A DNA stretch of 59,048 nucleotides. Source: a virus. The notes beneath the pieces are model-generated. The model worked only from the letters and a program-made list of their open reading frames with translations. It was not told the origin of the DNA and made no database searches. The stretch covers positions 1 through 59,048 of IMG/VR virus record IMGVR_UViG_3300036845_000232. One strand, given 5' to 3'. Position numbers and translations under genes: made by a program. Of this stretch, positions 1-59,048 are shown piece after piece. The number at the start of each line of letters is the position of its first letter. The stretch's first letter is position 1.

Positions 1-127
1 TTGCGGCGTCAGCGCTTCAATTCCGTGAGAGCATCGAACGAGTGGCCGTCCAGCAGCTTGTCCATGCCCGCGATCCAGTCCGGGTGATCGCCGATGCACT
101 CGCCGTCGTGCTGGCGCAGGAACATGA
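1..127. repeat. Terminal direct repeat, left copy (circular closure)
   Basis: Bases 1-127 are identical to 58922-59048. An exact 127-base overlap at contig ends is what a de Bruijn assembler run at k=127 leaves on a circular or circularly permuted molecule. I therefore read it as closure of a complete genome and not as a biological terminal repeat. The gene at 9-260 is intact only on this copy. Confidence 0.95.
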
Positions 128-260
128 TCATCCGATAGAGTTCGTTCGAGCGAAGGTGCGCGCGGTCCAGCGCGAACTGCGTCAGTTCGCCGGTGACGGG
201 AGCGTGCGCGGCGTTCTCGTTCCGCGTCTCGTCCTGCTCATCGAAAATTCCGTTGGCCAT
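9..260 (-). CDS. Hypothetical protein, 83 aa
   Basis: I do not recognise this protein. It starts MANGIFDEQDE, is acidic at the N-terminus and helical afterwards, with no membrane segment. The start at 260 is chosen because AGGAG lies seven bases upstream; a longer frame to 389 has no such site. It is part of the long leftward operon, and across the circle junction the next gene downstream is the one ending at 58710. Its 3' half lies inside the terminal repeat. Confidence 0.75.
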   Translation of the reverse strand: MANGIFDEQDETRNENAAHAPVTGELTQFALDRAHLRSNELYRMIMFLRQHDGECIGDHPDWIAGMDKLLDGHSFDALTELKR

Positions 261-280
261 TGTGATCTCCTGTGGTGGCG

Positions 281-568
281 TTACGAGACAAATTCGATTG
301 GGTCGAGCGGGTCGAAAGCGCACCGTTCGCCGGTTCCTTCGCACGTAGCGCACTCGATGCCAGGGATAGCGCTCCCCTTGCCGCGACAATCCACGCAGGG
401 CGCCGGATGGTTGGTCAGCAGATCATGTGCTGCCTCCTCGCGCGTGCGACCGTAGCCGATCCGCATGCAGCCAGCGTCATTTGGCTCGTCGCCGTCGTAC
501 CATGCCGACCAATCGAATTGACGCGGCGGGATCGGCTTCATCCAGAACTCGGTTGCGATCTTCGGCAT
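281..568 (-). CDS. Small protein with DnaJ-type zinc-binding motifs, 95 aa
   Basis: The C-terminal half carries two CxxCxGxG-like motifs (CVDCRGKG and CATCEGTG, about residues 58-80), the pattern of the DnaJ cysteine-rich zinc domain. There is no J domain, so this is a stand-alone zinc-binding fold of unknown role. The N-terminal half is rich in aromatic and acidic residues. It follows the upstream gene by two bases, as expected for translational coupling in the leftward operon. Confidence 0.7.
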   Translation of the reverse strand: MPKIATEFWMKPIPPRQFDWSAWYDGDEPNDAGCMRIGYGRTREEAAHDLLTNHPAPCVDCRGKGSAIPGIECATCEGTGERCAFDPLDPIEFVS

Positions 569-570
569 CG

Positions 571-759
571 TCAGACCCGCTTTTGACTTGTCGGCGTGAT
601 CGGAATAGCTCCACGCATCCTGACGAGTAGGGCAAGGATGTTGCTTTTCTTCAGGCCGCCCGGCGTCATGGCGTGCGCGCGCTCGACGTGGGGCTGCGCT
701 TCAAGGATCATATCCTGAAGTCGGGCGATTTCGGCTCTGGCTTCGTCCAATTCGGACAC
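571..759 (-). CDS. Hypothetical helical protein, 62 aa
   Basis: The start is GTG at 759 with ACAGGAGA upstream. Residues 3-30 form a charged amphipathic helix and the C-terminus is basic. No family is recognised. The leader is one of several in this operon that share a (T/C)ACAGG(G)AGA block before the start codon. Confidence 0.6.
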   Translation of the reverse strand: MSELDEARAEIARLQDMILEAQPHVERAHAMTPGGLKKSNILALLVRMRGAIPITPTSQKRV

Positions 760-785
760 GGCTCAAGTCTCCTGTGGTAGCAACA

Positions 786-1229
786 TTAAACTCCAAGCAC
801 TTCATCCCATCGCGCCTCGCCGAGCGTCAGATAGTTACGGAGGGCCGCGGCGGCTTGGGAAGGAAGGATCGCCTCCCATGCCTCGGTCTCGATAACGTTT
901 GGGCAGAACAGGTCGATGAGATCGCCGGGCAGATCGCCGAAACGCAGATCGCCGGCCGGCGCAAAATCAGTTCCACAGAACAAGTCGGCGGTCCCGGCAA
1001 TACACGCCGCCGTCTGACAATCGGCGACGGTATAGATATTTCCCATGTTGAATGCGCCGGTAAAACCGACAGGCGGCTTTCTATTCTCATTGTAGAAACA
1101 GTCGGTGTCGCAGACACGAACGTGTGTGACTTCCTCGCGCTCCAAGAGGCCGAGAACCTGGATAAGGCCCTCAAGCTGCTTGTCGGTTATGTCGAGGTCG
1201 GCGGCGCTCTTGAAGTTTTGTGCGAGCAT
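786..1229 (-). CDS. Hypothetical protein, 147 aa
   Basis: The start at 1229 is preceded by AGGAG. The protein is acidic, with seven cysteines scattered through the middle (for example CDTDCFY and CQTAAC). It has no membrane segment or signal peptide. I do not recognise the family. It is a soluble small early protein in the leftward operon. Confidence 0.7.
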   Translation of the reverse strand: MLAQNFKSAADLDITDKQLEGLIQVLGLLEREEVTHVRVCDTDCFYNENRKPPVGFTGAFNMGNIYTVADCQTAACIAGTADLFCGTDFAPAGDLRFGDLPGDLIDLFCPNVIETEAWEAILPSQAAAALRNYLTLGEARWDEVLGV

Positions 1230-1257
1230 TTTAGGTCTCCTGATTGGTGATCGGACG

Positions 1258-1500
1258 TTACCGTTCCTCGTCGTCGATCGCGGCATCGCCGATCATCTTT
1301 CCGTTGGAAAGATCGACCACCGCGCCACTGTCGAGCCTGACGCCCATCGCCACGTCGCCGAGGCGATAGTTATTGTTGTTGCCACGCAGATGGTAGTAGG
1401 TGTCGCCGACGACGCGCACCACGAACCACTGGTTCGGCTCGGTCTGCCCCCAGTATTTGCTGCTGCGCTTGATGCGAGCGACGAGCTGCTGTCCGCTCAT
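1258..1500 (-). CDS. Hypothetical protein, 80 aa
   Basis: The start at 1500 has GGAG eight bases upstream. The N-terminus is basic and aromatic (ARIKRSSKYWGQ); the rest reads as short beta strands with a four-Asn run, suggesting a small all-beta fold. No family is recognised. It lies 23 bases after the stop of the upstream small gene at 1524. Confidence 0.7.
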   Translation of the reverse strand: MSGQQLVARIKRSSKYWGQTEPNQWFVVRVVGDTYYHLRGNNNNYRLGDVAMGVRLDSGAVVDLSNGKMIGDAAIDDEER

Positions 1501-1523
1501 TGCCGTGCTCCGATCTGACGTTA

Positions 1524-1697
1524 TCAGCCGACGTTGCCGTGGCCGTTGGTGATCTTCTCGACCGGCACGCCCTTCGCGTCGGCGACGGAGCGCAGGCGCC
1601 GTGCGTGCTGCTCGGGCGTGGCCGCAGCCTCGCGCTTCGCTAGCTTGTCGCCCTCGGTGCCGACGCGCGGCTGGCCGTCTTTGCGGGTCATGCTCAT
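1524..1697 (-). CDS. Small basic hypothetical protein, 57 aa
   Basis: The protein starts MSMTRKDGQPRVG and is highly charged and probably partly disordered. AGGAGG is placed well before ATG 1697, and the start overlaps the upstream regulator's stop as ATGA, which supports real translation despite the small size. No function is recognised. Confidence 0.65.
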   Translation of the reverse strand: MSMTRKDGQPRVGTEGDKLAKREAAATPEQHARRLRSVADAKGVPVEKITNGHGNVG

Positions 1698-1903
1698 TTG
1701 CGCTTCCTCCTGTAGGTCGGCTCTGCCGGGACTTCCTCAAGCCCGATGGCGTCGAGGATCGCGGGGCCGGGCTTCTGCTTTCCACGCTGAACCCGGCTGA
1801 CATAGGTCGGGTCCAGGTCGCCATACAGGGCGCCGAAGGCTCTTGCGCCGCCGGCCGCCGCGACCCTCCGGGATAGGAGGGCGCGCATCTCGTCGGCGGT
1901 CAT
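1694..1903 (-). CDS. Cro-like helix-turn-helix protein, 69 aa
   Basis: Residues 5-45 fit a helix-turn-helix of the Cro/YdaS type, including an alanine- and glycine-rich first helix and a recognition-helix-like segment LDPTYVSRVQRGKQKPG. The C-terminus is a basic tail (YRRKRK). ATG 1903 has AGGAAG upstream; a longer frame to 2017 lacks a ribosome site. It is probably a small DNA-binding regulator. Its target is unknown, and it lies far from the main immunity switch. Confidence 0.65.
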   Translation of the reverse strand: MTADEMRALLSRRVAAAGGARAFGALYGDLDPTYVSRVQRGKQKPGPAILDAIGLEEVPAEPTYRRKRK

Positions 1904-1914
1904 AGGGCTTCCTT

Positions 1915-2613
1915 TCATGGCATGTACGCCGTCATGATTGCCCGCCCGATGACTGTGGCCATTGCCGGAGGGTTGGCATCTCCAATTGCCTCGACGGCAG
2001 CATTTCGGTCCAACCAACCGGAAATCCCATTAGCCACTCGCAAACCTCGGGGTGGACCCGCATACCAAGGGTTTCCGGCAGCGGCTGCCCGCGCGACTCG
2101 GTCAATCTCTTGTGGGACGGCTTGCCAGGAGACCGATAGTCTCGCGAGACAGGGGTGGGCAAGAAGGAACACTCGCCGGCGGATATGAGGCGCACCAAGA
2201 TCGCAAGCCGCGAACTCAGCTCGGGCGCAGTGGAAGCCAGCTTGCGCCAAATCTCGCGTGACTTCGGCTTCCCACGCCGCATTTCCCGGCGGCTGCTCCA
2301 CGACAAACCATTTTGCTCGGGAGTTGAGCCCGATGCGGAGCATGTCGGGCCACAGGCTATCCCCGGTTCGCCGTCCATGGATCGCAGCACTAACGCTCGT
2401 GCGCTGGCAGGGAGGACCACCAAAGACGATATCGCACTCAGCGCGCTCAAAAGTGCGGACGTCGTCATGCAGGGGGATGCCGGGATAGTAGTGCGCGATG
2501 AGCCGCTGGCGTTGCGGCTTGATCTCGACGAACTGGACGGTTCGGAATCCGCCAGCGGCGTCGAGTCCGAGCGCATGGCCGCCGATGTTGCTGAAGAGGT
2601 CAAGGACTTTCAT
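1915..2613 (-). CDS. C5-cytosine DNA methyltransferase, 232 aa
   Basis: The protein has motif I (DLFSNIGGHALGLDAAG), the catalytic loop GGPPCQR with the nucleophilic Cys, a degenerate ENV motif (VEQPPG) and the QRRR-like APHIRRRVF motif. It methylates cytosine C5 using S-adenosylmethionine. At 232 aa it is shorter than stand-alone restriction methylases (about 330-400 aa) and has a reduced recognition domain, as in phage orphan enzymes. No restriction partner is adjacent. ATGA overlap with the upstream 55-aa gene supports the start. Likely role: protection of phage DNA. Confidence 0.85.
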   Translation of the reverse strand: MKVLDLFSNIGGHALGLDAAGGFRTVQFVEIKPQRQRLIAHYYPGIPLHDDVRTFERAECDIVFGGPPCQRTSVSAAIHGRRTGDSLWPDMLRIGLNSRAKWFVVEQPPGNAAWEAEVTRDLAQAGFHCARAEFAACDLGAPHIRRRVFLLAHPCLARLSVSWQAVPQEIDRVARAAAAGNPWYAGPPRGLRVANGISGWLDRNAAVEAIGDANPPAMATVIGRAIMTAYMP

Positions 2614-2777
2614 CCCACCTTCACCGGGCGACCCTGCGCCTTGGCGCGGGCCACAAACTCATCCCGAGCCTCGACGGTCGCGAAGTAGCCTTCCCATCCC
2701 GTATCGGTCAGAGTGACCTTGAGCCCGGACTTTGCCCGCCTGGCCTTCACCGCATCAATCAGTTCCGTGCCGATCAT
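2610..2777 (-). CDS. Small hypothetical protein before the methylase, 55 aa
   Basis: The start ATG 2777 has AGGAG; the stop overlaps the methyltransferase start as ATGA. The protein is basic, with mixed helices and strands, and resembles many phage-encoded 50-60 aa proteins. It is the first gene after the operator-like palindrome at 2807-2827, so it may head a sub-operon. No family is recognised. Confidence 0.6.
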   Translation of the reverse strand: MIGTELIDAVKARRAKSGLKVTLTDTGWEGYFATVEARDEFVARAKAQGRPVKVG

Positions 2778-2806
2778 TACCCCGTCTCCTAGTCTGGCAT
2801 CCTCTA

Positions 2807-2827
2807 TGTAGACAAAATTAGTCTACA
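2807..2827. promoter_or_regulatory. Perfect inverted repeat, possible operator
   Basis: Seven-base arms TGTAGAC and GTCTACA flank the A+T-rich spacer AAAATTA. The site sits in a 76-base gap, one of the longest between genes in the leftward operon, and the region is unusually A+T rich. It looks more like a repressor site than a terminator, because no T tract follows on the transcribed strand. No second copy was noticed. Confidence 0.4.
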
Positions 2828-2853
2828 CGTCCAATCACGAAATATTTCATCCA

Positions 2854-3207
2854 CTAAGGGGTTTTTCCGCTATGCGGAACGCCCTCGGGCTGCGGTGACG
2901 CGCCACGACCGCGGGCTTTCTCGATCGCCTGTCGGCGCATGACGCGGGCGTCGTCGTAGAACGGGAAGCAGGTTTCGCACAGCTCCGGGATTTCGTTGCC
3001 CTCGCACTCCTCGCAACTGAGGTGCAGCAGCTCGGCCATCTCCTGCCGCAGGGCGGCCTCGAATAGGTCAGGGGCGGCGGCGATCACGTCAGCATCGGCG
3101 CTATTGGCGATGTTGACGGCGACGCTCCCCGGCCTGCCGGCGGGCAGCACGTCGAAAACGCTCTCGCCAACAAAGACGATCCACGGCGGCGGCGTGTAGT
3201 CGGTCAT
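2854..3207 (-). CDS. Hypothetical early protein, 117 aa
   Basis: Residues 32-56 contain ADADVIAAAPDLFEAAL, close to the NARLIAAAPDLLEAL signature common in phage early proteins of unknown role. Several cysteines (CEECEG, CETC) suggest a metal site. The start at 3207 has GGGAGGAAG upstream. The C-terminus is rich in Gly and Pro. Molecular function is unknown. Confidence 0.7.
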   Translation of the reverse strand: MTDYTPPPWIVFVGESVFDVLPAGRPGSVAVNIANSADADVIAAAPDLFEAALRQEMAELLHLSCEECEGNEIPELCETCFPFYDDARVMRRQAIEKARGRGASPQPEGVPHSGKTP

Positions 3208-3231
3208 TTGCTTCCTCCCTGTAACGATCCA

Positions 3232-3600
3232 TTATCGGCCGTGCACTCGCGCGACCTCTTCCTCGCATTCGGCGTTGTGCTTTCGCGCCTGGTCGGCGGC
3301 CCACAGTCGCGCCTTGTGCTTCTCGACTACCTTCGCAAGCTTTTCCTGCACGCGCATATCGAGCTTGTCGCCCTCGATCCCGAAACACTTGGCGAGCAAT
3401 TCGAGATAGACGCGGATGTCGGCGATCTCGTCCTTGATCTCCTCCGAAAGATCGGCGCCGTCCCGCCAGCGCTTCTTGATCATGTTGGCGAGCTCGCCGG
3501 CCTCGCCACAGAGGGCGAGCGCGAGAAACCGTTCATCCGAATTGGAGTAGGCCGGGAAAAGATGGCCGGTCATGCGCTCATGCAGATCGTAGAGGTTCAT
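3232..3600 (-). CDS. MazG-like nucleotide pyrophosphohydrolase, 122 aa
   Basis: The all-alpha MazG/dUTPase-like fold is suggested by CGEAGELANMIKK followed about 20 residues later by EEIKDEIADIRVYLELLA, which supply the ExxE and ExxD metal ligands. Such enzymes hydrolyse (d)NTPs to NMP and pyrophosphate. Phage versions are thought to adjust nucleotide pools or lower ppGpp. ATG 3600 overlaps the upstream stop as ATGA and has GGAGA before it. Confidence 0.75.
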   Translation of the reverse strand: MNLYDLHERMTGHLFPAYSNSDERFLALALCGEAGELANMIKKRWRDGADLSEEIKDEIADIRVYLELLAKCFGIEGDKLDMRVQEKLAKVVEKHKARLWAADQARKHNAECEEEVARVHGR

Positions 3601-3800
3601 CGGTTGCTCTCCTGTAACGAGTTCTTTCTGCGGGACTTCGCCGCTCGCGCTCGTTCCGTCCAGGAGTGGTCACATCCCTCGACACCGTTGCAGATCGGAC
3701 AGGGAAGATACTTCGGGAGCTTTTGGTAGTCGACAAACAGCCCGGTCTCCGGGTGCTGAAACCACGGGCCATGAAGCTCCAGAATCTCACGCTCACTCAT
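3597..3800 (-). CDS. Small zinc-finger-like protein, 67 aa
   Basis: The sequence CPICNGVEGCDH at about residues 34-45 looks like a zinc site (Cys, Cys, Cys, His), followed by a basic tail. The start ATG 3800 has GGGAGA upstream. It is coupled to the MazG-like gene by an ATGA overlap, which suggests co-production. No family is recognised. Confidence 0.65.
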   Translation of the reverse strand: MSEREILELHGPWFQHPETGLFVDYQKLPKYLPCPICNGVEGCDHSWTERARAAKSRRKNSLQESNR

Positions 3801-3824
3801 TGTCTGTTCTCCCTGTGACGGGTC

Positions 3825-4016
3825 TCATTGCGCGGAAAGCGTGCCTGTCTCGTAAAGCTCGCGTTGGTCCATCGAATGATGGACGACCACGCCGTCATCG
3901 TCTGTCGGGTCACACCAGCATTCCGCCCATCCGTGGGGCTTCAAATCATCGATCGGCCTGACGTGCGTTACGCCGTCATCGGCAAAGGTGCATTCCCATC
4001 CCTGTTCCGATCTCAT
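3825..4016 (-). CDS. Small acidic hypothetical protein, 63 aa
   Basis: The protein starts MRSEQGWECTFADDG and is rich in Asp, Trp and His (AECWCDPTDDDGVVVHH). The start overlaps the upstream stop as ATGA; the longer frame to 4181 runs over the upstream gene and is rejected. No family is recognised. Confidence 0.6.
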   Translation of the reverse strand: MRSEQGWECTFADDGVTHVRPIDDLKPHGWAECWCDPTDDDGVVVHHSMDQRELYETGTLSAQ

Positions 4017-4264
4017 TTGAAATCCCGCAGCGCCACCTGAATGCCTGCGATGAGGCGGCTCTTGGCCATTGCTGCGTCGGTCTGAATGTCCTGGCAAAAC
4101 CGATCGTACAGGCCGCCGGCTATTTGAAGCGCGCGTGCATCCGGGTCCCACGGGATGCTGAGGGTTTTCCCGCAGCACCACCTGCTTCCGTCAGGTTCTT
4201 GCCACATGCCCATACATTTGCATGGGGGTTCGGAGAACTTCACGTATCCATCGGGCGCTGGCAT
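4013..4264 (-). CDS. Hypothetical cysteine-containing protein, 83 aa
   Basis: The N-terminal half carries PPCKCMGMW and RWCCGK, a probable metal site; the C-terminal half is helical. ATG 4264 has AAGGAAAG at good spacing. No family is recognised. A hairpin with arms CGGCGGC/GCCGCCG (4300-4319) lies in the gap before it and may modulate read-through from the Acb2/Tad1-like gene. Confidence 0.65.
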   Translation of the reverse strand: MPAPDGYVKFSEPPCKCMGMWQEPDGSRWCCGKTLSIPWDPDARALQIAGGLYDRFCQDIQTDAAMAKSRLIAGIQVALRDFK

Positions 4265-4325
4265 TTGTCGCTTTCCTTCGGTAACGGGTCTTGACTGGAC
4301 GGCGGCATTTGCGCCGCCGAGCCGA

Positions 4326-4571
4326 TCACGACGTGAGTTCCTTCACGATCCACATCACGGACTGTTCGAGCGACGTCATGGCGAGCGCGTTGTAGCGGCC
4401 CGGCTTGACCTGAGCGAACAGCTCCTCCATCTCCACGGCCTTGCTCTTGAGCGCGTCATGCAGCGCCTTTTCGTCGTCCGTCAGTGCGCGGTAGCGCGGC
4501 CGGAACCGACTGACCGGAATCGCCGTGTCCGCCTGCCGGGCGTCGGGCTTGCCTTCGAATACGTGCGTCAT
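4326..4571 (-). CDS. Acb2/Tad1-like hairpin-domain protein (predicted anti-CBASS/anti-Thoeris sponge), 81 aa
   Basis: After a short N-terminus come RFRPRYRALTDDEKA, a charged helix, then GRYNALAMTSLEQSVMWIV. The paired-helix pattern ending in ALTxLExxVMW is the signature I associate with the Acb2/Tad1 hairpin domain. T4-type Acb2 binds cyclic di- and trinucleotides and blocks CBASS; Tad1 sequesters the gcADPR signal of Thoeris. The length (81 aa) fits. ATG 4571 has GGAG upstream. Assignment is from remembered family pattern; the ligand is unknown. Confidence 0.7.
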   Translation of the reverse strand: MTHVFEGKPDARQADTAIPVSRFRPRYRALTDDEKALHDALKSKAVEMEELFAQVKPGRYNALAMTSLEQSVMWIVKELTS

Positions 4572-4686
4572 TTCTTCTGCTCCATTCGTCTGCTTGATAA
4601 GCTGCTTCCTCACGCGGTACGCCCTTGTGCAGCCAACGCCAAAAGACCTCGTCATAGGTTTTGGGTTTTCTGCGAATATCTGTCAT
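4456..4686 (-). CDS. Hypothetical protein overlapping the Acb2-like gene, 76 aa
   Basis: Residues 1-42 look like a real protein (KTYDEVFWRWLHKGVPREE), and the start overlaps the upstream stop as ATGA. Beyond about residue 40 the frame runs 116 bases into the Acb2-like gene and becomes Arg/Gly/Pro-rich, like a shadow reading. Most neighbours end at a 4-base overlap, so the true end may be near 4570 with a one-base indel in the GAAGAAA stretch. Function unknown. Confidence 0.45.
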   Translation of the reverse strand: MTDIRRKPKTYDEVFWRWLHKGVPREEAAYQADEWSRRNDARIRRQARRPAGGHGDSGQSVPAALPRTDGRRKGAA

Positions 4687-5075
4687 CGCCGCGGCACTTC
4701 GATCATGATGGTTTTATCCTTGAGGTGATCCGGGATGCCGTCGGTTGGCAGCATTGCGGTGAGGCCGCCGCCCTTGCGGATCACGACCGTCTTGCCGATC
4801 TCGGCCTCGATCGCTGCGAGCTTGTCGAGATAGTTCTCCTTAGTCACGCCCTCGATGTTCGTCGGCATGCCGGGGCACTGCGCCGCGATCGTCTTCTGCA
4901 TCTCGCTCCAGAGACCCTTGTCGGCGAAGTGGTGTGTCCAGATCGGGTGACCCATCAGGTATTCGGCCGCCTCGTGCATCTTGGAGAAGTCGCAGAGCAG
5001 CGTGCCGCTCGACAGCGACGCGATTACCGCGGTCGGAAATTCTCTCGTCTCGACGGCCGAACTTACCTTTTCCAT
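4683..5075 (-). CDS. DUF7736-like hypothetical protein, 130 aa
   Basis: The segment FPTAVIASLSSGTLLC followed by EAAEYLMGHPIWTHHF resembles a small domain common in phage and mobile elements that I recall as DUF7736. The C-terminus contains a beta-rich segment ending in IMIEVPRR. ATG 5075 has AGGGGA upstream. It sits just downstream of the AAA+ ATPase gene. No biochemical role is known to me. Confidence 0.6.
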   Translation of the reverse strand: MEKVSSAVETREFPTAVIASLSSGTLLCDFSKMHEAAEYLMGHPIWTHHFADKGLWSEMQKTIAAQCPGMPTNIEGVTKENYLDKLAAIEAEIGKTVVIRKGGGLTAMLPTDGIPDHLKDKTIMIEVPRR

Positions 5076-5110
5076 GTTATTCCCCTGTTTTGATTGATTA
5101 TTTACGATCT

Positions 5111-6094
5111 CTAGACAGATTTCAGAAAGCCGACGCCACGGCGCTGGCCGCCCGATCCATCCGATTCCAGTTTGGCTTGGCGCATGCCGTCCAGGCGGGT
5201 GAAAACGGCATCCTCGTCCTGGTCGAAGCACTTGATGGCGATGATCACTTCGCGAAGGTGCGCGATGCTGTAGCCGTCTGTTCGGTTGACCCAGCGTTCC
5301 AGCGCATCGCGGTCGAGTGCTGATTCTTTGGCGCGGAAGTAGACCCGGCGAGCATCGGCAGACGGCATCCCGACGTGCATGATGGTATCGAAGCGAGACG
5401 GGCGATCGACAAAGCGCCGGTCGAGATATTCGGGATAGTTGGTCGTCGCCACATGGACGACGTTCGAGATTTGTGTCTCACCATCCAGCAGCGCGAGATA
5501 GCCGTGGTCTCCGTATTGCTGCACTAGGGCGTCCAAGTCCTCCATGATCGTGATCATGGGGCGCTCGGGCTCGATGCGGCGCAGCAGCCCGATGCACATC
5601 GTCGCGAGGTGAGGGTGCTCAACGAAGATGACGACGCCGCGGTGCAGCCTCACCAACTCCTGCGTCATCTGCCAAATGGCGCTCGTCTTGCCGCTTCCGG
5701 GCGGCCCCCACATCAAAAGGCCACGTTTGAAGGTGAAGCCGCGTTCCGAAAAGTTCTTGCGCAGCGTCCAGAATTTCTTGAATTCGGCGAGAAGCTTTTC
5801 GACAGCGCCATCAGGAAGCGCCAATAGGCTGTCGATCTGGATGGGCATCTTTTCGAGGAACGGACCGCGGTTTGAATCGCGACACCGGTACGCGCCGGGC
5901 GGCAACTCGTTCACTACCTCCGAAACAGGGAAATAGGCGTCGCCGCTCTGCGCCCAGCACCGTGCGCTGGCGGCGATCCGTGCCCAATCGCTATCGGGGG
6001 GCGACGGCTGGGCCGCCGTCTCGCCCACCGATCGAGGATAGGCACCGCCTTGAGCGACGCGAGTCCCAACGATCTCTGTAAAATTGTCAGTCAT
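5111..6094 (-). CDS. AAA+ ATPase, 327 aa
   Basis: One AAA+ module is visible: Walker A GPPGSGKTS (about residues 130-138), Walker B ITIMEDLDAL, sensor-1 ATTNYPE and an arginine-finger-like DRPSRFD. The order resembles the BCS1/CbbX/26S-type 'classic' clade, so it probably forms a ring remodelling a protein or nucleoprotein. About 95 N-terminal residues without a known domain would set substrate choice. No protease or helicase domain is fused. It lies between a methyltransferase and the DUF7736-like gene. Confidence 0.85.
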   Translation of the reverse strand: MTDNFTEIVGTRVAQGGAYPRSVGETAAQPSPPDSDWARIAASARCWAQSGDAYFPVSEVVNELPPGAYRCRDSNRGPFLEKMPIQIDSLLALPDGAVEKLLAEFKKFWTLRKNFSERGFTFKRGLLMWGPPGSGKTSAIWQMTQELVRLHRGVVIFVEHPHLATMCIGLLRRIEPERPMITIMEDLDALVQQYGDHGYLALLDGETQISNVVHVATTNYPEYLDRRFVDRPSRFDTIMHVGMPSADARRVYFRAKESALDRDALERWVNRTDGYSIAHLREVIIAIKCFDQDEDAVFTRLDGMRQAKLESDGSGGQRRGVGFLKSV

Positions 6095-6120
6095 TCTAGG
6101 TAACCCTTTCTTCTGATTGC

Positions 6121-6816
6121 TTATTCCGAGACAGCGGACAAATGTTGAAGCGCGGCGCGCCCGATGAATTCGCCGTAGGCCGGCGGGATTGCTTGCGAGA
6201 GAGCCGCCATCGGCATCCAGTCGATCCCCATCGCCGCTCGAGCGGCGTCAACCGAGAACGTCTGCCGGTCGCGGTTGCGCACGACGTTTTGCTGCGGCGT
6301 GTTGCCGGTGATCGTGATGGTGCGGCGCCGATCGCGGGCGTGCTCGCCGTAAATGCTCACGGTTGCTTTGCCATGCCGGCAGGTCGGGGCCAGGATGATG
6401 AAGCTGGTTTCAAAGTAACGATGGCGCCGGAGCTCGGCACCGCATGGTGTCCGCAGGTCGAACATCGTCCCGCAGAGCCGCAGTGTCGATTTGAGAGGCG
6501 AGCCCGGCACGTTCTCGATCGCGTAGGGAACGCCGCTGGCGCGCAGCAGCTCGCGGGTTTGCGGGATCAGGTCGGCGTGCGGCTTCGCGTTCCACATCTT
6601 TCGCAAGGCCGTGTGGGCCTGACATGGCGGGCTCGCCCAGATGAAATCGAACTGCCGAAGATCGAACGGCGGCCGCAGCGCGTCGGCCTGGACGAACCGG
6701 AACGGATATCGGGGCTGCGGCCGGATATCGACGCCGATCACGTCGAAGCCCGCACGGTGCAGCCCCATCGAGGCGCCGCCGGCGCAACAGAAAAGATCAA
6801 GTGCGAGCGGCTTCAT
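6121..6816 (-). CDS. C5-cytosine DNA methyltransferase (second), 231 aa
   Basis: Motif I DLFCCAGGASMGL, catalytic SPPCQAHT, IENVPGSPL (ENV motif) and ELRRHRYFE (QRRR-like) are all present, more canonical than in the enzyme at 1915-2613. The C-terminal segment SQAIPPAYGEFIG matches the closing motif X region. It is about 231 aa, hence compact. No nuclease partner is adjacent, so it is probably an orphan modification enzyme protecting replicated phage DNA or mimicking host methylation. Confidence 0.88.
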   Translation of the reverse strand: MKPLALDLFCCAGGASMGLHRAGFDVIGVDIRPQPRYPFRFVQADALRPPFDLRQFDFIWASPPCQAHTALRKMWNAKPHADLIPQTRELLRASGVPYAIENVPGSPLKSTLRLCGTMFDLRTPCGAELRRHRYFETSFIILAPTCRHGKATVSIYGEHARDRRRTITITGNTPQQNVVRNRDRQTFSVDAARAAMGIDWMPMAALSQAIPPAYGEFIGRAALQHLSAVSE

Positions 6817-6866
6817 TGAAATGAATCCCTAAGCCCTTGTTTGGAGTGACGTTTCATTTTCGCGGA

Positions 6867-6992
6867 TCATTTGCATCGCGCGCTTTGTTCGAGCGAGCAG
6901 TGAGGCGACTGCCAGATCACGTAAGCCGCGTTGATGGTGGTGTAGGTCGCGAGCGCGACGAGCAGAGCGGCGAAGAGGCGGGAGAGGATCAT
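6867..6992 (-). CDS. Small single-pass membrane peptide, 41 aa
   Basis: MILSRLFAALLVALATYTT begins a hydrophobic helix of about 20 residues followed by a short polar tail with two cysteines. The start overlaps the upstream stop as ATGA. Such early membrane peptides may act in membrane-based exclusion, but nothing in the sequence proves this. Confidence 0.5.
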   Translation of the reverse strand: MILSRLFAALLVALATYTTINAAYVIWQSPHCSLEQSARCK

Positions 6993-7387
6993 GCGGCCGC
7001 TCCGTAGTAGCGCGAGCGCGGCTCGTTGCCGTCCTGGTCGTTGTCCCATGCGTTGAGGACGGCCGTCGCCGTGTCGGACGGCAGAAACTCGAGCAGCGCG
7101 TCGGTGGCGAGGCCGTCGCCGTTCCACATGAGGTCATAGGCGCGCTGCGCCATCGCTTCGCGCAGGCGGTCGGCGGCGTCGCAGCTCGGGAGCATGTTGA
7201 ACAGCGTGCGCTGGCGATCGATCCGGCGTTCCTCCACGGCGTCGTGGGTGCGGCCATCCGCCTGGCGCGCCTCCAGCTCCTGCGCCTGCTGGCGCAACGT
7301 CTCGACGAGCTTCGCCGGCGCGCTGGTTTCCTCCAGGCGCATCGCCCAGACCCGCAGCATGTGGATCTGGCTGCGGTTGCGCGTCAC
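6989..7387 (-). CDS. Hypothetical helical protein, 132 aa
   Basis: The start is GTG 7387, overlapping the upstream stop as GTGA. The protein is almost entirely helical and highly charged, with a coiled-coil-like segment at residues 15-55. No family is recognised. Confidence 0.65.
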   Translation of the reverse strand: MTRNRSQIHMLRVWAMRLEETSAPAKLVETLRQQAQELEARQADGRTHDAVEERRIDRQRTLFNMLPSCDAADRLREAMAQRAYDLMWNGDGLATDALLEFLPSDTATAVLNAWDNDQDGNEPRSRYYGAAA

Positions 7388-7764
7388 CGCCCGCCCCCAT
7401 GCGCCACCCGTAACCGCTCCAGGAGCTTGTCATTCCCGACGGTGATCCCGCCTGCTTCTGACGCGCAGCCAGGATCGTCCTCGGGGAGGGTGGTGAGGTG
7501 GGCGGATCGGCTGTGCCGGCGAGCGCGAACGGGCGCGGAACGCGCCGAGTGGTCGCCGATGCCAGCTATGTCCGTTTTTGTGTCCGTCGCGGACGTATTT
7601 CGCTGCCGAATCGGTCTATCGGCAGCAGCGCCGGTTGACGGCGCGCCGTTGAATTCGTACGGCTTTTCCTGCCGGAGAGGTGGCCGAGTGGCTGAAGGCG
7701 GCGGTTTGCTAAACCGACGCTGTTCTCCCGAGGAAATCATCACTTTCTCTAGCCCCCACAACAT
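7384..7764 (-). CDS. Possible ORF across the attP region
   Basis: The stop at 7384 forms a GTGA overlap with the next gene, so at least the 3' end (ending LERLRVAHGGGR) may be translated. The 5' part runs antisense through the tRNA-Ser fragment, and no start has a good ribosome site (ATG 7764 or 7737 are candidates). If real, integration would cut it. The middle is Arg- and Ser-rich and could be a shadow. Weak call. Confidence 0.3.
   Translation of the reverse strand: MLWGLEKVMISSGEQRRFSKPPPSATRPPLRQEKPYEFNGAPSTGAAADRPIRQRNTSATDTKTDIAGIGDHSARSAPVRARRHSRSAHLTTLPEDDPGCASEAGGITVGNDKLLERLRVAHGGGR
7674..7717 (+). other. Candidate attP core: 5' half of a tRNA-Ser(GCU) gene
   Basis: On the plus strand this stretch reads as the first about 44 bases of a tRNA-Ser: acceptor 5' strand GGAGAGG, D arm GGCCGAGTGGCTGAAGGC and a complete anticodon arm with GCT between TTT-like and AAA-like flanks. 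Similarity stops just after the anticodon stem, so it is not a full tRNA. It lies directly downstream of the integrase gene, the usual place for attP. Integration would rebuild tRNA-Ser with a phage 5' half. Confidence 0.75.
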
Positions 7765-7772
7765 GTTGTGAC

Positions 7773-8870
7773 CTATTTCGCGGCCGAGGGAATCGGCTGC
7801 TGTGTCCACATTTGTGTCCCCTGGTGCTGCGATTGGCGCGCCTCTTCGGCGGTCAGGAATTTCAGATAGATCTCGGTCGTCGTGATGCTCTTGTGGCCGA
7901 GCCGCTGCTGTAGGTCGTAGAGACCGAGGCCGGCGCGCAGCCATTCGACGGCGTGCAGATGGCGCAGGTCGTGGAAGCGGAACGGCCGAAATTCCGGCTC
8001 GCGCCCTTCCTCCTTCGCGGCCTTCGCCTCGGTCGCTGCCACGTCGCGCACGATCGCGGCGAACCGGCTGGACAGGTTGCGATAGGGTTCGCCCTCGTCA
8101 TGCCAAAACAGCCATGGCGACTTGGCGTAGGTTGGCAGGCCCCGCAGAAGCTCGTAGGCGCCCCCGTAGTCCAGGCCAATGACCCGCAGCTTGTTGCCCT
8201 TGCCGATCACGGTTAGCTCGTGGCGCTCGTGGTTGATGGCCGCGCGCGTCGCGGTGACAAGCTCCTCAAGCCGGCATCCGGTGAGCCGGGCCGCGCGGAT
8301 AAGGGCTGCCATGAGGCCGGGGGCGCGCCGGATGACGCGATCGACGTAGGTGGTCTCGGGCAGCACGATAGGATCGCGCCGCTCCTTGAGCAGCCGCAGG
8401 CGCTCTAGGGCCGGATTATCGCGGCGCCAGTTCTGGGTTTGGCAGTAGGTCAGGACCGAAGCCACAGCCCCGAGGTCGCGCCGGAGCGTCGCCGTGGTGA
8501 CGTCGGCCTTGCGCCGGCCGTTCACCAGGTCGACCACCAGGGCCGCATCCACTTCGTCCTGGTAGCGCCCACGCAGCCACGGCTCGCATTGCTTCAGGGA
8601 GACCGCATAGCGCTTCGCCGCGTTCAGGCCGATGCCGCGGTCAGGGATGTGGTGCTCGATCCAACCGGTCACCGCATCCTCCCAGGTGACGCGGCCCGTG
8701 CCGTTGGCGAGTTCGAGGTTGCGCTTGCGGTCGGCCTCGACCCGCTGTGCAGCAACTTCGACATCATCTGTTCGTAGCGACCATCGCTCCTTCTTGCCGC
8801 GGATCGTCTGTCGGCCCCAGAGGACCGAACCGACCCAGAAGCAATGCGGCGGGGCTTTTCGCTTGCGCAT
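7773..8870 (-). CDS. int: Tyrosine-family site-specific integrase, 365 aa
   Basis: The C-terminal catalytic domain shows the first Arg in LTGCRLEEL, the HxxR box as FHDLRHLHA, GHKS, and the nucleophilic Tyr in TTEIYLKFL. The N-terminal region (about residues 60-150) fits a core-binding SAM-like domain. Usual phage integrase length. It recombines attP with a host tRNA-Ser attB; the tRNA-like core lies 56 bases beyond its stop. Start 8870 has GAGG upstream and overlaps the excisionase-like gene. Confidence 0.93.
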   Translation of the reverse strand: MRKRKAPPHCFWVGSVLWGRQTIRGKKERWSLRTDDVEVAAQRVEADRKRNLELANGTGRVTWEDAVTGWIEHHIPDRGIGLNAAKRYAVSLKQCEPWLRGRYQDEVDAALVVDLVNGRRKADVTTATLRRDLGAVASVLTYCQTQNWRRDNPALERLRLLKERRDPIVLPETTYVDRVIRRAPGLMAALIRAARLTGCRLEELVTATRAAINHERHELTVIGKGNKLRVIGLDYGGAYELLRGLPTYAKSPWLFWHDEGEPYRNLSSRFAAIVRDVAATEAKAAKEEGREPEFRPFRFHDLRHLHAVEWLRAGLGLYDLQQRLGHKSITTTEIYLKFLTAEEARQSQHQGTQMWTQQPIPSAAK

Positions 8871-9064
8871 GGCGTCGCATCCTCGATTCGCTTCACCCAG
8901 GCGCGCAGCTTGGCCTCATCAAACGTCCATCGGCCGAGCACCTTCCCGGCGCCGGGGACCTTCCCGGCGATCGCGGCGGCCCGTAGCGCGCGCGCCCTGG
9001 CGCCCGTGATGGCGCACGCGGCCGCCATCGTAATGCGCTCAGGCTGGAGCGATGGGGCTGTCAC
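8669..9064 (-). CDS. Excisionase-like DNA-binding protein, up to 131 aa
   Basis: The start is GTG 9064, overlapping the HNH gene stop as GTGA. Residues 13-62 (ITMAAACAITGARAR to LRAWVKRIED) look like a winged helix-turn-helix of the MerR/excisionase superfamily. Its place immediately before int fits a recombination directionality factor. The frame runs about 200 bases into int, where it turns Arg/Ser-rich, so the functional part is probably the first 70 residues. Assignment is by context and fold only. Confidence 0.55.
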   Translation of the reverse strand: MTAPSLQPERITMAAACAITGARARALRAAAIAGKVPGAGKVLGRWTFDEAKLRAWVKRIEDATPCASEKPRRIASGSVRSSGADRRSAARRSDGRYEQMMSKLLHSGSRPTASATSNSPTARAASPGRMR

Positions 9065-9447
9065 CGCCACTTCTCCACAGTTCCGTCGAACCGCTTGCGG
9101 ATCCCGCTCGCGCGCGTGCCGGGCAGGGGCCGACCCCTCGCCTTGCGGATGCCGGCATGCTTGCGCGCCATCTTGTAGGTCTTCGACTTGATCGCGACGT
9201 CGCGCGCCGTCTTCGCCGGATGGTGCTCGGCGAGGAACGGCCGCAGGTTCGACTCTCTGCGCTCGCCGCCGTTGATGATGGCGATCTCGTCCTCGGCGTC
9301 CCAGCGCTCGCCGGCGAGGATTTTCCGCCCGCAGCCGCATTGGCAGCACTCGTCATAGCGCTTGAAGATGCGGAGGCGGACGCGATCGGGGATGTCGCTG
9401 TCGGGACGCTTGCCGATCCATTCGGGGAGGGCGCGGGTGCCGGTCAT
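9061..9447 (-). CDS. HNH-type nuclease-like protein, 128 aa
   Basis: CCQCGCGRKI is followed by WDAEDEIAIINGGERRESNLRPFLAEHHPAKT, which aligns with the HNH beta-beta-alpha metal fold: Asn in SNL and His in EHH are kept, but the expected DH pair is DE. The first His is thus missing, so nuclease activity is uncertain. The C-terminus is strongly basic. It sits in the recombination block and overlaps neighbours by 4 bases each side. Confidence 0.75.
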   Translation of the reverse strand: MTGTRALPEWIGKRPDSDIPDRVRLRIFKRYDECCQCGCGRKILAGERWDAEDEIAIINGGERRESNLRPFLAEHHPAKTARDVAIKSKTYKMARKHAGIRKARGRPLPGTRASGIRKRFDGTVEKWR

Positions 9448-9953
9448 GCGGGCTCTTTCTCCCGCTTGCGATGTGCGCGCCGTCTGCGCGTGGTCGGCGC
9501 GGTCGGCGGAGACGCCACGCCCACCGGCCGCTGGGTCGCCTCCACCTCGTCCATCAGTGAGAGCGGATCGACGCCGAGCACCTTGCCGAGCACGAACAGC
9601 GCGCGATCCTTGAACCGTCGGAATGGGTCCTCGGGCAGGGAGGCGAAATTGATGCTGCGCGCGACCAACGACACCTCGCCGGTGAGGATGTTCACCCGCT
9701 TGGTGACGTGGCCGCACGCGATCTTGAGGTCGTCGAGCAATTCCTCTTCGCTGGCCCATCGGTCGGTGTTGTCGACCACCTTGCGCAGGAGCGCGAAGAA
9801 CCAGCGGTGATGCTGCGGCGAGCGCGCGCGCCGAACGGACACGAGGATTTCGCGTCCGCTCGGGATGCCATCGAGAAATTCTTCGGCCGCGAAGTCGGCA
9901 GGCACGAGCGAATTCCCCTTTTTGATGAAGCAACGCGCGTCGAGGTCCGTCAC
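9444..9953 (-). CDS. DUF1367-family protein, 169 aa
   Basis: The sequence SLVPADF, then a beta-rich segment, HHRWFFALLRKVVD, and SINFASLPEDPF closely follow the DUF1367 pattern found beside phage recombination genes. GTG 9953 overlaps the RecT-like stop as GTGA. The C-terminal 30 residues are basic. Role unknown; by context it works with RecT and the exonuclease in phage recombination or replication. Confidence 0.75.
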   Translation of the reverse strand: MTDLDARCFIKKGNSLVPADFAAEEFLDGIPSGREILVSVRRARSPQHHRWFFALLRKVVDNTDRWASEEELLDDLKIACGHVTKRVNILTGEVSLVARSINFASLPEDPFRRFKDRALFVLGKVLGVDPLSLMDEVEATQRPVGVASPPTAPTTRRRRAHRKREKEPA

Positions 9954-10978
9954 GAGTTCATGATCTCCGAGCGTCGCCGCGCGAATAGCGAGGACAAGTC
10001 CTCCAGGTCGGACGGCATGATCTGTTCGGCGTCGATGTTGGGCTGCACGCTGGTTGCCCAAAGCTGCTCCACCGCGTCGATTGTCGTGGCGAACCCAAGA
10101 TGCTCGATGATCCATTCACGGAAGGTTTCCGGCTCATCGGCCGGCGGCGCGGCGCGGCGGAGGAAGCCCGGAATTTCCGTGTCGGCATCAGAAGGCTTGG
10201 GCCGCGGGCCGCGCGCGAGCGGAGGCAGAGGGCGCCCGCCGGTGGTAGGGGCGGCCTCTGGCGCGTTCCGCTGCGGCGCCGCGTCGCCCGCCTCGGTGGG
10301 TTCGGGTGGCCTGCGCGCCGGGACCGTAGGCGGCAATTCTGGCGAGGCCTGCGCCCGCACCACCGGGCGCGGCGTCACGTCCTTCATGGGCCGGTCGTCT
10401 TCCAGCCCTTCGAGCTCTTCGGCGATGTAGAGGCCACCGAGCACGTCGGCGAAGAGGTCGCGCAGCGTGAAGGCGCGAGCGCGCATCTGCAGCATGCGCT
10501 TGGGATACTGCTGCCATGGGCCGGTCTTGCCCCAGAGCGATGCCTTCTTCGCGTCCGCGACCGAGAACGTGCGCTCGATCGGGTCCTTCTCGCCCTTGCG
10601 CTTGGCGCGGCACGTCGCGACCATGTTGTCGCCATCGCCGATCACCATTTCCTGGACGTACTCGCAGAGGCCGGAGGCGCGCACGAGGCCGATTGCGGCA
10701 TCCCCCCAGATCGACGGGCGCCCGTTGATGACCGCAATACGCTGCAACGCCATCAGCGGCGTGAGGCCGACCTCGAGCCCGTGCATGATCGCGACCGTGA
10801 TCGTCTCGGGCTTCTGCATGTCCTTCGGCGCGATGCCTGACTTGGCGACGATCTGCGCGAAGCGCCAGACCTGATCCATGTCGGTCGGCACGATGGGCTT
10901 GGGCCGCGCGCCCGCGGTCAGCGGGGCTTTCGGCTCGACGACGGCCACCGCCGTCGAAACTGTGGCACGCTCGTTCAT
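9950..10978 (-). CDS. RecT-like single-strand annealing protein, 342 aa
   Basis: The N-terminal 190 residues fit the RecT/Bet family: GIAPKDMQKPETITVAIMHGLEVGLTPLMALQRIAVINGRPSIWGDA, later WQQYPKRMLQMRARAFTLRDLFAD. Such proteins coat and anneal single strands. The C-terminal 130 residues are Pro/Ala-rich and variable. ATG 10978 is preferred because GGAG lies nine bases upstream; ATG 10993 is possible. It is downstream of a PD-(D/E)XK exonuclease, giving a Red-like pair. Confidence 0.85.
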   Translation of the reverse strand: MNERATVSTAVAVVEPKAPLTAGARPKPIVPTDMDQVWRFAQIVAKSGIAPKDMQKPETITVAIMHGLEVGLTPLMALQRIAVINGRPSIWGDAAIGLVRASGLCEYVQEMVIGDGDNMVATCRAKRKGEKDPIERTFSVADAKKASLWGKTGPWQQYPKRMLQMRARAFTLRDLFADVLGGLYIAEELEGLEDDRPMKDVTPRPVVRAQASPELPPTVPARRPPEPTEAGDAAPQRNAPEAAPTTGGRPLPPLARGPRPKPSDADTEIPGFLRRAAPPADEPETFREWIIEHLGFATTIDAVEQLWATSVQPNIDAEQIMPSDLEDLSSLFARRRSEIMNS

Positions 10979-11001
10979 TGTCTCGTTCTCCATGGTTACG
11001 C

Positions 11002-11655
11002 TCACTTCACACGCCGTTCGCAGTCCTTCACCAAGTCGAACAGCTCGCGCATTTTGAGGAATGCGACGGCTTCGCGTTCGAGCTTGGGATAGTGATGGTG
11101 GCCGAAATCGCCCTCTTCCTTGGCGAAGCGGCAGAGGTGAAAGCCGCCGATCAGCGGATGATCGGGGTAGGCTTCCTCCCACAGCAGCCGGTAGGCGGCG
11201 AGCTGCAGGGTGTAGTCGACGTAAACCGAATTCGAGGTTTTCCAGTCGACCAGGATCAGCTCGTTGCCGACGGCGCCGATCGCGTCGAGCCGACCGCCGA
11301 ACTTGTATTTCTCGGAGACGATCGCGACTTCGGTGTGCCGCACTTCGAGCTTGGTCATCGCCTCCCATTTGAGATAGGAGGCGTAAGCCTGCCGCGCCTT
11401 CTCGACGACGTCGGCCGGGCCGGACAGCGCGGGCTCCGGCTCACCGCGCAGATGCGCCTCGACCAATTCGTGCGCCATGGTGCCGGCGGTCGCGGCTGGC
11501 GTGCGCGCTTGGTCGAGGGTGAGCCCGTCGAGCCCCGCCTTGTTCGCCCAGTAGAGCAGGCCGCCGGAATCCTTGAACCTGCCGATGATGGTGGTGACGC
11601 TCGGCACCTTGGCGCCGGAAGCGTCCTGATAAGTCGGATACTTGGCCTTCGCCAT
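11002..11655 (-). CDS. PD-(D/E)XK exonuclease, RecB/Cas4-like, 217 aa
   Basis: GTMAHELVEAHL supplies the upstream His/Glu motif; FGGRLDAIGAVGNELILVDWKTS has the Asp and the D-x-K active centre; TLQLAAYRLLW is the QxxxY motif. This arrangement is typical of phage exonucleases that resect DNA ends for RecT. ATG 11655 has GGGAG upstream; longer frames overlap the preceding gene. Confidence 0.85.
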   Translation of the reverse strand: MAKAKYPTYQDASGAKVPSVTTIIGRFKDSGGLLYWANKAGLDGLTLDQARTPAATAGTMAHELVEAHLRGEPEPALSGPADVVEKARQAYASYLKWEAMTKLEVRHTEVAIVSEKYKFGGRLDAIGAVGNELILVDWKTSNSVYVDYTLQLAAYRLLWEEAYPDHPLIGGFHLCRFAKEEGDFGHHHYPKLEREAVAFLKMRELFDLVKDCERRVK

Positions 11656-11660
11656 GGTGG

Positions 11661-11876
11661 TCACTCCCGCTCGACTACGGCCGCCGTCGAAGCATGCTCG
11701 TTGATGTCCGCCGCGGCCGCGGCGGCTAAGGCTTGCGATGCGAACGGGAGCGCCCGGCGCTTGACGGGCGTCCACGCGAAGTGGTTCTCCGGCGTGCGGC
11801 GCAGCCAGCACTTGGTGCCGCCGAAGGTGCGGGCGACGAAGAAGTCGGGCTCGAGCTTTTCGGCAGGGGCGCCCAT
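11661..11876 (-). CDS. Hypothetical protein, 71 aa
   Basis: The N-terminal 45 residues contain FFVARTFGGTKCWLRR followed by a helical alanine-rich tail. It is packed between the XRE regulator (one-base gap) and the exonuclease (five-base gap). No family is recognised. Confidence 0.6.
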   Translation of the reverse strand: MGAPAEKLEPDFFVARTFGGTKCWLRRTPENHFAWTPVKRRALPFASQALAAAAAADINEHASTAAVVERE

Positions 11877-11877
11877 G

Positions 11878-12276
11878 TCAGGCCGCTCGCCTCACCGGCT
11901 TTGCCGCCGGCGCCATGCTCTCGACGAGGTGCAGCACCGCGAGGCGCTGCTTGTCGTCGTCGAGCGCTGCGAACGCCTGCGCCACACGCAGCGTGTGCGG
12001 GTCGGTAAGCAGGGTGCGCGGTGAGGACACCGGCAACGCCTTGCCGGGCTGCGCGCCCTCGAATAGCTGCTCGATCGCGACCCCGAGCGCCTCCGCGACC
12101 TGGAACATGCGCGAGCCGCCGACCCGGTTGGTGCCCTTCTCGTACTTCTGCACCTGCTGGAAGGTGACGCCCAGCGACGTCGCGAGTTCGCTCTGCGACA
12201 TGCCGCGCTGCAGCCGGATGATGCGGATGTTCTGGCCGACGGTGATGTCGACGGGCTTGGGGGATTTCTTCGGCAT
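11878..12276 (-). CDS. XRE-family transcriptional regulator, 132 aa
   Basis: Residues 12-66 form a classical five-helix HTH: NIRIIRLQRGMSQSELA, then SLGVTFQQVQKYEKG and an SxxRMFQVAEALG closing part. The style (VTFQQVQKYEKGTNRVG) matches a large Rhizobiales XRE family. The C-terminal helix region may dimerise. It belongs to the PL operon, not the immunity switch, so it may be a delayed regulator. Confidence 0.85.
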   Translation of the reverse strand: MPKKSPKPVDITVGQNIRIIRLQRGMSQSELATSLGVTFQQVQKYEKGTNRVGGSRMFQVAEALGVAIEQLFEGAQPGKALPVSSPRTLLTDPHTLRVAQAFAALDDDKQRLAVLHLVESMAPAAKPVRRAA

Positions 12277-12278
12277 GG

Positions 12279-12611
12279 TTACGCTCCTGAGGTTCGCTCG
12301 GACGTGACGATTTTTGCGAGGCGCCCCGACCGCATCGGCACGTCGGGCGCCGCCGCTTCGAGTTTTCGCCGGAGGTCGGCCGTCGCCGCGCCAAGAATGC
12401 TGGCGTGCGCCTCAGGCGCGAACCCCACCCCGTCATCCGGAAAGCTGGCTTGGAGGTTGCGGATCGCGGCGCTCTCGGTGTCGCCGTAGCCGCGGGCGCC
12501 GTGGTGCTCGTCACCGGCCCGGTACGCGACCCACAGGTCGACGCCGCGGCGGCGGGTGATGATGGAGGGGCGGGGTGCCCAGATATCGAGAGCCTGCGCC
12601 ATCATCGTCAC
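12279..12611 (-). CDS. Hypothetical protein, 110 aa
   Basis: The start is GTG 12611 in a GTGA overlap. Mixed alpha/beta: a strand-rich N-terminus around GVDLWVAYRAGD, then ESAAIRNLQASFPD like small phage proteins of unknown role. No motif is recognised. Confidence 0.6.
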   Translation of the reverse strand: MTMMAQALDIWAPRPSIITRRRGVDLWVAYRAGDEHHGARGYGDTESAAIRNLQASFPDDGVGFAPEAHASILGAATADLRRKLEAAAPDVPMRSGRLAKIVTSERTSGA

Positions 12612-12880
12612 TCCGCCGCCCGCTTCGTCGCCAGACGAAACTCATCCTCCCGGCAGGCATCGAGGGTGAGCCGGCCGCGACGCGCCCGGCCTTCCGCGAT
12701 GATCCGTGCCGTCTCTTCCTCCAGCCCCTTGCGCGCGTTCGGCAGCGCCTTCGCCAGCCGGTCGAGATAGGCCGCCCGCGATGCCGCAAGCTCGGCCTCG
12801 GTCAGGGCCGGGGCCGGGGTCATCGGATTGAACCGGGCGGAGGTCGGGAAGCGGGAGATGTTGTCGGAGGGGAAGGGCAT
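12608..12880 (-). CDS. First gene of the PL operon, hypothetical, 90 aa
   Basis: The protein is helical and charged (RAAYLDRLAKALPNARKG) with a basic segment in the middle. ATG 12880 has GAGG upstream; an internal ATG at 12823 lacks a site. It is the first gene after the operator-promoter at 12918-12969 and so should be the first product of leftward early transcription. Function unknown. Confidence 0.65.
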   Translation of the reverse strand: MPFPSDNISRFPTSARFNPMTPAPALTEAELAASRAAYLDRLAKALPNARKGLEEETARIIAEGRARRGRLTLDACREDEFRLATKRAAE

Positions 12881-12917
12881 GGGGGTCGCGCCTCGGTGGT
12901 GTTTCGATCCGAGGGCG

Positions 12918-12946
12918 ACCTTACGCTAGATGCAAAAAGCTGTAAA
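12918..12946 (-). promoter_or_regulatory. Leftward early promoter PL
   Basis: On the minus strand -35 TTTACA (12946-12941) is followed about 17 bases later by a GTAAGG-like -10. The run from the -35 through TAAGGTCGCC matches the PR region base for base at most positions, so the two are a duplicated cassette. The operator at 12921-12936 covers the -10 region. Confidence 0.55.
12921..12936. promoter_or_regulatory. Operator-like site OL1
   Basis: TTACGCTAGATGCAAA is an imperfect copy of the palindrome TTTGCAC(C)TAGTGCAAA seen at four other places around the immunity region. It overlaps the -10 of PL, suitable for repression. Confidence 0.55.
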
Positions 12947-12952
12947 GCGAAA

Positions 12953-12969
12953 TTTGCACTAGATGCAAA
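12953..12969. promoter_or_regulatory. Operator-like site OL2
   Basis: TTTGCACTAGATGCAAA has perfect six-base arms TTTGCA/TGCAAA around five bases. It is the most symmetric member of the operator family and lies just upstream of the PL -35. Confidence 0.65.
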
Positions 12970-13049
12970 GAAAGTGTTTGGATAACCGGCTTCGCACCGT
13001 AAAACGCAAGGAAACTTATGCTGTTAGTCCGAAGGCTCCGCTGGGGAGA

Positions 13050-13466
13050 TCAGTTCGTAGGACGGTAGCCGCGCTGCGCCATGCAAGCCGACATCGTGGC
13101 GTCTTGGGTTCGATGCCGCCGAATCGACGCACCGAGCGCTGCCCCCGCGTCACCAATCCCGAGGTCGCCCACCGCAGGAGGCTGATAAGAAGATGGGGCA
13201 GGCGGCGCCACTGCCGGCCCTGGCCCAACATACACTGGAACCGTAACGTTGTTGGTCACCGTGACCTGTGGCGTCGGAGCCAGCATTGGAACGCCGTTTG
13301 CGGCGTTCAGGGCCATCGCCCGGCAAGTGGCGAAGTCGACTTGGGCTTGCTGCGCGACCGACGGCGTTGAGGCGAGCGGCTGGCCGTCGAAACGCTCCCA
13401 ATCGGCCTGCGTCCCCGCGCATGCAGCAAGGGCAACGAGTCCGGTAAGGATGACCGCGCACCTCAT
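13050..13466 (-). CDS. Prophage-expressed lipoprotein, 138 aa
   Basis: A signal peptide MRCAVILTGLVALAAC ends in a lipobox (LAAC, Cys-16), predicting lipid attachment and export. The mature part has WERFDGQPLA, a Val/Pro-rich central strand region and a closing CMAQRGY motif seen in alphaproteobacterial envelope proteins. GAGGGGG precedes ATG 13466. It lies 11 bases after the cI-like gene on the same strand, so it should be made in lysogens. Candidate superinfection-exclusion or conversion factor, by position only. Confidence 0.75.
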   Translation of the reverse strand: MRCAVILTGLVALAACAGTQADWERFDGQPLASTPSVAQQAQVDFATCRAMALNAANGVPMLAPTPQVTVTNNVTVPVYVGPGPAVAPPAPSSYQPPAVGDLGIGDAGAALGASIRRHRTQDATMSACMAQRGYRPTN

Positions 13467-13477
13467 CGCATCCCCCT

Positions 13478-13804
13478 CTATGAGCTATCGTCCTGCGTCG
13501 CCTTGACAATTCGCATGATGGTGCGGCGCTCGCGCTCGTCGGCGTTTTGCCAGATCGACCAAAGGTCGGGGTCGCTATTCGGGTCGCGCGTCAGCAAGCT
13601 CACGACATCCGTTTGGTAGGTGTGAGCCGCCAATTCGAGGAAATCCTGGGTGTAGGGCGAGATCGCGTTCTCGATTCGCGAGAGCTGCGCTGGCGACATA
13701 TCGAATCGCTCTGCCGCCTTCTCCAAGGTCATCTTCCGGTGCTCGCGCCACTGGCGCAAAAACGTGCGCCGCCGCGGCGTCGATCCTCTAATTCTTCGCG
13801 GCAT
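13478..13804 (-). CDS. CI-like XRE repressor, 108 aa
   Basis: An HTH at about residues 15-65 (FLRQWREHRKMTLEKAAERFDMSPAQLSRIENA) is followed by a helical C-terminal part that may dimerise. There is no LexA/S24 peptidase domain, so induction would not be by RecA self-cleavage. The gene faces away from the Cro-like gene across three operator-like sites, the place of cI. No Shine-Dalgarno is visible; a -10 (TAAATT) ends six bases before the ATG, implying a leaderless message. Confidence 0.8.
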   Translation of the reverse strand: MPRRIRGSTPRRRTFLRQWREHRKMTLEKAAERFDMSPAQLSRIENAISPYTQDFLELAAHTYQTDVVSLLTRDPNSDPDLWSIWQNADERERRTIMRIVKATQDDSS

Positions 13805-13810
13805 TTCAGT

Positions 13811-13816
13811 AATTTA
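13811..13816 (-). promoter_or_regulatory. -10 of a leaderless repressor promoter (PRM-like)
   Basis: On the minus strand TAAATT is placed so that transcription would begin at or next to ATG 13804. It overlaps operator site 13813-13829, so the repressor could control its own gene. This is the arrangement of lambda cI from PRM. Confidence 0.45.
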
Positions 13817-13829
13817 CACCCCATGCAAA
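13813..13829. promoter_or_regulatory. Operator-like site OR3
   Basis: TTTACACCCCATGCAAA matches the operator family except in the centre. It covers the -10 of the leftward repressor promoter. Confidence 0.5.
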
Positions 13830-13839
13830 GAGCTTGTCC

Positions 13840-13856
13840 CCCGCACTAGGCGCAAA
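13840..13856. promoter_or_regulatory. Operator-like site OR2
   Basis: CCCGCACTAGGCGCAAA keeps the GCACTAG core and the right arm GCAAA. It lies between the two divergent promoters and is the weakest match. Confidence 0.4.
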
Positions 13857-13871
13857 TTCACTGCGCGGCCG

Positions 13872-13899
13872 TTGACGGCTGCTTTGCACCTAGTGTAAG
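13872..13899 (+). promoter_or_regulatory. Rightward early promoter PR
   Basis: -35 TTGACG (13872-13877), 16-base spacer, -10 TGTAAG (13894-13899). The following GTCGCC also occurs after the PL -10. Transcription would start about four bases before ATG 13910, so the Cro-like message has almost no leader. Confidence 0.55.
13883..13899. promoter_or_regulatory. Operator-like site OR1
   Basis: TTTGCACCTAGTGTAAG is a near-palindrome lying across the spacer and -10 of PR, well placed for repression of rightward transcription. Confidence 0.6.
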
Positions 13900-13909
13900 G
13901 TCGCCTTGC

Positions 13910-14179
13910 ATGAGCACTTCACCGAAACCCCGCCGCGCCACGCCCGGAGAACGAATCCGGACTGCGCGTGGCGAACGAAGTCTCGACGCCTTCGCCGATC
14001 TCATTCAGCGCGAAGGCGCGCCACGTCCCTCCATCGCCAAGCTTTCGAGGATCGAGACGGGGGTCCAGCCCGTTCCGGTCGACGTTCTGCCAGCTATCTC
14101 GAAAATAACGGGAATTCCGCCGCGCGAGCTGCGGCCAGACTTGGCCGAGATGTTTCGCGGACGCGGTGCGGCCGCGTGA
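13910..14179 (+). CDS. Cro-like XRE protein, 89 aa
   Basis: Residues 12-70 fit a small HTH: GERIRTARGERSLDAFADLI, SIAKLSRIETGVQPVPVDVLPAISKITGIPPREL. It is the first rightward gene, transcribed divergently from the CI-like gene across three operator-like sites. Position and size fit a Cro-type lytic regulator; specificity was not tested. No ribosome site is seen, consistent with a near-leaderless message from PR. Confidence 0.75.
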   Translation: MSTSPKPRRATPGERIRTARGERSLDAFADLIQREGAPRPSIAKLSRIETGVQPVPVDVLPAISKITGIPPRELRPDLAEMFRGRGAAA

Positions 14180-14189
14180 GGCCTGAATG

Positions 14190-14465
14190 TCAGTTCAGCA
14201 GCACCGCAGCCTTCTCGATCGCGCCATCGATCAGCGCCTGCAATGCGCTCACGATCGATCCCAGCTTGGTTATGCTGCTGAGCGCCTCGACCTGGATCAC
14301 CCGTTCGCCCGGCCCACCCTCGCCGGGCAGGCGGCGCTCCTTGAACAGAAACAGACGGACAACTTCGCCTCCCAGGCTCTGCACTTCGACGCCATCGACC
14401 CAGAACTCCGGCACCGGGCCAATCTCGACAAGAGGCGGCCGGTCGCCCCCGTCCGTACTGCCCAT
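14190..14465 (-). CDS. Hypothetical protein on the opposite strand, 91 aa
   Basis: The sequence has natural composition: a beta-rich part (PEFWVDGVEVQSLGGEVVRLFLFKER) and a helical tail ending in EKAAVLLN. AGGTGG precedes ATG 14465. It is a lone leftward gene convergent with the Cro-like gene and could be read from a promoter in the 14466-14727 gap. The fold looks like small phage proteins interacting with replication complexes, but I cannot name a family. Confidence 0.65.
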   Translation of the reverse strand: MGSTDGGDRPPLVEIGPVPEFWVDGVEVQSLGGEVVRLFLFKERRLPGEGGPGERVIQVEALSSITKLGSIVSALQALIDGAIEKAAVLLN

Positions 14466-14880
14466 ACGCCACCTGGAATTTTCTTATGGTCGCAATCCGA
14501 ACGCAGATACTCGCACAGGTTTCATTTAATAGGTAATAGCTGCGCATTATGCAGCCATGCTCTGCGGAATGTGATCCGGCGCGCCCGTGTGCCGTACCGC
14601 GCCGCATTTCGCGGCAGCGCCGCTGACGCATCACCATCACAACACCGCTCGCCTGACACGCACGTCATGTGCGCGCGAGCGGGATTCGCCCTCACGTCAA
14701 GCCAAGAGTCGAATCGGATTCGCGGCCTGTGGATAACTCACGCACCCCTTTTGCGGGGGTGTGGATAACTTTTCGCGGCTTCCGCGGCCTTGCGCATGTT
14801 CGGCGCAAGTCATTCGGCCAGTTACGTTTTTCCTGTGCGTTGCGTGCGTGTCGTCCAACCCCGAGAGCCGGGAGGGCTCC
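14466..14880. other. Non-coding region, candidate origin of replication
   Basis: No convincing gene fills these 415 bases. They hold two DnaA-box-like sequences around a hairpin (see 14728-14768) and a small inverted repeat GCTGC/GCAGC in an A+T-richer stretch at about 14537-14555, which could serve as an unwinding element. The region precedes the replication-type genes. Confidence 0.45.
14728..14768. promoter_or_regulatory. Two DnaA-box sequences flanking a hairpin
   Basis: TGTGGATAA, the complement of the DnaA consensus TTATCCACA, occurs at 14728-14736 and 14760-14768, same orientation, 32 bases apart. Between them CACCCC and GGGGTG arms form a short hairpin. Tandem perfect DnaA boxes suggest host DnaA recruitment at the phage origin. 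Confidence 0.5.
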
Positions 14881-15000
14881 ATGCGACTGCTCACGCGCGC
14901 GGATTTTCTCTCCGTCGCCATCGCGATCAGCACCGTGCTGGTCGCCGGGATCGCGCTCAACCTGGTCGGCGCCGCCCGCCACGCGATGGGGGCCGGGTGA
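14881..15000 (+). CDS. Small membrane protein, 39 aa
   Basis: MRLLTRADFLSVAIAIS starts a single hydrophobic helix of about 22 residues. GGGAGGG lies seven bases before ATG 14881 and the stop overlaps the next start as TGATG. Function unknown. Confidence 0.6.
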   Translation: MRLLTRADFLSVAIAISTVLVAGIALNLVGAARHAMGAG

Positions 15001-15347
15001 TGCTGTCCTCCCGCGAGATCGAGCGCCAGTACAAGCTGATCGAGGCGGCCGCCGCCGCGGGCGAGCGCTGCCCGCTCAACTCGCCGCTCGGACCAATCGA
15101 CTCCACCGCACTAAGCCCGCTCGCGCGCGAGGGCCGCATCCTGGTGGAGATCAGCGGCCACAACTGGCGCCAGATCACGATCCTGACCGGCCCGCACGCC
15201 GGCAAGCGAACGCTGCCGAACCCGAACGGGCACGCGGTCTATCGCATCATCGGCAAGACGACGCGATGGCCGACGCGTGAGGCGCGCGGCGAAGGCGCTC
15301 CCGACATGACGCCGCTGGCGCGCAGGCTCGAGCTGGTGCGCCCATGA
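15000..15347 (+). CDS. Hypothetical protein, 115 aa
   Basis: The N-terminus SSREIERQYKLIEAAAAAGERCP resembles a short helix-turn-helix, followed by a beta-rich part (REGRILVEISGHNWRQITI). A winged-helix DNA-binding role is possible. Coupled to both neighbours by overlapping codons. Confidence 0.65.
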   Translation: MLSSREIERQYKLIEAAAAAGERCPLNSPLGPIDSTALSPLAREGRILVEISGHNWRQITILTGPHAGKRTLPNPNGHAVYRIIGKTTRWPTREARGEGAPDMTPLARRLELVRP

Positions 15348-15463
15348 ACGTCCGCCGCCACCCGATTCCACCATCCGTCTATGGCCTCGCCGGCCTCGCG
15401 ATCATCGGCGCCTACGCGGTCGCTTGGCTGTCATGGCTCCTGTTCCAGCCTCAACCGTACTGA
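15344..15463 (+). CDS. Small membrane protein, 39 aa
   Basis: After a basic N-terminus comes YGLAGLAIIGAYAVAWLSWL, a single membrane helix. ATGA overlap with the previous gene. This is the second membrane peptide in the cluster; role unknown. Confidence 0.6.
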   Translation: MNVRRHPIPPSVYGLAGLAIIGAYAVAWLSWLLFQPQPY

Positions 15464-15479
15464 CAAGAGGGAGAGGTAA

Positions 15480-15674
15480 GTGCCTGGAAAACCTTGGTCA
15501 CCTGACGAGATCGACGCGCTGACACAAGCCGTCATGGCGGGCGAGAGCGACGCCGCCGTGGCGCAGCGGCTCGGCCGCCCGAGCGTCGCCGCGATCCGCC
15601 GCCAGCGGCTCGCCATCGGCATCTTCCGCGCGCCCGAGAATGGCAGCGGCCGGCCGCGCAAGGTGGCGGCGTGA
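15480..15674 (+). CDS. Small helix-turn-helix protein, 64 aa
   Basis: GTG 15480 follows GAGAGG. WSPDEIDALTQAVMAG is a SANT/Myb-like first helix, and DAAVAQRLGRPSVAAIRRQR a helix-turn-helix second part; the C-terminus is basic (GRPRKVAA). Probably binds DNA. Its stop overlaps the nuclease start as GTGA. Confidence 0.7.
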   Translation: MPGKPWSPDEIDALTQAVMAGESDAAVAQRLGRPSVAAIRRQRLAIGIFRAPENGSGRPRKVAA

Positions 15675-16204
15675 AGTCCGACCTCACCGCAAACGAGGCT
15701 GCGGCCGAAGGCGACGGCTTTGCCCCCATGGGCAACGCCGCCGAGCAATTCGTCGCCCACCTCAAGGCGATCGTCGATGCCCGCGCCGAGATCGCCTCGT
15801 TCGTCGAGAGCCCGATCGAGTTGATCCTCGGGTCGCATCTTCTTGTGGCCGGTCGCGAGCATTTCCCGGCCTGGGAGTTCGCGACGCCATCGCAGGTCGA
15901 GTGGAAACCTGCCGATCGCCTGCTGTTCATCCCGCAATTTCCATGGCGGAATTTCCGCGTCGACTTCGCGCTGCGCCCGCCAAGCGCGTCCCAGCCCAAC
16001 ATCGTCATCGAGTGCGACGGCCACGAGTTTCATGCCGCCACCGCGGCGCAAATCTATCGCGATGGCTGCCGCGACGACGTGATGCAGGCCGCCGGCATCA
16101 CGGTCATTCGCTTCACCGGGTCGCAGATCAACACCGATCCGCGTTCCTGCGCCGAATTTGTGCTGCGTCATCTTCCGCCCGCCAGAGAGGTCACCGCAGC
16201 ATGA
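15671..16204 (+). CDS. Vsr/DUF559-like PD-(D/E)XK nuclease, 177 aa
   Basis: FRVDFAL supplies the catalytic Asp on the first strand and NIVIECDGHEFH the ExD-type centre; RDGCRDDVMQAAGITVIRFTGSQI matches the DUF559/Vsr closing part. These fold like very-short-patch mismatch endonucleases. In a phage with two cytosine methylases, a Vsr-like role on T:G mismatches or a replication-repair role is possible. GTG start. Located just before the replication gene. Confidence 0.75.
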   Translation: MKSDLTANEAAAEGDGFAPMGNAAEQFVAHLKAIVDARAEIASFVESPIELILGSHLLVAGREHFPAWEFATPSQVEWKPADRLLFIPQFPWRNFRVDFALRPPSASQPNIVIECDGHEFHAATAAQIYRDGCRDDVMQAAGITVIRFTGSQINTDPRSCAEFVLRHLPPAREVTAA

Positions 16205-17004
16205 GCCGTCCATGGATGCCGATGTTCTGGGCCGACTTCATCGCGGACACGCAACACTTGGACGCGGCCGAGAGCGGTGCCTACCTGCTGCTGATCGGCC
16301 ACTATTGGTCGACCGGCCGGCCGCCACCTGATGATGACCGGCAGCTTGCCCGCATCGCCCGCATGTCACCTGCCGATTGGCGCCGCGCGCGGCCGATCAT
16401 CCGGGCGTTCTTTCAGGACGGGTGGAAACACAAGCGCGTCGAGTTCGAGCTCACCGAAGCGGCGAGAATTTCAGCGGCCGGTCGAGCCGGCGGCAAGGCT
16501 TCCGCCAGGGCGCGCCGACAGAAAAAACCAAACAATATCAAAGCAACTTGCGAACGACCGTTGCAAAATCGTTCCAACGATCCGCCAACGAAACGCGAAG
16601 CCCTACAACCACAACCACAGTATTCCGAAGCTAACGCTTCGGCCGCCGGGGCGGCGGGTCCGGTTTTGGAAGTGGTCGGCGAGGACCCGAAGGCGCGACT
16701 GTTTCGGGTCGGGAAAACCGCCCTGGTCAGCTTCGGCGTCGCGGAAAAACGCACCGGCGCGCTGATCGGCCAATGGCTTAAGGCCAAGAACGATTCGATC
16801 GGGCTGCTCGCCGCGATCCAGTTCGCCCGCGACCAGAACGTCGCCGACCCGATCGCCTACGTGTCCGCGCTCGTCCATGGGAAACGCAAACATGACGCAA
16901 CTGGCTCCTTGGCGGCCGCCGCAGACGACCTCATCGCTCGCGCGCGAGAGCGAGAAAAGCAGGGCGGTCATGGCTTCTTCGATCTCGCCGCCGAAAGCGC
17001 TTGA
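16201..17004 (+). CDS. DUF1376-family replication-type protein, 267 aa
   Basis: The N-terminus MPMFWADFIADTQHLDAAESGAYLLLIGHYW is the DUF1376 hallmark: a winged-helix domain found in phage replication initiators. A charged basic linker (about residues 95-140) and a helical C-terminal domain follow. Probably binds the origin or loads replication proteins; the DnaA-box region lies 1.4 kb upstream. ATGA overlap with the nuclease. Confidence 0.8.
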   Translation: MSRPWMPMFWADFIADTQHLDAAESGAYLLLIGHYWSTGRPPPDDDRQLARIARMSPADWRRARPIIRAFFQDGWKHKRVEFELTEAARISAAGRAGGKASARARRQKKPNNIKATCERPLQNRSNDPPTKREALQPQPQYSEANASAAGAAGPVLEVVGEDPKARLFRVGKTALVSFGVAEKRTGALIGQWLKAKNDSIGLLAAIQFARDQNVADPIAYVSALVHGKRKHDATGSLAAAADDLIARAREREKQGGHGFFDLAAESA

Positions 17005-17539
17005 GGCAGCGAAAAAGCTTGTCGGGCAGTGGCCGCACCTCAAGGCCGATCAACCCGACGTTTTCATCGCGGCGGTCGGCGCGGTGCTCTCGGAATATCC
17101 GTTCGGCGTCGTCGAGGAATGCGTCGATCCGCGCACCGGGCCGGTGAACAAGATCAAGTTTCTGTCGATCGTCGAGCTGCGCCAATGGCTCGAGGAACGC
17201 GTCGTGTATCACCGCGCGCTGGCGTCGTGGCGGCCGCGCCCGGAGCCGCAAAACGCACCGCCGCGGGTCTACGCGCCGGAATACTGCGCCGCCATGGTGA
17301 CCCGCTTCCGGGCGCTGCTGCAGGGCATGCGGCGCGCGGCGGATCCGGTGGTGTCGCTGATGCGCGCGCACCGCCGCGCCGCGCAAGAGCGGCTGGCGGC
17401 CGATCGCGCCCGCGCGCTGGCGGAGTTGGGCGAGCCGCCCAATCCGGCCCCGATCGACACCGGCCACCATGCCCGCGTCGCCGCCGACCTTTCTGCCCGC
17501 AAGGCTGCGCGCGAGGGCGATCCCCCGGAGGTCGCATGA
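16892..17539 (+). CDS. Hypothetical protein paired with the DUF1376 gene, 215 aa
   Basis: The central part has KALEAAKKLVGQWPHLKADQPDVFIAAVGAVLSEYP and KFLSIVELRQWLE, helical and conserved-looking. This type of gene often follows DUF1376 genes in Rhizobiales prophages and is presumably a replication accessory. ATG 16892 has GGGAAA upstream and overlaps the previous gene by 113 bases; ATG 16970 with AGGGCGG is a reasonable alternative. Confidence 0.65.
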   Translation: MTQLAPWRPPQTTSSLARESEKSRAVMASSISPPKALEAAKKLVGQWPHLKADQPDVFIAAVGAVLSEYPFGVVEECVDPRTGPVNKIKFLSIVELRQWLEERVVYHRALASWRPRPEPQNAPPRVYAPEYCAAMVTRFRALLQGMRRAADPVVSLMRAHRRAAQERLAADRARALAELGEPPNPAPIDTGHHARVAADLSARKAAREGDPPEVA

Positions 17540-17745
17540 CCAGCACCCTGCGGCAGATCTCCGCGGCGTTGATCACGAGCTCACGCGAGCGACCGCCGCC
17601 CGCGATCGACGCTGCGGAGGCCGAGCGCCAACGCGAGCGCGCCCGCGCGGTGCTGCGCGAGTGCCGCGAGCGGCTGCGGCGGATCGAGCGCACGAGGCCG
17701 AAATCACCCCATCCCGGCGCTGACGCCAGCCAGAAGGCTGGATAA
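17536..17745 (+). CDS. Small helical basic protein, 69 aa
   Basis: ATGA overlap with the previous gene. Residues 25-55 form an Arg/Glu-rich helix that could be a coiled coil (AEAERQRERARAVLRECRER). Role unknown. Confidence 0.6.
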   Translation: MTSTLRQISAALITSSRERPPPAIDAAEAERQRERARAVLRECRERLRRIERTRPKSPHPGADASQKAG

Positions 17746-17754
17746 CGCCGTGAT

Positions 17755-17800
17755 CCGCCCCGCGTCGTTTCTTTCTGCCTGACTGAGCGACGCGGGGCGG
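17755..17800 (+). repeat. Perfect 13-bp inverted repeat between genes
   Basis: CCGCCCCGCGTCG (17755-17767) pairs with CGACGCGGGGCGG (17788-17800) around a 20-base pyrimidine-rich loop. There is no T tract after it, so it is not a standard terminator. It lies between two genes and may be an attenuator, RNA-stability element or protein-binding cruciform. Confidence 0.6.
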
Positions 17801-17824
17801 CAACCTTCACCAGAGGAAAATTCA

Positions 17825-18001
17825 ATGCCTAAGAAATCCGTGACTGCAAAATCAAAGGCGAAGCCGCAGCCGCACTTCGAAGCCGGCCAAGTCATCGCAC
17901 CGGCCGGTCCCTCTTCGGTCTATCTCGTTGTCGACAGCTTCGGCGACGCGTGGTGGGTCGATACGGATCTCATGACGATACGAAGGGCGATGGCGGCCTG
18001 A
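17825..18001 (+). CDS. Small hypothetical protein, 58 aa
   Basis: Starts MPKKSVTAKSKAKPQ, a basic tail, then a compact beta-like part (GPSSVYLVVDSFGDAWWVD). AGAGGAAA precedes ATG 17825; the stop overlaps the next ATG. No family recognised. Confidence 0.65.
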   Translation: MPKKSVTAKSKAKPQPHFEAGQVIAPAGPSSVYLVVDSFGDAWWVDTDLMTIRRAMAA

Positions 18002-18465
18002 TGTTCGCCCGCCGACGAGTCCTGCAGATGATCGGGTTGGGCGGCGCGGCGGCGCCGTCGATGCTGCGCAGCGCGTCGGGCCTGATCCAGTCCGGCATGA
18101 AGTCCGCGGCCGTCCCGGAGAGCGGCATCTTGGATGACTCGTATGGCGACAACGCCCGGGGCGTCGGGCAGGAAATCACTGCCAACCGCCCTATCATGCC
18201 GCGCTGGCGCGCCGCGCAGCTTGCCATGAAGGTACCCGCGATGCGCGCGGCCGCCTTCGATACCGCATGGCGGCAGAACCGCCGCGTCTATCAGGTCGAC
18301 CCCGATCTCGAGGTCTACCGTTCGTTTTCGCCCATGGCGAAGATCACGTTTCAGCGGCAGCGCAACGTGGAGCGGCACATCCGCGAGATCAGCGAGCCGG
18401 ATCACTACGAAGCGCTGCAGCCGTTCAAGGACTTTCTCAACAAGACGATCTGGGGCCGACCGTGA
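18001..18465 (+). CDS. Hypothetical protein with Tat-like N-terminus, 154 aa
   Basis: The N-terminus FARRRVLQMIGLGGAAAPSML has a twin-arginine run before a weakly hydrophobic stretch, like a Tat signal, but lacks a clear cleavage site; it could be a membrane anchor. The rest is helical with MRAAAFDTAWRQNRR and a charged C-terminal half. It is coupled on both sides. Export is a prediction only. Confidence 0.6.
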   Translation: MFARRRVLQMIGLGGAAAPSMLRSASGLIQSGMKSAAVPESGILDDSYGDNARGVGQEITANRPIMPRWRAAQLAMKVPAMRAAAFDTAWRQNRRVYQVDPDLEVYRSFSPMAKITFQRQRNVERHIREISEPDHYEALQPFKDFLNKTIWGRP

Positions 18466-18953
18466 CCACCATCACCTCCCTCTCCCCCACCGACGTCGGC
18501 GCTAAGGTCTCCTACGATCTCGGCAACGAGAAGAAGCTCGGCACCATCGCCGACTTCAATTGCTCGTGCGTGCACGTGCGGATCGACGACGGCACCACGC
18601 TGCCGATGCCGTGGCATCTTTTGGAGCGGGTGGCCGGTGAACCTGGCCCCGCGGTGGTGAATGCGCTCGCCTCGCTCGAGCAAGCGGGCCTCCCAGGGAA
18701 GATGATCGACGCCGCCACGGTCGAGGTCGCCGGATTGATCATCTGGACGCCAGCGGCAGGGAGCTGGAAGGTGAGGGGGGAGAACTCGGTCCATTATGGC
18801 GGGTTTGCTTCGGTCGCCGCGGCGGCGCGGGAACTGCCGGTGCTCGAGGGCCTGCGGATGAAGTCGGAACCGGTTTGCACCTTCAGCCGCTGCCCCAATC
18901 CGGATCAGTGCCGGGAGGGATGCTCGAGCCCGATGAGGTCGCCATCCGCGTAG
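18462..18953 (+). CDS. Hypothetical protein, 163 aa
   Basis: GTG start in a GTGA overlap. The N-terminal 60 residues (GAKVSYDLGNEKKLGTIADF to DDGTTLPMPWHLLERV) look like a small SH3-like barrel; the middle has a short beta segment and the C-terminus a Cys-rich motif (CTFSRCPNPDQCREGC). Possibly metal-binding. Not recognised. Confidence 0.6.
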   Translation: MTTITSLSPTDVGAKVSYDLGNEKKLGTIADFNCSCVHVRIDDGTTLPMPWHLLERVAGEPGPAVVNALASLEQAGLPGKMIDAATVEVAGLIIWTPAAGSWKVRGENSVHYGGFASVAAAARELPVLEGLRMKSEPVCTFSRCPNPDQCREGCSSPMRSPSA

Positions 18954-19019
18954 AAAATCTGTCCGAGGAGGGCAGCGAAATCCGCCGTTTCACGTGAGAC
19001 CATTCCCTTAAATCCCTGA

Positions 19020-19048
19020 TTGATAGATTGTTTTCCTCCCCATATAAT
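19020..19048 (+). promoter_or_regulatory. Strong sigma-70-type promoter
   Basis: TTGATA (19020-19025), 17-base spacer, TATAAT (19043-19048). The -10 is perfect and the -35 differs by two bases. It lies in the 126-base gap between 18953 and 19080 and would drive the second half of the rightward genes, including a possible late regulator. It is the best consensus promoter I see in the window. Confidence 0.65.
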
Positions 19049-19079
19049 GCCACCGCTTTGGCCGGGGAGGGCCATTTAG

Positions 19080-19313
19080 GTGCCTCACACGATCGAGGAC
19101 GGCGACGCCGCCTACCTGCTCTGTCGGGTTGGCCGGATCGTGCCGCAGCTCGGCATCGCCTATGTGGTCGTCCCCAAGGTGGGCTTGATGCCGCACGAAT
19201 GGGTGGGCTGGGACGGCCCCATGATCGTGAGCCTGAAGCTGCTCGCCCGCGCGCCGGAGCCGCGCGACTTCGCGATGCCGCGTCAGATCGAGCCTGCGAA
19301 AGCTGGCACTTAA
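19080..19313 (+). CDS. Hypothetical protein, 77 aa
   Basis: GTG 19080 with GGGGAGGG upstream. Beta-rich with IAYVVVPKVGLMPHEWVGWDG. First gene after the promoter at 19020. Not recognised. Confidence 0.6.
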   Translation: MPHTIEDGDAAYLLCRVGRIVPQLGIAYVVVPKVGLMPHEWVGWDGPMIVSLKLLARAPEPRDFAMPRQIEPAKAGT

Positions 19314-19443
19314 CCGAAAATTGAGCGCGACGGCGTACCCCGAATCCCGGGCCGGCTCCGGCTGGCCGACTTGTTCCGCGCGTACCGCCGGCCGCTCGAT
19401 GCCCTTCGCGCGCGGTCGGCGGATGCACGGGGAGGGGGATGCA

Positions 19444-20196
19444 TTGGCGAAGAAGCGCGGGCGCCCGGCCAAGGCCGGCGAGCGCTACGACTGCGGCAAG
19501 CTCAAGCCGGACGGCGTCTCACCCACCTTGGCCTATCGCATACGGGAACAGGCGGGAAAGATCGCGATTGATCGGCGCCTCGGAAGCGAGCTCGGCCGAC
19601 TGTTGCTGCTGGAACAGATCACGACGGGCGAGGCGGCTTGCGGCTGGCGCGTCCACGATGTGTGGCTGAAGTTCGAATCGGCAGTCGGCCTTGCGCGCGG
19701 CGTGCGCGGCGCCGCGTTTGACGTAGCAGTCAATCGGGCCAGCGCCCTCCTGGTGGGGGATAGAGACGAGGAAGCGCGCATTGCGCGCGACAGGTGGCTC
19801 GCCCTCGATAAATTCCTGCTGAAAAACTTCACCGGCCCCGACGGCCGCATTGCACGCGACCGCCTTGAAACGCTATGCGTCGATGACCGCTCGATTCCGT
19901 ACGCGTGGATCGAGCCGGTGCGCGCGATGCTGCGGCTGTTGGCGCTTGAGCACTTTGGCATCAAGCGACCGCCGAGGAGCGAACCCGGGCGCCTCACCGC
20001 ATCAGCGCCGGTGCGGCGCGCGCTATGGCGATCAGAGTACGGCGCCGACGTTGCCAAGCTTGTGAGTGCGGCGAATCCGGACCTGCCGATGGAGCGAATT
20101 TCGGAAATCCGCGATTTTCACAATGCGCTAGCCGAGCGCGCAAAATTCGATGCGGAGAAAAAGCGCGAGCGATCAAAAGCTTCCGCCTTCGGTTAA
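19444..20196 (+). CDS. Hypothetical basic protein, possible late regulator, 250 aa
   Basis: Start TTG 19444 is chosen because GGGAGGGGG precedes it and the protein then begins AKKRGRPAKAGERYD, an AT-hook-like basic start. The rest is helical (ELGRLLLLEQITTGEAACGWRVHDVW and later ALDKFLLKNF). No known domain recognised. Position between early genes and the terminase suggests a late-transcription or packaging regulator, by context only. Confidence 0.6.
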   Translation: MAKKRGRPAKAGERYDCGKLKPDGVSPTLAYRIREQAGKIAIDRRLGSELGRLLLLEQITTGEAACGWRVHDVWLKFESAVGLARGVRGAAFDVAVNRASALLVGDRDEEARIARDRWLALDKFLLKNFTGPDGRIARDRLETLCVDDRSIPYAWIEPVRAMLRLLALEHFGIKRPPRSEPGRLTASAPVRRALWRSEYGADVAKLVSAANPDLPMERISEIRDFHNALAERAKFDAEKKRERSKASAFG

Positions 20197-20532
20197 CCAT
20201 CTCGCATGATCTCGATTGCGAAAACTTCCGCAGCAGACCACACTTCCGAAATTCCATCATGGACGACGTGTCATCCGGGGCGGGCTTCCGCGCCGGCTTC
20301 ACGCCTATGGAGACACGTCATGTAGCCGTTCTTGTCCCGGCGCGCCTCCGCGACTGACCGGAGACCGCGCCCGGCAGCGTGGACGTGCCACCCGTGCCCC
20401 ACGCGCGGCCCGGCTTTGTGAGCCTCCCAAGGTGGCCGGGCCGCAGAATTAACGCGCTGTGAATCTTTGCGGCGCATTCAGGCGCTGAGCGCGTGTGTAT
20501 TGCGTCGCGCTCGCCAAATCAGAGGTGCCGCC
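20197..20532 (+). other. Intergenic region with a perfect hairpin
   Basis: These 336 bases hold only short frames (for example 20206-20325, 39 aa; 20259-20357, 32 aa) without convincing ribosome sites, so I call no gene. The main feature is the 10-bp perfect inverted repeat at 20405-20444. Confidence 0.5.
20405..20444 (+). repeat. Perfect 10-bp inverted repeat
   Basis: GCGGCCCGGC pairs with GCCGGGCCGC across a 20-base loop. Same design (long G+C-only arms, about 20-base loop, no T tract) as the element at 17755-17800. Confidence 0.55.
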
Positions 20533-20949
20533 ATGGTGACGCGAGCCAAGCTGCAAAACGTAATCGACGACATCCGCAAGGAGCTGGAAGAGCAGCGCAG
20601 CCGCCGGCAGGCGGCGGAGAGCGAGATGCGTTCCGCGCACGAAGCAGCAAAGCAAGCGCGCGCCCAGTTCGCCGACCTCAAGGAGCGTCTGGCGAACGCC
20701 GAGGCAGAAAACCAGCGCATGCGCGGCTATATCGCGCGGGTGCAGGAGGATGACGTCGTCCGCGAAGAGCTTATCCTCGTGGGCGAAGCTGATGGCGAGC
20801 AACGGCTTGCCCCGAAGCGGAAGGCGACGACTTTCGGCGCGCCGGATGCCTATCAGCACTTCACCGCATCGAGGGATGAAGAGTTCTCGGGCATGGCTTG
20901 CGGCCGCATTGAACGCCGCGGCAAACCGCGCCACTGGATCACCTATTGA
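20533..20949 (+). CDS. Coiled-coil protein, 138 aa
   Basis: Residues 5-75 are a long Glu/Arg/Ala-rich coiled coil (KELEEQRSRRQAAESEMRS and onwards). The C-terminal 50 residues are polar. It could be a chaperone or packaging accessory. No family recognised. Confidence 0.65.
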   Translation: MVTRAKLQNVIDDIRKELEEQRSRRQAAESEMRSAHEAAKQARAQFADLKERLANAEAENQRMRGYIARVQEDDVVREELILVGEADGEQRLAPKRKATTFGAPDAYQHFTASRDEEFSGMACGRIERRGKPRHWITY

Positions 20950-20970
20950 GGGTCTCCGCAGGAGGCTGAC

Positions 20971-21429
20971 ATGTCCGGCCGCGCGCGCCATCTGCGCGAC
21001 GGCCAGTGGATCACGAACCGCAAGACCGACCGGCGCAATCCCCGCCGCTCCCCGGCCGAGCGCCGCCAGGCCCTCATCACCGAGGCGTTCGCAAAGCCCG
21101 ACCCCGCCCTGGTCGCCATGGTGTTCCGGCTCCCGGAATGGCTCGGTGCCGCCACCGCCCCGGGCCAGCACGGCATCGGCATCGAGGTGCTCAAGAGCGA
21201 CTTCGTGCGGGTGAGCGGCAACTCGGCCGATCACTGCTGGTATCTCGCCCGCTCGTTTCTCGGCGCCATCGCCCGGGAGAGCCGTGGGTTCACGGTGCAC
21301 GCATCGATCATCTGCCGCGCCGGCGAGCATGCCGGAAAGTCGTACGGCTGCTTCCTCACCGTGACGCGCGGAAGCGTGGTGGTGTCGATGGGGCTGATCG
21401 AGCCGAGGCTTTACGAGGCGGCGGCATGA
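20971..21429 (+). CDS. Hypothetical protein, 152 aa
   Basis: A basic N-terminus (RDGQWITNRKTDRRNPRRSP) precedes a mixed alpha/beta part with MVFRLPEWLG and FLTVTRGSVVVSMGL. AGGAGG lies upstream of ATG 20971. Not recognised. Confidence 0.6.
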   Translation: MSGRARHLRDGQWITNRKTDRRNPRRSPAERRQALITEAFAKPDPALVAMVFRLPEWLGAATAPGQHGIGIEVLKSDFVRVSGNSADHCWYLARSFLGAIARESRGFTVHASIICRAGEHAGKSYGCFLTVTRGSVVVSMGLIEPRLYEAAA

Positions 21430-21710
21430 CGCCATTGCCGCCCTTCGACGTGCTCACCCCGCTCGGGCCCGCCGTCTGCATCGGCATCCTCGCCGAGACG
21501 GACAATGTCGAGTGGGTCACGTTCATCAAGGCGACCGGGGAGCCGTGGTTCTGGCAGAACCCGGACATCCGGCGCGATCTCGATATCACGCAAGGGCGGC
21601 AATCGCTGTCGCCGTTCGGTCCGCCTGGCCCCAAGCTGCAGCGGCATATCGATCGCTACCGTGCCAACGGATGGCTACCGCCACAAGACAAGGAACCCAA
21701 CCATGGGTGA
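21426..21710 (+). CDS. Hypothetical protein, 94 aa
   Basis: Mixed strands and helices (GPAVCIGILAETDNVEWVTF, PWFWQNPDIRRDLDIT). It resembles small proteins encoded near terminases in Rhizobiales prophages. Coupled to both neighbours by overlapping codons. Confidence 0.6.
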   Translation: MTPLPPFDVLTPLGPAVCIGILAETDNVEWVTFIKATGEPWFWQNPDIRRDLDITQGRQSLSPFGPPGPKLQRHIDRYRANGWLPPQDKEPNHG

Positions 21711-22107
21711 AAACCTCGAAAGCCTGATGCGCCGCGGCGCGATCTCAGGCAAGCAGGCCGGCAAGTCCGGATTGAAGCGCGCCGCCACCGTCAACAAGGG
21801 CGACGGCGACGGCGACTTCGACAGCAAGGACGGCGCCCGCGACCAGGGCGCTGGCCGCGATCGCGGTGACCGTGTCGCCTCCAAGGATCATATCAACCGC
21901 TCGGACAAGAACGAGCGCGGCATGCCCTCGAAGGGCGCGCGCGTGAACAAGGGCGGCCAGTTCGGCCGCGACCAGATCGACGACGGGGAGTATCAGGCGC
22001 CCGAGTTCCCGAAGGGCGGCAGTAACAAGCGCAAGGTCGGCGTCACCGCGCCGGGCAAATCGAGCGGCCCGCAGTACGGCGGCCCGAGCTCGCGCCGGGA
22101 TGGGTGA
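21703..22107 (+). CDS. Disordered Gly/Lys/Asp-rich protein, 134 aa
   Basis: After a short helix (MGENLESLMRRGAISG) the sequence is low complexity, rich in Gly, Asp, Lys and Arg (KGDGDGDFDSKDGARD). It is probably disordered. Eight-base overlap with both neighbours. Role unknown. Confidence 0.65.
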   Translation: MGENLESLMRRGAISGKQAGKSGLKRAATVNKGDGDGDFDSKDGARDQGAGRDRGDRVASKDHINRSDKNERGMPSKGARVNKGGQFGRDQIDDGEYQAPEFPKGGSNKRKVGVTAPGKSSGPQYGGPSSRRDG

Positions 22108-22249
22108 GCCCAAGCTCGCCGGCATCGTCGGCAAGCTGCTCGCCCGCCAGCGGATGATCACGGGGGTGCAGCTGGTGATCATCTTCGTCATCGCCGCCCT
22201 GGTTGACGCCGGCCTCTGTGCCCTGATCGCGCTCGGCCCCCATGGCTGA
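22100..22249 (+). CDS. Small membrane protein, 49 aa
   Basis: GVQLVIIFVIAALVDAGLCA forms one membrane helix after a basic N-terminus. It overlaps both neighbours by eight bases. Possibly a small holin-like or accessory peptide; no direct support. Confidence 0.55.
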   Translation: MGEPKLAGIVGKLLARQRMITGVQLVIIFVIAALVDAGLCALIALGPHG

Positions 22250-22586
22250 CACCGCCGTCGGGCCGAATAACGCCAAGATCGCGTTCCGCGGCCGCGCCAC
22301 ACGCGAGCGCCCTCATTCCGGAGACCCGCAGATGCCGGTCGTATCGAAAAAGCAGAATGCGGCGATGCACAGTGCCGCCGAAGGCGAGAGCACGCTCGGC
22401 ATTCCGCCCGCAGTCGGCAAGGAGTTCACCGCCGATCAGGCGCCCGGTTCCGTCAAGAAGCTGCCCGAGCGGGTCGGCAAGAAGGTCAAGCGCCTGCGCA
22501 AGCGCGGGATGATCTCCGACCGCGAGAGCGCGCGCATCATGGACAAGCATGGCGGGGAAACGGAAATCAAAGCGGCCAGCCGGTAA
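22242..22586 (+). CDS. Small basic protein before the terminase, 114 aa
   Basis: MPVVSKKQNAAMHSAAEGES at residue 31 resembles the start of the DUF3008-type peptide seen next to phage terminases; the real start may be that internal Met (22332). The C-terminus is highly basic (RVGKKVKRLRKRGMIS). It overlaps terS by 38 bases. Confidence 0.6.
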   Translation: MADTAVGPNNAKIAFRGRATRERPHSGDPQMPVVSKKQNAAMHSAAEGESTLGIPPAVGKEFTADQAPGSVKKLPERVGKKVKRLRKRGMISDRESARIMDKHGGETEIKAASR

Positions 22587-23220
22587 GGCGAAGCCGACTG
22601 CTCCGCCGGCCGCCAAGCCCGACGTCGCCGGCCTCACGCCAAAGCAGCGCGTCTTCGTCGAGGAATACCTCGTCGACCTCAACGGCACGCAGGCGGCGAT
22701 CCGGGCCGGCTATAGCACTGACAGCGCCCGGCAGATCGCTTCCGAGAACCTGTCCAAACCGTACATTGCGGAGGCGATCGACAAGGCGCTCGCCGACCGC
22801 GGCGGCATCACCCGCACCCGCATCGTGGATGAGCTCGCCCGTATCGGTTTCTCCGACATCCGCAAGGTGGTGAGTTGGCGACCGGAGCCCGTCGAGGTCG
22901 AAAGCCTGATCGAGGGCCAGCCGCCGACCACGATACTGGCCTCGCGCGTCACCGTGCTCGACAGCGGCCAGATCGATCCCGACACGGCCGCCGCCATCGC
23001 CTCCGTCTCGCAGGGCGCGACCGGCGCCTTGAAGATACAGATGCATGACAAGCCTGCCGCTCTGGAAAAGCTCGCCCGCGCGCTCGGCATGTTCAAAGAC
23101 AGGCTCTCTCTGACGGATGCCGGCGGCAATGCCATTGTCCCGGTCATCAACATCATCGGCCGACCTGGACCTGCATCTCCACCCAAAGCAATGGGTGGCG
23201 TTCGAGACGGTAGCGACTGA
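22549..23220 (+). CDS. terS: Terminase small subunit, 223 aa
   Basis: A basic N-terminal tail is followed by LTPKQRVFVEEYLVDLNGTQAAIRAGYS, SARQIASENLSKPYI and EAIDKALADR, the HTH pattern of the Terminase_2 family that recognises pac/cos DNA and regulates the large subunit. The C-terminal half ends in IVPVINIIG, typical for this family. It lies immediately upstream of, and overlaps, the large subunit. Confidence 0.9.
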   Translation: MAGKRKSKRPAGKAKPTAPPAAKPDVAGLTPKQRVFVEEYLVDLNGTQAAIRAGYSTDSARQIASENLSKPYIAEAIDKALADRGGITRTRIVDELARIGFSDIRKVVSWRPEPVEVESLIEGQPPTTILASRVTVLDSGQIDPDTAAAIASVSQGATGALKIQMHDKPAALEKLARALGMFKDRLSLTDAGGNAIVPVINIIGRPGPASPPKAMGGVRDGSD

Positions 23221-24790
23221 AATCCTCTACGGCGGCGCCGCCGGCGGCGGCAAAAGCCACCTGATGCGCATCGCCGCGATCGTGTGGTGCGCAGCGATCC
23301 CGGGCCTGCAGGTCTACCTGTTCCGGCGGGTGCGTGAGGACCTGCTCAAGAACCACATGGAGGGGCCGAAAGGCTTCCGCGCCGTGCTCGCCGCCTGGGT
23401 GGCGGCCGGCTGGTGCACCATCATCGAGGACGAGGTCAGGTTCTGGAACGGATCGAAGATCTACCTCTGCCACTGCCAGCACGAGAAGGACATCTACAAG
23501 TACCAGGGCGCCGAAATCCACGTCCTGCTGATCGATGAGCTCACCCACTTCACCGAGAAAATGTACCGGTTCCTGCGCAATCGCGTGCGCATGGTCGGGA
23601 TCTCGGTCCCGGCCGAATACGCCGGGCGCTTCCCGCGCGTGATGTGCGGCGCAAACCCGGGCAACATCGGTCACCTCTGGGTCAAGACCACGTTCATCCT
23701 GGGCTCGCCCCCGCTCGACGTCCGCTTGATGCCGTCGAACGAAGGTGGCATGTTGCGCCAGTACATTCCGGCCCGGCTCGAGGACAACCCGAGCATGGCG
23801 CAGGATGATCCGGGCTATGAGAGCAGGCTTGAGGGCTTGGGCTCCGAGACGCTCGTCAAGGCGATGCGCTGGGGCGACTGGGACGTCATCGAGGGAGCGT
23901 TCTTTGACTGCTGGAGCAATGCCCACCACGTTGTCGCGCCGTTCGCTCTTCCGAGCGATTGGCTGCGCTTTCGCAGCGGGGATTGGGGCTCGGCTTCGCC
24001 TGCCTCAATCGGATGGTGGGCTGTTGTCCAGGATGACTTCCGGCTCCCCGATGCTCTCGGCGGCGGAGCGAGCGCAGAGGCTCTTCAACGCCAACGCAAG
24101 CGCGACGGCTCAAGCGATCGCGGACAATCTCTGGTCGGGCAGTCAGTGGACGGCCGAGCAGCTCGCCGATCCGCCGGTGGTGACGTTCAACGATCTGGGC
24201 GAGCCAATATTCTCCCGCGCGGCGCCCTCGTGCGCTACCGAGAGGACTACATCGCCTCCGGCCCCAACAAGGGCCTGAAGCTCACCGCCGAACAGGTCGC
24301 CGACCGCATCGTCACTCGGGAGCTCAAGGACCCCAAGCTCGCCTACGGGGTGCTCGATCCGTCGGCCTTCAAGGAAGACGGCGGCCCGTCGATCGCCGAG
24401 CGCATCAACGGGCGCCTGATCGCCAAGAAGATGGCGCCGTTCCGCGAGGCGGACAACGCGCGCGTCACCCGAACGCAAGGAACCGACAAATCCGGCCCCA
24501 TGGGCGGCTGGGATCAGATGCGGGCCCGGATGATCGGCGACGGCGACACGCCAATGATCTTCTGTTTCTCGACCTGCACCGACTCGATCCGCACCATCCC
24601 GGTGCTGCAGCACGATGCGAGCCGGCCGGAAGACCTCGATACGAATTCGGAAGACCACAACGCCGACGACTGGCGCTACGCCTGCATGTCGCGGCCGTGG
24701 CTCAAGACGTACGAACCGCCGCCGGCTCCGCGCGACGCCTACGCGCCGCCGAGCGAGGATTTGAGCCAGGACAGCTTCAAGACGCTGTAG
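23117..24790 (+). CDS. terL: Terminase large subunit with an internal insertion, 557 aa
   Basis: The ATPase part has a Walker A-like GGAAGGGKS (about residues 38-46), Walker B VLLIDELTHF and the CGANPGN coupling motif. The nuclease part has GDWGSASPASIGWW, VLDPSAFKEDGG and a closing DHNADDWRYAC. It packages DNA into the procapsid. Residues about 313-364 (nt 24053-24208) are an unusual low-complexity insert between DDFRLPD and ILPRGAL. The start overlaps terS by 104 bases and is uncertain. Confidence 0.9.
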   Translation: MPAAMPLSRSSTSSADLDLHLHPKQWVAFETVATEILYGGAAGGGKSHLMRIAAIVWCAAIPGLQVYLFRRVREDLLKNHMEGPKGFRAVLAAWVAAGWCTIIEDEVRFWNGSKIYLCHCQHEKDIYKYQGAEIHVLLIDELTHFTEKMYRFLRNRVRMVGISVPAEYAGRFPRVMCGANPGNIGHLWVKTTFILGSPPLDVRLMPSNEGGMLRQYIPARLEDNPSMAQDDPGYESRLEGLGSETLVKAMRWGDWDVIEGAFFDCWSNAHHVVAPFALPSDWLRFRSGDWGSASPASIGWWAVVQDDFRLPDALGGGASAEALQRQRKRDGSSDRGQSLVGQSVDGRAARRSAGGDVQRSGRANILPRGALVRYREDYIASGPNKGLKLTAEQVADRIVTRELKDPKLAYGVLDPSAFKEDGGPSIAERINGRLIAKKMAPFREADNARVTRTQGTDKSGPMGGWDQMRARMIGDGDTPMIFCFSTCTDSIRTIPVLQHDASRPEDLDTNSEDHNADDWRYACMSRPWLKTYEPPPAPRDAYAPPSEDLSQDSFKTL

Positions 24791-24799
24791 GAGTGCCGC

Positions 24800-24958
24800 A
24801 TGCCGCTGGAAGTCCCGCGAGAGAAGCCCGAGGTGCCAAAGCTGAAGCCGGGCACCATCATTGAACGGCGAAGCGTAGTGGTCGACGAAGATGGCGTTGT
24901 GTGGATCATCGATCCGCATTCGTACCAGTTCCTGCGGGCCGACAGTTTCACATCGTGA
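24800..24958 (+). CDS. Small hypothetical protein, 52 aa
   Basis: Starts MPLEVPREKPEVPKLKPG and has a short beta part (VVVDEDGVVWIIDPHSY). Stop overlaps the next start as GTGA. Not recognised. Confidence 0.6.
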   Translation: MPLEVPREKPEVPKLKPGTIIERRSVVVDEDGVVWIIDPHSYQFLRADSFTS

Positions 24959-25227
24959 CCAGCGACCTCGACCGCACCGCAGCCGCGGCCGTCGCCAAGA
25001 TCGGCGAGGCGCCGCCGGCGGCCGATCTGCCGTCGCCCGAGCAGCTGCAGGACACCGCGCTCTTGATCCGCGCCGCCTGCCGCCCGGACACGCCGCTGCG
25101 CACGCTCGCGCTCTCAGCCCCTTCGTTCCGCGCCGTCGCGCGCGGCATGATCCCGCTCAACGATCTCGACACCACCACCGCACTGTTGCGCAGCGGGCTC
25201 GGGTTGGGGCTGATCCGGCAGGGCTGA
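24955..25227 (+). CDS. Hypothetical helical protein, 90 aa
   Basis: GTG start. Alanine-rich helices in the first half, then TPLRTLALSAPSFRAVARG. Small proteins of this kind fill the gap between terminase and portal in related phages. Not recognised. Confidence 0.6.
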   Translation: MTSDLDRTAAAAVAKIGEAPPAADLPSPEQLQDTALLIRAACRPDTPLRTLALSAPSFRAVARGMIPLNDLDTTTALLRSGLGLGLIRQG

Positions 25228-25228
25228 G

Positions 25229-25519
25229 ATGGAAGCCGCGCTTCCGATCGAGCCGCATCCCGGCTCGGTTGAGATCATGGCCGTAATGGACAGCCTGCCG
25301 CGCCGGATGCGCGAACTCGTCCATGAATTCGGCCTCGTCATCGTCGCCGAGATGATCGATGAGGGTTACTACGACCCCGAGGCGCTCCGCGACATGCTCG
25401 AAACGTGGCGCGAGCGCCGCCAAGCCCAGTGGCTCGCCACCGACTACGTGACCAAGCGAACCGCCCGCAGCATCGTCGAAGCCGCGCTCATGCGCCAAGC
25501 CTTCAAGGACGCCGCCTGA
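25229..25519 (+). CDS. Hypothetical helical protein, 96 aa
   Basis: Helical throughout, with MRELVHEFGLVIVAEMID and ALRDMLETWRERRQAQW. Stop and next start share bases. No family recognised. Confidence 0.6.
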   Translation: MEAALPIEPHPGSVEIMAVMDSLPRRMRELVHEFGLVIVAEMIDEGYYDPEALRDMLETWRERRQAQWLATDYVTKRTARSIVEAALMRQAFKDAA

Positions 25520-25764
25520 TGCCTCAGCATCCCAAAGTCGCCGCGCTCGCCGCCCGCAAGGCCAAGCATGACGCCGATTTCGAGCGGGATATCGACGGCG
25601 TGATCGCCGCCTATGATGATCTGGACCGCCAGAAGGCTCTCGCCGTCGCCTCGCTGCATAAGCAGGTCGAGCAGCGCAAGGCCGATCTTGAGGCCGCCAC
25701 CAGCAGCGTCACCGATCTGAGCAACCTCGCCGTCGGCAACGAGACAGATCAAAAAAAAACTTGA
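25519..25764 (+). CDS. Coiled-coil hypothetical protein, 81 aa
   Basis: Charged helix with DDLDRQKALAVASLHKQ followed by a polar tail. It ends right after a run of nine A (25751-25759). A -1 slip there would fuse it to the next frame, so a frameshift product is possible. Confidence 0.6.
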   Translation: MPQHPKVAALAARKAKHDADFERDIDGVIAAYDDLDRQKALAVASLHKQVEQRKADLEAATSSVTDLSNLAVGNETDQKKT

Positions 25765-25973
25765 CCGCCTGGCGCTCGCTCGCAACGGCGCCGCGCGATC
25801 GTCCGATCCGGCTCTATCTCCCGGGCCATACCCACAAAATCGGCCAGGATGGCCGCCCGACCGATATCTCCCACGCGGAGTGCGTCGGTCACTGGGACAA
25901 GGCCTCGTCTCACTGGGTGAACGAGGCGGGACATAACGTCTACCCTTCGCAATGGTCGCCGCTTGATGCGTGA
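25761..25973 (+). CDS. DUF551-like small protein, 70 aa
   Basis: TTG 25761 start (TTGA overlap). The pattern W-x-SLATAPRDRPIRLYLPG, followed by HAECVGHWDK and W near the end, resembles the small DUF551-type beta protein found in many phages. Function unknown. It may also be reached by frameshifting at the upstream A9 run. Confidence 0.55.
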   Translation: MTAWRSLATAPRDRPIRLYLPGHTHKIGQDGRPTDISHAECVGHWDKASSHWVNEAGHNVYPSQWSPLDA

Positions 25974-26136
25974 GCCGATCGCCGAGCGCCTCGCCCGGCT
26001 CGGGCGCCGCTGTCCGAGCGGTGAAGCCTGCGTCGGCGCGTTCTGCCGGGAGCCCTGCGTGCGCGAGCGCCTCGCCGCGCAAGGCCTTGAAGTCAAAGAG
26101 GGTGCCGTCCGTCTCAAGGCTCCCGCGAAATCCTGA
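25966..26136 (+). CDS. Small cysteine-rich protein, 56 aa
   Basis: ATG 25966 overlaps the previous stop. RCPSGEACVGAFCREPC holds four cysteines at metal-binding spacing; the ends are charged helices. Too short for other calls. Confidence 0.5.
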   Translation: MREPIAERLARLGRRCPSGEACVGAFCREPCVRERLAAQGLEVKEGAVRLKAPAKS

Positions 26137-26169
26137 CGTAGAGCGGAGAATCTGCTATAAATAGCGAAG

Positions 26170-26199
26170 CGCCGAAGTGCTGGTAACACCTCGGCGCCT
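26170..26199 (+). terminator. Hairpin between genes
   Basis: GCGCCGAAGTG pairs with CACCTCGGCGC (one mismatch) around CTGGTAA. No T tract follows, so termination would not be intrinsic in the classic sense. TATAAAT lies just upstream. Possible attenuator. Confidence 0.35.
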
Positions 26200-26229
26200 C
26201 TGACCATCCCGAGCGTAGGAGCGCCCGAC

Positions 26230-26503
26230 ATGGCTGACGGCAACCATCCCACAATCGTGTTCGATCGTCACTCGCGCTGAAGCGAAGCAGCGAGGACAGC
26301 GACGGTATTTCACGGGCAAGCCCTGCGGTTGCGGCCACATAGCCGAGCGGTGGATCGACGGCCCCTGTACCGATTGTCACCCACGGTTCCCCGTTGCGTC
26401 AGAAGGGCTTTTATGCGATTGTCCGGTTTGCGAGACACGGACGCCCGCACGCGGGCACTTCGGACACTACATGGCGGGATTGGGTTTGCCCCGCCGCGAC
26501 TGA
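26230..26503 (+). pseudogene. Frameshifted zinc-binding/HNH-associated protein
   Basis: ATG 26230 with AGGAG upstream encodes MADGNHPTIVFDRHSR and hits TGA. The +1 frame from 26264 encodes TRAEAKQRGQRRYFTGKPC, then CGCGHIAERW and more Cys pairs to a stop at 26503, but has no start codon. The family normally reads ..SRAEAK..G..RYFTGKPC. Inserting one GC unit at TCGCGC joins both frames perfectly, so a 2-base loss in the gene or an assembly error is likely. Confidence 0.65.
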
Positions 26504-26601
26504 CACGCCCCGTCGCGACCTAGCGGCGGGGTTCGTGTTATCAGCCTGCGGCAGCGGCTGGGTATGTGCTACGCGCATCGCGAGCGCGGCGGAGGGCGCG
26601 G

Positions 26602-26901
26602 GTGAAAAACGCGCCCGGCCAGTACACCGCTGATGACATCAAGTCTCAATACGAGAAGCAGGGCGGCCTCTGTGCATATTGCCGGCAGCCGCTTGGGTCA
26701 AAATATGACGTGGATCACAAAAAAGCGCTCGCGCGCGGCGGCTCAAATGGGCCCGAAAACATTCAGCTTTGTTGTCGTACCTGCAATCGTCGCAAGCGTG
26801 ACCGCGACCACGAAGATTTTCTGCGAGAAGTAGCCGGAAGAGCGGTCGATGCCACAGGCTTTTCAATCGCAAGAGGGGACCCTCGGTCGTTGGACCACTA
26901 A
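26602..26901 (+). CDS. HNH endonuclease, 99 aa
   Basis: CAYCRQPLG, then DVDHKKALARGGSNGPENIQLCCRTCNRRK: the complete HNH motif with the two zinc Cys pairs. GTG 26602 follows GGAGGG. Phage HNH nucleases near terminase and portal can assist packaging by nicking. It overlaps the portal start by 53 bases. Confidence 0.85.
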   Translation: MKNAPGQYTADDIKSQYEKQGGLCAYCRQPLGSKYDVDHKKALARGGSNGPENIQLCCRTCNRRKRDRDHEDFLREVAGRAVDATGFSIARGDPRSLDH

Positions 26902-28885
26902 CGCTCCGGACGATTACGATTGGAGCGGCGGAGAAGAAGACGGCTATTTTCCCGTCACTCGTCTCAGGCAGCAATATGTCGATTATCTGAGCGCCAAAGC
27001 TCTTGAGTATGAAGAGCAAAAACAAGCTCGCCATTATTACCATGGGAGTCATTGGTCTCCCGAGGAAGTCGAAGTTCTCCGCAAGCGCCGCCAGCCTATC
27101 ATCACGTTTAATCGCATCAACCGCAAGATCGACGGCATCGTCGGCCTTGTGCAGCGGCTCCGGCAGGACCCGAAGGCCTATCCGACCAATCCGCGCTATG
27201 CCGACGGCGCCGAGATCGCGACGCAGTGCGTGCGCGCGGTGCTTGAAGGCTCCGATTGGGAGTTCATCGACGCGTTTTGCGCCGGCCAGGCCGCGACCGA
27301 GGGCATCGGCGGCGTCGAGTTCAAGCTGGTGCCCGGCGATCATGACGACCCAGACGTCAAGATGGACTTCGTCTTCGGCGACGACTTCTTCTACGACCCG
27401 CGTAGCTTCAAGCCAGACTTCTCCGACGCCCGCTACATGGGCATCGCGAAGTGGCTCGACGTCGAGGCCGCGGTCGAGCTCTTCCCCGACAAGGAGGACG
27501 AGCTCCGCACTCTGATGGTGGAGACCGGCTTCGATCTCACCACCCATTCGGACCGCGAGTTCAAGTGGGTCTACGTCAACGAAAAGCGCCTGCGCCTGGT
27601 GGAGCACTGGTATCGCCACAAGGGCAAATGGTGCTGGGCGTTCTACTGCTCGATGCTGCTGCTCGACGAAGGCGTCTCGCCGTTCCTGGACGAGCGCAAC
27701 CAGCCGATGAACCGGTTCCGCATGTTCTCGGCCGCGGTCGACCACGATGGCGACCGCTACGGTTTCGTGCGCCAGTTCAAGGGCCCGCAGGACGAGACCA
27801 ACCAGCGCCGCTCGAAGGCGCTGTTCATGTCGAACGTCACCCGGGTGAAGGCGCAGAAGGGCGCGGTCGACAACGTCGAGGTCGCGCGGCGCGAGATGAC
27901 GCGGCCGGACGGCTGGGTCGAGTACAATCAGGGTTTCACCCCGCCGGAGGAGGTCGACAACAACGCCGACCTCGCCCAGCAGCTCGCCCTGATGCAGGAC
28001 GCGCGGCAGGAGATCGATTCTTTCGCCAACATCAACCCGGCGATGTTCGCGCGCAACGGCGATCCTGACGACCATTCCGGCGTCGCGATCAACCTGCTGC
28101 AGAAGGCCGGCATCGCTGAGCTCGGCTCTTTCCTGCGCAACTACAAGGCCTGGAAAAAGGGCGTCTACCGCGATGCATGGAACATCGCCAAGCGCACGTG
28201 GCAGTCGGAGCGCTGGATCCGGGTCACCAATAACGACAACGTCGCCCAGTTCCTGCAGATCAATGCGACGGAGCAGGACGAGTTCGGCGCGCCCGTGCTG
28301 GTGAACGCGATCGGCAACCTCCACGTCGAGATGACGATGGATGATGGGCCAGACGAGGCCTCGCTGATGCAGGAGACCTACGAGGTGGTCAAGAACGACC
28401 CCACGGTGCCGTTCCTGGTCAAGCTCGAGTTCATGCCGATCGCGTCGAGCCGCAAGCAGCGCATCCAGCAGATCATGCAACAGCCGGTCGACCCGATGGC
28501 ACTGCAGGCGAAGCAGCTGGCGCTGCGCCAGGCCGACGCGGAAATTCAGGAAACCGAGGCACTGGCCGAGCGCCACCGCGCGCAATCGGTGTCGGATGCG
28601 GCACGCGCCGCGCATCTCGTCTCGGAAGCCGGGCTCAACAGCCAAGAGGCCTACCATCGCGCCCTCAATGTCGGGCAGGGCCTCACCCAAGACGGCCAGC
28701 TCAAGCCGTCGCCGATGCAGGATTTCGGGCCGTTCGGAGGGGGCGCGCCGGGGCAGGGCGGCCCGCCACAGCCGCCGGCTCCGGCGCCGCACCCGATGGC
28801 ACCGGGCGGGCCGCCGCTCGGCGGCGGCCCTGCGCCCGGCGTCAATCTCGCGGCGCTGCGCCGCTTCCTGCCGATGGCGGCATAA
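26849..28885 (+). CDS. Portal protein, P22-like, 678 aa
   Basis: The first 580 residues follow the pattern of podoviral portals: QPIITFNRINRKIDGIVGLVQR, GDDFFYDPRS, DETNQRRSKAL, PDGWVEYNQGFTPPEEVD and NPAMFARNGDPDDHSGVAINLLQK. The C-terminal 100 residues are helical then Pro/Gly-rich, the usual barrel tail. It forms the dodecameric ring at one capsid vertex through which DNA enters. Length matches P22 gp1 (about 725 aa). Confidence 0.9.
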   Translation: MPQAFQSQEGTLGRWTTNAPDDYDWSGGEEDGYFPVTRLRQQYVDYLSAKALEYEEQKQARHYYHGSHWSPEEVEVLRKRRQPIITFNRINRKIDGIVGLVQRLRQDPKAYPTNPRYADGAEIATQCVRAVLEGSDWEFIDAFCAGQAATEGIGGVEFKLVPGDHDDPDVKMDFVFGDDFFYDPRSFKPDFSDARYMGIAKWLDVEAAVELFPDKEDELRTLMVETGFDLTTHSDREFKWVYVNEKRLRLVEHWYRHKGKWCWAFYCSMLLLDEGVSPFLDERNQPMNRFRMFSAAVDHDGDRYGFVRQFKGPQDETNQRRSKALFMSNVTRVKAQKGAVDNVEVARREMTRPDGWVEYNQGFTPPEEVDNNADLAQQLALMQDARQEIDSFANINPAMFARNGDPDDHSGVAINLLQKAGIAELGSFLRNYKAWKKGVYRDAWNIAKRTWQSERWIRVTNNDNVAQFLQINATEQDEFGAPVLVNAIGNLHVEMTMDDGPDEASLMQETYEVVKNDPTVPFLVKLEFMPIASSRKQRIQQIMQQPVDPMALQAKQLALRQADAEIQETEALAERHRAQSVSDAARAAHLVSEAGLNSQEAYHRALNVGQGLTQDGQLKPSPMQDFGPFGGGAPGQGGPPQPPAPAPHPMAPGGPPLGGGPAPGVNLAALRRFLPMAA

Positions 28886-28894
28886 GAGGCTTTC

Positions 28895-29269
28895 ATGGCG
28901 ACCGTGACACCAAACATCAACCGCGTCGAGGACGAGCGGGCGCAGTTCGTCGGCTGGGACGTGGCTTGGGCGGGCCTCGCCAATGGTGACGTCGGTGCGC
29001 CGGTCTCCTTCGCGGGCTTCGCCGACCGCAGCTTCCAGGTGACCGGCACGTTCGGCGCCGGCGGCTCGGTCGCGTGCGAGGGCAGCAACAATGGCGCAGC
29101 GAACTATTTCGCGCTCACCGATCCGTCGCAGACAGTCATCGCGATCACGGCCGCGGGCGGCAAGACGGTCACCGAGGCGACGATCCAGACCCGCCCCCAT
29201 GTGACTGCGGGCGACGGCACGACCGCGCTGACCGTCACCATGTTCTTCCGGAGGCTCGCATTCCCATGA
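28895..29269 (+). CDS. Structural, head-decoration-like protein, 124 aa
   Basis: A beta-rich protein with GAPVSFAGFADRSFQVTG and VTAGDGTTALTVTMFFRR. Gly/Ala/Thr-rich composition resembles small head proteins found after the portal in podovirus-like prophages. Position supports virion association; not proven. Confidence 0.65.
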   Translation: MATVTPNINRVEDERAQFVGWDVAWAGLANGDVGAPVSFAGFADRSFQVTGTFGAGGSVACEGSNNGAANYFALTDPSQTVIAITAAGGKTVTEATIQTRPHVTAGDGTTALTVTMFFRRLAFP

Positions 29270-29799
29270 GCGACAAGCTCCAGCTTCTCGCGGATGCGCG
29301 CAAATTCGCGGCGCAGTTCGGCGCCTTCGTCAAGGCGGCCGAGATGCTCGGCGCCGTCGGATCGATCGAGCAGGCCGAGCAGGAAGCGCGCAGCCGGCTG
29401 GCAGCGGTAGAGGCCGAAATCGCCGCCCGCAGGCAGGCGGCAGACGGAATCGAAGAGACCGCCGCCGCCCGCTGCGCCGCGTTGCGCGCCGACGCCGATG
29501 CATATCGTGCCGCCAAGGAGGCGGAAGGCAACCTCGCCTTGAGCGGCGCAAAAACCGAGGCGGACAAGATCGTCTCCGCGGCAAGCGGCGAGGCCGCCGG
29601 ACTCGTGGCGGCCGCCAAAGCCGCAGCGCTTGCCGATACGCAGGCCTCGGCCGACGCGCGCAATGAGCTTGCCGCGCTCAAGGCCGAAATCGCCAAAACC
29701 AAGCGAGAGCATGAAGCGGTGCTCGCCGCCCACGGCGAGGCAAGCGCGAAGCTTGATGACGTCAACACCGAGATCAGCCGGCTCAAGAGCCGGCTCTAG
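29266..29799 (+). CDS. Coiled-coil head assembly protein, 177 aa
   Basis: Almost entirely Ala/Glu/Lys helix: SRLAAVEAEIAARRQAADG, then EADKIVSAASGEAAGLV and a closing helix. ATGA overlap with the preceding gene. It may be an assembly or scaffold accessory; the main scaffold is likely the gene at 33980. Confidence 0.65.
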   Translation: MSDKLQLLADARKFAAQFGAFVKAAEMLGAVGSIEQAEQEARSRLAAVEAEIAARRQAADGIEETAAARCAALRADADAYRAAKEAEGNLALSGAKTEADKIVSAASGEAAGLVAAAKAAALADTQASADARNELAALKAEIAKTKREHEAVLAAHGEASAKLDDVNTEISRLKSRL

Positions 29800-29808
29800 G
29801 AGAGCACC

Positions 29809-30297
29809 ATGTCGGCCTATACCATCTCCAACCAGAACGCGGGTTCTCCGCAGAACCTGGGTGCGGCGTACAAAACCATCCTCGCCTGGAACGCCGCGAC
29901 CGGCGCCACCACGCTACGGCGCACATGGCTTCTCGAGGCCGAGGTCGGCGCCGACAACGTGCCGAACGCGACAGACTGCAACATCGCGTGGTCGATCGAC
30001 GTGATGACCGCGGCCGGCACCGGCTCGGCGCTCACCCCGCAGCCCAACGACATCGGCGGCGGCGATGCGGCGGCGCTCGCCACCTACACGGCAAATTACA
30101 CGGCCGAGCCGACCGTCACCGCCAACTCCAACCTGTTCTATCTGCCGCTCAACCAGCGCGCCTCGCAGCGCATCCAGCTGCGCGACGAATACCGCGCCAT
30201 CATCGGCCCGGCCGTCAACCTCAAGGGGCCGGTGGTCCGCGCCAAGTCGCCGAACTACGCGTCCACGGTGGGCGTCTCCGGGATCGTCATGGAGTGA
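29809..30297 (+). CDS. Structural protein, 162 aa
   Basis: Beta-rich with TWLLEAEVGADNVPNATDC, FYLPLNQRASQRIQLRDEYRA. Polar Thr/Asn-rich composition fits a capsid-associated protein. AGGAGA lies before the ATG. Family not named. Confidence 0.6.
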   Translation: MSAYTISNQNAGSPQNLGAAYKTILAWNAATGATTLRRTWLLEAEVGADNVPNATDCNIAWSIDVMTAAGTGSALTPQPNDIGGGDAAALATYTANYTAEPTVTANSNLFYLPLNQRASQRIQLRDEYRAIIGPAVNLKGPVVRAKSPNYASTVGVSGIVME

Positions 30298-30301
30298 CCG
30301 G

Positions 30302-30607
30302 GTGCTCAAGCCACACGGCTACTCCGTCATTACCGATCCGGGGGCAAAGCAGCTCAAGACCGAGGCCGATCTCGCCACCTGCATCCACTGCCGCCATATC
30401 GATTTCACCAAGAACGCCGAGACCGGCAAGTTCGAGGTGATGATCTATCGGCCGGACGGATCGTTCTATTTCCGCGAAGCCGGCCGGTGTCGCAGCTGCG
30501 ACGATTACATCTGTCCGCGCTGCGCTCCCTGCGAGAGAGGCTCGCTCCATTCGCTGCGCCGCATCGAGGCGGAAGAAAAAGCCGCCCGCAAGTTCGTCTG
30601 CTTCTAG
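30302..30607 (+). CDS. Zinc-binding head-module protein, 101 aa
   Basis: GTG start. CIHCRHIDF, CRSCDDYICPRCAPC give paired cysteines for one or two zinc ions. Proteins starting 'LKPHGYxVITDP' with this Cys pattern recur in head modules of Rhizobiales podoviruses. Role in assembly unknown. Confidence 0.7.
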   Translation: MLKPHGYSVITDPGAKQLKTEADLATCIHCRHIDFTKNAETGKFEVMIYRPDGSFYFREAGRCRSCDDYICPRCAPCERGSLHSLRRIEAEEKAARKFVCF

Positions 30608-30617
30608 AGGATAGATC

Positions 30618-30989
30618 ATGTCCGACCACGCCAAGTGCAAGAACGCCGCCTGCCATCCGGTGCTGCAAATCCGCGGCGAGATGGGCGCGGGAGACTACTT
30701 CGGCGTCATGAAGGCGGATGGCCTCACGCCCGATACCGACCATCACAAGACGGTCGAATTGACGGACGCCAACCGCAACGACTGCCGCATCGCCTGCAAG
30801 ACGTGCGCGCTGGCGACGCCGTGGGCGATCAAGGATGCGCCCGGCATGCCGAACGTCGGCGTGGCGTTTTCGCAAACGCAATGGGCCGCTGCGGTCGCCG
30901 CGAAGGTGCAGAAGTCGGATATGCTCGATGCGCTGCGCGCCCAATTCGGGGACGAGGCGATCGAGACTCACTTCCGGTTCAGCCTCTAA
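30618..30989 (+). CDS. Hypothetical head-module protein, 123 aa
   Basis: Has CKNAACHPVLQIRG, DCRIACKTCALATPW and a helical C-terminus. The cysteines may bind metal. AGAGG before ATG 30618. Not recognised. Confidence 0.6.
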   Translation: MSDHAKCKNAACHPVLQIRGEMGAGDYFGVMKADGLTPDTDHHKTVELTDANRNDCRIACKTCALATPWAIKDAPGMPNVGVAFSQTQWAAAVAAKVQKSDMLDALRAQFGDEAIETHFRFSL

Positions 30990-30992
30990 GCC

Positions 30993-31406
30993 ATGGCCTA
31001 TTACGATGCGCTGATTGCGGAATGGCCGTCCCTCTCTCCGGGGACGACTGCTGCGAAACTTGCGCAACTCAATGCGCTGACCGTGACCGGCACAGTTCCC
31101 ACGTCGTTTTTCGTGACGGGAGATCAGCTTCTTAACTGCATCAACTGGACCGAGTTCGCGGCATTGACGGCGCAGCAGCAGAGCAACCTGCTCGCCCTCT
31201 GTCAGGTGCCGGGACAAATCCTCGGGGGAAGCGGGAACACCTCGCACATGGCGCCGGGGATGTTCATTGCGTGTTTCAGCTTGCAGGGCGCGACCATCGC
31301 GGCGCTGACGGCGCTGGCCAAGGGCGCGACGCAGCCGTGGTGGCAGGCGAACGGCTATCCTCGTCCGTTTGACTTGGGTGACATCGCCACGGCAGGGCTA
31401 GCCTGA
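30993..31406 (+). CDS. Hypothetical virion-associated protein, 137 aa
   Basis: Helical protein: WPSLSPGTTAAKLAQLNAL, NWTEFAALTAQQQSNLLALC, MFIACFSLQGATIAALTAL. Similar patterns occur in small tail or head proteins of dairy and enteric siphophages. Stop overlaps the next ATG. Base composition of this and the next two genes is less G+C-rich than neighbours. Confidence 0.6.
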   Translation: MAYYDALIAEWPSLSPGTTAAKLAQLNALTVTGTVPTSFFVTGDQLLNCINWTEFAALTAQQQSNLLALCQVPGQILGGSGNTSHMAPGMFIACFSLQGATIAALTALAKGATQPWWQANGYPRPFDLGDIATAGLA

Positions 31407-31852
31407 TGGCTACCAATTTCCTCTGGGGTCCGGTCGGAACGGTTCAGCATTTGCTGACGACCGAGATGAACGCTCTTGTGACCGGGACGCTCACCGCCGC
31501 TGGGCCGGAGATCAACAATTCTGCAGGCTATCAGCAAGGTCTCTTGTACTTGCATCTGGCGTCAGCCGCGTTCGTCGCCGGCAACTTCGCAAACGTATAT
31601 TTCGTCCCATCGAACGACACCGCCGGATCGATCTATCCGACCGTGACATCGCTGGCCGCGTGGGGTGGTAATAACTATTTCGTCGGTACGATCGCCATCA
31701 ACGGTTCGACTGCGGCGCAGAACGAGACGCTGTTCGTGCCTTACATTCCACTGGGAAAGTTCAAGACATATCTTGCAACCGGCGGCTCGTGCCCGACGCT
31801 GGGTGCGACTTTGAACACACTGGACCTATACCCGACGCCAACTCAGTATTGA
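31406..31852 (+). CDS. Virion-associated beta-rich protein, 148 aa
   Basis: Short strands with aromatic residues: QGLLYLHLASAAFVAGNFAN, YFVPSNDTAGSIYP, FVPYIPLGKFKTYLATGG. Fits a small decoration or fibre-attached protein. Overlaps the preceding stop by one base. Confidence 0.6.
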   Translation: MATNFLWGPVGTVQHLLTTEMNALVTGTLTAAGPEINNSAGYQQGLLYLHLASAAFVAGNFANVYFVPSNDTAGSIYPTVTSLAAWGGNNYFVGTIAINGSTAAQNETLFVPYIPLGKFKTYLATGGSCPTLGATLNTLDLYPTPTQY

Positions 31853-31858
31853 CCTAAA

Positions 31859-33517
31859 ATGGCATATTCTCTTTCGAGAACACTGCCAAAAAAGCGTCTA
31901 CCGGTCGGTGTTCCTCCGGGAACGCGAGGGCTCACCAACTGGTGGCCGCTCAACGACGGCTTTGCGGTTAAGTCGCTTCCGGCTGTAGGCGCGATTTACG
32001 GCAGCAATACCGCTGTCAATCCCGCGCCGGGACCGCCATACGCAAATCCGAGCAGCGCGGTAGCTGCGACCGCTTCGACGTCGATTATTTCGTTGAGTGC
32101 CACGCCGTTCGATTTCGGAGGATCGAGCGGGGCATTCACGTTTTCGTTCTGGGCCTATCTGAATTCGTTCACGACGTTTGATGCGTCCACGCTCGGTCGG
32201 TTTGTCTCGTTTGGGGCATCGGCCCATAGCGACGAATTGACGATCATGTGCGGGGCCGCCGGGACCGGCTCCATCGAATTCCGGACGGTCCAAGCCGGCA
32301 CGACCACGATACAACAGACGACGGCGGCGAGCCTTTTTACTACGGGTATCTGGAATCATTTTGTCGGAACATCGGATGGGACGACGTTAAAGTTCTACAT
32401 CAATGGAAAGCTGGTCACGCTCTCGGCGGGCGGCAACTCGCCCACCACCGCTGCAACATTCGCGTTTCTCTGCCGAGCCTCTGCTACCCGGACCATCAAC
32501 GGCAAGATGGCAGATGTCCGGTTTTGCAAAGGCACGCAGTGGAACGACGCGGAGATTGCGGCGCTTTATTTCGGCGCATTCATTCCTCCGCTGGAACTGC
32601 CGACGCAGCTTGTAGGCCAAGCGCAAGCCCAGACGATTATCACCGGTTGGCAAAACTACGACGAGGACCCGCCGCGCCGCCGCCGCATCATCGACGAACC
32701 CCAGGCCCTCGCGCTCACCCCGGCCACGCTTCCGGTCGGCATTGCCGGAATGGCATGGTACGCGCCGGATGAGCCGGTGCCGCGTCACCGCCGTGTAACC
32801 GACGATCAGGCCTGGGCCCCACAGGTTATCGCCCAGCAAGTCACAACGCCACCGAACGGCTGGTGGAACCAGGAAGACCAGCGCCCGGCAAGGCGCCCGC
32901 GTTCAGACGATGCGGCATGGGCCATCACGCCGCCGGCACAAGCTCCGACCGGCTGGTTCCTGCAGTCGCCCGATCCGCCGGCAAAGCGACGGCGAGTGCA
33001 GGACGATCAGATCTGGGCGCCTCCGCCACTTACGCTGCAGGCCCCGAACGGCTGGTTCTGGCAAGCGTCCGACGATCCTACCCGGCGGCCGCGCCGCGCC
33101 TCGGATGAGGTTGCCTTCGTCCCGCTGCCGTTTCCGACGCCGACGATCGCGTGGATGGCGCCGCCGAGCGATTACGTGCGCCGCCTGGCGCGGAGGGACG
33201 AGCCGCCCGCATGGGTGCCGCAGACCTTCACGGCAGCGTCGACCATCGCCGGCATGGCGTGGTATGCGCCGCCGGAGCCATTTCGGCGGCGCGAGCCGCC
33301 ACCGGAGCCGCCGCCCGCGCTGGTTCTGACCCCGGCAACCTTGCCGGTCGGGATCAGCGGCATGGGGTGGTTCTCGCAAGCCGATGATCGGCGCCGCAAG
33401 CCGATAGACACGACGGCAAACGATATCGCGATGCCGTTCGGCGTCTTCGTCACGCCGCCCAATCCACTCAAGGCGGTCGAATGGCTCATTCGCGCCCGCC
33501 GCAGAGGCCGTCGATGA
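31859..33517 (+). CDS. LamG/ConA-like lectin-domain protein with Arg-rich tandem repeats, 552 aa
   Basis: Residues about 25-240 form a LamG jelly roll: FTFSFWAYLNSF, IWNHFVGTSDGTTLKFYINGKLV, NGKMADVRFCKGT. The remaining 300 residues are about seven degenerate units with W, PP, an RRxR cluster and D(D/E) (for example PPRRRRIIDEPQA, VPRHRRVTDDQAW, PAKRRRVQDDQIW). LamG domains on phage heads or fibres bind glycans. The repeat half is unlike any domain I recognise. Confidence 0.75.
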   Translation: MAYSLSRTLPKKRLPVGVPPGTRGLTNWWPLNDGFAVKSLPAVGAIYGSNTAVNPAPGPPYANPSSAVAATASTSIISLSATPFDFGGSSGAFTFSFWAYLNSFTTFDASTLGRFVSFGASAHSDELTIMCGAAGTGSIEFRTVQAGTTTIQQTTAASLFTTGIWNHFVGTSDGTTLKFYINGKLVTLSAGGNSPTTAATFAFLCRASATRTINGKMADVRFCKGTQWNDAEIAALYFGAFIPPLELPTQLVGQAQAQTIITGWQNYDEDPPRRRRIIDEPQALALTPATLPVGIAGMAWYAPDEPVPRHRRVTDDQAWAPQVIAQQVTTPPNGWWNQEDQRPARRPRSDDAAWAITPPAQAPTGWFLQSPDPPAKRRRVQDDQIWAPPPLTLQAPNGWFWQASDDPTRRPRRASDEVAFVPLPFPTPTIAWMAPPSDYVRRLARRDEPPAWVPQTFTAASTIAGMAWYAPPEPFRRREPPPEPPPALVLTPATLPVGISGMGWFSQADDRRRKPIDTTANDIAMPFGVFVTPPNPLKAVEWLIRARRRGRR

Positions 33518-33810
33518 TCTTCCGCCACATGCCCGATGCGCCCGAGACCGCCGAGCACGAGGCCAAAACCGCCATCGCAGCCCTTGAAGGATGGGCGAAG
33601 CGCGCCGGCGTCGAAATCTCGAGCTTCCGTATCGTCCCGAACGCTCCATGGGAGAACCGGGAGATTTCCGTCGCCGGGCAGAAGCCGGATGGCGAGTGGA
33701 TGCGCAACGGCTTTTCGATCGACAATCTGTCGGAGCCGGCCGAGCTCGACGCCGTCCTGATCCGCCTCGCATCCGAGCGCGGCTGGGCCGAGTACCGCAC
33801 CGTTTCGTGA
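33514..33810 (+). CDS. Hypothetical protein, 98 aa
   Basis: ATGA overlap with the lectin gene. Alpha/beta with EHEAKTAIAALEGWAKRAG and a strand segment around SSFRIVPNAPWENRE. Not recognised. Confidence 0.6.
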   Translation: MIFRHMPDAPETAEHEAKTAIAALEGWAKRAGVEISSFRIVPNAPWENREISVAGQKPDGEWMRNGFSIDNLSEPAELDAVLIRLASERGWAEYRTVS

Positions 33811-33963
33811 GCGCCTGACGATACAGGCGCAGGCCAGAGCGGGCCTGCTTCACCGCTCTCACGTCCGCACCGAACGAGATCGGCGCACACGTCGGCACCG
33901 GACGATACCGGTGCAACAGGCCGCCGCTGATACGGGCGCTCGTAGTCGCTGACGACACAGCGA
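33811..33963 (+). ncRNA. Hairpin cluster with shared ACGAYA loops
   Basis: Four perfect hairpins occupy this 169-base gap: GCGCCTG/CAGGCGC loop ACGATA (33811-33830); CAGGCC/GGCCTG loop AGAGCG (33830-33847); GCACCGG/CCGGTGC loop ACGATA (33895-33914); TCGCTG/CAGCGA loop ACGACA (33946-33963). Three unrelated stems with nearly the same six-base loop imply selection on the loop. It lies just before the scaffold gene. Protein-binding RNA, processing site or packaging signal are possibilities. Confidence 0.55.
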
Positions 33964-33979
33964 AACTCAAGGAAAACCT

Positions 33980-35131
33980 ATGGCTGCCAATCGAGGGTCG
34001 GCGCGAGCCGGCAACGGTGCGTCTGCGCGCGCATCTTCTGACGAAGTGAGCGAGCAGGAATACACCCGCACCATCAACGCCGCGATCGCCAACACGGAAG
34101 ACGAAATCTTCCGCGAGGCATCGGCGGAGACGCCGTTGGAGCATGACGGCGACACCTCGCTCGAAGAGATGGGCGAGGGCCTCGAAGGCGAAGAGATCGA
34201 GGAAGAGGGCGAAGAGGGCGGCGAGGCCGACGACGACTCCGAGGAGGGCGAGGAAGCCGGTGAAGCCGAAGGCGAAGAGGGCGACGGCAAGGGCGACGAG
34301 CCCCAGCCGCAGGCCCGCGGTCGCGACCAGCAGCAGGAGCAACCGCGCGACCAGCGCGGCAAGTTCCAGCAGCAGGGCCGCGACCAGCAGCAGCGTGACC
34401 GGCGCGAGCCGGCCATTCCGCCCGCTCGCCTGCGAGAGACCACCGCACGAGCCCAAACCGCCGAGGAGCGGGCCGAGCGGCTCGAGCGCGAGCTTGCGGA
34501 GATGCGAGGCCGGCTGGACGAAGTGTCCAGGCGCGCCACCGCGCCGCCGGCGCAGCAGCAAGAGCAAAAGGTCGACGCCGAGCCGGACATGTTCGCCGAT
34601 CCCGAGGGCTGGAAGTCCTGGAACCGGCGGCAGGCGGAGCAGATCGCAAAAGAGCACGCCAACAACGCGCTCGCCGGCTACCGCCAGGAGCAGCAGCAGC
34701 AGGAGATGCAGCGGCTCGACACGAACCTGCAGGCCCATGCGTGGGGCCGGCGCGGGTTCGAGTTCAACGCCGCCTATCAATCGCTGACGCGGCTCGATCC
34801 GCGCGATCCTCAGGCCCAGGCGCTGGTGCGCAACATCACCCGCGCTGCGGACCCGGGCCAGGCCATCCTCGACTGGTTCGAGGAGACCGGCGGCGCGGAG
34901 GACTTCCGCGAATCGATCCTCGAACAGCTGCAGCCGCGCCAGAACGGCCGCGGTGTCCAGCCTCGCCAGCAACAGCAATCTCGCCAACCGCAGCCGCGCC
35001 AGGTTTTCCGCGGTCCCCGTACCCCGCCCTCGCTCAACGGCGCGCAGGGCTCCAACTCACAGCGCGAACATGATCCGGAGATGCTCGACGGATCGGACGG
35101 CTCTGTCTTCGAATACGCAACCCGCCGCTAA
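33980..35131 (+). CDS. Scaffolding protein, 383 aa
   Basis: The N-terminal third is extremely acidic (Glu/Gly/Asp runs around residues 55-105), the middle is Gln/Arg-rich, and residues 150-195 form a coiled coil (AQTAEERAERLERELAEMR). This composition directly before a major capsid gene is typical of scaffolds. The end is disordered and polar. AAGGAAAA precedes ATG 33980, just after the hairpin cluster. Confidence 0.75.
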   Translation: MAANRGSARAGNGASARASSDEVSEQEYTRTINAAIANTEDEIFREASAETPLEHDGDTSLEEMGEGLEGEEIEEEGEEGGEADDDSEEGEEAGEAEGEEGDGKGDEPQPQARGRDQQQEQPRDQRGKFQQQGRDQQQRDRREPAIPPARLRETTARAQTAEERAERLERELAEMRGRLDEVSRRATAPPAQQQEQKVDAEPDMFADPEGWKSWNRRQAEQIAKEHANNALAGYRQEQQQQEMQRLDTNLQAHAWGRRGFEFNAAYQSLTRLDPRDPQAQALVRNITRAADPGQAILDWFEETGGAEDFRESILEQLQPRQNGRGVQPRQQQQSRQPQPRQVFRGPRTPPSLNGAQGSNSQREHDPEMLDGSDGSVFEYATRR

Positions 35132-35195
35132 ACCGGGCTGATCTTTCTACTGCCGCTACGACTGCATCAGCCATGACCCCGAAAGGTAAAGGGCC

Positions 35196-36344
35196 ATGGC
35201 AGTCACCACTGTCTCCGCCAACAATAAACTCATCGTCTTCCGCAAGGAGGTGACGAGGGAGTACATCCGCCAGAACCTGTTCTCGCCCTACATCGGCTCG
35301 GAGATGACCGCGATCATTCGCGTCATCAATGACCTCAAGAACGGCGGCGAGCAGATCAACATTCCTCTGATTGCCCGCCTGAAGGCGCAGGCGATTGCGA
35401 CCGGCACGCTGGTCGGCAACGAGGAAGGGATCGACAACTACGGCGACCGTGCCTGGATCGACTGGGCGCGCAACGCCGTCAAGATCCCGAAGTCGGAAGA
35501 GCAGAAGTCCTCGATCGACCTGTTCGGGCAGGCTCGCCCGCTCTTGGAAGACTGGGGCAAGGAGCTGCAGCGCGACGAGATCATCGACGCGTTCTTCGCC
35601 ATCCCGCTCGACTCGACTGCTCCGGCCGGCCTCAACAGCCAGTTCGGCCAGCGCGTCAACGGCGCACTGTTCGATGCGGCGACCGCGGCCCAGCGCAACA
35701 CCTGGACCACCGACAACGCGGATCGCATCCTGTTCGGCGGCTCGCAGGGCAACCTGGTCGCCGGCAACTTCGCGTCTTCGTGCGCCAACATCACCGCCGG
35801 CATGACGCTGTCTGCCGCGGCGATCCTCAAGATGAAGCGGCTCGCCAAGAAGGCGAACCCGCGCATCCGGCCGTACAAGCTCAAGAACGGGCGGGAATAC
35901 TTCGTCCTGTTCGTCGGTCCGAACTGCTTCCGCGACCTGCAGAGCGACACGACCATCATCAACGCCAACACGCAGGCGCGCCCCCGCGAGGGCGACGGGC
36001 TCGACAAGAACCCGCTCTTCCAGGACGGCGATCTGCTCTACAACGGCATCATCATCCGGGAAATCCCGGAAATGGATGTGCGGTTGCCGGTGTTCTATAC
36101 GACCGCCGGGTCCGGAGCGATCCAGGTTTCCCCCACCTTCATGTGCGGCCAGTCCGCGCTCGCTTGGGTGTGGGGCCGCATGCCGCAGCCGACCTTCCTC
36201 AAAGAGGACGATTACCAGTTCTACCGCGGCGTCGGCGTGATGATGGCCTATGGCATGAAGAAGATCGCCAAGAAGAACCCCGCCGGCAACTACAAGGAAT
36301 GGGGCGTCTTCACCGGCTTCTTCGCGAGCCAGGCCGACACCTGA
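35196..36344 (+). CDS. Major capsid protein, 382 aa
   Basis: Features typical of N4-gp56/P22-type capsid proteins: start AVTTVSANNKLIVFRKEVTRE, GGEQINIPLIARLKAQA, a central LFGGSQGN, LKNGREYFVLFVGPNCFRDLQ, and a closing SALAWVWGRMPQPTF. Length fits an HK97-fold capsid subunit. It follows the scaffold gene by 64 bases. Expected to be the most abundant virion protein. Confidence 0.88.
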   Translation: MAVTTVSANNKLIVFRKEVTREYIRQNLFSPYIGSEMTAIIRVINDLKNGGEQINIPLIARLKAQAIATGTLVGNEEGIDNYGDRAWIDWARNAVKIPKSEEQKSSIDLFGQARPLLEDWGKELQRDEIIDAFFAIPLDSTAPAGLNSQFGQRVNGALFDAATAAQRNTWTTDNADRILFGGSQGNLVAGNFASSCANITAGMTLSAAAILKMKRLAKKANPRIRPYKLKNGREYFVLFVGPNCFRDLQSDTTIINANTQARPREGDGLDKNPLFQDGDLLYNGIIIREIPEMDVRLPVFYTTAGSGAIQVSPTFMCGQSALAWVWGRMPQPTFLKEDDYQFYRGVGVMMAYGMKKIAKKNPAGNYKEWGVFTGFFASQADT

Positions 36345-36360
36345 TCGCCTGATCTGAACT

Positions 36361-36490
36361 GAGCGCGCGCGGCCGGCTGGATGGGCCGGTCCGTGTCTGA
36401 CTTGGGGTTCGACTCCCCGCTGCCGGGGCTACGGCTACGCGAAAGCTATGTTCCGCGGTCCGCAGGATCGAAACCTGCCCGCGCGCGCTC
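36361..36490 (+). ncRNA. Cloverleaf-like structured RNA element
   Basis: A perfect 12-bp stem (36361-36372 with 36479-36490) closes a 130-base unit. Inside are hairpins with seven-base loops: CCGGC/GCCGG (36373-36389), GGGG/CCCC with loop TTCGACT (36404-36418) and GCAGG/CCTGC with loop ATCGAAA (36462-36478). First and last arms abut the closing stem as D and T arms do. Two loops look like T loops. It is too long for a tRNA. Unidentified. Confidence 0.55.
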
Positions 36491-36521
36491 TTCATCTCAA
36501 CATCCATCAAGGACACCTCCC

Positions 36522-37130
36522 ATGAAGCTCTTCCGCAACCTCGCGGCAGCGGCCGGCATCGCGCTGTCGATGCTCGGCGTCGCCGCCCTGACGCTGGCGC
36601 CGGTCGCCAACGCGCAGGTCATCACCTCGACTACGAACCCGCGGCAGGCGACGCCGCGCCAGTTCCAGACCCAGCAGACGCACTTCATCCGCGCCACGCT
36701 CAACTTCAATATGTGCGTGCAGTCGTCGAACGCGTGCACGGTCAAGCTCGCCAACGCGAGCCTGCCCTATAACTCGATCGTCAAGGCGGTGACGGCCTAC
36801 GTCTACACCGCCTTCAACTCCACCACCTCGGACGTGCTTATTCTCGGCACCACGTCGGCGAATGCGAACGAGATCGTCTCTTCGACGATGAATATCCATT
36901 CGCAGGCGACCGTGACGGGCACCGTGGTGGCGACTGCGTTCAACTCGACCGGCAACACGGTCGCGCAGTCCGGCACCAACGGCGGCCTCGATCTGTGGGT
37001 GAAATGGACGGCGGGCACCGGCAACACCGCGACCGCTGGTCTCGTCTCTCTGGTGATCGAGTATTTCCCGCCGATCGACGGGCTGTGCACGCCGAACATC
37101 GCGCAGGGCGCCGCACCCGCGGGCTGCTGA
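36522..37130 (+). CDS. Secreted protein of unknown function, 202 aa
   Basis: A clear Sec signal peptide (MKLFRNLAAAAGIALSMLGV to VANAQ, AxA cleavage) precedes a Thr/Asn/Ser-rich beta protein with two Cys pairs (CVQSSNAC and CTPNIAQGAAPAGC). Virion proteins are not normally exported, so this may act in the periplasm or at the surface. It sits between a structured RNA and a strong terminator, like a self-contained cargo unit. Family unknown. Confidence 0.7.
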   Translation: MKLFRNLAAAAGIALSMLGVAALTLAPVANAQVITSTTNPRQATPRQFQTQQTHFIRATLNFNMCVQSSNACTVKLANASLPYNSIVKAVTAYVYTAFNSTTSDVLILGTTSANANEIVSSTMNIHSQATVTGTVVATAFNSTGNTVAQSGTNGGLDLWVKWTAGTGNTATAGLVSLVIEYFPPIDGLCTPNIAQGAAPAGC

Positions 37131-37143
37131 TCGCCTCAACCTG

Positions 37144-37168
37144 AAAGGCCGGGGTGACCCGGCCTTTT
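37144..37168 (+). terminator. Intrinsic terminator
   Basis: AAAGGCCGGG pairs with CCCGGCCTTT around the loop GTGA, ending in TTTT. Classic rho-independent terminator directly after the secreted-protein gene. Confidence 0.85.
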
Positions 37169-37241
37169 CTCACGACGTCGCTGCCGCCGACGGACGCGGC
37201 CCGGGCGGAACCGGGCAATCCCCTCATCAAAGGCAGCAGCC

Positions 37242-37928
37242 ATGTCCGTTTTTCGTCGCCTGTTCGTGGGCGAGCTCATTTTCGAATCCGCGCAAGACGG
37301 CGTCGTCGCCAAGGCCGGCGGCGGCCAGACCAACGCGTTCAATCTCGGCCCGACCGAGATGAACCGCATCACCACGGTCGCGACCGCGGGTGACAGCGTG
37401 AAACTGCCGCCGGCGCAGCCGGGGCTTGGGCTGATCGTGCTCAACCACGGCGCCAACCCGATGCAGGTGTTCGGCACCGAGGGCGACACCATCAACGATG
37501 TCGCGACCGCCACCGGCGTGTCGCAGATGGCGAACTCCTGGGTGTTCTACGGCTGCTTCACCGCAGGCGCCTGGTACACCGAAGGCCTTGCCTCGGGCTT
37601 TGCGTCGGGCTTCGCCACGTTCTCGGCGGTCGATAGCCTCACGGCACTCGCCGGCGGCGGCCAGGCGGGCGCGACCCCGATCACCCGCATGTACAACCGC
37701 TTCTCGACGGTCGCGACCGGCGGTGACAGCTCGCTCCTGCCGGTCTCCAAGTCCGGCATGGAGATCACCGTCACCAATGCGGGCGCGGCGTCGATGAACG
37801 TGTTCCCGGCGACCGGCGAGGCGATCAATGCGGGCGCGGCCAACGCCGCCTTCGCGGTCGCGGCCGGCAAGACGGCGACGTTCTACTGCGCCACCGCGGG
37901 GCAGTGGCACACGATCTTGTCGGCGTAA
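37242..37928 (+). CDS. Structural protein with two internal repeats, 228 aa
   Basis: Two copies of an about 75-residue unit: NRITTVATAGDSVKLPPA..GLIVLNHGANPMQVF and NRFSTVATGGDSSLLPVS..EITVTNAGAASMNVF. All-beta, Gly/Ala/Thr-rich, consistent with a head-fibre or decoration protein. Lies after the terminator at 37144 and needs its own promoter or read-through. Confidence 0.7.
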   Translation: MSVFRRLFVGELIFESAQDGVVAKAGGGQTNAFNLGPTEMNRITTVATAGDSVKLPPAQPGLGLIVLNHGANPMQVFGTEGDTINDVATATGVSQMANSWVFYGCFTAGAWYTEGLASGFASGFATFSAVDSLTALAGGGQAGATPITRMYNRFSTVATGGDSSLLPVSKSGMEITVTNAGAASMNVFPATGEAINAGAANAAFAVAAGKTATFYCATAGQWHTILSA

Positions 37929-37966
37929 GCCAGACACCACCCTTTCGCCAACAGGAACACGCCACC

Positions 37967-38464
37967 ATGGCCAAGCTTGTCTATCAGCCGACGCCGGATG
38001 ATCCCGACGCGACCACGGTCGCCGGCCTCACCTTCGCGGCCTACGAGCCGACTGAACTCGACGACGGCACCCAAGCCGACCTCATCGCCAAACTCAAGCG
38101 CAATCCCTGGTTCGCGCTCGACGTGCCGGATCAGGCCCGCTTCCTGAAATGGAAGTCGGTGCGCGACGCACAGAACCAGGCAGCCTCGCATCGGGCGGCC
38201 GCCGACCATCTCGATGCCAACCCGGAAGCGGCTGCGGCACATGCCGATGCGGCGTACTCGCAGGCGGATAGCGTCCTCGCCGACGCTCGCGCCCGGGCCG
38301 CAACCGCCATCGCGCAGGCGCACGAACTCGTCGCCCGCGCGCAGGCCGAGGCGGATGCGATCCTCGCCAATGCACACGCGGAGGCCGACGCGATCAAGGC
38401 TGTGGCCGGCGCGCCCGCACCGCAGGCCAATCAGACCAGCACCCAGGCGGGCGGCAACGCCTGA
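37967..38464 (+). CDS. Hypothetical structural protein with Ala-rich coiled coil, 165 aa
   Basis: The N-terminal 70 residues (VYQPTPDDPDATTVAGLTFAAYEP) are a compact strand-rich domain; residues 85-150 are an Ala/Asp-rich helix like a tail or head fibre stalk. The same N-terminal style (YxP..DDP..T..G..F) occurs in the next gene, so the pair may be paralogous. Confidence 0.65.
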   Translation: MAKLVYQPTPDDPDATTVAGLTFAAYEPTELDDGTQADLIAKLKRNPWFALDVPDQARFLKWKSVRDAQNQAASHRAAADHLDANPEAAAAHADAAYSQADSVLADARARAATAIAQAHELVARAQAEADAILANAHAEADAIKAVAGAPAPQANQTSTQAGGNA

Positions 38465-38472
38465 CGTGCTGC

Positions 38473-38528
38473 GCGCCGGGCCGCGGCCCGTAAAGCCTAA
38501 TGCGCCCGTAAAGCGCACGGCCCGGCGC
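38473..38528 (+). repeat. Perfect 11-bp inverted repeat
   Basis: GCGCCGGGCCG (38473-38483) pairs with CGGCCCGGCGC (38518-38528). The 34-base loop contains GCCCGTAAAGC twice. No T tract follows. Same class as 17755-17800 and 20405-20444. Confidence 0.55.
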
Positions 38529-38562
38529 AACCCTCTTTCCCTCTCGCCGCATGAGGACCGAC

Positions 38563-39105
38563 ATGGCCAAGACGCAAGGGGCGCCCACGAGCGCGCCGGA
38601 CGATAAGCCGACGAAAAAGACCACCGCGGAGCTGATCTACCATCCCGAGGAAGGCGACCCGGCGAAGACGATGTGGGGCGGCATCCGCTTCCTCGCCAAC
38701 GTGCCGACGCCGGTGGCGCTCACCCACTGCATCACGGTTCCGATCCGCAAGGAGACGGTGCTGCCCGACGGCACGATGCAGTCGAAGAACGTGGAGACGC
38801 GCGTCTCCCTGGTCGAGCTCGCGCGCAACAACCCGCATTTCTCGGTCGACGGCGAGCGCGCGCAGCGCAAGACCGCATCCGCCCGCCAGCCGACCGATCC
38901 CGACACCTATCGCGGCTATGCGGTGGGCTGGATTTCGACGTCGACCTCCGCGCGCGAGATGGATGCGCGCTGGGAGGCGGAAGCGAGCCTGCGCGATAAA
39001 TGCGGTCTCGAGCAGCGCGATATCGCGTGGCTGATGCCGTTCTTCGAGGCGAACCGCGAGCGCGCCGCGGAGGCCGACAACATGGGCGGCGTGCGCGCAG
39101 CCTGA
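38563..39105 (+). CDS. Hypothetical structural protein, 180 aa
   Basis: N-terminal part YHPEEGDPAKTMWGGIRFLANVP resembles the start of the preceding protein (YQPTPDDPDATTVAGLTFAAYEP). Middle contains NNPHFSVDGE; C-terminus is helical. ATG 38563 has GAGG six bases upstream; ATG 38551 is less well placed. Probably virion-associated by location. Confidence 0.65.
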   Translation: MAKTQGAPTSAPDDKPTKKTTAELIYHPEEGDPAKTMWGGIRFLANVPTPVALTHCITVPIRKETVLPDGTMQSKNVETRVSLVELARNNPHFSVDGERAQRKTASARQPTDPDTYRGYAVGWISTSTSAREMDARWEAEASLRDKCGLEQRDIAWLMPFFEANRERAAEADNMGGVRAA

Positions 39106-39119
39106 TCTGAGCACTCGCC

Positions 39120-39503
39120 ATGGCCGGGCAGTATCGCACCTCGCAGGACCTCGTTACCGAGGTCCTCGCCAATCTGGGCGTGTTATCGCCCGGCCAGAAC
39201 GTCGAGCCGGAAGACTTCAACTACGTCTCCGAGCTGCTCGATCCGATCGTGCGTAAGCTCGCGGCGCTCGAGATCGTCTACATCCCCGACGTCGACAACA
39301 TCCCGGGCGCCTTCTTCAAGGACTTGGCGGACATCGTTGCCGGCGAGTGCGCCAACAAGTTCGGCGCGACGCCGGATGATGCGGTGAAGCTAGTGGCCGC
39401 CGGGCTCGGCAAGCCTGTGGGCTCTGGCACGGCGGCCATGTCGTTGAAGCAGATGCAGCGCGGTCGGCCCACCGGCGAAGTGCAGCCGAGCGAGTATTTC
39501 TGA
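39120..39503 (+). CDS. Head-tail connector protein, P22 gp4-like, 127 aa
   Basis: TSQDLVTEVLANLGVLSPGQ, FNYVSELLDPIVRKLAALEIVYIPD and FFKDLADIVAGECANKFG match the helical adaptor pattern of podoviral tail accessory factors (gp4 class) that bind under the portal. Size fits. It precedes the gp10-like gene, the same order as in P22-type phages. Confidence 0.75.
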   Translation: MAGQYRTSQDLVTEVLANLGVLSPGQNVEPEDFNYVSELLDPIVRKLAALEIVYIPDVDNIPGAFFKDLADIVAGECANKFGATPDDAVKLVAAGLGKPVGSGTAAMSLKQMQRGRPTGEVQPSEYF

Positions 39504-41233
39504 TGGGGACCGGCAAGCCGACGCCGATCCCGTGGCCGCTGTCGTCGTTCCCGGGCGCCAACCCGCAGGAGGGCTCCGGCCGGCTCATCAACTGCTACGT
39601 CGAGCCGGTCGGCGATCCGGCGCTGCCGACCGGGCCATCCCGGTTTCTCTGGCGCCGCTCGCCCGGGCTCACGCAATTCGCCACCACGGCGGAGGCCGCC
39701 AACACCTATCGCGGCGGGCTCATCGTCAACAACCTCTCCTATGAGGTGTGGGCGAACGTCTACACGGCGACCAGCGCGGGGGTGATGACGTCGCTCGGCG
39801 CGCTCGCTGGCACCAAGAAAGTCTCGATCGCGCGCAACCAGGCCGCGGCGCCCGACGTGGTCGCCGTCGATATCGACAACGGCGCGTTTCTCTTCACCGC
39901 GGCCGGCGTCCCGGCGGCGCCGGGCTCCTACAACGGCGGCGGCAACCTTCCCCAGCCCAATTCCGTCTGCTTCCAGGACGGCTATTTCTTCTACACCATC
40001 GGCGACGGCCGCTGCTTTGCCTCTCCGTTGAACTCGGTCGGCACCATCAACACGCAGACCTTCATCACCTGCCAGGCCAAGTCCGACGTCAGCCTGTTTC
40101 GCGGCATTCCCTATTCTGGCCTGCTCTGGCTCTTCACCTCGGGCGACTGCGAAATCTGGCAGGATGCGGCCGGCGTCGCCCCCGCCTTTCCCTACGCCCG
40201 CATGTTCGTGCTCGAGTATGGGCTGATCCAGCCCAATGCCATCGCGGGCTGGGAGACCGGGTTCTCCGAACTGATCTGGGTGGCGCAGGACTTCGGGGTC
40301 TACTGGAATACGCCGGGCACGTTCGCGCCGATCAAGGTGAGCCCGCCCGATCTCGACCGCCTGATCGAAGCGGAGGCGAGGGCTGGCCACAACATCGAGG
40401 CTTCCTGCTACGCCTTCGCGGGTCGGAAATTCTGGGTGCTCGATACCCCGTCGTGGACCTGGGAATTCAACCTCTCGACCAAGAAGTGGAACGAGCGGTT
40501 CTCGCTCGCCACCACGGGCCTGCAAGGCCGCTGGCGCGCCTCGGGCGCACATCCGGCATTCGGAAAATGGCTCGTAGGCGACCGCCAGAGCGGCAATCTG
40601 CTCTTCGTCGACAGCCAGAACTACACCGAGAACTTCTCCCCGCAGCTCTTCCGCATGGAAAGCGGCCCGGTGAAGGACTTCCCGCAGTCGCTGCGCATCG
40701 CGCGCGCCGACTTCGATTTCGACACCGGGGTGGGGCAGAACGTCGGCAACGTCACCACCCAGGTCACAGGTGCTGCAGCGGGCACCGGCGGCGTGATCCG
40801 CCTCGCGGTCAAGCAGACCGGCGGCATGACCACGAACGATATCGTCAACGTCTCGGGCGTCACCGGGACGACGGAAGCGAATGCCGGCTGGCCGGTCACG
40901 GTGGTCGACGGCACCCACCTCGAGCTGCAGGGCTCGGTTTTCGTGCATGCCTATGTGTCGGGCGGCACCGTGGTGGACGTGACGGCGCCACCGAACGTGA
41001 TCGATCCGACCATTGCGGTGTCCTGCTCGAAGAACGGCGGGCGCAGCTACGACAATCCGTCGACCCGCAGCCTCGGGCAGCAGAACAAGGTTCGCCGCAC
41101 CCGCATCTCGGTGAAGAACCGCGGCCTCTCCGGCCCGATCGGGGATCGCTGGCGCATCGAGGCGAGCGATCCGGTGCCGCTGGTGTTCTTCGGCGCAACG
41201 CAATCGAGCGATCCGCGCGAAGTCGGGGCGTAA
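39503..41233 (+). CDS. Packaged DNA stabilisation protein, P22 gp10-like, with inserted FCCH-like module, 576 aa
   Basis: SFPGANPQEGSGRLINCYVEP is the characteristic start of gp10-like tail hub proteins; LFRGIPYSGLLWLFTSGDCEIWQ and LEYGLIQPNAIAG continue the beta-propeller pattern. It closes the tail and keeps DNA in. Residues about 415-495 are an extra module (GTTEANAGWPVTVVDGTHLEL..) like the FCCH-type domain, which also occurs in the tailspike at 50882-52954. Confidence 0.85.
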   Translation: MGTGKPTPIPWPLSSFPGANPQEGSGRLINCYVEPVGDPALPTGPSRFLWRRSPGLTQFATTAEAANTYRGGLIVNNLSYEVWANVYTATSAGVMTSLGALAGTKKVSIARNQAAAPDVVAVDIDNGAFLFTAAGVPAAPGSYNGGGNLPQPNSVCFQDGYFFYTIGDGRCFASPLNSVGTINTQTFITCQAKSDVSLFRGIPYSGLLWLFTSGDCEIWQDAAGVAPAFPYARMFVLEYGLIQPNAIAGWETGFSELIWVAQDFGVYWNTPGTFAPIKVSPPDLDRLIEAEARAGHNIEASCYAFAGRKFWVLDTPSWTWEFNLSTKKWNERFSLATTGLQGRWRASGAHPAFGKWLVGDRQSGNLLFVDSQNYTENFSPQLFRMESGPVKDFPQSLRIARADFDFDTGVGQNVGNVTTQVTGAAAGTGGVIRLAVKQTGGMTTNDIVNVSGVTGTTEANAGWPVTVVDGTHLELQGSVFVHAYVSGGTVVDVTAPPNVIDPTIAVSCSKNGGRSYDNPSTRSLGQQNKVRRTRISVKNRGLSGPIGDRWRIEASDPVPLVFFGATQSSDPREVGA

Positions 41234-41803
41234 ATGGCGACGTCTGCCCCCGCGATCCGCCCGCTGCCGCCGGCCAACACGGCGCTCACGGCCGGCGGGG
41301 GAACCCATAGCGTCGGCCCAGGCTATCAGGGCACGGCGCAGAGCAATGGCAACCCGACCGCGCCGGGCCAGATCAGCCAGGTCTATGCGCAGTATCTCGG
41401 CTCGCTCGACAGCTTCATCCGCGGGGGAAACTTTCCCGCCGTCTCGGTCAACGGCAATGCGGTGCTCACCGTCGTGGGCGGGCAGACCCTCACCGGCGGG
41501 TTCACCGAGACGCCGTTCGACTTCGGCACGGTTACGACAGGCACGATCACGCCGAACCCGTCGAAGTGCCTCAAGCAGAAGGTGACGAACAACGGCGCGT
41601 TCACGATCGCGGCTACCGCGGAGGTGGGCGATCTGGAGCTCCTGGTGACGAACGCGGCGGGCGCGGGCGCCATCACGCTGTCCGGCTTCACCAAGCAGTT
41701 CACCGGCGACGCCTTCGACACCACGAACGGGCACAAGTTCGTCGTCTTCATCTATGCGTTCGATGCCGGTGTGACGGGCGTGCTGGTGAAGGCATTGCAG
41801 TGA
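41234..41803 (+). CDS. Tail protein, beta-rich, 189 aa
   Basis: N-terminus PAIRPLPPANTALTAGGGTHSVG and a C-terminal beta domain around LVTNAAGAGAITLSGFTKQF. Resembles tail or fibre attachment proteins; TLSGFT..FT is common in phage fibre-like proteins. Starts directly after the gp10-like stop. Confidence 0.65.
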   Translation: MATSAPAIRPLPPANTALTAGGGTHSVGPGYQGTAQSNGNPTAPGQISQVYAQYLGSLDSFIRGGNFPAVSVNGNAVLTVVGGQTLTGGFTETPFDFGTVTTGTITPNPSKCLKQKVTNNGAFTIAATAEVGDLELLVTNAAGAGAITLSGFTKQFTGDAFDTTNGHKFVVFIYAFDAGVTGVLVKALQ

Positions 41804-42429
41804 GCTTCGGGGCGCCGTTTCCGCCCGGCGGCCCGGTCACGGGCGGCTTCGTGTCGTCGGGCCAAGTCATCGGCTCCGGCACCGTCGCCGGCCTCTCGTT
41901 CGGGGCGATCTCCGCCGATCGCTACCTCGTCGCCGTGGTCGGCGGCATCTATGGCGGCGGCGGATCGATCACCGGCGTCACCATCGGCGGGGTCGCGGCG
42001 ACGATCGTCGCCACCCAGATCAATGCCACGGTCGACGCCGTCATCGCCATCGCGGCGGTGCCTGCGGGCGCCTCCGGCAGCGTCGTCGTTACCGGCCCGA
42101 CATTCGCCGGCGGCGGCACGCAGGTCTTTCTCTACGCGCTCTACGGTGTCGGCAGCGCGACGCCGGTGGCGACCGCGAATTCTGCCGCGAACCCGTCGTC
42201 GCTGCCGCTCAATGGCCTTCCCGGCGGGTCGTTCGCCATCGCCGGCTCGGAAGTGTTCGGCACCATCAATTCGTGGACGAACGCGACGCAGGACAGCCTG
42301 CTCACGCAAAGCGGCAGCGAGCGCGGCGCATCGGCGAGCGCCTCCAACCAGTCCGGCAACATCGCAATCGCTTCAAGCATGACGCCATCGGCGGGCGGCC
42401 CGGCCTCGGTCGCAGCGGCATGGCGATAG
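41800..42429 (+). CDS. Tail-associated glycine-rich protein, 209 aa
   Basis: GTG in a GTGA overlap. Gly/Ala/Ser/Thr-rich all-beta sequence: AGLSFGAISADRYLVAVVGG, GGSITGVTIGGVAATIV. The pattern (DRYLVAVVGG .. ITGVTIGGVAAT) is common in phage surface or fibre proteins. Precise role unknown. Confidence 0.65.
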   Translation: MSFGAPFPPGGPVTGGFVSSGQVIGSGTVAGLSFGAISADRYLVAVVGGIYGGGGSITGVTIGGVAATIVATQINATVDAVIAIAAVPAGASGSVVVTGPTFAGGGTQVFLYALYGVGSATPVATANSAANPSSLPLNGLPGGSFAIAGSEVFGTINSWTNATQDSLLTQSGSERGASASASNQSGNIAIASSMTPSAGGPASVAAAWR

Positions 42430-42980
42430 GCCTTGCAAGGAATCGCACGCGATATCACAATCGGTTTGTGAGCGCCCCTAAACCATTGCCGGACCTTGCG
42501 CGGCTGAGACATTTGTTCTCCTACGATCCGGAGACTGGCGACCTCACGCGCAGAGTAGCATGTGGTCAGCGCGGCCGGGCCGGCGCGATTGTCGGCACCC
42601 TGAACGAGCCGGGCGGATATCTTCGCGTCGTGGTCGACGCGTCGAGTTACTACGTCCACTGCATCATTTGGAAAATGATGAAGGGCCGAGACCCGGCTGT
42701 CATGGTCGACCACGAGGACGGAAATAAACTCAACAATCGCTGGACGAACCTTCGTCTTGCGACGAACGGCGAGAACATCTGCAACAGCCGCCTACGTCGC
42801 GATAACCGCAGCGGCGTAAAGGGCGTGATCTGGGAAGCTGATCGCGAGCGTTGGCTGGCCTACATCACCGTCAACGGGCGCAATACCAAGATCGGCCGCT
42901 TCGAGTCGCTCGCCAAGGCCAAGGGCGCGATCATCGCCGCTCGCATCCGCCTTCACGGCGAATTCTCGCGCGTCGCCTAA
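42420..42980 (+). CDS. HNH homing endonuclease with AP2-type DNA-binding domain, 186 aa
   Basis: DHEDGNKLNNRWTNLRLATNGENICN is the HNH_3-type nuclease core; SGVKGVIWEADRERWLAYITVNGRNTKIGRF is an AP2-like DNA-binding domain. Free-standing mobile nuclease inserted between tail genes. Start uncertain: ATG 42420 overlaps the previous gene; GTG 42468 is an alternative. Ordinary homing behaviour would spread the gene to related phages. Confidence 0.85.
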   Translation: MAIGLARNRTRYHNRFVSAPKPLPDLARLRHLFSYDPETGDLTRRVACGQRGRAGAIVGTLNEPGGYLRVVVDASSYYVHCIIWKMMKGRDPAVMVDHEDGNKLNNRWTNLRLATNGENICNSRLRRDNRSGVKGVIWEADRERWLAYITVNGRNTKIGRFESLAKAKGAIIAARIRLHGEFSRVA

Positions 42981-43037
42981 AGCGCGCGCAATTCACCTAC
43001 ATCGCTAACCTGTGCCGCCACCCAACGGGAGGCTCCC

Positions 43038-43691
43038 ATCGGCATTTTTGATGGCGTATTCAACACCGTGCCGCAGCAGAAGGCGGCGGCGGATCAGACG
43101 GCCGGCATTTCGCAGGGCTACGGCCAGCTTTCCGACCTCGCCAATCAGGGCCGCGGCGCGCTCACCACCAACTTCGCCGCCGGCCTGCAGCCGTTCCAAC
43201 AGAATTACGACGCGGCGAGCGCGGGCCAGACCGCCTACGGCAACGCCACCGGCGTCAATGGGCCCCAGGGAAGCGCGGCCGCGCTACAGGCGTTCCAGAA
43301 TTCCAACCCAGGCTATCAGTTTCAGCTCCAGCAGGGCGAGAACGCGATCCTCGCCAACCAGGCGAAGACCGGCCAGCTCAATTCCGGCAACACCAACCTG
43401 GATCTACAGACCTACGGCCAGGGCCTCGCCAACCAGTCCTACAATCAGTACGTCCAGAACCTGCTGCCCTACCTCGGCGCATCGAACTCGGCCGCACAAG
43501 GCGTGGGCTCGCTCTATTCCAACCTCGGCACCAATCTCAACAACTCGTTCAGCCAGCAGGGCAACGCCGCCTACGGGGCGAACGCCTCGATCGGCAATGC
43601 CAATGCGAACGCCGATCTCGCGCAGTCGGGCGTGAACGCAAACATTCTCGGTACAGGCGTCGGCGCCGCGAAGGCGCTGTTCTCGATCTAG
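43038..43691 (+). CDS. Probable internal/ejection protein with AUC start, 217 aa
   Basis: Asn/Gln/Ala-rich helical protein (GYGQLSDLANQGRGAL, QSYNQYVQNLLPYLG) ending in ILGTGVGAAKALFSI. Similar proteins follow the hub gene in podoviruses and are ejected or internal. The best Shine-Dalgarno (GGGAGG, 43027-43032) precedes ATC 43038, giving (M)GIFDGVFNTVPQQ; no ATG/GTG/TTG exists in frame there. GTG 43068 is the only standard alternative but lacks a site. Confidence 0.65.
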   Translation: MGIFDGVFNTVPQQKAAADQTAGISQGYGQLSDLANQGRGALTTNFAAGLQPFQQNYDAASAGQTAYGNATGVNGPQGSAAALQAFQNSNPGYQFQLQQGENAILANQAKTGQLNSGNTNLDLQTYGQGLANQSYNQYVQNLLPYLGASNSAAQGVGSLYSNLGTNLNNSFSQQGNAAYGANASIGNANANADLAQSGVNANILGTGVGAAKALFSI

Positions 43692-43701
43692 GGGCTTAAC
43701 G

Positions 43702-44157
43702 ATGGCCGACAACAATCCATACCTGACCGTCGGCGCACCGAGCTATGCGAGCCCGCTGGTCAATCTGTTCGGGCCGCAGCAAGGCCAAGGCCAGCCGCAG
43801 CCCGGCCAGCCGCAGCAGGGCGGCCAGCCCCCGCAGCAGCAGGGGGCAAGTCAGCAATACGGACAGCAACTCGGCGCCGTGCTGTCGAAGCTGTTCGGGC
43901 TCGGGCCGATGCAGGGGCAGGCGCCCGCTGGCCGCCCACAAATGACCGTCGCAAATCCGCCGGATGTCGACGCGGCGATGCCATGGACGAGAGCCGCGAA
44001 CAATTTCCAGCTTTCTGCCAACCGGCAGGGCGCCTTGGATGCATATCGCAATCTCAACGATCCGACCTTGCGCCGTAGCGATGCCAATGACGCCCTGGCG
44101 ATCTCGGACGCCGTAAGAGGCGGTGTCGCTCCGGGGCCAAAAGGCTTTGGCTACTGA
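43702..44157 (+). CDS. Gln/Pro-rich internal protein, 151 aa
   Basis: Residues 25-60 are a Gln/Gly/Pro repeat region; the rest is helical. Located among the ejection-type genes. AGGGGC upstream. No domain recognised. Confidence 0.65.
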   Translation: MADNNPYLTVGAPSYASPLVNLFGPQQGQGQPQPGQPQQGGQPPQQQGASQQYGQQLGAVLSKLFGLGPMQGQAPAGRPQMTVANPPDVDAAMPWTRAANNFQLSANRQGALDAYRNLNDPTLRRSDANDALAISDAVRGGVAPGPKGFGY

Positions 44158-44166
44158 GGGTCACGC

Positions 44167-46155
44167 ATGGGTGCGAGCGACTATTTTGTTGGCGCGGCCC
44201 CGCAGGGTGCGTCGTATGCTGCGCCGCTGATCGGCTTCCAGCTCGGCCAGGCGATCGGCAACCTGCCGAAGGATTACTTCGACGCGACGCAGCGCGCGCG
44301 CCAGCTCGCGATGCAGAATGCGTTCCCGAATGGCCTTCCGATGAAGGACGGCCGCGTCGACGTCAACGCGATGGCCAACACGGGCGCGAAGCTTGGCGGT
44401 TTAGAGTACGGCGAGAAGCTCCTGCCGTACCTGTACGGCGACCAGTCCGGCCAATCGATGCAGGACCTTGATTCGTGGGTCCGCGGCGGCGGCACAGGCG
44501 CGCCGGCCGGCGGGCCTGCGAATGCCAACATGGGTCCGGCAGCGACGCCATCGGCAGCCGGGCCGGCAAACCTTCGCATGGGACAGGGCGGCGGCGCGCC
44601 GCAGGCCCAGCCGCAAGCGCCTCAGCCTCAGCCTCAGCCTCAGCCTCAGCTTTCCTCCGCCGGTACCGACAACAACGGCTCCGACACCATTCGCTCGGTC
44701 GCCACCGAGGCCTTCGGCGGTCGCGACGTCTCGCCGATGATTCCGCGCTTTGCCGCCGCGCTCGGGGTTTCGTCCGATGCGCCGTTGACGGCCGAGCAGG
44801 TGACGCGGGCGCGCGCCATCATGGGGCGTACCGCGCAGGCCTCCGGCGGCGCACAGCAGCCGCAGGCGTCGGCGCCGAACCTTGCCGACACCACGGGCGG
44901 TGGCGCGCCGGTGACGGCGCTCGGAGGCGCCTCGGGCGCGCCGGCGCCGCAGGCCGCGCAGGCTCCGCAAGCACAGCCCCCGCAGGTGGCGGCGCCCAAG
45001 CCGGGCGAGGTCGGTGCCGCCGGTGTGCCGTTCAGCGAGTATCCGACCGCGATGGAGCGGCTGGCGCGCGCTTCCGCGCTCTCCAACGCCGCTGCGGCGC
45101 GCGCCGGGCGCTTCAACCCGCAGGCGGCGGCGGCGATGAGCAAGCAAGCCGAACTCTACGACACCCGCCGCAAGCAGATGTACGAGGAACTCGCCCAGCG
45201 CGGCCAACTCACACCCGAAGTTAAGAACGCCCTAGCTTCAGGCAGCGGCAGCCCGCTTGATTACGAGAACAAGAAGGCGCGTGGCTCTGCAGAGGCCAAA
45301 AATACCGAACTCACTACCGAACAGAAGAACGCAGGCGTGGCGGGCGCGCCATTTGCGCCGGCGGGCGGAAATGCGAGCGTAAATCCGGTGCTGGATTTCC
45401 AGCGAAAACAGGAAGAGCAAAAGAGCGATATCGCACGCGGCGAGAAGCAGCTCGGCGGCATCCAGGCGCAGGCCTCGCAATACGAGCGCGACCTTAAGCC
45501 CTATCTCACGCTCTCGCGCTCGATCCTCAACGACCCGCAAATGTATACTGGCCTTGGTGCCGAGGCCACGCTCAACTGGGACAAGGTCAAGGCTTACTTC
45601 GGCGACAACAAGGCCGCCATGCTCAAGGAGGCGCTGTCGAAGGTCACGGCGACGTCGGTGCTTTCGCAGATCAATACCCAGCGCGATCAACTCCAAGAAG
45701 CCGGCGGCGCCTCGAGCCGGATTTTCTCAGCCCAGGTCGACCTCGTCGAGAAAGCAGCCCCGGCGCTCCAGAACACGCTCGGCGGCAACCGCTTCCTCGT
45801 CGAGGTTTCCGGCCGGATGGGCGAACTGTCCTCGCGCGTCGCCCAGATGGCCCGCGACTATAAGCAGGCCCATGGCCATCTCGACGTCGGCTTCGACAAT
45901 GAAATCGCCCGCTACATGGAGGCGAACCCGATCTTCAGCAAGAACGAGCTCGCCCACCCCGAGCTGATCGGCGCGCCGACCTCGCCATTCGACGACGTCA
46001 AGCGCACGGCCGCGTGGGCGCACAAAATGGGGCTCGGGCCCAACGATCCGATCCGGACCCCATCGGGCCGCTATATCCCGGTTTCCGCGCTCACGCCGCA
46101 GCGCGGGCAGGCCGCGCCAGCCGCACCGCAGGCCGCGCCGGCACAGGGCGGGTAG
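44167..46155 (+). CDS. Large internal/ejection protein, 662 aa
   Basis: Starts GASDYFVGAAPQGASYAAPL; Pro/Gln/Ala-rich linkers include a PQ repeat coded by five CCTCAG copies (44620-44650). Helical C-terminal half contains SRILNDPQMYTGLGAEATLNW, GNRFLVEVSGRMGELSSRV, features I associate with podovirus internal virion proteins that line the ejection channel. Order (before another large protein and the tailspikes) supports this. Confidence 0.7.
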   Translation: MGASDYFVGAAPQGASYAAPLIGFQLGQAIGNLPKDYFDATQRARQLAMQNAFPNGLPMKDGRVDVNAMANTGAKLGGLEYGEKLLPYLYGDQSGQSMQDLDSWVRGGGTGAPAGGPANANMGPAATPSAAGPANLRMGQGGGAPQAQPQAPQPQPQPQPQLSSAGTDNNGSDTIRSVATEAFGGRDVSPMIPRFAAALGVSSDAPLTAEQVTRARAIMGRTAQASGGAQQPQASAPNLADTTGGGAPVTALGGASGAPAPQAAQAPQAQPPQVAAPKPGEVGAAGVPFSEYPTAMERLARASALSNAAAARAGRFNPQAAAAMSKQAELYDTRRKQMYEELAQRGQLTPEVKNALASGSGSPLDYENKKARGSAEAKNTELTTEQKNAGVAGAPFAPAGGNASVNPVLDFQRKQEEQKSDIARGEKQLGGIQAQASQYERDLKPYLTLSRSILNDPQMYTGLGAEATLNWDKVKAYFGDNKAAMLKEALSKVTATSVLSQINTQRDQLQEAGGASSRIFSAQVDLVEKAAPALQNTLGGNRFLVEVSGRMGELSSRVAQMARDYKQAHGHLDVGFDNEIARYMEANPIFSKNELAHPELIGAPTSPFDDVKRTAAWAHKMGLGPNDPIRTPSGRYIPVSALTPQRGQAAPAAPQAAPAQGG

Positions 46156-46158
46156 GGC

Positions 46159-48390
46159 ATGACGCCCGATTTGCAGCCGACCGGTCCGAGTGGCATTCCC
46201 ACCATCACGGTCCGGCCGCGTGCCAACACGTCGGCACCGCAGGCGCAGCCAGAGGGCTCGCTTGACAGCCTGCCGGAATGGCAGCCGCAACAGCAGGCGC
46301 AGCCGCAGGCCGCTCCGGGGCCGCCGGCGCCGGGCGTTGCGGCGGCCCCCGCACAATCTCTCGACGCGCTCCCGGAGTGGCAGCCCGCGGCCGAATCGGC
46401 CGAGCCTGGCCGCGAGATCGGAACCGGCGACGCAGCGCTCTCAGGCGCCCGGGACGCGCTTACCTTCGGGTTCCAGCCGGCGCTTGCCGGTGTTACCGAG
46501 GCCTCGAAAGCGGCGACCGGACCCGTTGAGACCGTTGCTGGAGGCGTCGGTAGCGCGCTCGATCTCGCCAACCCGCTTTCGTTGGTCTCACAAAAGCTTG
46601 GGCTGCCCTCCAACCATGACATCGTGCGGGGGGTGACCGGCCTCATTCATCACTATGGCTCGAGCGAGCAGGATCAGGCCGTCCAGGAGGCCTACCGGCG
46701 CGGCCGGGAGGCGGCACTACAGGATCAGCAGCTCGCGCGCGAGCAGCATCCGGCGGCGTATACGGCTGGCCTGGTGGGCGGCAGCCTGCTCACGCCCATT
46801 CCGGGCGTCGGCGGGGGCGGCAGCCTGCTCGCCAATGCGGCGCGGACGGGCGCGGCTGGCGTCGCCACCGGCGCGCTCCAAGGCGTCGGGGCTGGGGTGA
46901 GCGAGGGCCAGGCCTTGCCCGAGGTGGCAGCACGAGGGGCGCGGGGCGGGGCGGTCGGCGGGGTCGTCGGCGGGGCGGTCGGCGCCGTGTTGCCGCGAGC
47001 CATTGGTGCCATCACCCGCGGCCAGCGGGCGGCACGGACCGCGGAAGAGCTTGGCGCGCCGATCCCGCGCGGCCTCGCGTCTGATCGAGCCGCGATCAAC
47101 GCCGCGACGGCTTCCGCCCGCTCGGTCCCGCTGGTGGGCTCGCGGATCAGCTCGGCCGTCAATCGGACGCAAGAGGCCGCCGGTAACAGGGTCGAGGACA
47201 TCGCTTCCGGCATGACCGGCGGGGCGCTCGATCGCGCCGCCGCCGACACGCTGGTGAGGCCGGGACTACAGCAGGCGATCGAACGCAATCGACAGGCGAT
47301 CGATGCGCTTTATAACAACGCCCGTAGCCGGATCGACACTGCGGCGCGGTTCACCATGCCGCGCACCCGGGCGACGCTCGACGCGGTCGAGGCGGCGAGG
47401 CGCCAGGCCGGGCACGTCAATCCCGCGGAGGGGCTGCAGCAATTCCGCAACGTCGCGAACGGCGCGACCTTCAACGGCGCGCACCGCGCCCGGGTCGATG
47501 CCCGCGAGGCCGGCAACGGCCTGGTGCCGCATCCCGGCTATAACGCGGCCGACTACAACAGGCTGACGCGCGCCATGACGGCGGACCTTCGCGCCATCGT
47601 CCATGCGGCGGCGCATGGGACAGCGGCGGAGAAGGCCGCGGCGGTGCACGCCTTTGATGAAGCCGAACGCGCATTTGGCCCGCTCGCGGAGATGAACAGC
47701 CGGCTGAACCGGCTCGCCAATAGTCGCGGCGAGGGGGCGATGAGCAGCTTGCTCGGCGCCGCCCGCGAAAAGGGCGGCGATACGCGCCTGCTGGCGGAGC
47801 TTCGCGCGACCATGCCGCGCGCCGAATTCGAGCAGATCGGCGGCGTGCTCTTGCACGAGCTCGGACAGAACGCGGCGACGGGAGAATTCAGTCTCGCGAA
47901 GTTCGTCACCGAGTTCAGCAAGACGTCGCCTCGCGCCCGCGCGATCCTGTTTTCGCCCCAGCACCTTCAGGAGATCGAAAACATCTTCGAGATGGGGCAG
48001 CACATCAAGGGCGCGCTCCGGGAGTCGAACTCGTCGCATACCTCGAATGCCCTGATCCTGTTCGATCTGGCACGCGATGCCGTCTTGGTCGGCGGGGGCG
48101 TGGCAATGGGTGTCGTGAGCGGGGCCAGCGTGGCGACGGGCGGCGCCGCGGCGGCGCCCGCGGTCCTCTTCGCTCGCTGGCTAGCGAGCCCAGCGACGGC
48201 TACCTCGATGAGCCGGTGGTCGACGGCCTATCGCGCCATGACGCTCGGCCAGCCAACCCCGGCGCGGATCGCGGCGTTCAACATCGCGTCCCGCAACCTC
48301 GCGAACAATCTCGGGCTGCCGGTGGATAAGGTGCTGCAGGCCGCGCAGAACCGCCTCACAGCCCGCGCGGACGACGACACCGAAAAATAG
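46159..48390 (+). CDS. Large internal/ejection protein, 743 aa
   Basis: N-terminal disordered region carries the twice-repeated motif SLD(S/A)LPEWQP. A Gly/Ala/Val-rich section (GGAVGGVVGGAVGAVLPRAIG) could be membrane-active. The C-terminal 400 residues are helical (SPRARAILFSPQHLQEIEN). Typical layout of DNA-ejection proteins of P22-type phages (gp16/gp20). Starts four bases after the previous stop. Confidence 0.7.
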   Translation: MTPDLQPTGPSGIPTITVRPRANTSAPQAQPEGSLDSLPEWQPQQQAQPQAAPGPPAPGVAAAPAQSLDALPEWQPAAESAEPGREIGTGDAALSGARDALTFGFQPALAGVTEASKAATGPVETVAGGVGSALDLANPLSLVSQKLGLPSNHDIVRGVTGLIHHYGSSEQDQAVQEAYRRGREAALQDQQLAREQHPAAYTAGLVGGSLLTPIPGVGGGGSLLANAARTGAAGVATGALQGVGAGVSEGQALPEVAARGARGGAVGGVVGGAVGAVLPRAIGAITRGQRAARTAEELGAPIPRGLASDRAAINAATASARSVPLVGSRISSAVNRTQEAAGNRVEDIASGMTGGALDRAAADTLVRPGLQQAIERNRQAIDALYNNARSRIDTAARFTMPRTRATLDAVEAARRQAGHVNPAEGLQQFRNVANGATFNGAHRARVDAREAGNGLVPHPGYNAADYNRLTRAMTADLRAIVHAAAHGTAAEKAAAVHAFDEAERAFGPLAEMNSRLNRLANSRGEGAMSSLLGAAREKGGDTRLLAELRATMPRAEFEQIGGVLLHELGQNAATGEFSLAKFVTEFSKTSPRARAILFSPQHLQEIENIFEMGQHIKGALRESNSSHTSNALILFDLARDAVLVGGGVAMGVVSGASVATGGAAAAPAVLFARWLASPATATSMSRWSTAYRAMTLGQPTPARIAAFNIASRNLANNLGLPVDKVLQAAQNRLTARADDDTEK

Positions 48391-48475
48391 CATCCAGAAC
48401 TGCCACGGCCAGGCGAATAGCCATGCGGCCGCGAAATATGCGGTCCAGGCTGCATCCCATATCGGAAAACGATCA

Positions 48476-49516
48476 ATGAAACGCATGTCGCGCTTTCTGC
48501 TCGCGCTCGCGAGCCTAGCAGCACTGTGGCTGCCGGCAAGGGCGGCGGGGACTCTGCCCATAGCTTTGACGCAACAGTTCAAGTTCTCCGGCTGCTCCAA
48601 CACCTCGGCCGCCTGCGGCCAGCCGCTCAACGGGGGGCTGCTGTATTTCTTCCAAGCCGGCACGGTCGCGACCCGGCAGGACAGCTTCACCGATCCGAGT
48701 CTGACCACCACGAACCCGTGGCCGCTTCCGCTCGATGCCAATGGCCGCGTGCCGCCGTTCTACCTCGCCGACGGGTCCGTGCATGTCCGGCTGACCGACT
48801 CGGCCGGGTTGGTCCAGTTCGACTACCCATCGCTATTGGTGGTTGGGGCGAGCGGGGGTGGCGGGTCCGGCGCGGTGATCGACGTCACTACGATCGCGAG
48901 CGTCGGCGATACCAAGTTTCGTCAGGCTGCGGCGACGCTCTCCGGCTGGGTTCGGCTCAACGGGCTCACGATCGGCTCGGCGACGTCGGGCGCGAGCGAG
49001 CGCGCGAACGCGGATACTCAGGCGCTGTTCGTCTATCTCTACGGCATCTGCGACAATACCCATTGCCCAGTTTCAGGCGGCCGCACAGGTAACGCGCTCA
49101 ACGATTTCAATGCCAACAAGGCATTGACCGTGCCCGATTGGCGCGGGCGGGGCCCTTGGGGCCTCGACGACATGGGCAACGTTGCGGCTGGCACGTACAG
49201 CGGCGTGCCGTTCTCAGGCAGCGACACTGCGACCACGGCTGGCGGCCTTGCGGGTGAGAATGCTCACACGCTCACCACGGCCGAGATGCCGTCGCACAAT
49301 CACGGCGTTACCGATCCGGGGCATAGCCATACGATCAGCTCAACGGCGGGCACGTTCGGCGTCGTTACCGGCTCCGGGGGCGCATCCGCTAATCCGCCTT
49401 CTGTTCAGAGCACGAGCACGGCGACAACCGGCATCACCATCACCAATACCGGCGGTGGCGGCGCGCACAACAACATGGCGCGCATCGTGCTCGGCGTCTG
49501 GTTCATGAAACTATAG
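48476..49516 (+). CDS. Tail fibre/collar protein with signal peptide, 346 aa
   Basis: After a Sec-like signal (RFLLALASLAALWLPARAAG) comes FKFSGCSNTSAACGQPLNGG, a central phage-tail part, then VPDWRGRGPWGLDDMGN and EMPSHNHGVTDPGHSH, the tail-collar (phage_Collar) signature with His pairs for metal. A signal peptide on a tail-fibre-like protein is unusual; two more follow. Likely receptor-binding. Confidence 0.8.
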   Translation: MKRMSRFLLALASLAALWLPARAAGTLPIALTQQFKFSGCSNTSAACGQPLNGGLLYFFQAGTVATRQDSFTDPSLTTTNPWPLPLDANGRVPPFYLADGSVHVRLTDSAGLVQFDYPSLLVVGASGGGGSGAVIDVTTIASVGDTKFRQAAATLSGWVRLNGLTIGSATSGASERANADTQALFVYLYGICDNTHCPVSGGRTGNALNDFNANKALTVPDWRGRGPWGLDDMGNVAAGTYSGVPFSGSDTATTAGGLAGENAHTLTTAEMPSHNHGVTDPGHSHTISSTAGTFGVVTGSGGASANPPSVQSTSTATTGITITNTGGGGAHNNMARIVLGVWFMKL

Positions 49517-49606
49517 GCGCGCGTCGCGACGGATAGCGCGAACGAAAAGCCATGCCGTGACCGCGATGATCGCGAGAACGAGGCCTGCAGCGAGTAGTAA
49601 CGACAT
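49511..49606 (-). CDS. Antisense small membrane peptide, 31 aa
   Basis: On the minus strand, GGAGAG lies six bases before ATG 49606, followed by SLLLAAGLVLAIIAVTAWLF, a perfect single membrane helix, then a basic tail RAIRRDARL. It lies in the 164-base gap of the tail operon, overlapping the end of the collar gene by six bases. Could be a small holin-like or regulatory peptide made from a different promoter. Confidence 0.45.
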   Translation of the reverse strand: MSLLLAAGLVLAIIAVTAWLFVRAIRRDARL

Positions 49607-49680
49607 AGGCGTCTCTCCGGCCATCCCGCAACCCTATCCGCCCCTTCTCCCTCCTGCAACCATCCCGAGAGCCTGTTGAA

Positions 49681-50349
49681 ATGTACGGTTGGCCCACCCG
49701 ACTAGAGCCGGTGAGCAACCGGGAGGACTTCGTCCTGCCGGTGTCGATCTTCGACGATGAGCTCAAACAGCCGATCAACCTCTCGGGCACCAACGGGACC
49801 GCCTTTACTGGCGCAAGCTGGACGGTGACCGACGGCGCGATCGTCACCGCCTCGGTGACCTCGATCGCGATCCCGGCTTTCCCAATCGGCAATCAGTTGT
49901 CCGCGCTGGCGCTCACCGTCGGCACCAATCTCGGCATTCTCGCCGGCGACCCGGTCTCGATCGTCGATCCGTCCGGGCAGAACACCATGCTGGGCTACGT
50001 CATCTCCTACGCGAAGGCGACCGGCGCGCTGGTGGCGCAAATCGGCATGAGCTTCACCTTCGAGATCAGGAAGCAGGGGCCGCATAGCCCGGGCTACGGC
50101 TATGGCGGCTATCCCGCCTTCTTCGACTTCGGCACCCCGAGCGGGAATGCGGCCGAACTCTCCGCATCGCTCGGCAACGGCATCCTCATCACCGAGCTTG
50201 GCTACCTCCAGATCACCATTCCGGAAGTCATGTTCAAGAAGCTGCGCTCCGGGACCTATCGGGCCTCCCTGGTCATGTCGGATTCGGTCAACACGCGGCA
50301 GCTGTTCGTCGCCGATCTGCCGGTCATCTATGGCGGGGTGACGTCGTGA
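49681..50349 (+). CDS. Tail-associated beta protein, 222 aa
   Basis: RLEPVSNREDFVLPVSIFDDELKQPINLSG begins an Ig-like beta domain seen in phage baseplate or fibre adaptors; repeated strands (TSIAIPAFPIGNQLSALALTVG). Overlaps the next gene as GTGA. Probable fibre attachment or minor tail part. Confidence 0.65.
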   Translation: MYGWPTRLEPVSNREDFVLPVSIFDDELKQPINLSGTNGTAFTGASWTVTDGAIVTASVTSIAIPAFPIGNQLSALALTVGTNLGILAGDPVSIVDPSGQNTMLGYVISYAKATGALVAQIGMSFTFEIRKQGPHSPGYGYGGYPAFFDFGTPSGNAAELSASLGNGILITELGYLQITIPEVMFKKLRSGTYRASLVMSDSVNTRQLFVADLPVIYGGVTS

Positions 50350-50885
50350 GCTTGCCGGCAGCCATCCGCGTCAACACGGCGTTTGCGTTTCCCGCTCTCG
50401 TGCAGGGATCGGGACTGGTCACGATCACCAAGGCCAATGGGATTTGGACGGTCGGGTTTTCGGTTGCGGGGCTCGGCATCATCTCGCCGCCCGCCAACGC
50501 GATCCCGACCGACTACGTGATCGCCTACGACGCGGTCGCGGGGACGTTCTTCAAGCTGCCGTTGAGCTTCCTGGTCAGCGCGACGCGCGTCCAGCGGCTG
50601 GTGACGGGCGCGGGTGGTCTGCCAATCATCGCCGGCGATTCGATCGTCAATCTAAACTGTAGCGCTCCGCTCGCGATCTCGGTGCCGCTCGCGGCATCGC
50701 GCGCTGGCGCGCCCCTCACCTTCAAGGACGTCGGCGGGCAGGCATTCGCCAACAACATCACGCTCAATCGCACGGGCGCCGACACCTTCGACGGGCTGAC
50801 CTCGGTTCAACTCACGCAAAACTATCAGGGCATCACGCTCGTGCCGGCGAACGACGGCACCACGGCAGGATGGTCGATCGAATGA
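50346..50885 (+). CDS. Tail-associated protein, 179 aa
   Basis: GTG start. Beta-rich: AFPALVQGSGLVTITKANGIWTVGF, then a C-terminal part with FKDVGGQAFANNITLNRTGADTFDG, a motif that recurs in phage fibre and hub proteins. Probable tail component coupled to the tailspike gene by ATGA. Confidence 0.65.
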   Translation: MSLPAAIRVNTAFAFPALVQGSGLVTITKANGIWTVGFSVAGLGIISPPANAIPTDYVIAYDAVAGTFFKLPLSFLVSATRVQRLVTGAGGLPIIAGDSIVNLNCSAPLAISVPLAASRAGAPLTFKDVGGQAFANNITLNRTGADTFDGLTSVQLTQNYQGITLVPANDGTTAGWSIE

Positions 50886-52954
50886 GACGAGCACTCCAGT
50901 TTCTTGCCCTTTGGGCCGCCCTCCTGGGCGGCCTTTTTGTTGGCGACGCGCATGCCCAGACCTTTCCGGGCCAGCTCCAGGCCAACAAGCTCTTGGGCAA
51001 CTGCACCGGCTCGCAGGCCCTCACAACCGCATGCGCTCTTGGGCTCGGCCTCAACAACCTCAATTCCGGAGCGCTCAATGTCGAGCCGGGCTATGCGCGG
51101 CTCTGGCCAGCGCCGGGCCAATCGACGACGCCGACGGCGGCGTGGAGGGCCGTCGACCCGTGGGGCCGACCGATCAACTGCGCAGGCACCAATTCGCAGT
51201 GCCTCAACGAATTCAACGCCGCCGTCTACGCCAATGGCTGGCCGGCGCGCGTGTTCTGCCAGGGGTCGCAGTTTCCCGGCGGGGCCGAGCCGATCTACAT
51301 CAATTCGACGGTCACCATCGTCTTCCCGGTCGGCCAGGACATGGACTACGAGGTCGACGCGACCTGCAATTTCAACATTCAGATCACCGGCGCCGCCTCG
51401 GGTGTCACGATCGACAGCCAGGGCGCGAGCAAGCTCTGGCTCGACGGCAAGATCGTCTACCAGCCGAGCGCGCCGAACGGAAACACGACGACAAACCCGT
51501 CGTGTGCGGTTCTGGTCAATCCGACCACGAATACGGCGGACGGCTTTGCCGGCCTCTATGCCGGCCGCCTGCGGATCAAGGCGCCGGTGGTGGCGCCGCA
51601 GGTGCAGCAAGCCATCACCGGGGCGGCCAACAACGGCGGCGGTCTCATCCGCCTCACGGTGGCGTCGACCTCAGGATGGGCAACCAACGACACCAAGACG
51701 GTCACGTCCATACTTGGCACCACGGAAGCAAACGGAACGTGGCTGATCACCGTCGTCGACTCGACCCATATCGACCTGCAGAACTCGACATTCGCCCACG
51801 CCTATATGTCGGGCGGGTCGGTCTATGGTGTTGCGACCGGAGCGGTGTGCTTCAACACCGCGACCGGCAGCACCATCCAGATGCATGCGATCGAATTGGG
51901 CGAGCTCAACGCCAGCAATATCCTGACGGGCGGCTTCGCGTTCTTCGGCAATCTGGTCTATGGCGCCGGGCTCACCACCGGCTTCATGCAGAACATCGTC
52001 ACGACCGGCCAAGTGCACGGTGCGGTGCAGAAGGGGACGGCGGTCGGATTCACCGGCGACCCCCATCAGGTGAACTACAACGGCAATCAGTGGCAGATCA
52101 ACAACTGCCAGATGGCGATCGTCGCCGGCTCCGCGGTCTCGCGCTGTCTCGACAGCTTCGCATCGAGCGACAGCTACCAGCTCGGCCCGATGAACAACGC
52201 CCAAGGCGGGCTCACCAGCGGTGTCGTGCTCGAATCGGGCGGATCGTTCAATACGGTCAATTATGCCAGCATCACCGGGGCGACCAGCGTAAACGTCATC
52301 GATAGCGGCACCTGCAACAGCTACTCCGGTCCGCAGGGCAGCCAAGTCTCCTACATCAGCGCGACGGGATCCTGCACCAAATTCCTGCCGCAGAACGCGG
52401 CCACCGGAAACCTCGAAGCAGCGTTCCTCGGTTTCCAGACGGGGCGCTACATCACTGGCCGCGCCTACGAGGCTGGAAGCTCGACCACGCTCTCGGCATC
52501 CGCAAACGTTCTTTATGCGCAGCCGCTCATCATGGACGGCTCGGCGACATGGACCTCGCTCTCGATCGGCGTGCAGGCGACCGGGACGGCGACCGCTTGC
52601 AGGCTCGGCATCTTCAATTCCAGCAACGGCGTTCCGACGACGCTTCTGCTTGATGCCGGAACGGTTGCAGTCACCGGCACCGGAACGCAGTCGGCGACGA
52701 TCAGCCAAGCGCTTCCGGTCGGCTGGTACTTTGGTGTCGTGGTGTGCAACGGCACGGTGACGCTCTACGGATCGTCGCCCGGCAACAACCAGGTCTCGTC
52801 CTATCACGAGGCGATCGGCACGGCCGCGATCGGCGGCGGCATCGACGCGCAGCAGAGCAAAGCCTTCACCTACGGCGTTCTTTCGGGCGCGAGCCCGTGG
52901 GGCACGTCGACGTTCACTGCCGCGACCGTTCCGACGATCGCGCTCAAGATGTGA
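50882..52954 (+). CDS. Tailspike-like protein with signal peptide and FCCH-like module, 690 aa
   Basis: A Sec-type start (MRRALQFLALWAALLGGLFVGDAHAQ) leads into a long beta-rich chain typical of right-handed beta-helix spikes. Residues about 245-320 (GTTEANGTWLITVVDSTHIDLQ..) match the module in the gp10-like protein. The C-terminal 200 residues form a jelly-roll-like lectin part. Likely binds and perhaps digests host surface polysaccharide; no catalytic residues identified. Confidence 0.75.
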   Translation: MRRALQFLALWAALLGGLFVGDAHAQTFPGQLQANKLLGNCTGSQALTTACALGLGLNNLNSGALNVEPGYARLWPAPGQSTTPTAAWRAVDPWGRPINCAGTNSQCLNEFNAAVYANGWPARVFCQGSQFPGGAEPIYINSTVTIVFPVGQDMDYEVDATCNFNIQITGAASGVTIDSQGASKLWLDGKIVYQPSAPNGNTTTNPSCAVLVNPTTNTADGFAGLYAGRLRIKAPVVAPQVQQAITGAANNGGGLIRLTVASTSGWATNDTKTVTSILGTTEANGTWLITVVDSTHIDLQNSTFAHAYMSGGSVYGVATGAVCFNTATGSTIQMHAIELGELNASNILTGGFAFFGNLVYGAGLTTGFMQNIVTTGQVHGAVQKGTAVGFTGDPHQVNYNGNQWQINNCQMAIVAGSAVSRCLDSFASSDSYQLGPMNNAQGGLTSGVVLESGGSFNTVNYASITGATSVNVIDSGTCNSYSGPQGSQVSYISATGSCTKFLPQNAATGNLEAAFLGFQTGRYITGRAYEAGSSTTLSASANVLYAQPLIMDGSATWTSLSIGVQATGTATACRLGIFNSSNGVPTTLLLDAGTVAVTGTGTQSATISQALPVGWYFGVVVCNGTVTLYGSSPGNNQVSSYHEAIGTAAIGGGIDAQQSKAFTYGVLSGASPWGTSTFTAATVPTIALKM

Positions 52955-52963
52955 GGTGCCGAC

Positions 52964-53272
52964 ATGCGCACTACTGCAGCCATCTTGGCAGTCTTTCTTC
53001 TCACCATTGGCCCGGCGCGATCGGCATCGCCAGATTGCCCGATGGTCGCGAAATACAGCGAGATCGCGGGACGGGCGGTCACGGATATCGGCGCCTACAC
53101 CGCAATGGAACGCGACTTCGTCGCGATCAACGCCGCCCACTGGAAGCAGATGCGGCTGCCGCCGAGCCTCGCCATCCCGGTGACCGCAGACAACCTCTCC
53201 GCCAAGGCGGCTGATTTGCAGAAGGTCGCCAAGGCGCGGATCGACAACCTGCGCGCTGCCGGCTGCCAGTAG
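52964..53272 (+). CDS. Small exported protein, 102 aa
   Basis: Signal peptide MRTTAAILAVFLLTIGPARSAS, then a helical domain with two Cys near the ends (CPMVAKY and AGCQ), which could form a disulfide in the periplasm. Lies between the tailspike and muramidase genes. Function unknown. Confidence 0.65.
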   Translation: MRTTAAILAVFLLTIGPARSASPDCPMVAKYSEIAGRAVTDIGAYTAMERDFVAINAAHWKQMRLPPSLAIPVTADNLSAKAADLQKVAKARIDNLRAAGCQ

Positions 53273-53279
53273 GCGACCC

Positions 53280-54071
53280 ATGCTCACCTTCACCGCCCCC
53301 GCGATCGACATCCCGCGGCTGCCGCAGGCCGTCCTCGACTTCATCACCAACGAGGAAACCGGCGGTAAGGCCTACTACGAAAAGACCGAGATGCATCCCG
53401 ACTGGCCGGGCGGCGCCTCCGGGGTGACGATCGGCGACGGCTTCGACTGCGGCTATTCCGCCGCGGACACCATCCGCCGGGTATGGGGACCGCATCTCGG
53501 GCCGTCGGCGGTCGAAGCCCTTGCGGCGGTCGCTGGCATTAAAGGCAGGCCTGCCGCCTCGCACGCGGCCGAACTCCACTGGATCACGGTGTCCTGGGAT
53601 GCGGCGATCGCCGTGTTCACCGAGGTCGACGTCCCGGAGTGGACCGGCCACGTGGTCGCCGACCTGCCGAATAGCAGCCTGCTCTCCGGGGTGAGCTTGG
53701 GCGCACTGGTCTCTCTCGCCTTCAACCGCGGGCGATCATGGAACATCTCGGCCGAGAACGATCCGGCAGGCCGCTACGCCGAAATGCGCGCCATCAAGGC
53801 GCACATGGCGAGCCAGAACTTCTCCCGCATCCCCGGGGAAATCCTCGCCATGCGGCGGCTATGGCCGGAGGGCGGGGACCTGTGGCGAAGGCGGGGGCAT
53901 GAGGCGGCGCTGTTCACGCAGGGGCTGGGTGCGCCAGTCGCGGTCCCGCAGCCTGCCGCGCCCGCTCCGGCTCCGTCCGCCGCAGCTGCTCCGCACGCTG
54001 CCCCAGCGCCGCGGCCCGCTGCCGCTGCGCGCCCGCGCGTTCTCCCCGACCGCAACGCCACCGAGGCCTGA
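53280..54071 (+). CDS. Endolysin, pesticin/GH24-like muramidase, 263 aa
   Basis: FITNEETGGKAYYEK holds the catalytic Glu, and SGVTIGDGFDCGY matches the T4-lysozyme/pesticin catalytic centre (Thr and Asp). The family cleaves the MurNAc-GlcNAc bond of peptidoglycan. No signal peptide, so a holin is needed. The C-terminal 50 residues are Ala/Pro-rich. Followed by holin- and spanin-like genes. Confidence 0.8.
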   Translation: MLTFTAPAIDIPRLPQAVLDFITNEETGGKAYYEKTEMHPDWPGGASGVTIGDGFDCGYSAADTIRRVWGPHLGPSAVEALAAVAGIKGRPAASHAAELHWITVSWDAAIAVFTEVDVPEWTGHVVADLPNSSLLSGVSLGALVSLAFNRGRSWNISAENDPAGRYAEMRAIKAHMASQNFSRIPGEILAMRRLWPEGGDLWRRRGHEAALFTQGLGAPVAVPQPAAPAPAPSAAAAPHAAPAPRPAAAARPRVLPDRNATEA

Positions 54072-54074
54072 CCC

Positions 54075-54461
54075 ATGCGCCGTCTGCCGATTGCCGCGCT
54101 GGCCCTTGTCCTCGCGGTGCCGGCGCTCGCCCGCGATCTCGGCCAGTGGGGCAACGAGGCCTCAGTCGTTCGCGATTGGTACGCGCATCTCATGATGCCG
54201 GATCACCCTGCGGCCTCCTGCTGCGGCGAGGCAGATGCGTATTGGGCGGATGAATTCGAGGTCGAGGGCGATCACTACGTCGCCGTCATCACCGATACCC
54301 GCGACGACGCGCCGTTGAAGCGGCCGCACATCGACCCCGGCACCCGCATCGCGGTGCCGAACCACAAGCTCAAATATTCAGACGGCAACCCCACCGGCCA
54401 TGGCGTGATCTTCGTCGGTCACGGCACGGTCTACTGCTTCGTCACGCCAGCTGGCGGCTGA
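54075..54461 (+). CDS. Exported hypothetical protein, 128 aa
   Basis: Signal peptide MRRLPIAALALVLAVPALA, then NEASVVRDWYAHLMMPDHP, a CC pair in ASCCGEADAYWADEFE and a C-terminal strand region ending CFVTPAGG. This resembles exported proteins found in Rhizobiales genomes and prophages. Role in lysis is possible by location only. Confidence 0.7.
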   Translation: MRRLPIAALALVLAVPALARDLGQWGNEASVVRDWYAHLMMPDHPAASCCGEADAYWADEFEVEGDHYVAVITDTRDDAPLKRPHIDPGTRIAVPNHKLKYSDGNPTGHGVIFVGHGTVYCFVTPAGG

Positions 54462-54476
54462 CTTCGGAGACCGGCA

Positions 54477-55010
54477 ATGAACACGCTCACGCTCGACCCG
54501 CAGATGCTCGCCGTGATCGGGCAATATATGGTGCTCGGCCTCGGCATGCTGGTCGCCGCCTTCGTGCGCAGCCACATCAAGAACCAGGGCACCGCCGACA
54601 CGCTCGATCGCATCCTGCTCAACGCGGTCAATTTCGGCTTCAACATGGTTCCGGGGGCGCTGAAGGGAAAATCCATCTCGGTCGACCTCGGATCCTCGGT
54701 CGCCGCGCACGCGCTCAAATACGCGCTCGACGTCGGCGCCAAGGAGGCGGGCGCGCTCAATCTCGACGCGCCCGACATCGCCAAGCGGCTGCTTGCGCGC
54801 ATTCCCGGCATCGACGGGCAGATGTCGGCCGGAATCGTCCATGACGTGGTTGCCGCCGCCCAGGGACATCCGCCGCCGCTCGACCCTGCCGCCGTGCTGG
54901 CTTCCCTGCCGGCGGACGTGACCGCTGCCTTGCACGCGGCCCTCGACGGCGTGATCGCCGCCCGCAGCGCGCCGTCGCTGCAACCACAGGGCCGCCAGGC
55001 CGTCGCCTGA
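54477..55010 (+). CDS. Holin-like membrane protein, 177 aa
   Basis: One N-terminal membrane helix (IGQYMVLGLGMLVAAFV) followed by a soluble helical domain (KNQGTADTLDRILLNAVNFG). This layout is that of LLH-type phage holins. It lies next to the endolysin. The final 60 residues are Ala/Pro-rich. Assignment by topology and context. Confidence 0.6.
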   Translation: MNTLTLDPQMLAVIGQYMVLGLGMLVAAFVRSHIKNQGTADTLDRILLNAVNFGFNMVPGALKGKSISVDLGSSVAAHALKYALDVGAKEAGALNLDAPDIAKRLLARIPGIDGQMSAGIVHDVVAAAQGHPPPLDPAAVLASLPADVTAALHAALDGVIAARSAPSLQPQGRQAVA

Positions 55011-55041
55011 TCCCGCAATCCTAAGAAACCAGGAGAGACCC

Positions 55042-55686
55042 ATGCGAAAGCTCGCCACCCTCGCGCTCGCCCTCGTGGCTGCGCTCGCCATCGTGCCCGC
55101 CCGCGCACAGGCGCCGGCGCCCGCCTCGCCCAACTGCACCGTCGCCAAGACCACCGGGTTCTACGCTGGCGTCAACGCGATCGGCGTCGGCTCCAACCTC
55201 GATATCGCCGGGCAAGGTCTCGCCGGCAGCCTCTTCGCCGCGGGCGGGCTCGCCGGCGCCAACGTCGGGTTCCAGTATTGCAAGGGCAATTACTTCGGCG
55301 CGGTCGAGCTCTCCGCCGACTATGACCTCTCCGGCATGACGCCGGGGGCAGGGGGTCGCTTCCTGGTGCTGGAGACCATCAAGGCGGGCGGCAGCCTCGC
55401 GAGCCTGATCGGCGGCAGCGCGACGCCGGCAACACCGTCGCCCACCATCAACCTTCCTGCCGCCCTCAACGCGCAGCTGATCTCGCCCTACGTGGTGCTC
55501 GGCGCCGCGCAGCGCTCGTTCGGCACCGGCATGGTGACCGGCGCCGGCATGGACTTCGCGCTCGGCGGCGGATGGTCGCTCGATCTCTCGTACCTCTACA
55601 TCAAGTACGACGGCGCGATGGCATCGTCCGTGCTCGGCGTGAGCAACGAGAACCTGGTCAAGATCGGGCTCAACTACGTCTTCTGA
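55042..55686 (+). CDS. Outer-membrane beta-barrel protein, 214 aa
   Basis: Signal peptide MRKLATLALALVAALAIVPARAQ, alternating strands (FYAGVNAIGVGSNLDI, NVGFQYCKGNYFGAVELSADYDL, WSLDLSYLYIKYDG) and a final NLVKIGLNYVF: C-terminal Phe with aromatic alternate residues is the outer-membrane assembly signal. Resembles Omp25/OmpW-type barrels of Rhizobiales. AGGAGA lies upstream. Possibly a host-derived gene altering the cell surface, for example to block superinfection. Confidence 0.8.
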   Translation: MRKLATLALALVAALAIVPARAQAPAPASPNCTVAKTTGFYAGVNAIGVGSNLDIAGQGLAGSLFAAGGLAGANVGFQYCKGNYFGAVELSADYDLSGMTPGAGGRFLVLETIKAGGSLASLIGGSATPATPSPTINLPAALNAQLISPYVVLGAAQRSFGTGMVTGAGMDFALGGGWSLDLSYLYIKYDGAMASSVLGVSNENLVKIGLNYVF

Positions 55687-55723
55687 CGCTTCGCCCTTTC
55701 ACCCCAAGTCCGAAAGTCGGCCC

Positions 55724-56008
55724 ATGATCCCGCGCGAGCCCGACCACTGGCAGGTCGACCGCAAGATCCCGCTCGCCCTGATCGGCGCCGTGCTCCTGCA
55801 GACCGCCGGCATGTCGTGGTGGGCCTCGGGCATGTCGATGCGGGTCGAGCAATTGGAGCGCCAGGCGGCGGGCATCTCGTCCCAATCCGAGCGCATCGTC
55901 CGGCTCGAGGAAAAGGTCGGCGGCATTCAACAGGGTATCGCGGAGATCAAGGCGATGCTGCAGCGGGCGAACGTCCCCGGGGTCCCGCGCGATCAGCCGC
56001 CCAAGTAG
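55724..56008 (+). CDS. Spanin-like (Rz-type) membrane/coiled-coil protein, 94 aa
   Basis: One N-terminal membrane helix (IPLALIGAVLLQTAGMSWWA) followed by a coiled coil (RVEQLERQAAGISSQSERIVRLEEKVGG) and a short Pro-rich tail. Topology fits an inner-membrane spanin subunit or a DUF2730-type protein. No matching outer-membrane lipoprotein spanin is seen nearby, so the call is tentative. Confidence 0.5.
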   Translation: MIPREPDHWQVDRKIPLALIGAVLLQTAGMSWWASGMSMRVEQLERQAAGISSQSERIVRLEEKVGGIQQGIAEIKAMLQRANVPGVPRDQPPK

Positions 56009-56085
56009 CTGCAGGCGGACGCGGAACCGGCAACGGCAGCGATCCGCGGCCCGGGGCGAAAGCTCCGGCCAAATTGGAGAAATCC

Positions 56086-56235
56086 ATGACCAAGAAACAG
56101 GCCCTGCTCAAGCGCGCCGCTACCATCGCCCGCCGCCCGGAGCATCAATGGTGCGATCCCAAGCGCGTATCCAAATGCTACGGCTGCGCGTGTCGGAAGG
56201 AAGCGCGAGCGGAACTGCGGAAAGCTTCGCGCTGA
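56086..56235 (+). CDS. Small basic protein, 49 aa
   Basis: TTGGAGA precedes ATG 56086. Lys/Arg-rich, with CYGCAC in the centre that could bind metal. Last gene before the terminator. Function unknown. Confidence 0.55.
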   Translation: MTKKQALLKRAATIARRPEHQWCDPKRVSKCYGCACRKEARAELRKASR

Positions 56236-56269
56236 TTTCCTGATCGTTCCGGCGTCCCATCCGGGATTT

Positions 56270-56309
56270 TCCCCGCGCTCCGGCTTCGGCCGGGCGCGGG
56301 GATTTTTTT
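56270..56309 (+). terminator. Strong intrinsic terminator with UUCG loop
   Basis: TCCCCGCGC pairs with GCGCGGGGA; inside, CCGGC and GCCGG close a TTCG tetraloop with one bulged T. Seven T follow (56303-56309). It ends the rightward late operon where it meets the leftward operon. Confidence 0.9.
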
Positions 56310-56314
56310 GCGTT

Positions 56315-56689
56315 TCAGGACGGTGGTCCAGCATTAGCGCGGCGAACTCGTACGATGGGAATGCCGGCATGTCTGGCAAGCTTCACCATATTGGCCGTGC
56401 CGCGTCCGCCTGGGAATGCGATCACCATGTGGGGCTTGGTAGCCTCTAGCATAAGTCCGTTTCGGATAGGCCCGGCTGCGTCCCCATATTTTTTCCAGTC
56501 CGCAGGAAACGCCTGTACGGACACGCCGCGTTCCTTGGCCCATAGCCCAGCAAGTGTGTCGGCGCCCGTTGCCGCGCCGTGAACCAGAAGCTCTATTGGG
56601 TTTGCCCAATGAGCGCGATCAAGAATCAAAAAGAGGCGGTCTCGATCATCGTAGCCTCGTCCGCCGCATACGAGAACGCGCTGCTGCAT
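56315..56689 (-). CDS. DUF2493/SLOG-superfamily protein, 124 aa
   Basis: The sequence RVLVCGGRGYDDRD, HGAATGADTLAGLWA, GPIRNGLMLE and VIAFPGGRGTANMV matches the Rossmann-like DUF2493 (YspA/YAcAr) pattern. SLOG domains are predicted to bind or process nucleotide derivatives, including nucleotide signals used in antiphage systems. It is the last gene of the leftward operon, the same transcription unit (across the junction) as the Acb2/Tad1-like gene. Function of phage versions is unknown. Confidence 0.8.
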   Translation of the reverse strand: MQQRVLVCGGRGYDDRDRLFLILDRAHWANPIELLVHGAATGADTLAGLWAKERGVSVQAFPADWKKYGDAAGPIRNGLMLEATKPHMVIAFPGGRGTANMVKLARHAGIPIVRVRRANAGPPS

Positions 56690-56699
56690 TGTAGTTTGC

Positions 56700-56813
56700 C
56701 TATCTCTTGAAATTGCCGAAAACTGGCCGGGGCGTCGGCTCGCTACTTCCGCACCAGCCCGAAGGCCGGACCCTTGGTTTCCCGCACATCAGCTTTCGCC
56801 GATTGGTGAGCAT
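56700..56813 (-). CDS. Possible small protein, 37 aa
   Basis: ATG 56813 begins a basic, Pro/Gly/Arg-rich peptide. Only the gap between neighbouring genes (56690-56847) and a GGGG stretch upstream support it. Very weak; the region may be non-coding. Confidence 0.25.
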   Translation of the reverse strand: MLTNRRKLMCGKPRVRPSGWCGSSEPTPRPVFGNFKR

Positions 56814-56847
56814 TCTGAGGGCACCCCGAAACTCGTACACGTTCTAT

Positions 56848-57003
56848 CTATAACGGCACTCGTCCGATTGCGCTGTTCATCCGATCGCAGGCCGAGTCGG
56901 CCGAACGCTTCTTCTCGTAGTAGGCCACAGGATCGAAGCGGCCATCCGAATAGAGGAAGCCGACGCACCACCATTTCGTGTTGAGCTTGCGAACGGCATA
57001 CAT
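56848..57003 (-). CDS. Small hypothetical protein, 51 aa
   Basis: Beta-like N-terminus KLNTKWWCVGFLYSDGRFDPVAYYEKK followed by a helix. ATG 57003 or 57018 are both possible. Not recognised. Confidence 0.55.
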   Translation of the reverse strand: MYAVRKLNTKWWCVGFLYSDGRFDPVAYYEKKRSADSACDRMNSAIGRVPL

Positions 57004-57007
57004 GCGA

Positions 57008-57214
57008 CTATTGCCCATCAATGACCGGCGAGCCGCCGTTTGACCATGCCATCTGCATGATGAAATCACACGGGATATAGGTCCCATCGGAAAATTCGAT
57101 AAGCGTATCGCTGCCCAGGTCATGCATAAGGGTAGCGATTGCTCTCATCCCGTCCGCCCCGTGGCGCTTAGCAAGCTCGGCCATCATCGCTTCGATCTGT
57201 TCCATGGCAGTCAT
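57008..57214 (-). CDS. Small hypothetical protein, 68 aa
   Basis: Helical start MEQIEAMMAELAKRHGADG, then DTLIEFSDGTYIPCDFIMQM. Part of the leftward operon. Not recognised. Confidence 0.6.
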   Translation of the reverse strand: MTAMEQIEAMMAELAKRHGADGMRAIATLMHDLGSDTLIEFSDGTYIPCDFIMQMAWSNGGSPVIDGQ

Positions 57215-57217
57215 CGC

Positions 57218-57388
57218 TTATAAGCTCGTGACTAAGTAAACTGCTTTGCGATACTCGCGGCGGCATTCTTCTGCGCGCTGCTCGGCCTTATCCAGCTCTC
57301 GTTTCCAGTGAAAAAGATCCTGCTGAGCCTGCTGGAGCGGCGTTTTTCTCGGCACGGGATCGCGGTTCATCCATGTCTCGGCTTTCAT
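57218..57388 (-). CDS. Small coiled-coil protein, 56 aa
   Basis: Helical and charged throughout (QDLFHWKRELDKAEQRAEEC). ATG 57388 overlaps the upstream stop as ATGA. Function unknown. Confidence 0.6.
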   Translation of the reverse strand: MKAETWMNRDPVPRKTPLQQAQQDLFHWKRELDKAEQRAEECRREYRKAVYLVTSL

Positions 57389-57765
57389 CGCTTTTGCTCC
57401 TGCGGCGGTGACTGCTCATCTCTGGACGGCATTGGCGCAATCCACTGCATCCGAGTGCAATCGCATCGCCAAAGAATTTCCCGCTCGGTGACGCCGCTCC
57501 CGCACGAACTGCACATCAGGTTTGGCGTAGGATTGTCCGCCTGCTCAACAGCATACGGGACTATGCCATCCCTGACACGCCGCGCGAAATCGCGCACGCG
57601 GCGGAATCGGTCGCGACCATCCCACTCGTTCTCCTCGTCGTCCATTTCTGCAATCATGTTGATGCCGCGCTGCAGCCGATTGATCTCGTTGACGAGGTCC
57701 TGCTTGCTGTCCATGACGAGCCGGCCCTCTCGATAGGCGCGATCAGCTTGCCGCTTCTCGATCAT
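57385..57765 (-). CDS. Zinc-ribbon-like protein, 126 aa
   Basis: Helical N-terminal half (DLVNEINRLQRGINMIAEMD), then CSSCGSGVTEREILWRCDC, a zinc-ribbon-like pair of Cys sites. GAGGG precedes ATG 57765. Could be a transcription-related small protein; unproven. Confidence 0.65.
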   Translation of the reverse strand: MIEKRQADRAYREGRLVMDSKQDLVNEINRLQRGINMIAEMDDEENEWDGRDRFRRVRDFARRVRDGIVPYAVEQADNPTPNLMCSSCGSGVTEREILWRCDCTRMQWIAPMPSRDEQSPPQEQKR

Positions 57766-57779
57766 CTTTCCCTCATTCA

Positions 57780-57956
57780 CTAGGTAGAACTGCGGTGAAA
57801 GCGTTCGGTCAGCCAGAGCGCAAGGAACGCCCAACCGGTCCAGTACATCATGTCGAAGTGCGCTTCCCAATTCGGGTGCAGGCCAAATAGGAGCTTCGCA
57901 GCTTGATAGAGGGCGCCGACGATTGCCCAGCATATCCAAAGCGCGAGACGGTTCAT
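57780..57956 (-). CDS. Two-helix membrane protein, 58 aa
   Basis: Hydrophobic stretches around ALWICWAIVGALYQAAKLLF and YWTGWAFLALWLT suggest two membrane helices. Its start is joined by ATGA overlap to a tiny 18-codon frame (57953-58009) that itself overlaps the upstream gene's stop, so translation may be relayed. Role unknown. Confidence 0.6.
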   Translation of the reverse strand: MNRLALWICWAIVGALYQAAKLLFGLHPNWEAHFDMMYWTGWAFLALWLTERFHRSST

Positions 57957-58009
57957 GACTTCGTGTCCAGAGTTGTGATGTTCTCAAACGAATTGCGCTG
58001 CGCTTCCAT
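57953..58009 (-). CDS. Possible 18-aa coupling peptide
   Basis: MEAQRNSFENITTLDTKS overlaps the stop of the upstream gene at one end and the start of the membrane-protein gene at the other. It may be only a translational relay. Weak. Confidence 0.25.
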   Translation of the reverse strand: MEAQRNSFENITTLDTKS

Positions 58010-58209
58010 CAGTAGTCGCCATCCTCCAACACAAAGCAGCGCGGGACTTCGGTGTTGATCTGCCGAACAAACTGCATCCCATTTGGGCTAAGCTTGTGCT
58101 CAATGAGCGCCGCCCGCGTCAATTCAATCGCCTGGAGGAGGCTCTCCGCGACCACGATTGAAAGGCCACCGAGATAGTGACCGCCATGCCTGAATTCGTA
58201 GACGTTCAT
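58009..58209 (-). CDS. Small hypothetical protein, 66 aa
   Basis: Starts MNVYEFRHGGHYLGGLSIVVAE then helix and a strand end (RCFVLEDGDY). The style suggests a small alpha/beta domain. CTGAG lies upstream. Not recognised. Confidence 0.6.
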   Translation of the reverse strand: MNVYEFRHGGHYLGGLSIVVAESLLQAIELTRAALIEHKLSPNGMQFVRQINTEVPRCFVLEDGDY

Positions 58210-58237
58210 CGCTCAGGTTCCGTTTGCGAAGCAGTCG

Positions 58238-58432
58238 TCATAAGATTTCTTCGTGGATATTCTGCGCGGGAATAACCACACTCGGAATCTGGTCGGCGAT
58301 ATAGTGGCATGACGATGCCTGGTGCTCGTGGTGCTCTGCCTCGATTACCATTGCAGCAGCGCGCTCGCGCAGATGCCGCGCCTGCATTTGGAGATAGTTC
58401 GCTCGAAAGAGCCATTCTTGCTTCGTGGTCAT
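58238..58432 (-). CDS. Small helical protein, 64 aa
   Basis: ATGA overlap with the NUMOD4 gene. Helical with FRANYLQMQARHLRERAAAM and His/Glu-rich segment EAEHHEHQASSCH that could bind metal. Not recognised. Confidence 0.6.
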   Translation of the reverse strand: MTTKQEWLFRANYLQMQARHLRERAAAMVIEAEHHEHQASSCHYIADQIPSVVIPAQNIHEEIL

Positions 58433-58710
58433 CGCGTCTCGCTCCATGCTTCGCGCAGCAGTGCGTTCACCAATCGACACGTCTGGCGATTGTCCCTATT
58501 TAGGTTGAAGGCCATGTAACCTTTGCCATTTGGGACAGCGACCTTCTCATGACGCTTTATGGTCTTGCTGAACCTTCTTCCCAGAACATCATCCTGGATG
58601 ATCGTTCGCTCGACAGCGAACACTCGACCGTCCCGAGAAATCTCGTAAAGCCCTTCGTACCCCGGAACGGGACGAAACTCCTCCTCAGCATCGGGTCGCA
58701 TATGCGTCAT
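58429..58710 (-). CDS. NUMOD4-motif protein without nuclease domain, 93 aa
   Basis: EEEFRPVPGYEGLYEISRDGRVFAVERT is the NUMOD4 DNA-binding motif usual at the N-terminus of HNH homing nucleases. The rest (GKGYMAFNLNRDNRQTCRLVNALLREAW) matches the linker, but the HNH core is absent. It is either a remnant of a homing nuclease or a stand-alone binding protein. ATG 58710 shares a base with the upstream stop. Confidence 0.75.
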   Translation of the reverse strand: MTHMRPDAEEEFRPVPGYEGLYEISRDGRVFAVERTIIQDDVLGRRFSKTIKRHEKVAVPNGKGYMAFNLNRDNRQTCRLVNALLREAWSETR

Positions 58711-58904
58711 CACTGCCACTCAAAGCAGTTGAGGGATTTATACTTCGGCTGCTTCAATCCCGTTTTCACCAGCAGCTTATGATTTCGCTCGTTCGGGACG
58801 CCCTCGACGACTTCAACCTCATATGGCGTGCTGAGCATCCGCGTATTGCACATGCCGAGTGTGATCTCTCTGGCAATGTACTTCCCTGGCTTGTCCGGCA
58901 CCAT
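58710..58904 (-). CDS. Small hypothetical protein, 64 aa
   Basis: GAGGAA precedes ATG 58904. Beta-like: GKYIAREITLGMCNTRMLSTPYEVEVVEG. Not recognised. Next to the circle junction. Confidence 0.55.
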   Translation of the reverse strand: MVPDKPGKYIAREITLGMCNTRMLSTPYEVEVVEGVPNERNHKLLVKTGLKQPKYKSLNCFEWQ

Positions 58905-58921
58905 GACGTCGTTCCTCGGTG

Positions 58922-59048
58922 TTGCGGCGTCAGCGCTTCAATTCCGTGAGAGCATCGAACGAGTGGCCGTCCAGCAGCTTGTCCATGCCCGCGATCCAGT
59001 CCGGGTGATCGCCGATGCACTCGCCGTCGTGCTGGCGCAGGAACATGA
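58922..59048. repeat. Terminal direct repeat, right copy
   Basis: Identical to bases 1-127. Contains the 3' part (58930-59048) of the minus-strand gene whose full copy is at 9-260. Confidence 0.95.

Follow-up and report, generated by a model that had tools for sequence, protein, structure and literature searches.

A compact Acb2/Tad1 hairpin-family protein encoded by a virus genome, predicted to act as a sponge for cyclic nucleotide signals

An 81-aa protein encoded on the 59,048-base virus contig analysed here (the window, meaning the whole of that stretch) is a new compact member of the known Acb2/Tad1 hairpin family. It is most likely a sponge for the cyclic di- and trinucleotides used as CBASS signals, and is predicted to be oligomeric. 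As an account of all the evidence, we consider it highly probable that this compact hairpin-family protein works as an oligomeric, signal-holding sponge against CBASS-type effectors. The family had been named in an earlier, sequence-only reading, and is supported by the profile match, the predicted fold and the conservation of ligand residues known from Vs.4 of phage T4; taken with the selection acting on the gene and its spread without a fixed neighbour, these results mean that the assignment holds.

Family membership and fold

The 81-aa product proposed in that reading corresponds to a real open reading frame with its stop codon on the minus strand (Table 1). Compared with 17 homologs, the gene has dN/dS values of ~0.05-0.22, with synonymous sites near saturation, and its GC content at codon positions 1, 2 and 3 is 63, 41 and 87%, patterns that together indicate a real gene under strong constraint; it is under strong purifying selection. 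Longer in-frame starts (4613 and 4655) were dismissed because the alignment of homologs begins at the ATG at 4571. Also rejected were the plus-strand reading of the same interval, an unrelated read-through with no homologous protein, and an overlapping 76-aa ORF at 4456-4686, which is matched in homologous loci almost entirely by the gene's own out-of-frame shadow.

Table 1 Coordinates of the features discussed. Positions are those of the window unless a locus (L) or genome and contig (G:C) is given.
Feature	Position	Strand	Evidence
81-aa Acb2/Tad1-hairpin protein gene (proposed nucleotide-signal sponge)	4326..4571	-	PF24729 score, homologs, purifying selection
GGAG Shine-Dalgarno-like site, 8 nt 5' of ATG at 4571	4580..4583	-	sequence
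N-terminal segment, residues 1-26, MxxV[FY]EGxPDxRQ...RFRPx, conserved in clade	4494..4571	-	alignment and model
Acb2_Tad1_hairpin domain, residues 27-77	4341..4493	-	Pfam match
Y27 codon, equivalent to Vs.4 Tyr8 (stacks on cGAMP)	4491..4493	-	alignment
K42 codon, equivalent to Vs.4 Lys23 (contacts cGAMP)	4446..4448	-	alignment
R59 codon, common to PaP2 Acb2 Arg67 and Tad1, without Vs.4 match	4395..4397	-	alignment
T66 codon, equivalent to Vs.4 Thr68 (T68M lowers binding)	4374..4376	-	alignment
K77 codon, equivalent to Vs.4 Arg79 (contacts cGAMP) and aligned with Tad1 Arg/Lys	4341..4343	-	alignment
DNA methyltransferase gene (PHROG 363)	1915-2613	-	
MazG-like nucleotide pyrophosphohydrolase gene	3232-3600	-	
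DUF7736 protein gene	4683-5081	-	
DNA methyltransferase gene (PHROG 363)	6121-6816	-	
127-bp direct terminal repeat	1-127 and 58922-59048		
79-aa hairpin-family ORF	L086:1441-1680 (G140:C35:31932)		
CD-NTase on the same contig as the 79-aa ORF	G140:C35:10591		
~90-aa protein downstream of relatives	L002:4243-4521, L003:933-1205, L004:4243-4515 and seven more loci		
Members with inter-helix insert	L053:4001-4330, L072:10001-10363, L073:10001-10327		

A profile search had been suggested as a check on family membership and was positive: PF24729 (Acb2/Tad1 hairpin) matched at 51.3 bits against a cut-off of 27 (E=1.4e-13, taken as not due to chance). The same profile was matched by 42 of the 42 aligned relatives, and a control search gave 0 matches to the family in 14 control genomes. 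Zero matches to the 81-aa protein were found in NCBIfam, which equally misses the genuine Vs.4, Acb2 and Tad1, and in PADLOC, and the PHROGs matches were to families 1454 and 717, both without a named function. Searched against the PDB as a single sequence, the protein barely reached Acb2 (E=1.5), and a profile of 42 relatives returned Acb2 as the top match at 1e-4, followed by Tad1, 'Acb2 homolog 43' and Vs.4. All 10 sequences found at E<1 by a five-sequence profile, built from the 81-aa protein and four uncharacterised relatives and including no known sponge, were Acb2, Tad1, Vs.4 or 'Acb2 homolog 43'; another profile that included Acb2, Vs.4 and Tad1 matched these strongly by construction, and those matches were left uncounted. 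Aligned with hhalign, 55 residues paired with PaP2 Acb2 at 94.7% probability and 18 with Vs.4 at 69.7%.

The AlphaFold2 monomer is a confident helical hairpin with helices at residues 32-52 and 59-80 and a block-mean pLDDT >90 across the helical core (residues 31-80). The ALAMTSLEQSVMW helix pattern on which the sequence-only reading had relied lies at residues 62-74, and the charged helix that it placed before this pattern is the first helix of the model. Residues 1-26 were modelled with low confidence, mostly without regular structure and with no sheet. Foldseek against the PDB bore out the proposed fold in that ranks 1-18 were all Acb2, CbTad1 or Vs.4 chains (best match: probability 0.99, TM-score 0.59 by query length), with E-values that, at 0.24 and above, were weak owing to the very small size of the hairpin.

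Predicted ligand sites and function

In Vs.4, residues Y8, H11, K23, R79 and F82 contact cGAMP, and the hexamer is held together by L29, A66, A73 and A77 (PMC10097602); the substitution T68M lowers binding (PMC12657230). Acb2 of the PaP2 type is likewise a hexameric sponge (PMC12043709, PMC10419184). In the 81-aa protein, Y27, L30, K42, K77 and T80 align with the five Vs.4 contacts, and A64, S71 and I75 with the interface sites A66, A73 and A77. Nearly all relatives retain Y27, K42 and T66; when Acb2, Vs.4 and Tad1 are also considered, there is no variation at K42, T66 and M73 and almost none at Y27, R59, A64 and W74. The Y27-K42 spacing of 15 residues equals that of Y8-K23 in Vs.4 and Y11-K26 in PaP2 Acb2, and the residues of an Acb2-type dinucleotide pocket are present as a tyrosine (Y27), a lysine (K42) and a basic residue late in the second helix (K77). 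Two Vs.4 residues are not kept, namely the base-stacking aromatic F82 (T80 here), whose change to Ala causes a >25-fold loss in Vs.4, and A77 (I75 here), where A77I is inactive. PaP2 Acb2 has Ala and Ile at these places, so an F82-type aromatic does not define all Acb2.

Acb2 (anti-CBASS 2) is a homohexamer with three dinucleotide sites that blocks CBASS and has cyclic di- and trinucleotides as its ligands. The residue alignments lead, as the best prediction, to a dinucleotide held between two subunits and a trinucleotide at the three-fold axis. The 81-aa protein would assemble into an oligomer, most likely an Acb2-type hexamer, in which two-subunit pockets would hold cyclic dinucleotides via Y27, K42 and K77, and R59 and T66 would bind cyclic trinucleotides, for instance cA3. 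R67 of PaP2 Acb2, the equivalent of R59, we take to lie within the trinucleotide site of Acb2; the assignment of residues to that site rests on alignment. The signal would be kept uncut, and CBASS effectors, or those of a different system with the same signals, would remain silent during phage replication.

The inclusion of gcADPR among the possible signals was the weakest part of the sequence-only interpretation. This ligand is less likely because the N-terminal beta-domain of Tad1, which forms part of the gcADPR pocket, is absent. It is therefore unlikely that the protein is mainly a gcADPR sponge (anti-Thoeris) with a Tad1-like mode of binding, even though its second helix fits the Tad1 motif RExAxAxTxxEExxMW well, its short inter-helix turn is unlike Acb2 and the cationic K77 aligns with a Tad1 Arg/Lys. 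Tad1 proteins are ~123-142 aa long, with a four-stranded N-terminal sheet where the 81-aa protein has 26 mostly unstructured residues before the hairpin, and Y27 and K42 are Acb2 features. An antiparallel beta-sheet domain precedes the two helices in Tad1, and its gcADPR pockets are formed by conserved loops, the C-terminal tail and the helices (PMC12043709).

The N-terminal segment raises the further idea that the main target is a signal new to the Acb2/Tad1 family and that this segment completes the pocket; such a signal might be a cyclic tetranucleotide or a cyclic pyrimidine nucleotide. Its EGxPDxRQ...RFRP pattern is kept across the clade without a counterpart in the aligned sponges, and T4 Acb2 already has an established ligand from beyond CBASS, the nucleotide of Panoptes (PMC12657218). 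The conservation of the known ligand residues argues against a new main target, and we regard this idea as improbable. The same low probability is given to the compact clade being a distinct sponge class, whose N-terminal segment would complete a pocket for a signal or specificity unseen in Acb2 or Tad1.

The preferred reading of the protein as a CBASS-signal sponge was also set against the distribution of CBASS enzymes in two samples of alphaproteobacterial genomes (149 at the family level and 384 at the class level, the seed genome left out). A CD-NTase (SMODS) was encoded by 2/4 and 1/6 of the genomes with a hairpin-family gene, giving a pooled 3/10 versus ~0.75 expected (P ~0.04, ignoring phylogeny and genome size), and the RecT control in the same test gave no overlap. 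This weak co-occurrence above chance fits an anti-CBASS role, but with so few genomes it is suggestive only. In one bacterial contig, a weaker hairpin-family ORF of 79 aa was observed ~21 kb from a CD-NTase.

Genome context and spread of relatives

The contig ends in a perfect 127-bp direct repeat, so it probably represents a whole genome of ~58.9 kb. The plus strand encodes the terminase, portal, major head and head-closure proteins, and the minus strand from ~14.5 kb to 0 encodes a regulator, a PD-(D/E)XK nuclease, RecT, an integrase, two DNA methyltransferases, an AAA ATPase, a DUF7736 protein, the 81-aa protein and a MazG-like protein. This cluster looks like the early or lysogeny side of the genome, and the 'early operon' of the sequence-only reading fits it, in particular the leftward genes for RecT, nuclease, integrase and regulator; in both cases we infer the timing of transcription. 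Comparison of the first 20 kb with the phage collection gave no close relative beyond 72 bp of the regulator gene, and the best portal matches were ~30% identical.

Several neighbours within the cluster are worth recording. The DUF7736 protein is encoded directly upstream of the 81-aa gene, and the flanking DNA methyltransferases possibly serve in anti-restriction. A MazG-like nucleotide pyrophosphohydrolase is encoded in the same cluster, and since the phage MazG-like protein Atd1 is reported to block the TIR-STING pathway of CBASS (PMC10419184), the 81-aa gene may not be the only counter-defence gene of the cluster.

Homologs ~65-88% identical over most of their length were found on ~50 viral contigs (in a scan biased to close relatives), and relatives also occur in contigs of Bradyrhizobium, Phenylobacterium, Gluconobacter, Acetobacter, Siccirubricoccus and Azospirillum genomes, so far placing the family's compact members in phages and prophages of Alphaproteobacteria and in many uncultured phages. 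Few window genes are common to the relatives' loci. Their neighbours include genes for recombination, single-strand binding, terminase, head, tail, endolysin and integrase, and 80 neighbour proteins matched 75 PHROG families, none in more than two. The gene is thus found in many otherwise unrelated phages without a fixed neighbour, a pattern resembling that of accessory counter-defence genes. A ~90-aa protein (GDAPIQQEY...GFVLLVFPFGD...ISNGADRKDVVTLM) is encoded directly 3' of the gene in 10 loci, often with overlapping stop and start; it was considered as a fixed operon partner and rejected, being absent from the window. A few members carry an inter-helix insert of ~30-40 residues at the place of the Acb2 insert. 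A relative is also carried by 'Dunaliella viridis virus SI2' (HQ332136.1), recorded from an alga and classed in Caudoviricetes; given this class and the phage gene, the virus probably infects a bacterium that was present in the algal culture.

Certain homologs are found amid genes for the head or for packaging. In several phages the relatives adjoin terminase, portal and head genes, and that of Sinorhizobium phage Aussie lies between head-completion genes, as might be expected of a small helical protein with a structural, assembly or regulatory role that resembles sponges only by sharing a helical hairpin. A virion or assembly component would keep its partners, however, whereas the neighbours here vary from phage to phage, and PaP2 Acb2 itself adjoins a capsid gene. 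With sequence similarity that is sponge-specific in the five-sequence profile search, and with the ligand residues kept, we consider this reading very unlikely. If instead the protein binds as predicted for a CBASS-signal sponge, anti-CBASS sponges would extend to a widespread single-gene cassette of Alphaproteobacteria phages and uncultured communities.

Comparison with known sponges

Among characterised proteins, Acb2 of Pseudomonas phages PaP2/PaMx33 (p26; PDB 8h2j, 8h2x, 8ixz) belongs to the same hairpin family and is the best fold match. The likeness runs through the first helix (YR.LS.EE......K) and a GR...A.T region in the second; equivalents of PaP2 Y11, K26, R67 and T74 are present, and the sizes are similar (93 versus 81 aa), though identity is low at 26%. 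The 24-residue inter-helix insert of PaP2 Acb2 is absent from the 81-aa protein, whose N-terminal segment is longer and conserved, and the C-terminus has an MW motif and KELTS in place of MA..RAIAQPDSF. The short inter-helix turn and the conserved N-terminal segment separate the protein from Acb2. Similarly, Vs.4 (T4 Acb2; PDB 7uq2) shares equivalents of Y8, T12, K23, A66, T68 and W76 at 19% identity, but the 81-aa protein has lysine in place of R79, retains neither F82 nor A77, carries an R59 without a Vs.4 counterpart and lacks the long inter-helix region.

Tad1 of Bacillus phage SBSphiJ7 and of a Clostridium botulinum prophage (PDB 7uav, 8kbb-8kbh, 8smd) has the second-helix motif R..A.A.T.lEeavMW..K in common with the 81-aa protein, which is ~40-60 residues shorter and lacks the N-terminal beta-sheet domain. 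If the prediction is true, the protein would represent a minimal 81-aa scaffold in which first-helix residues resembling those of Acb2 are combined with a second helix resembling that of Tad1, and would be useful for finding which part sets the ligand. Similar in size is 'Acb2 homolog 43' (PDB 9ptq, 76 aa, six chains), which also matches in the second helix in profile searches. The same compact architecture is found in the 76-78 aa proteins of Sinorhizobium phage Aussie, Caudoviricetes sp. ctCJ8213 and 'Dunaliella viridis virus SI2', which are annotated as hypothetical, are 33-46% identical by tblastn and match PF24729 at 65-68 bits.
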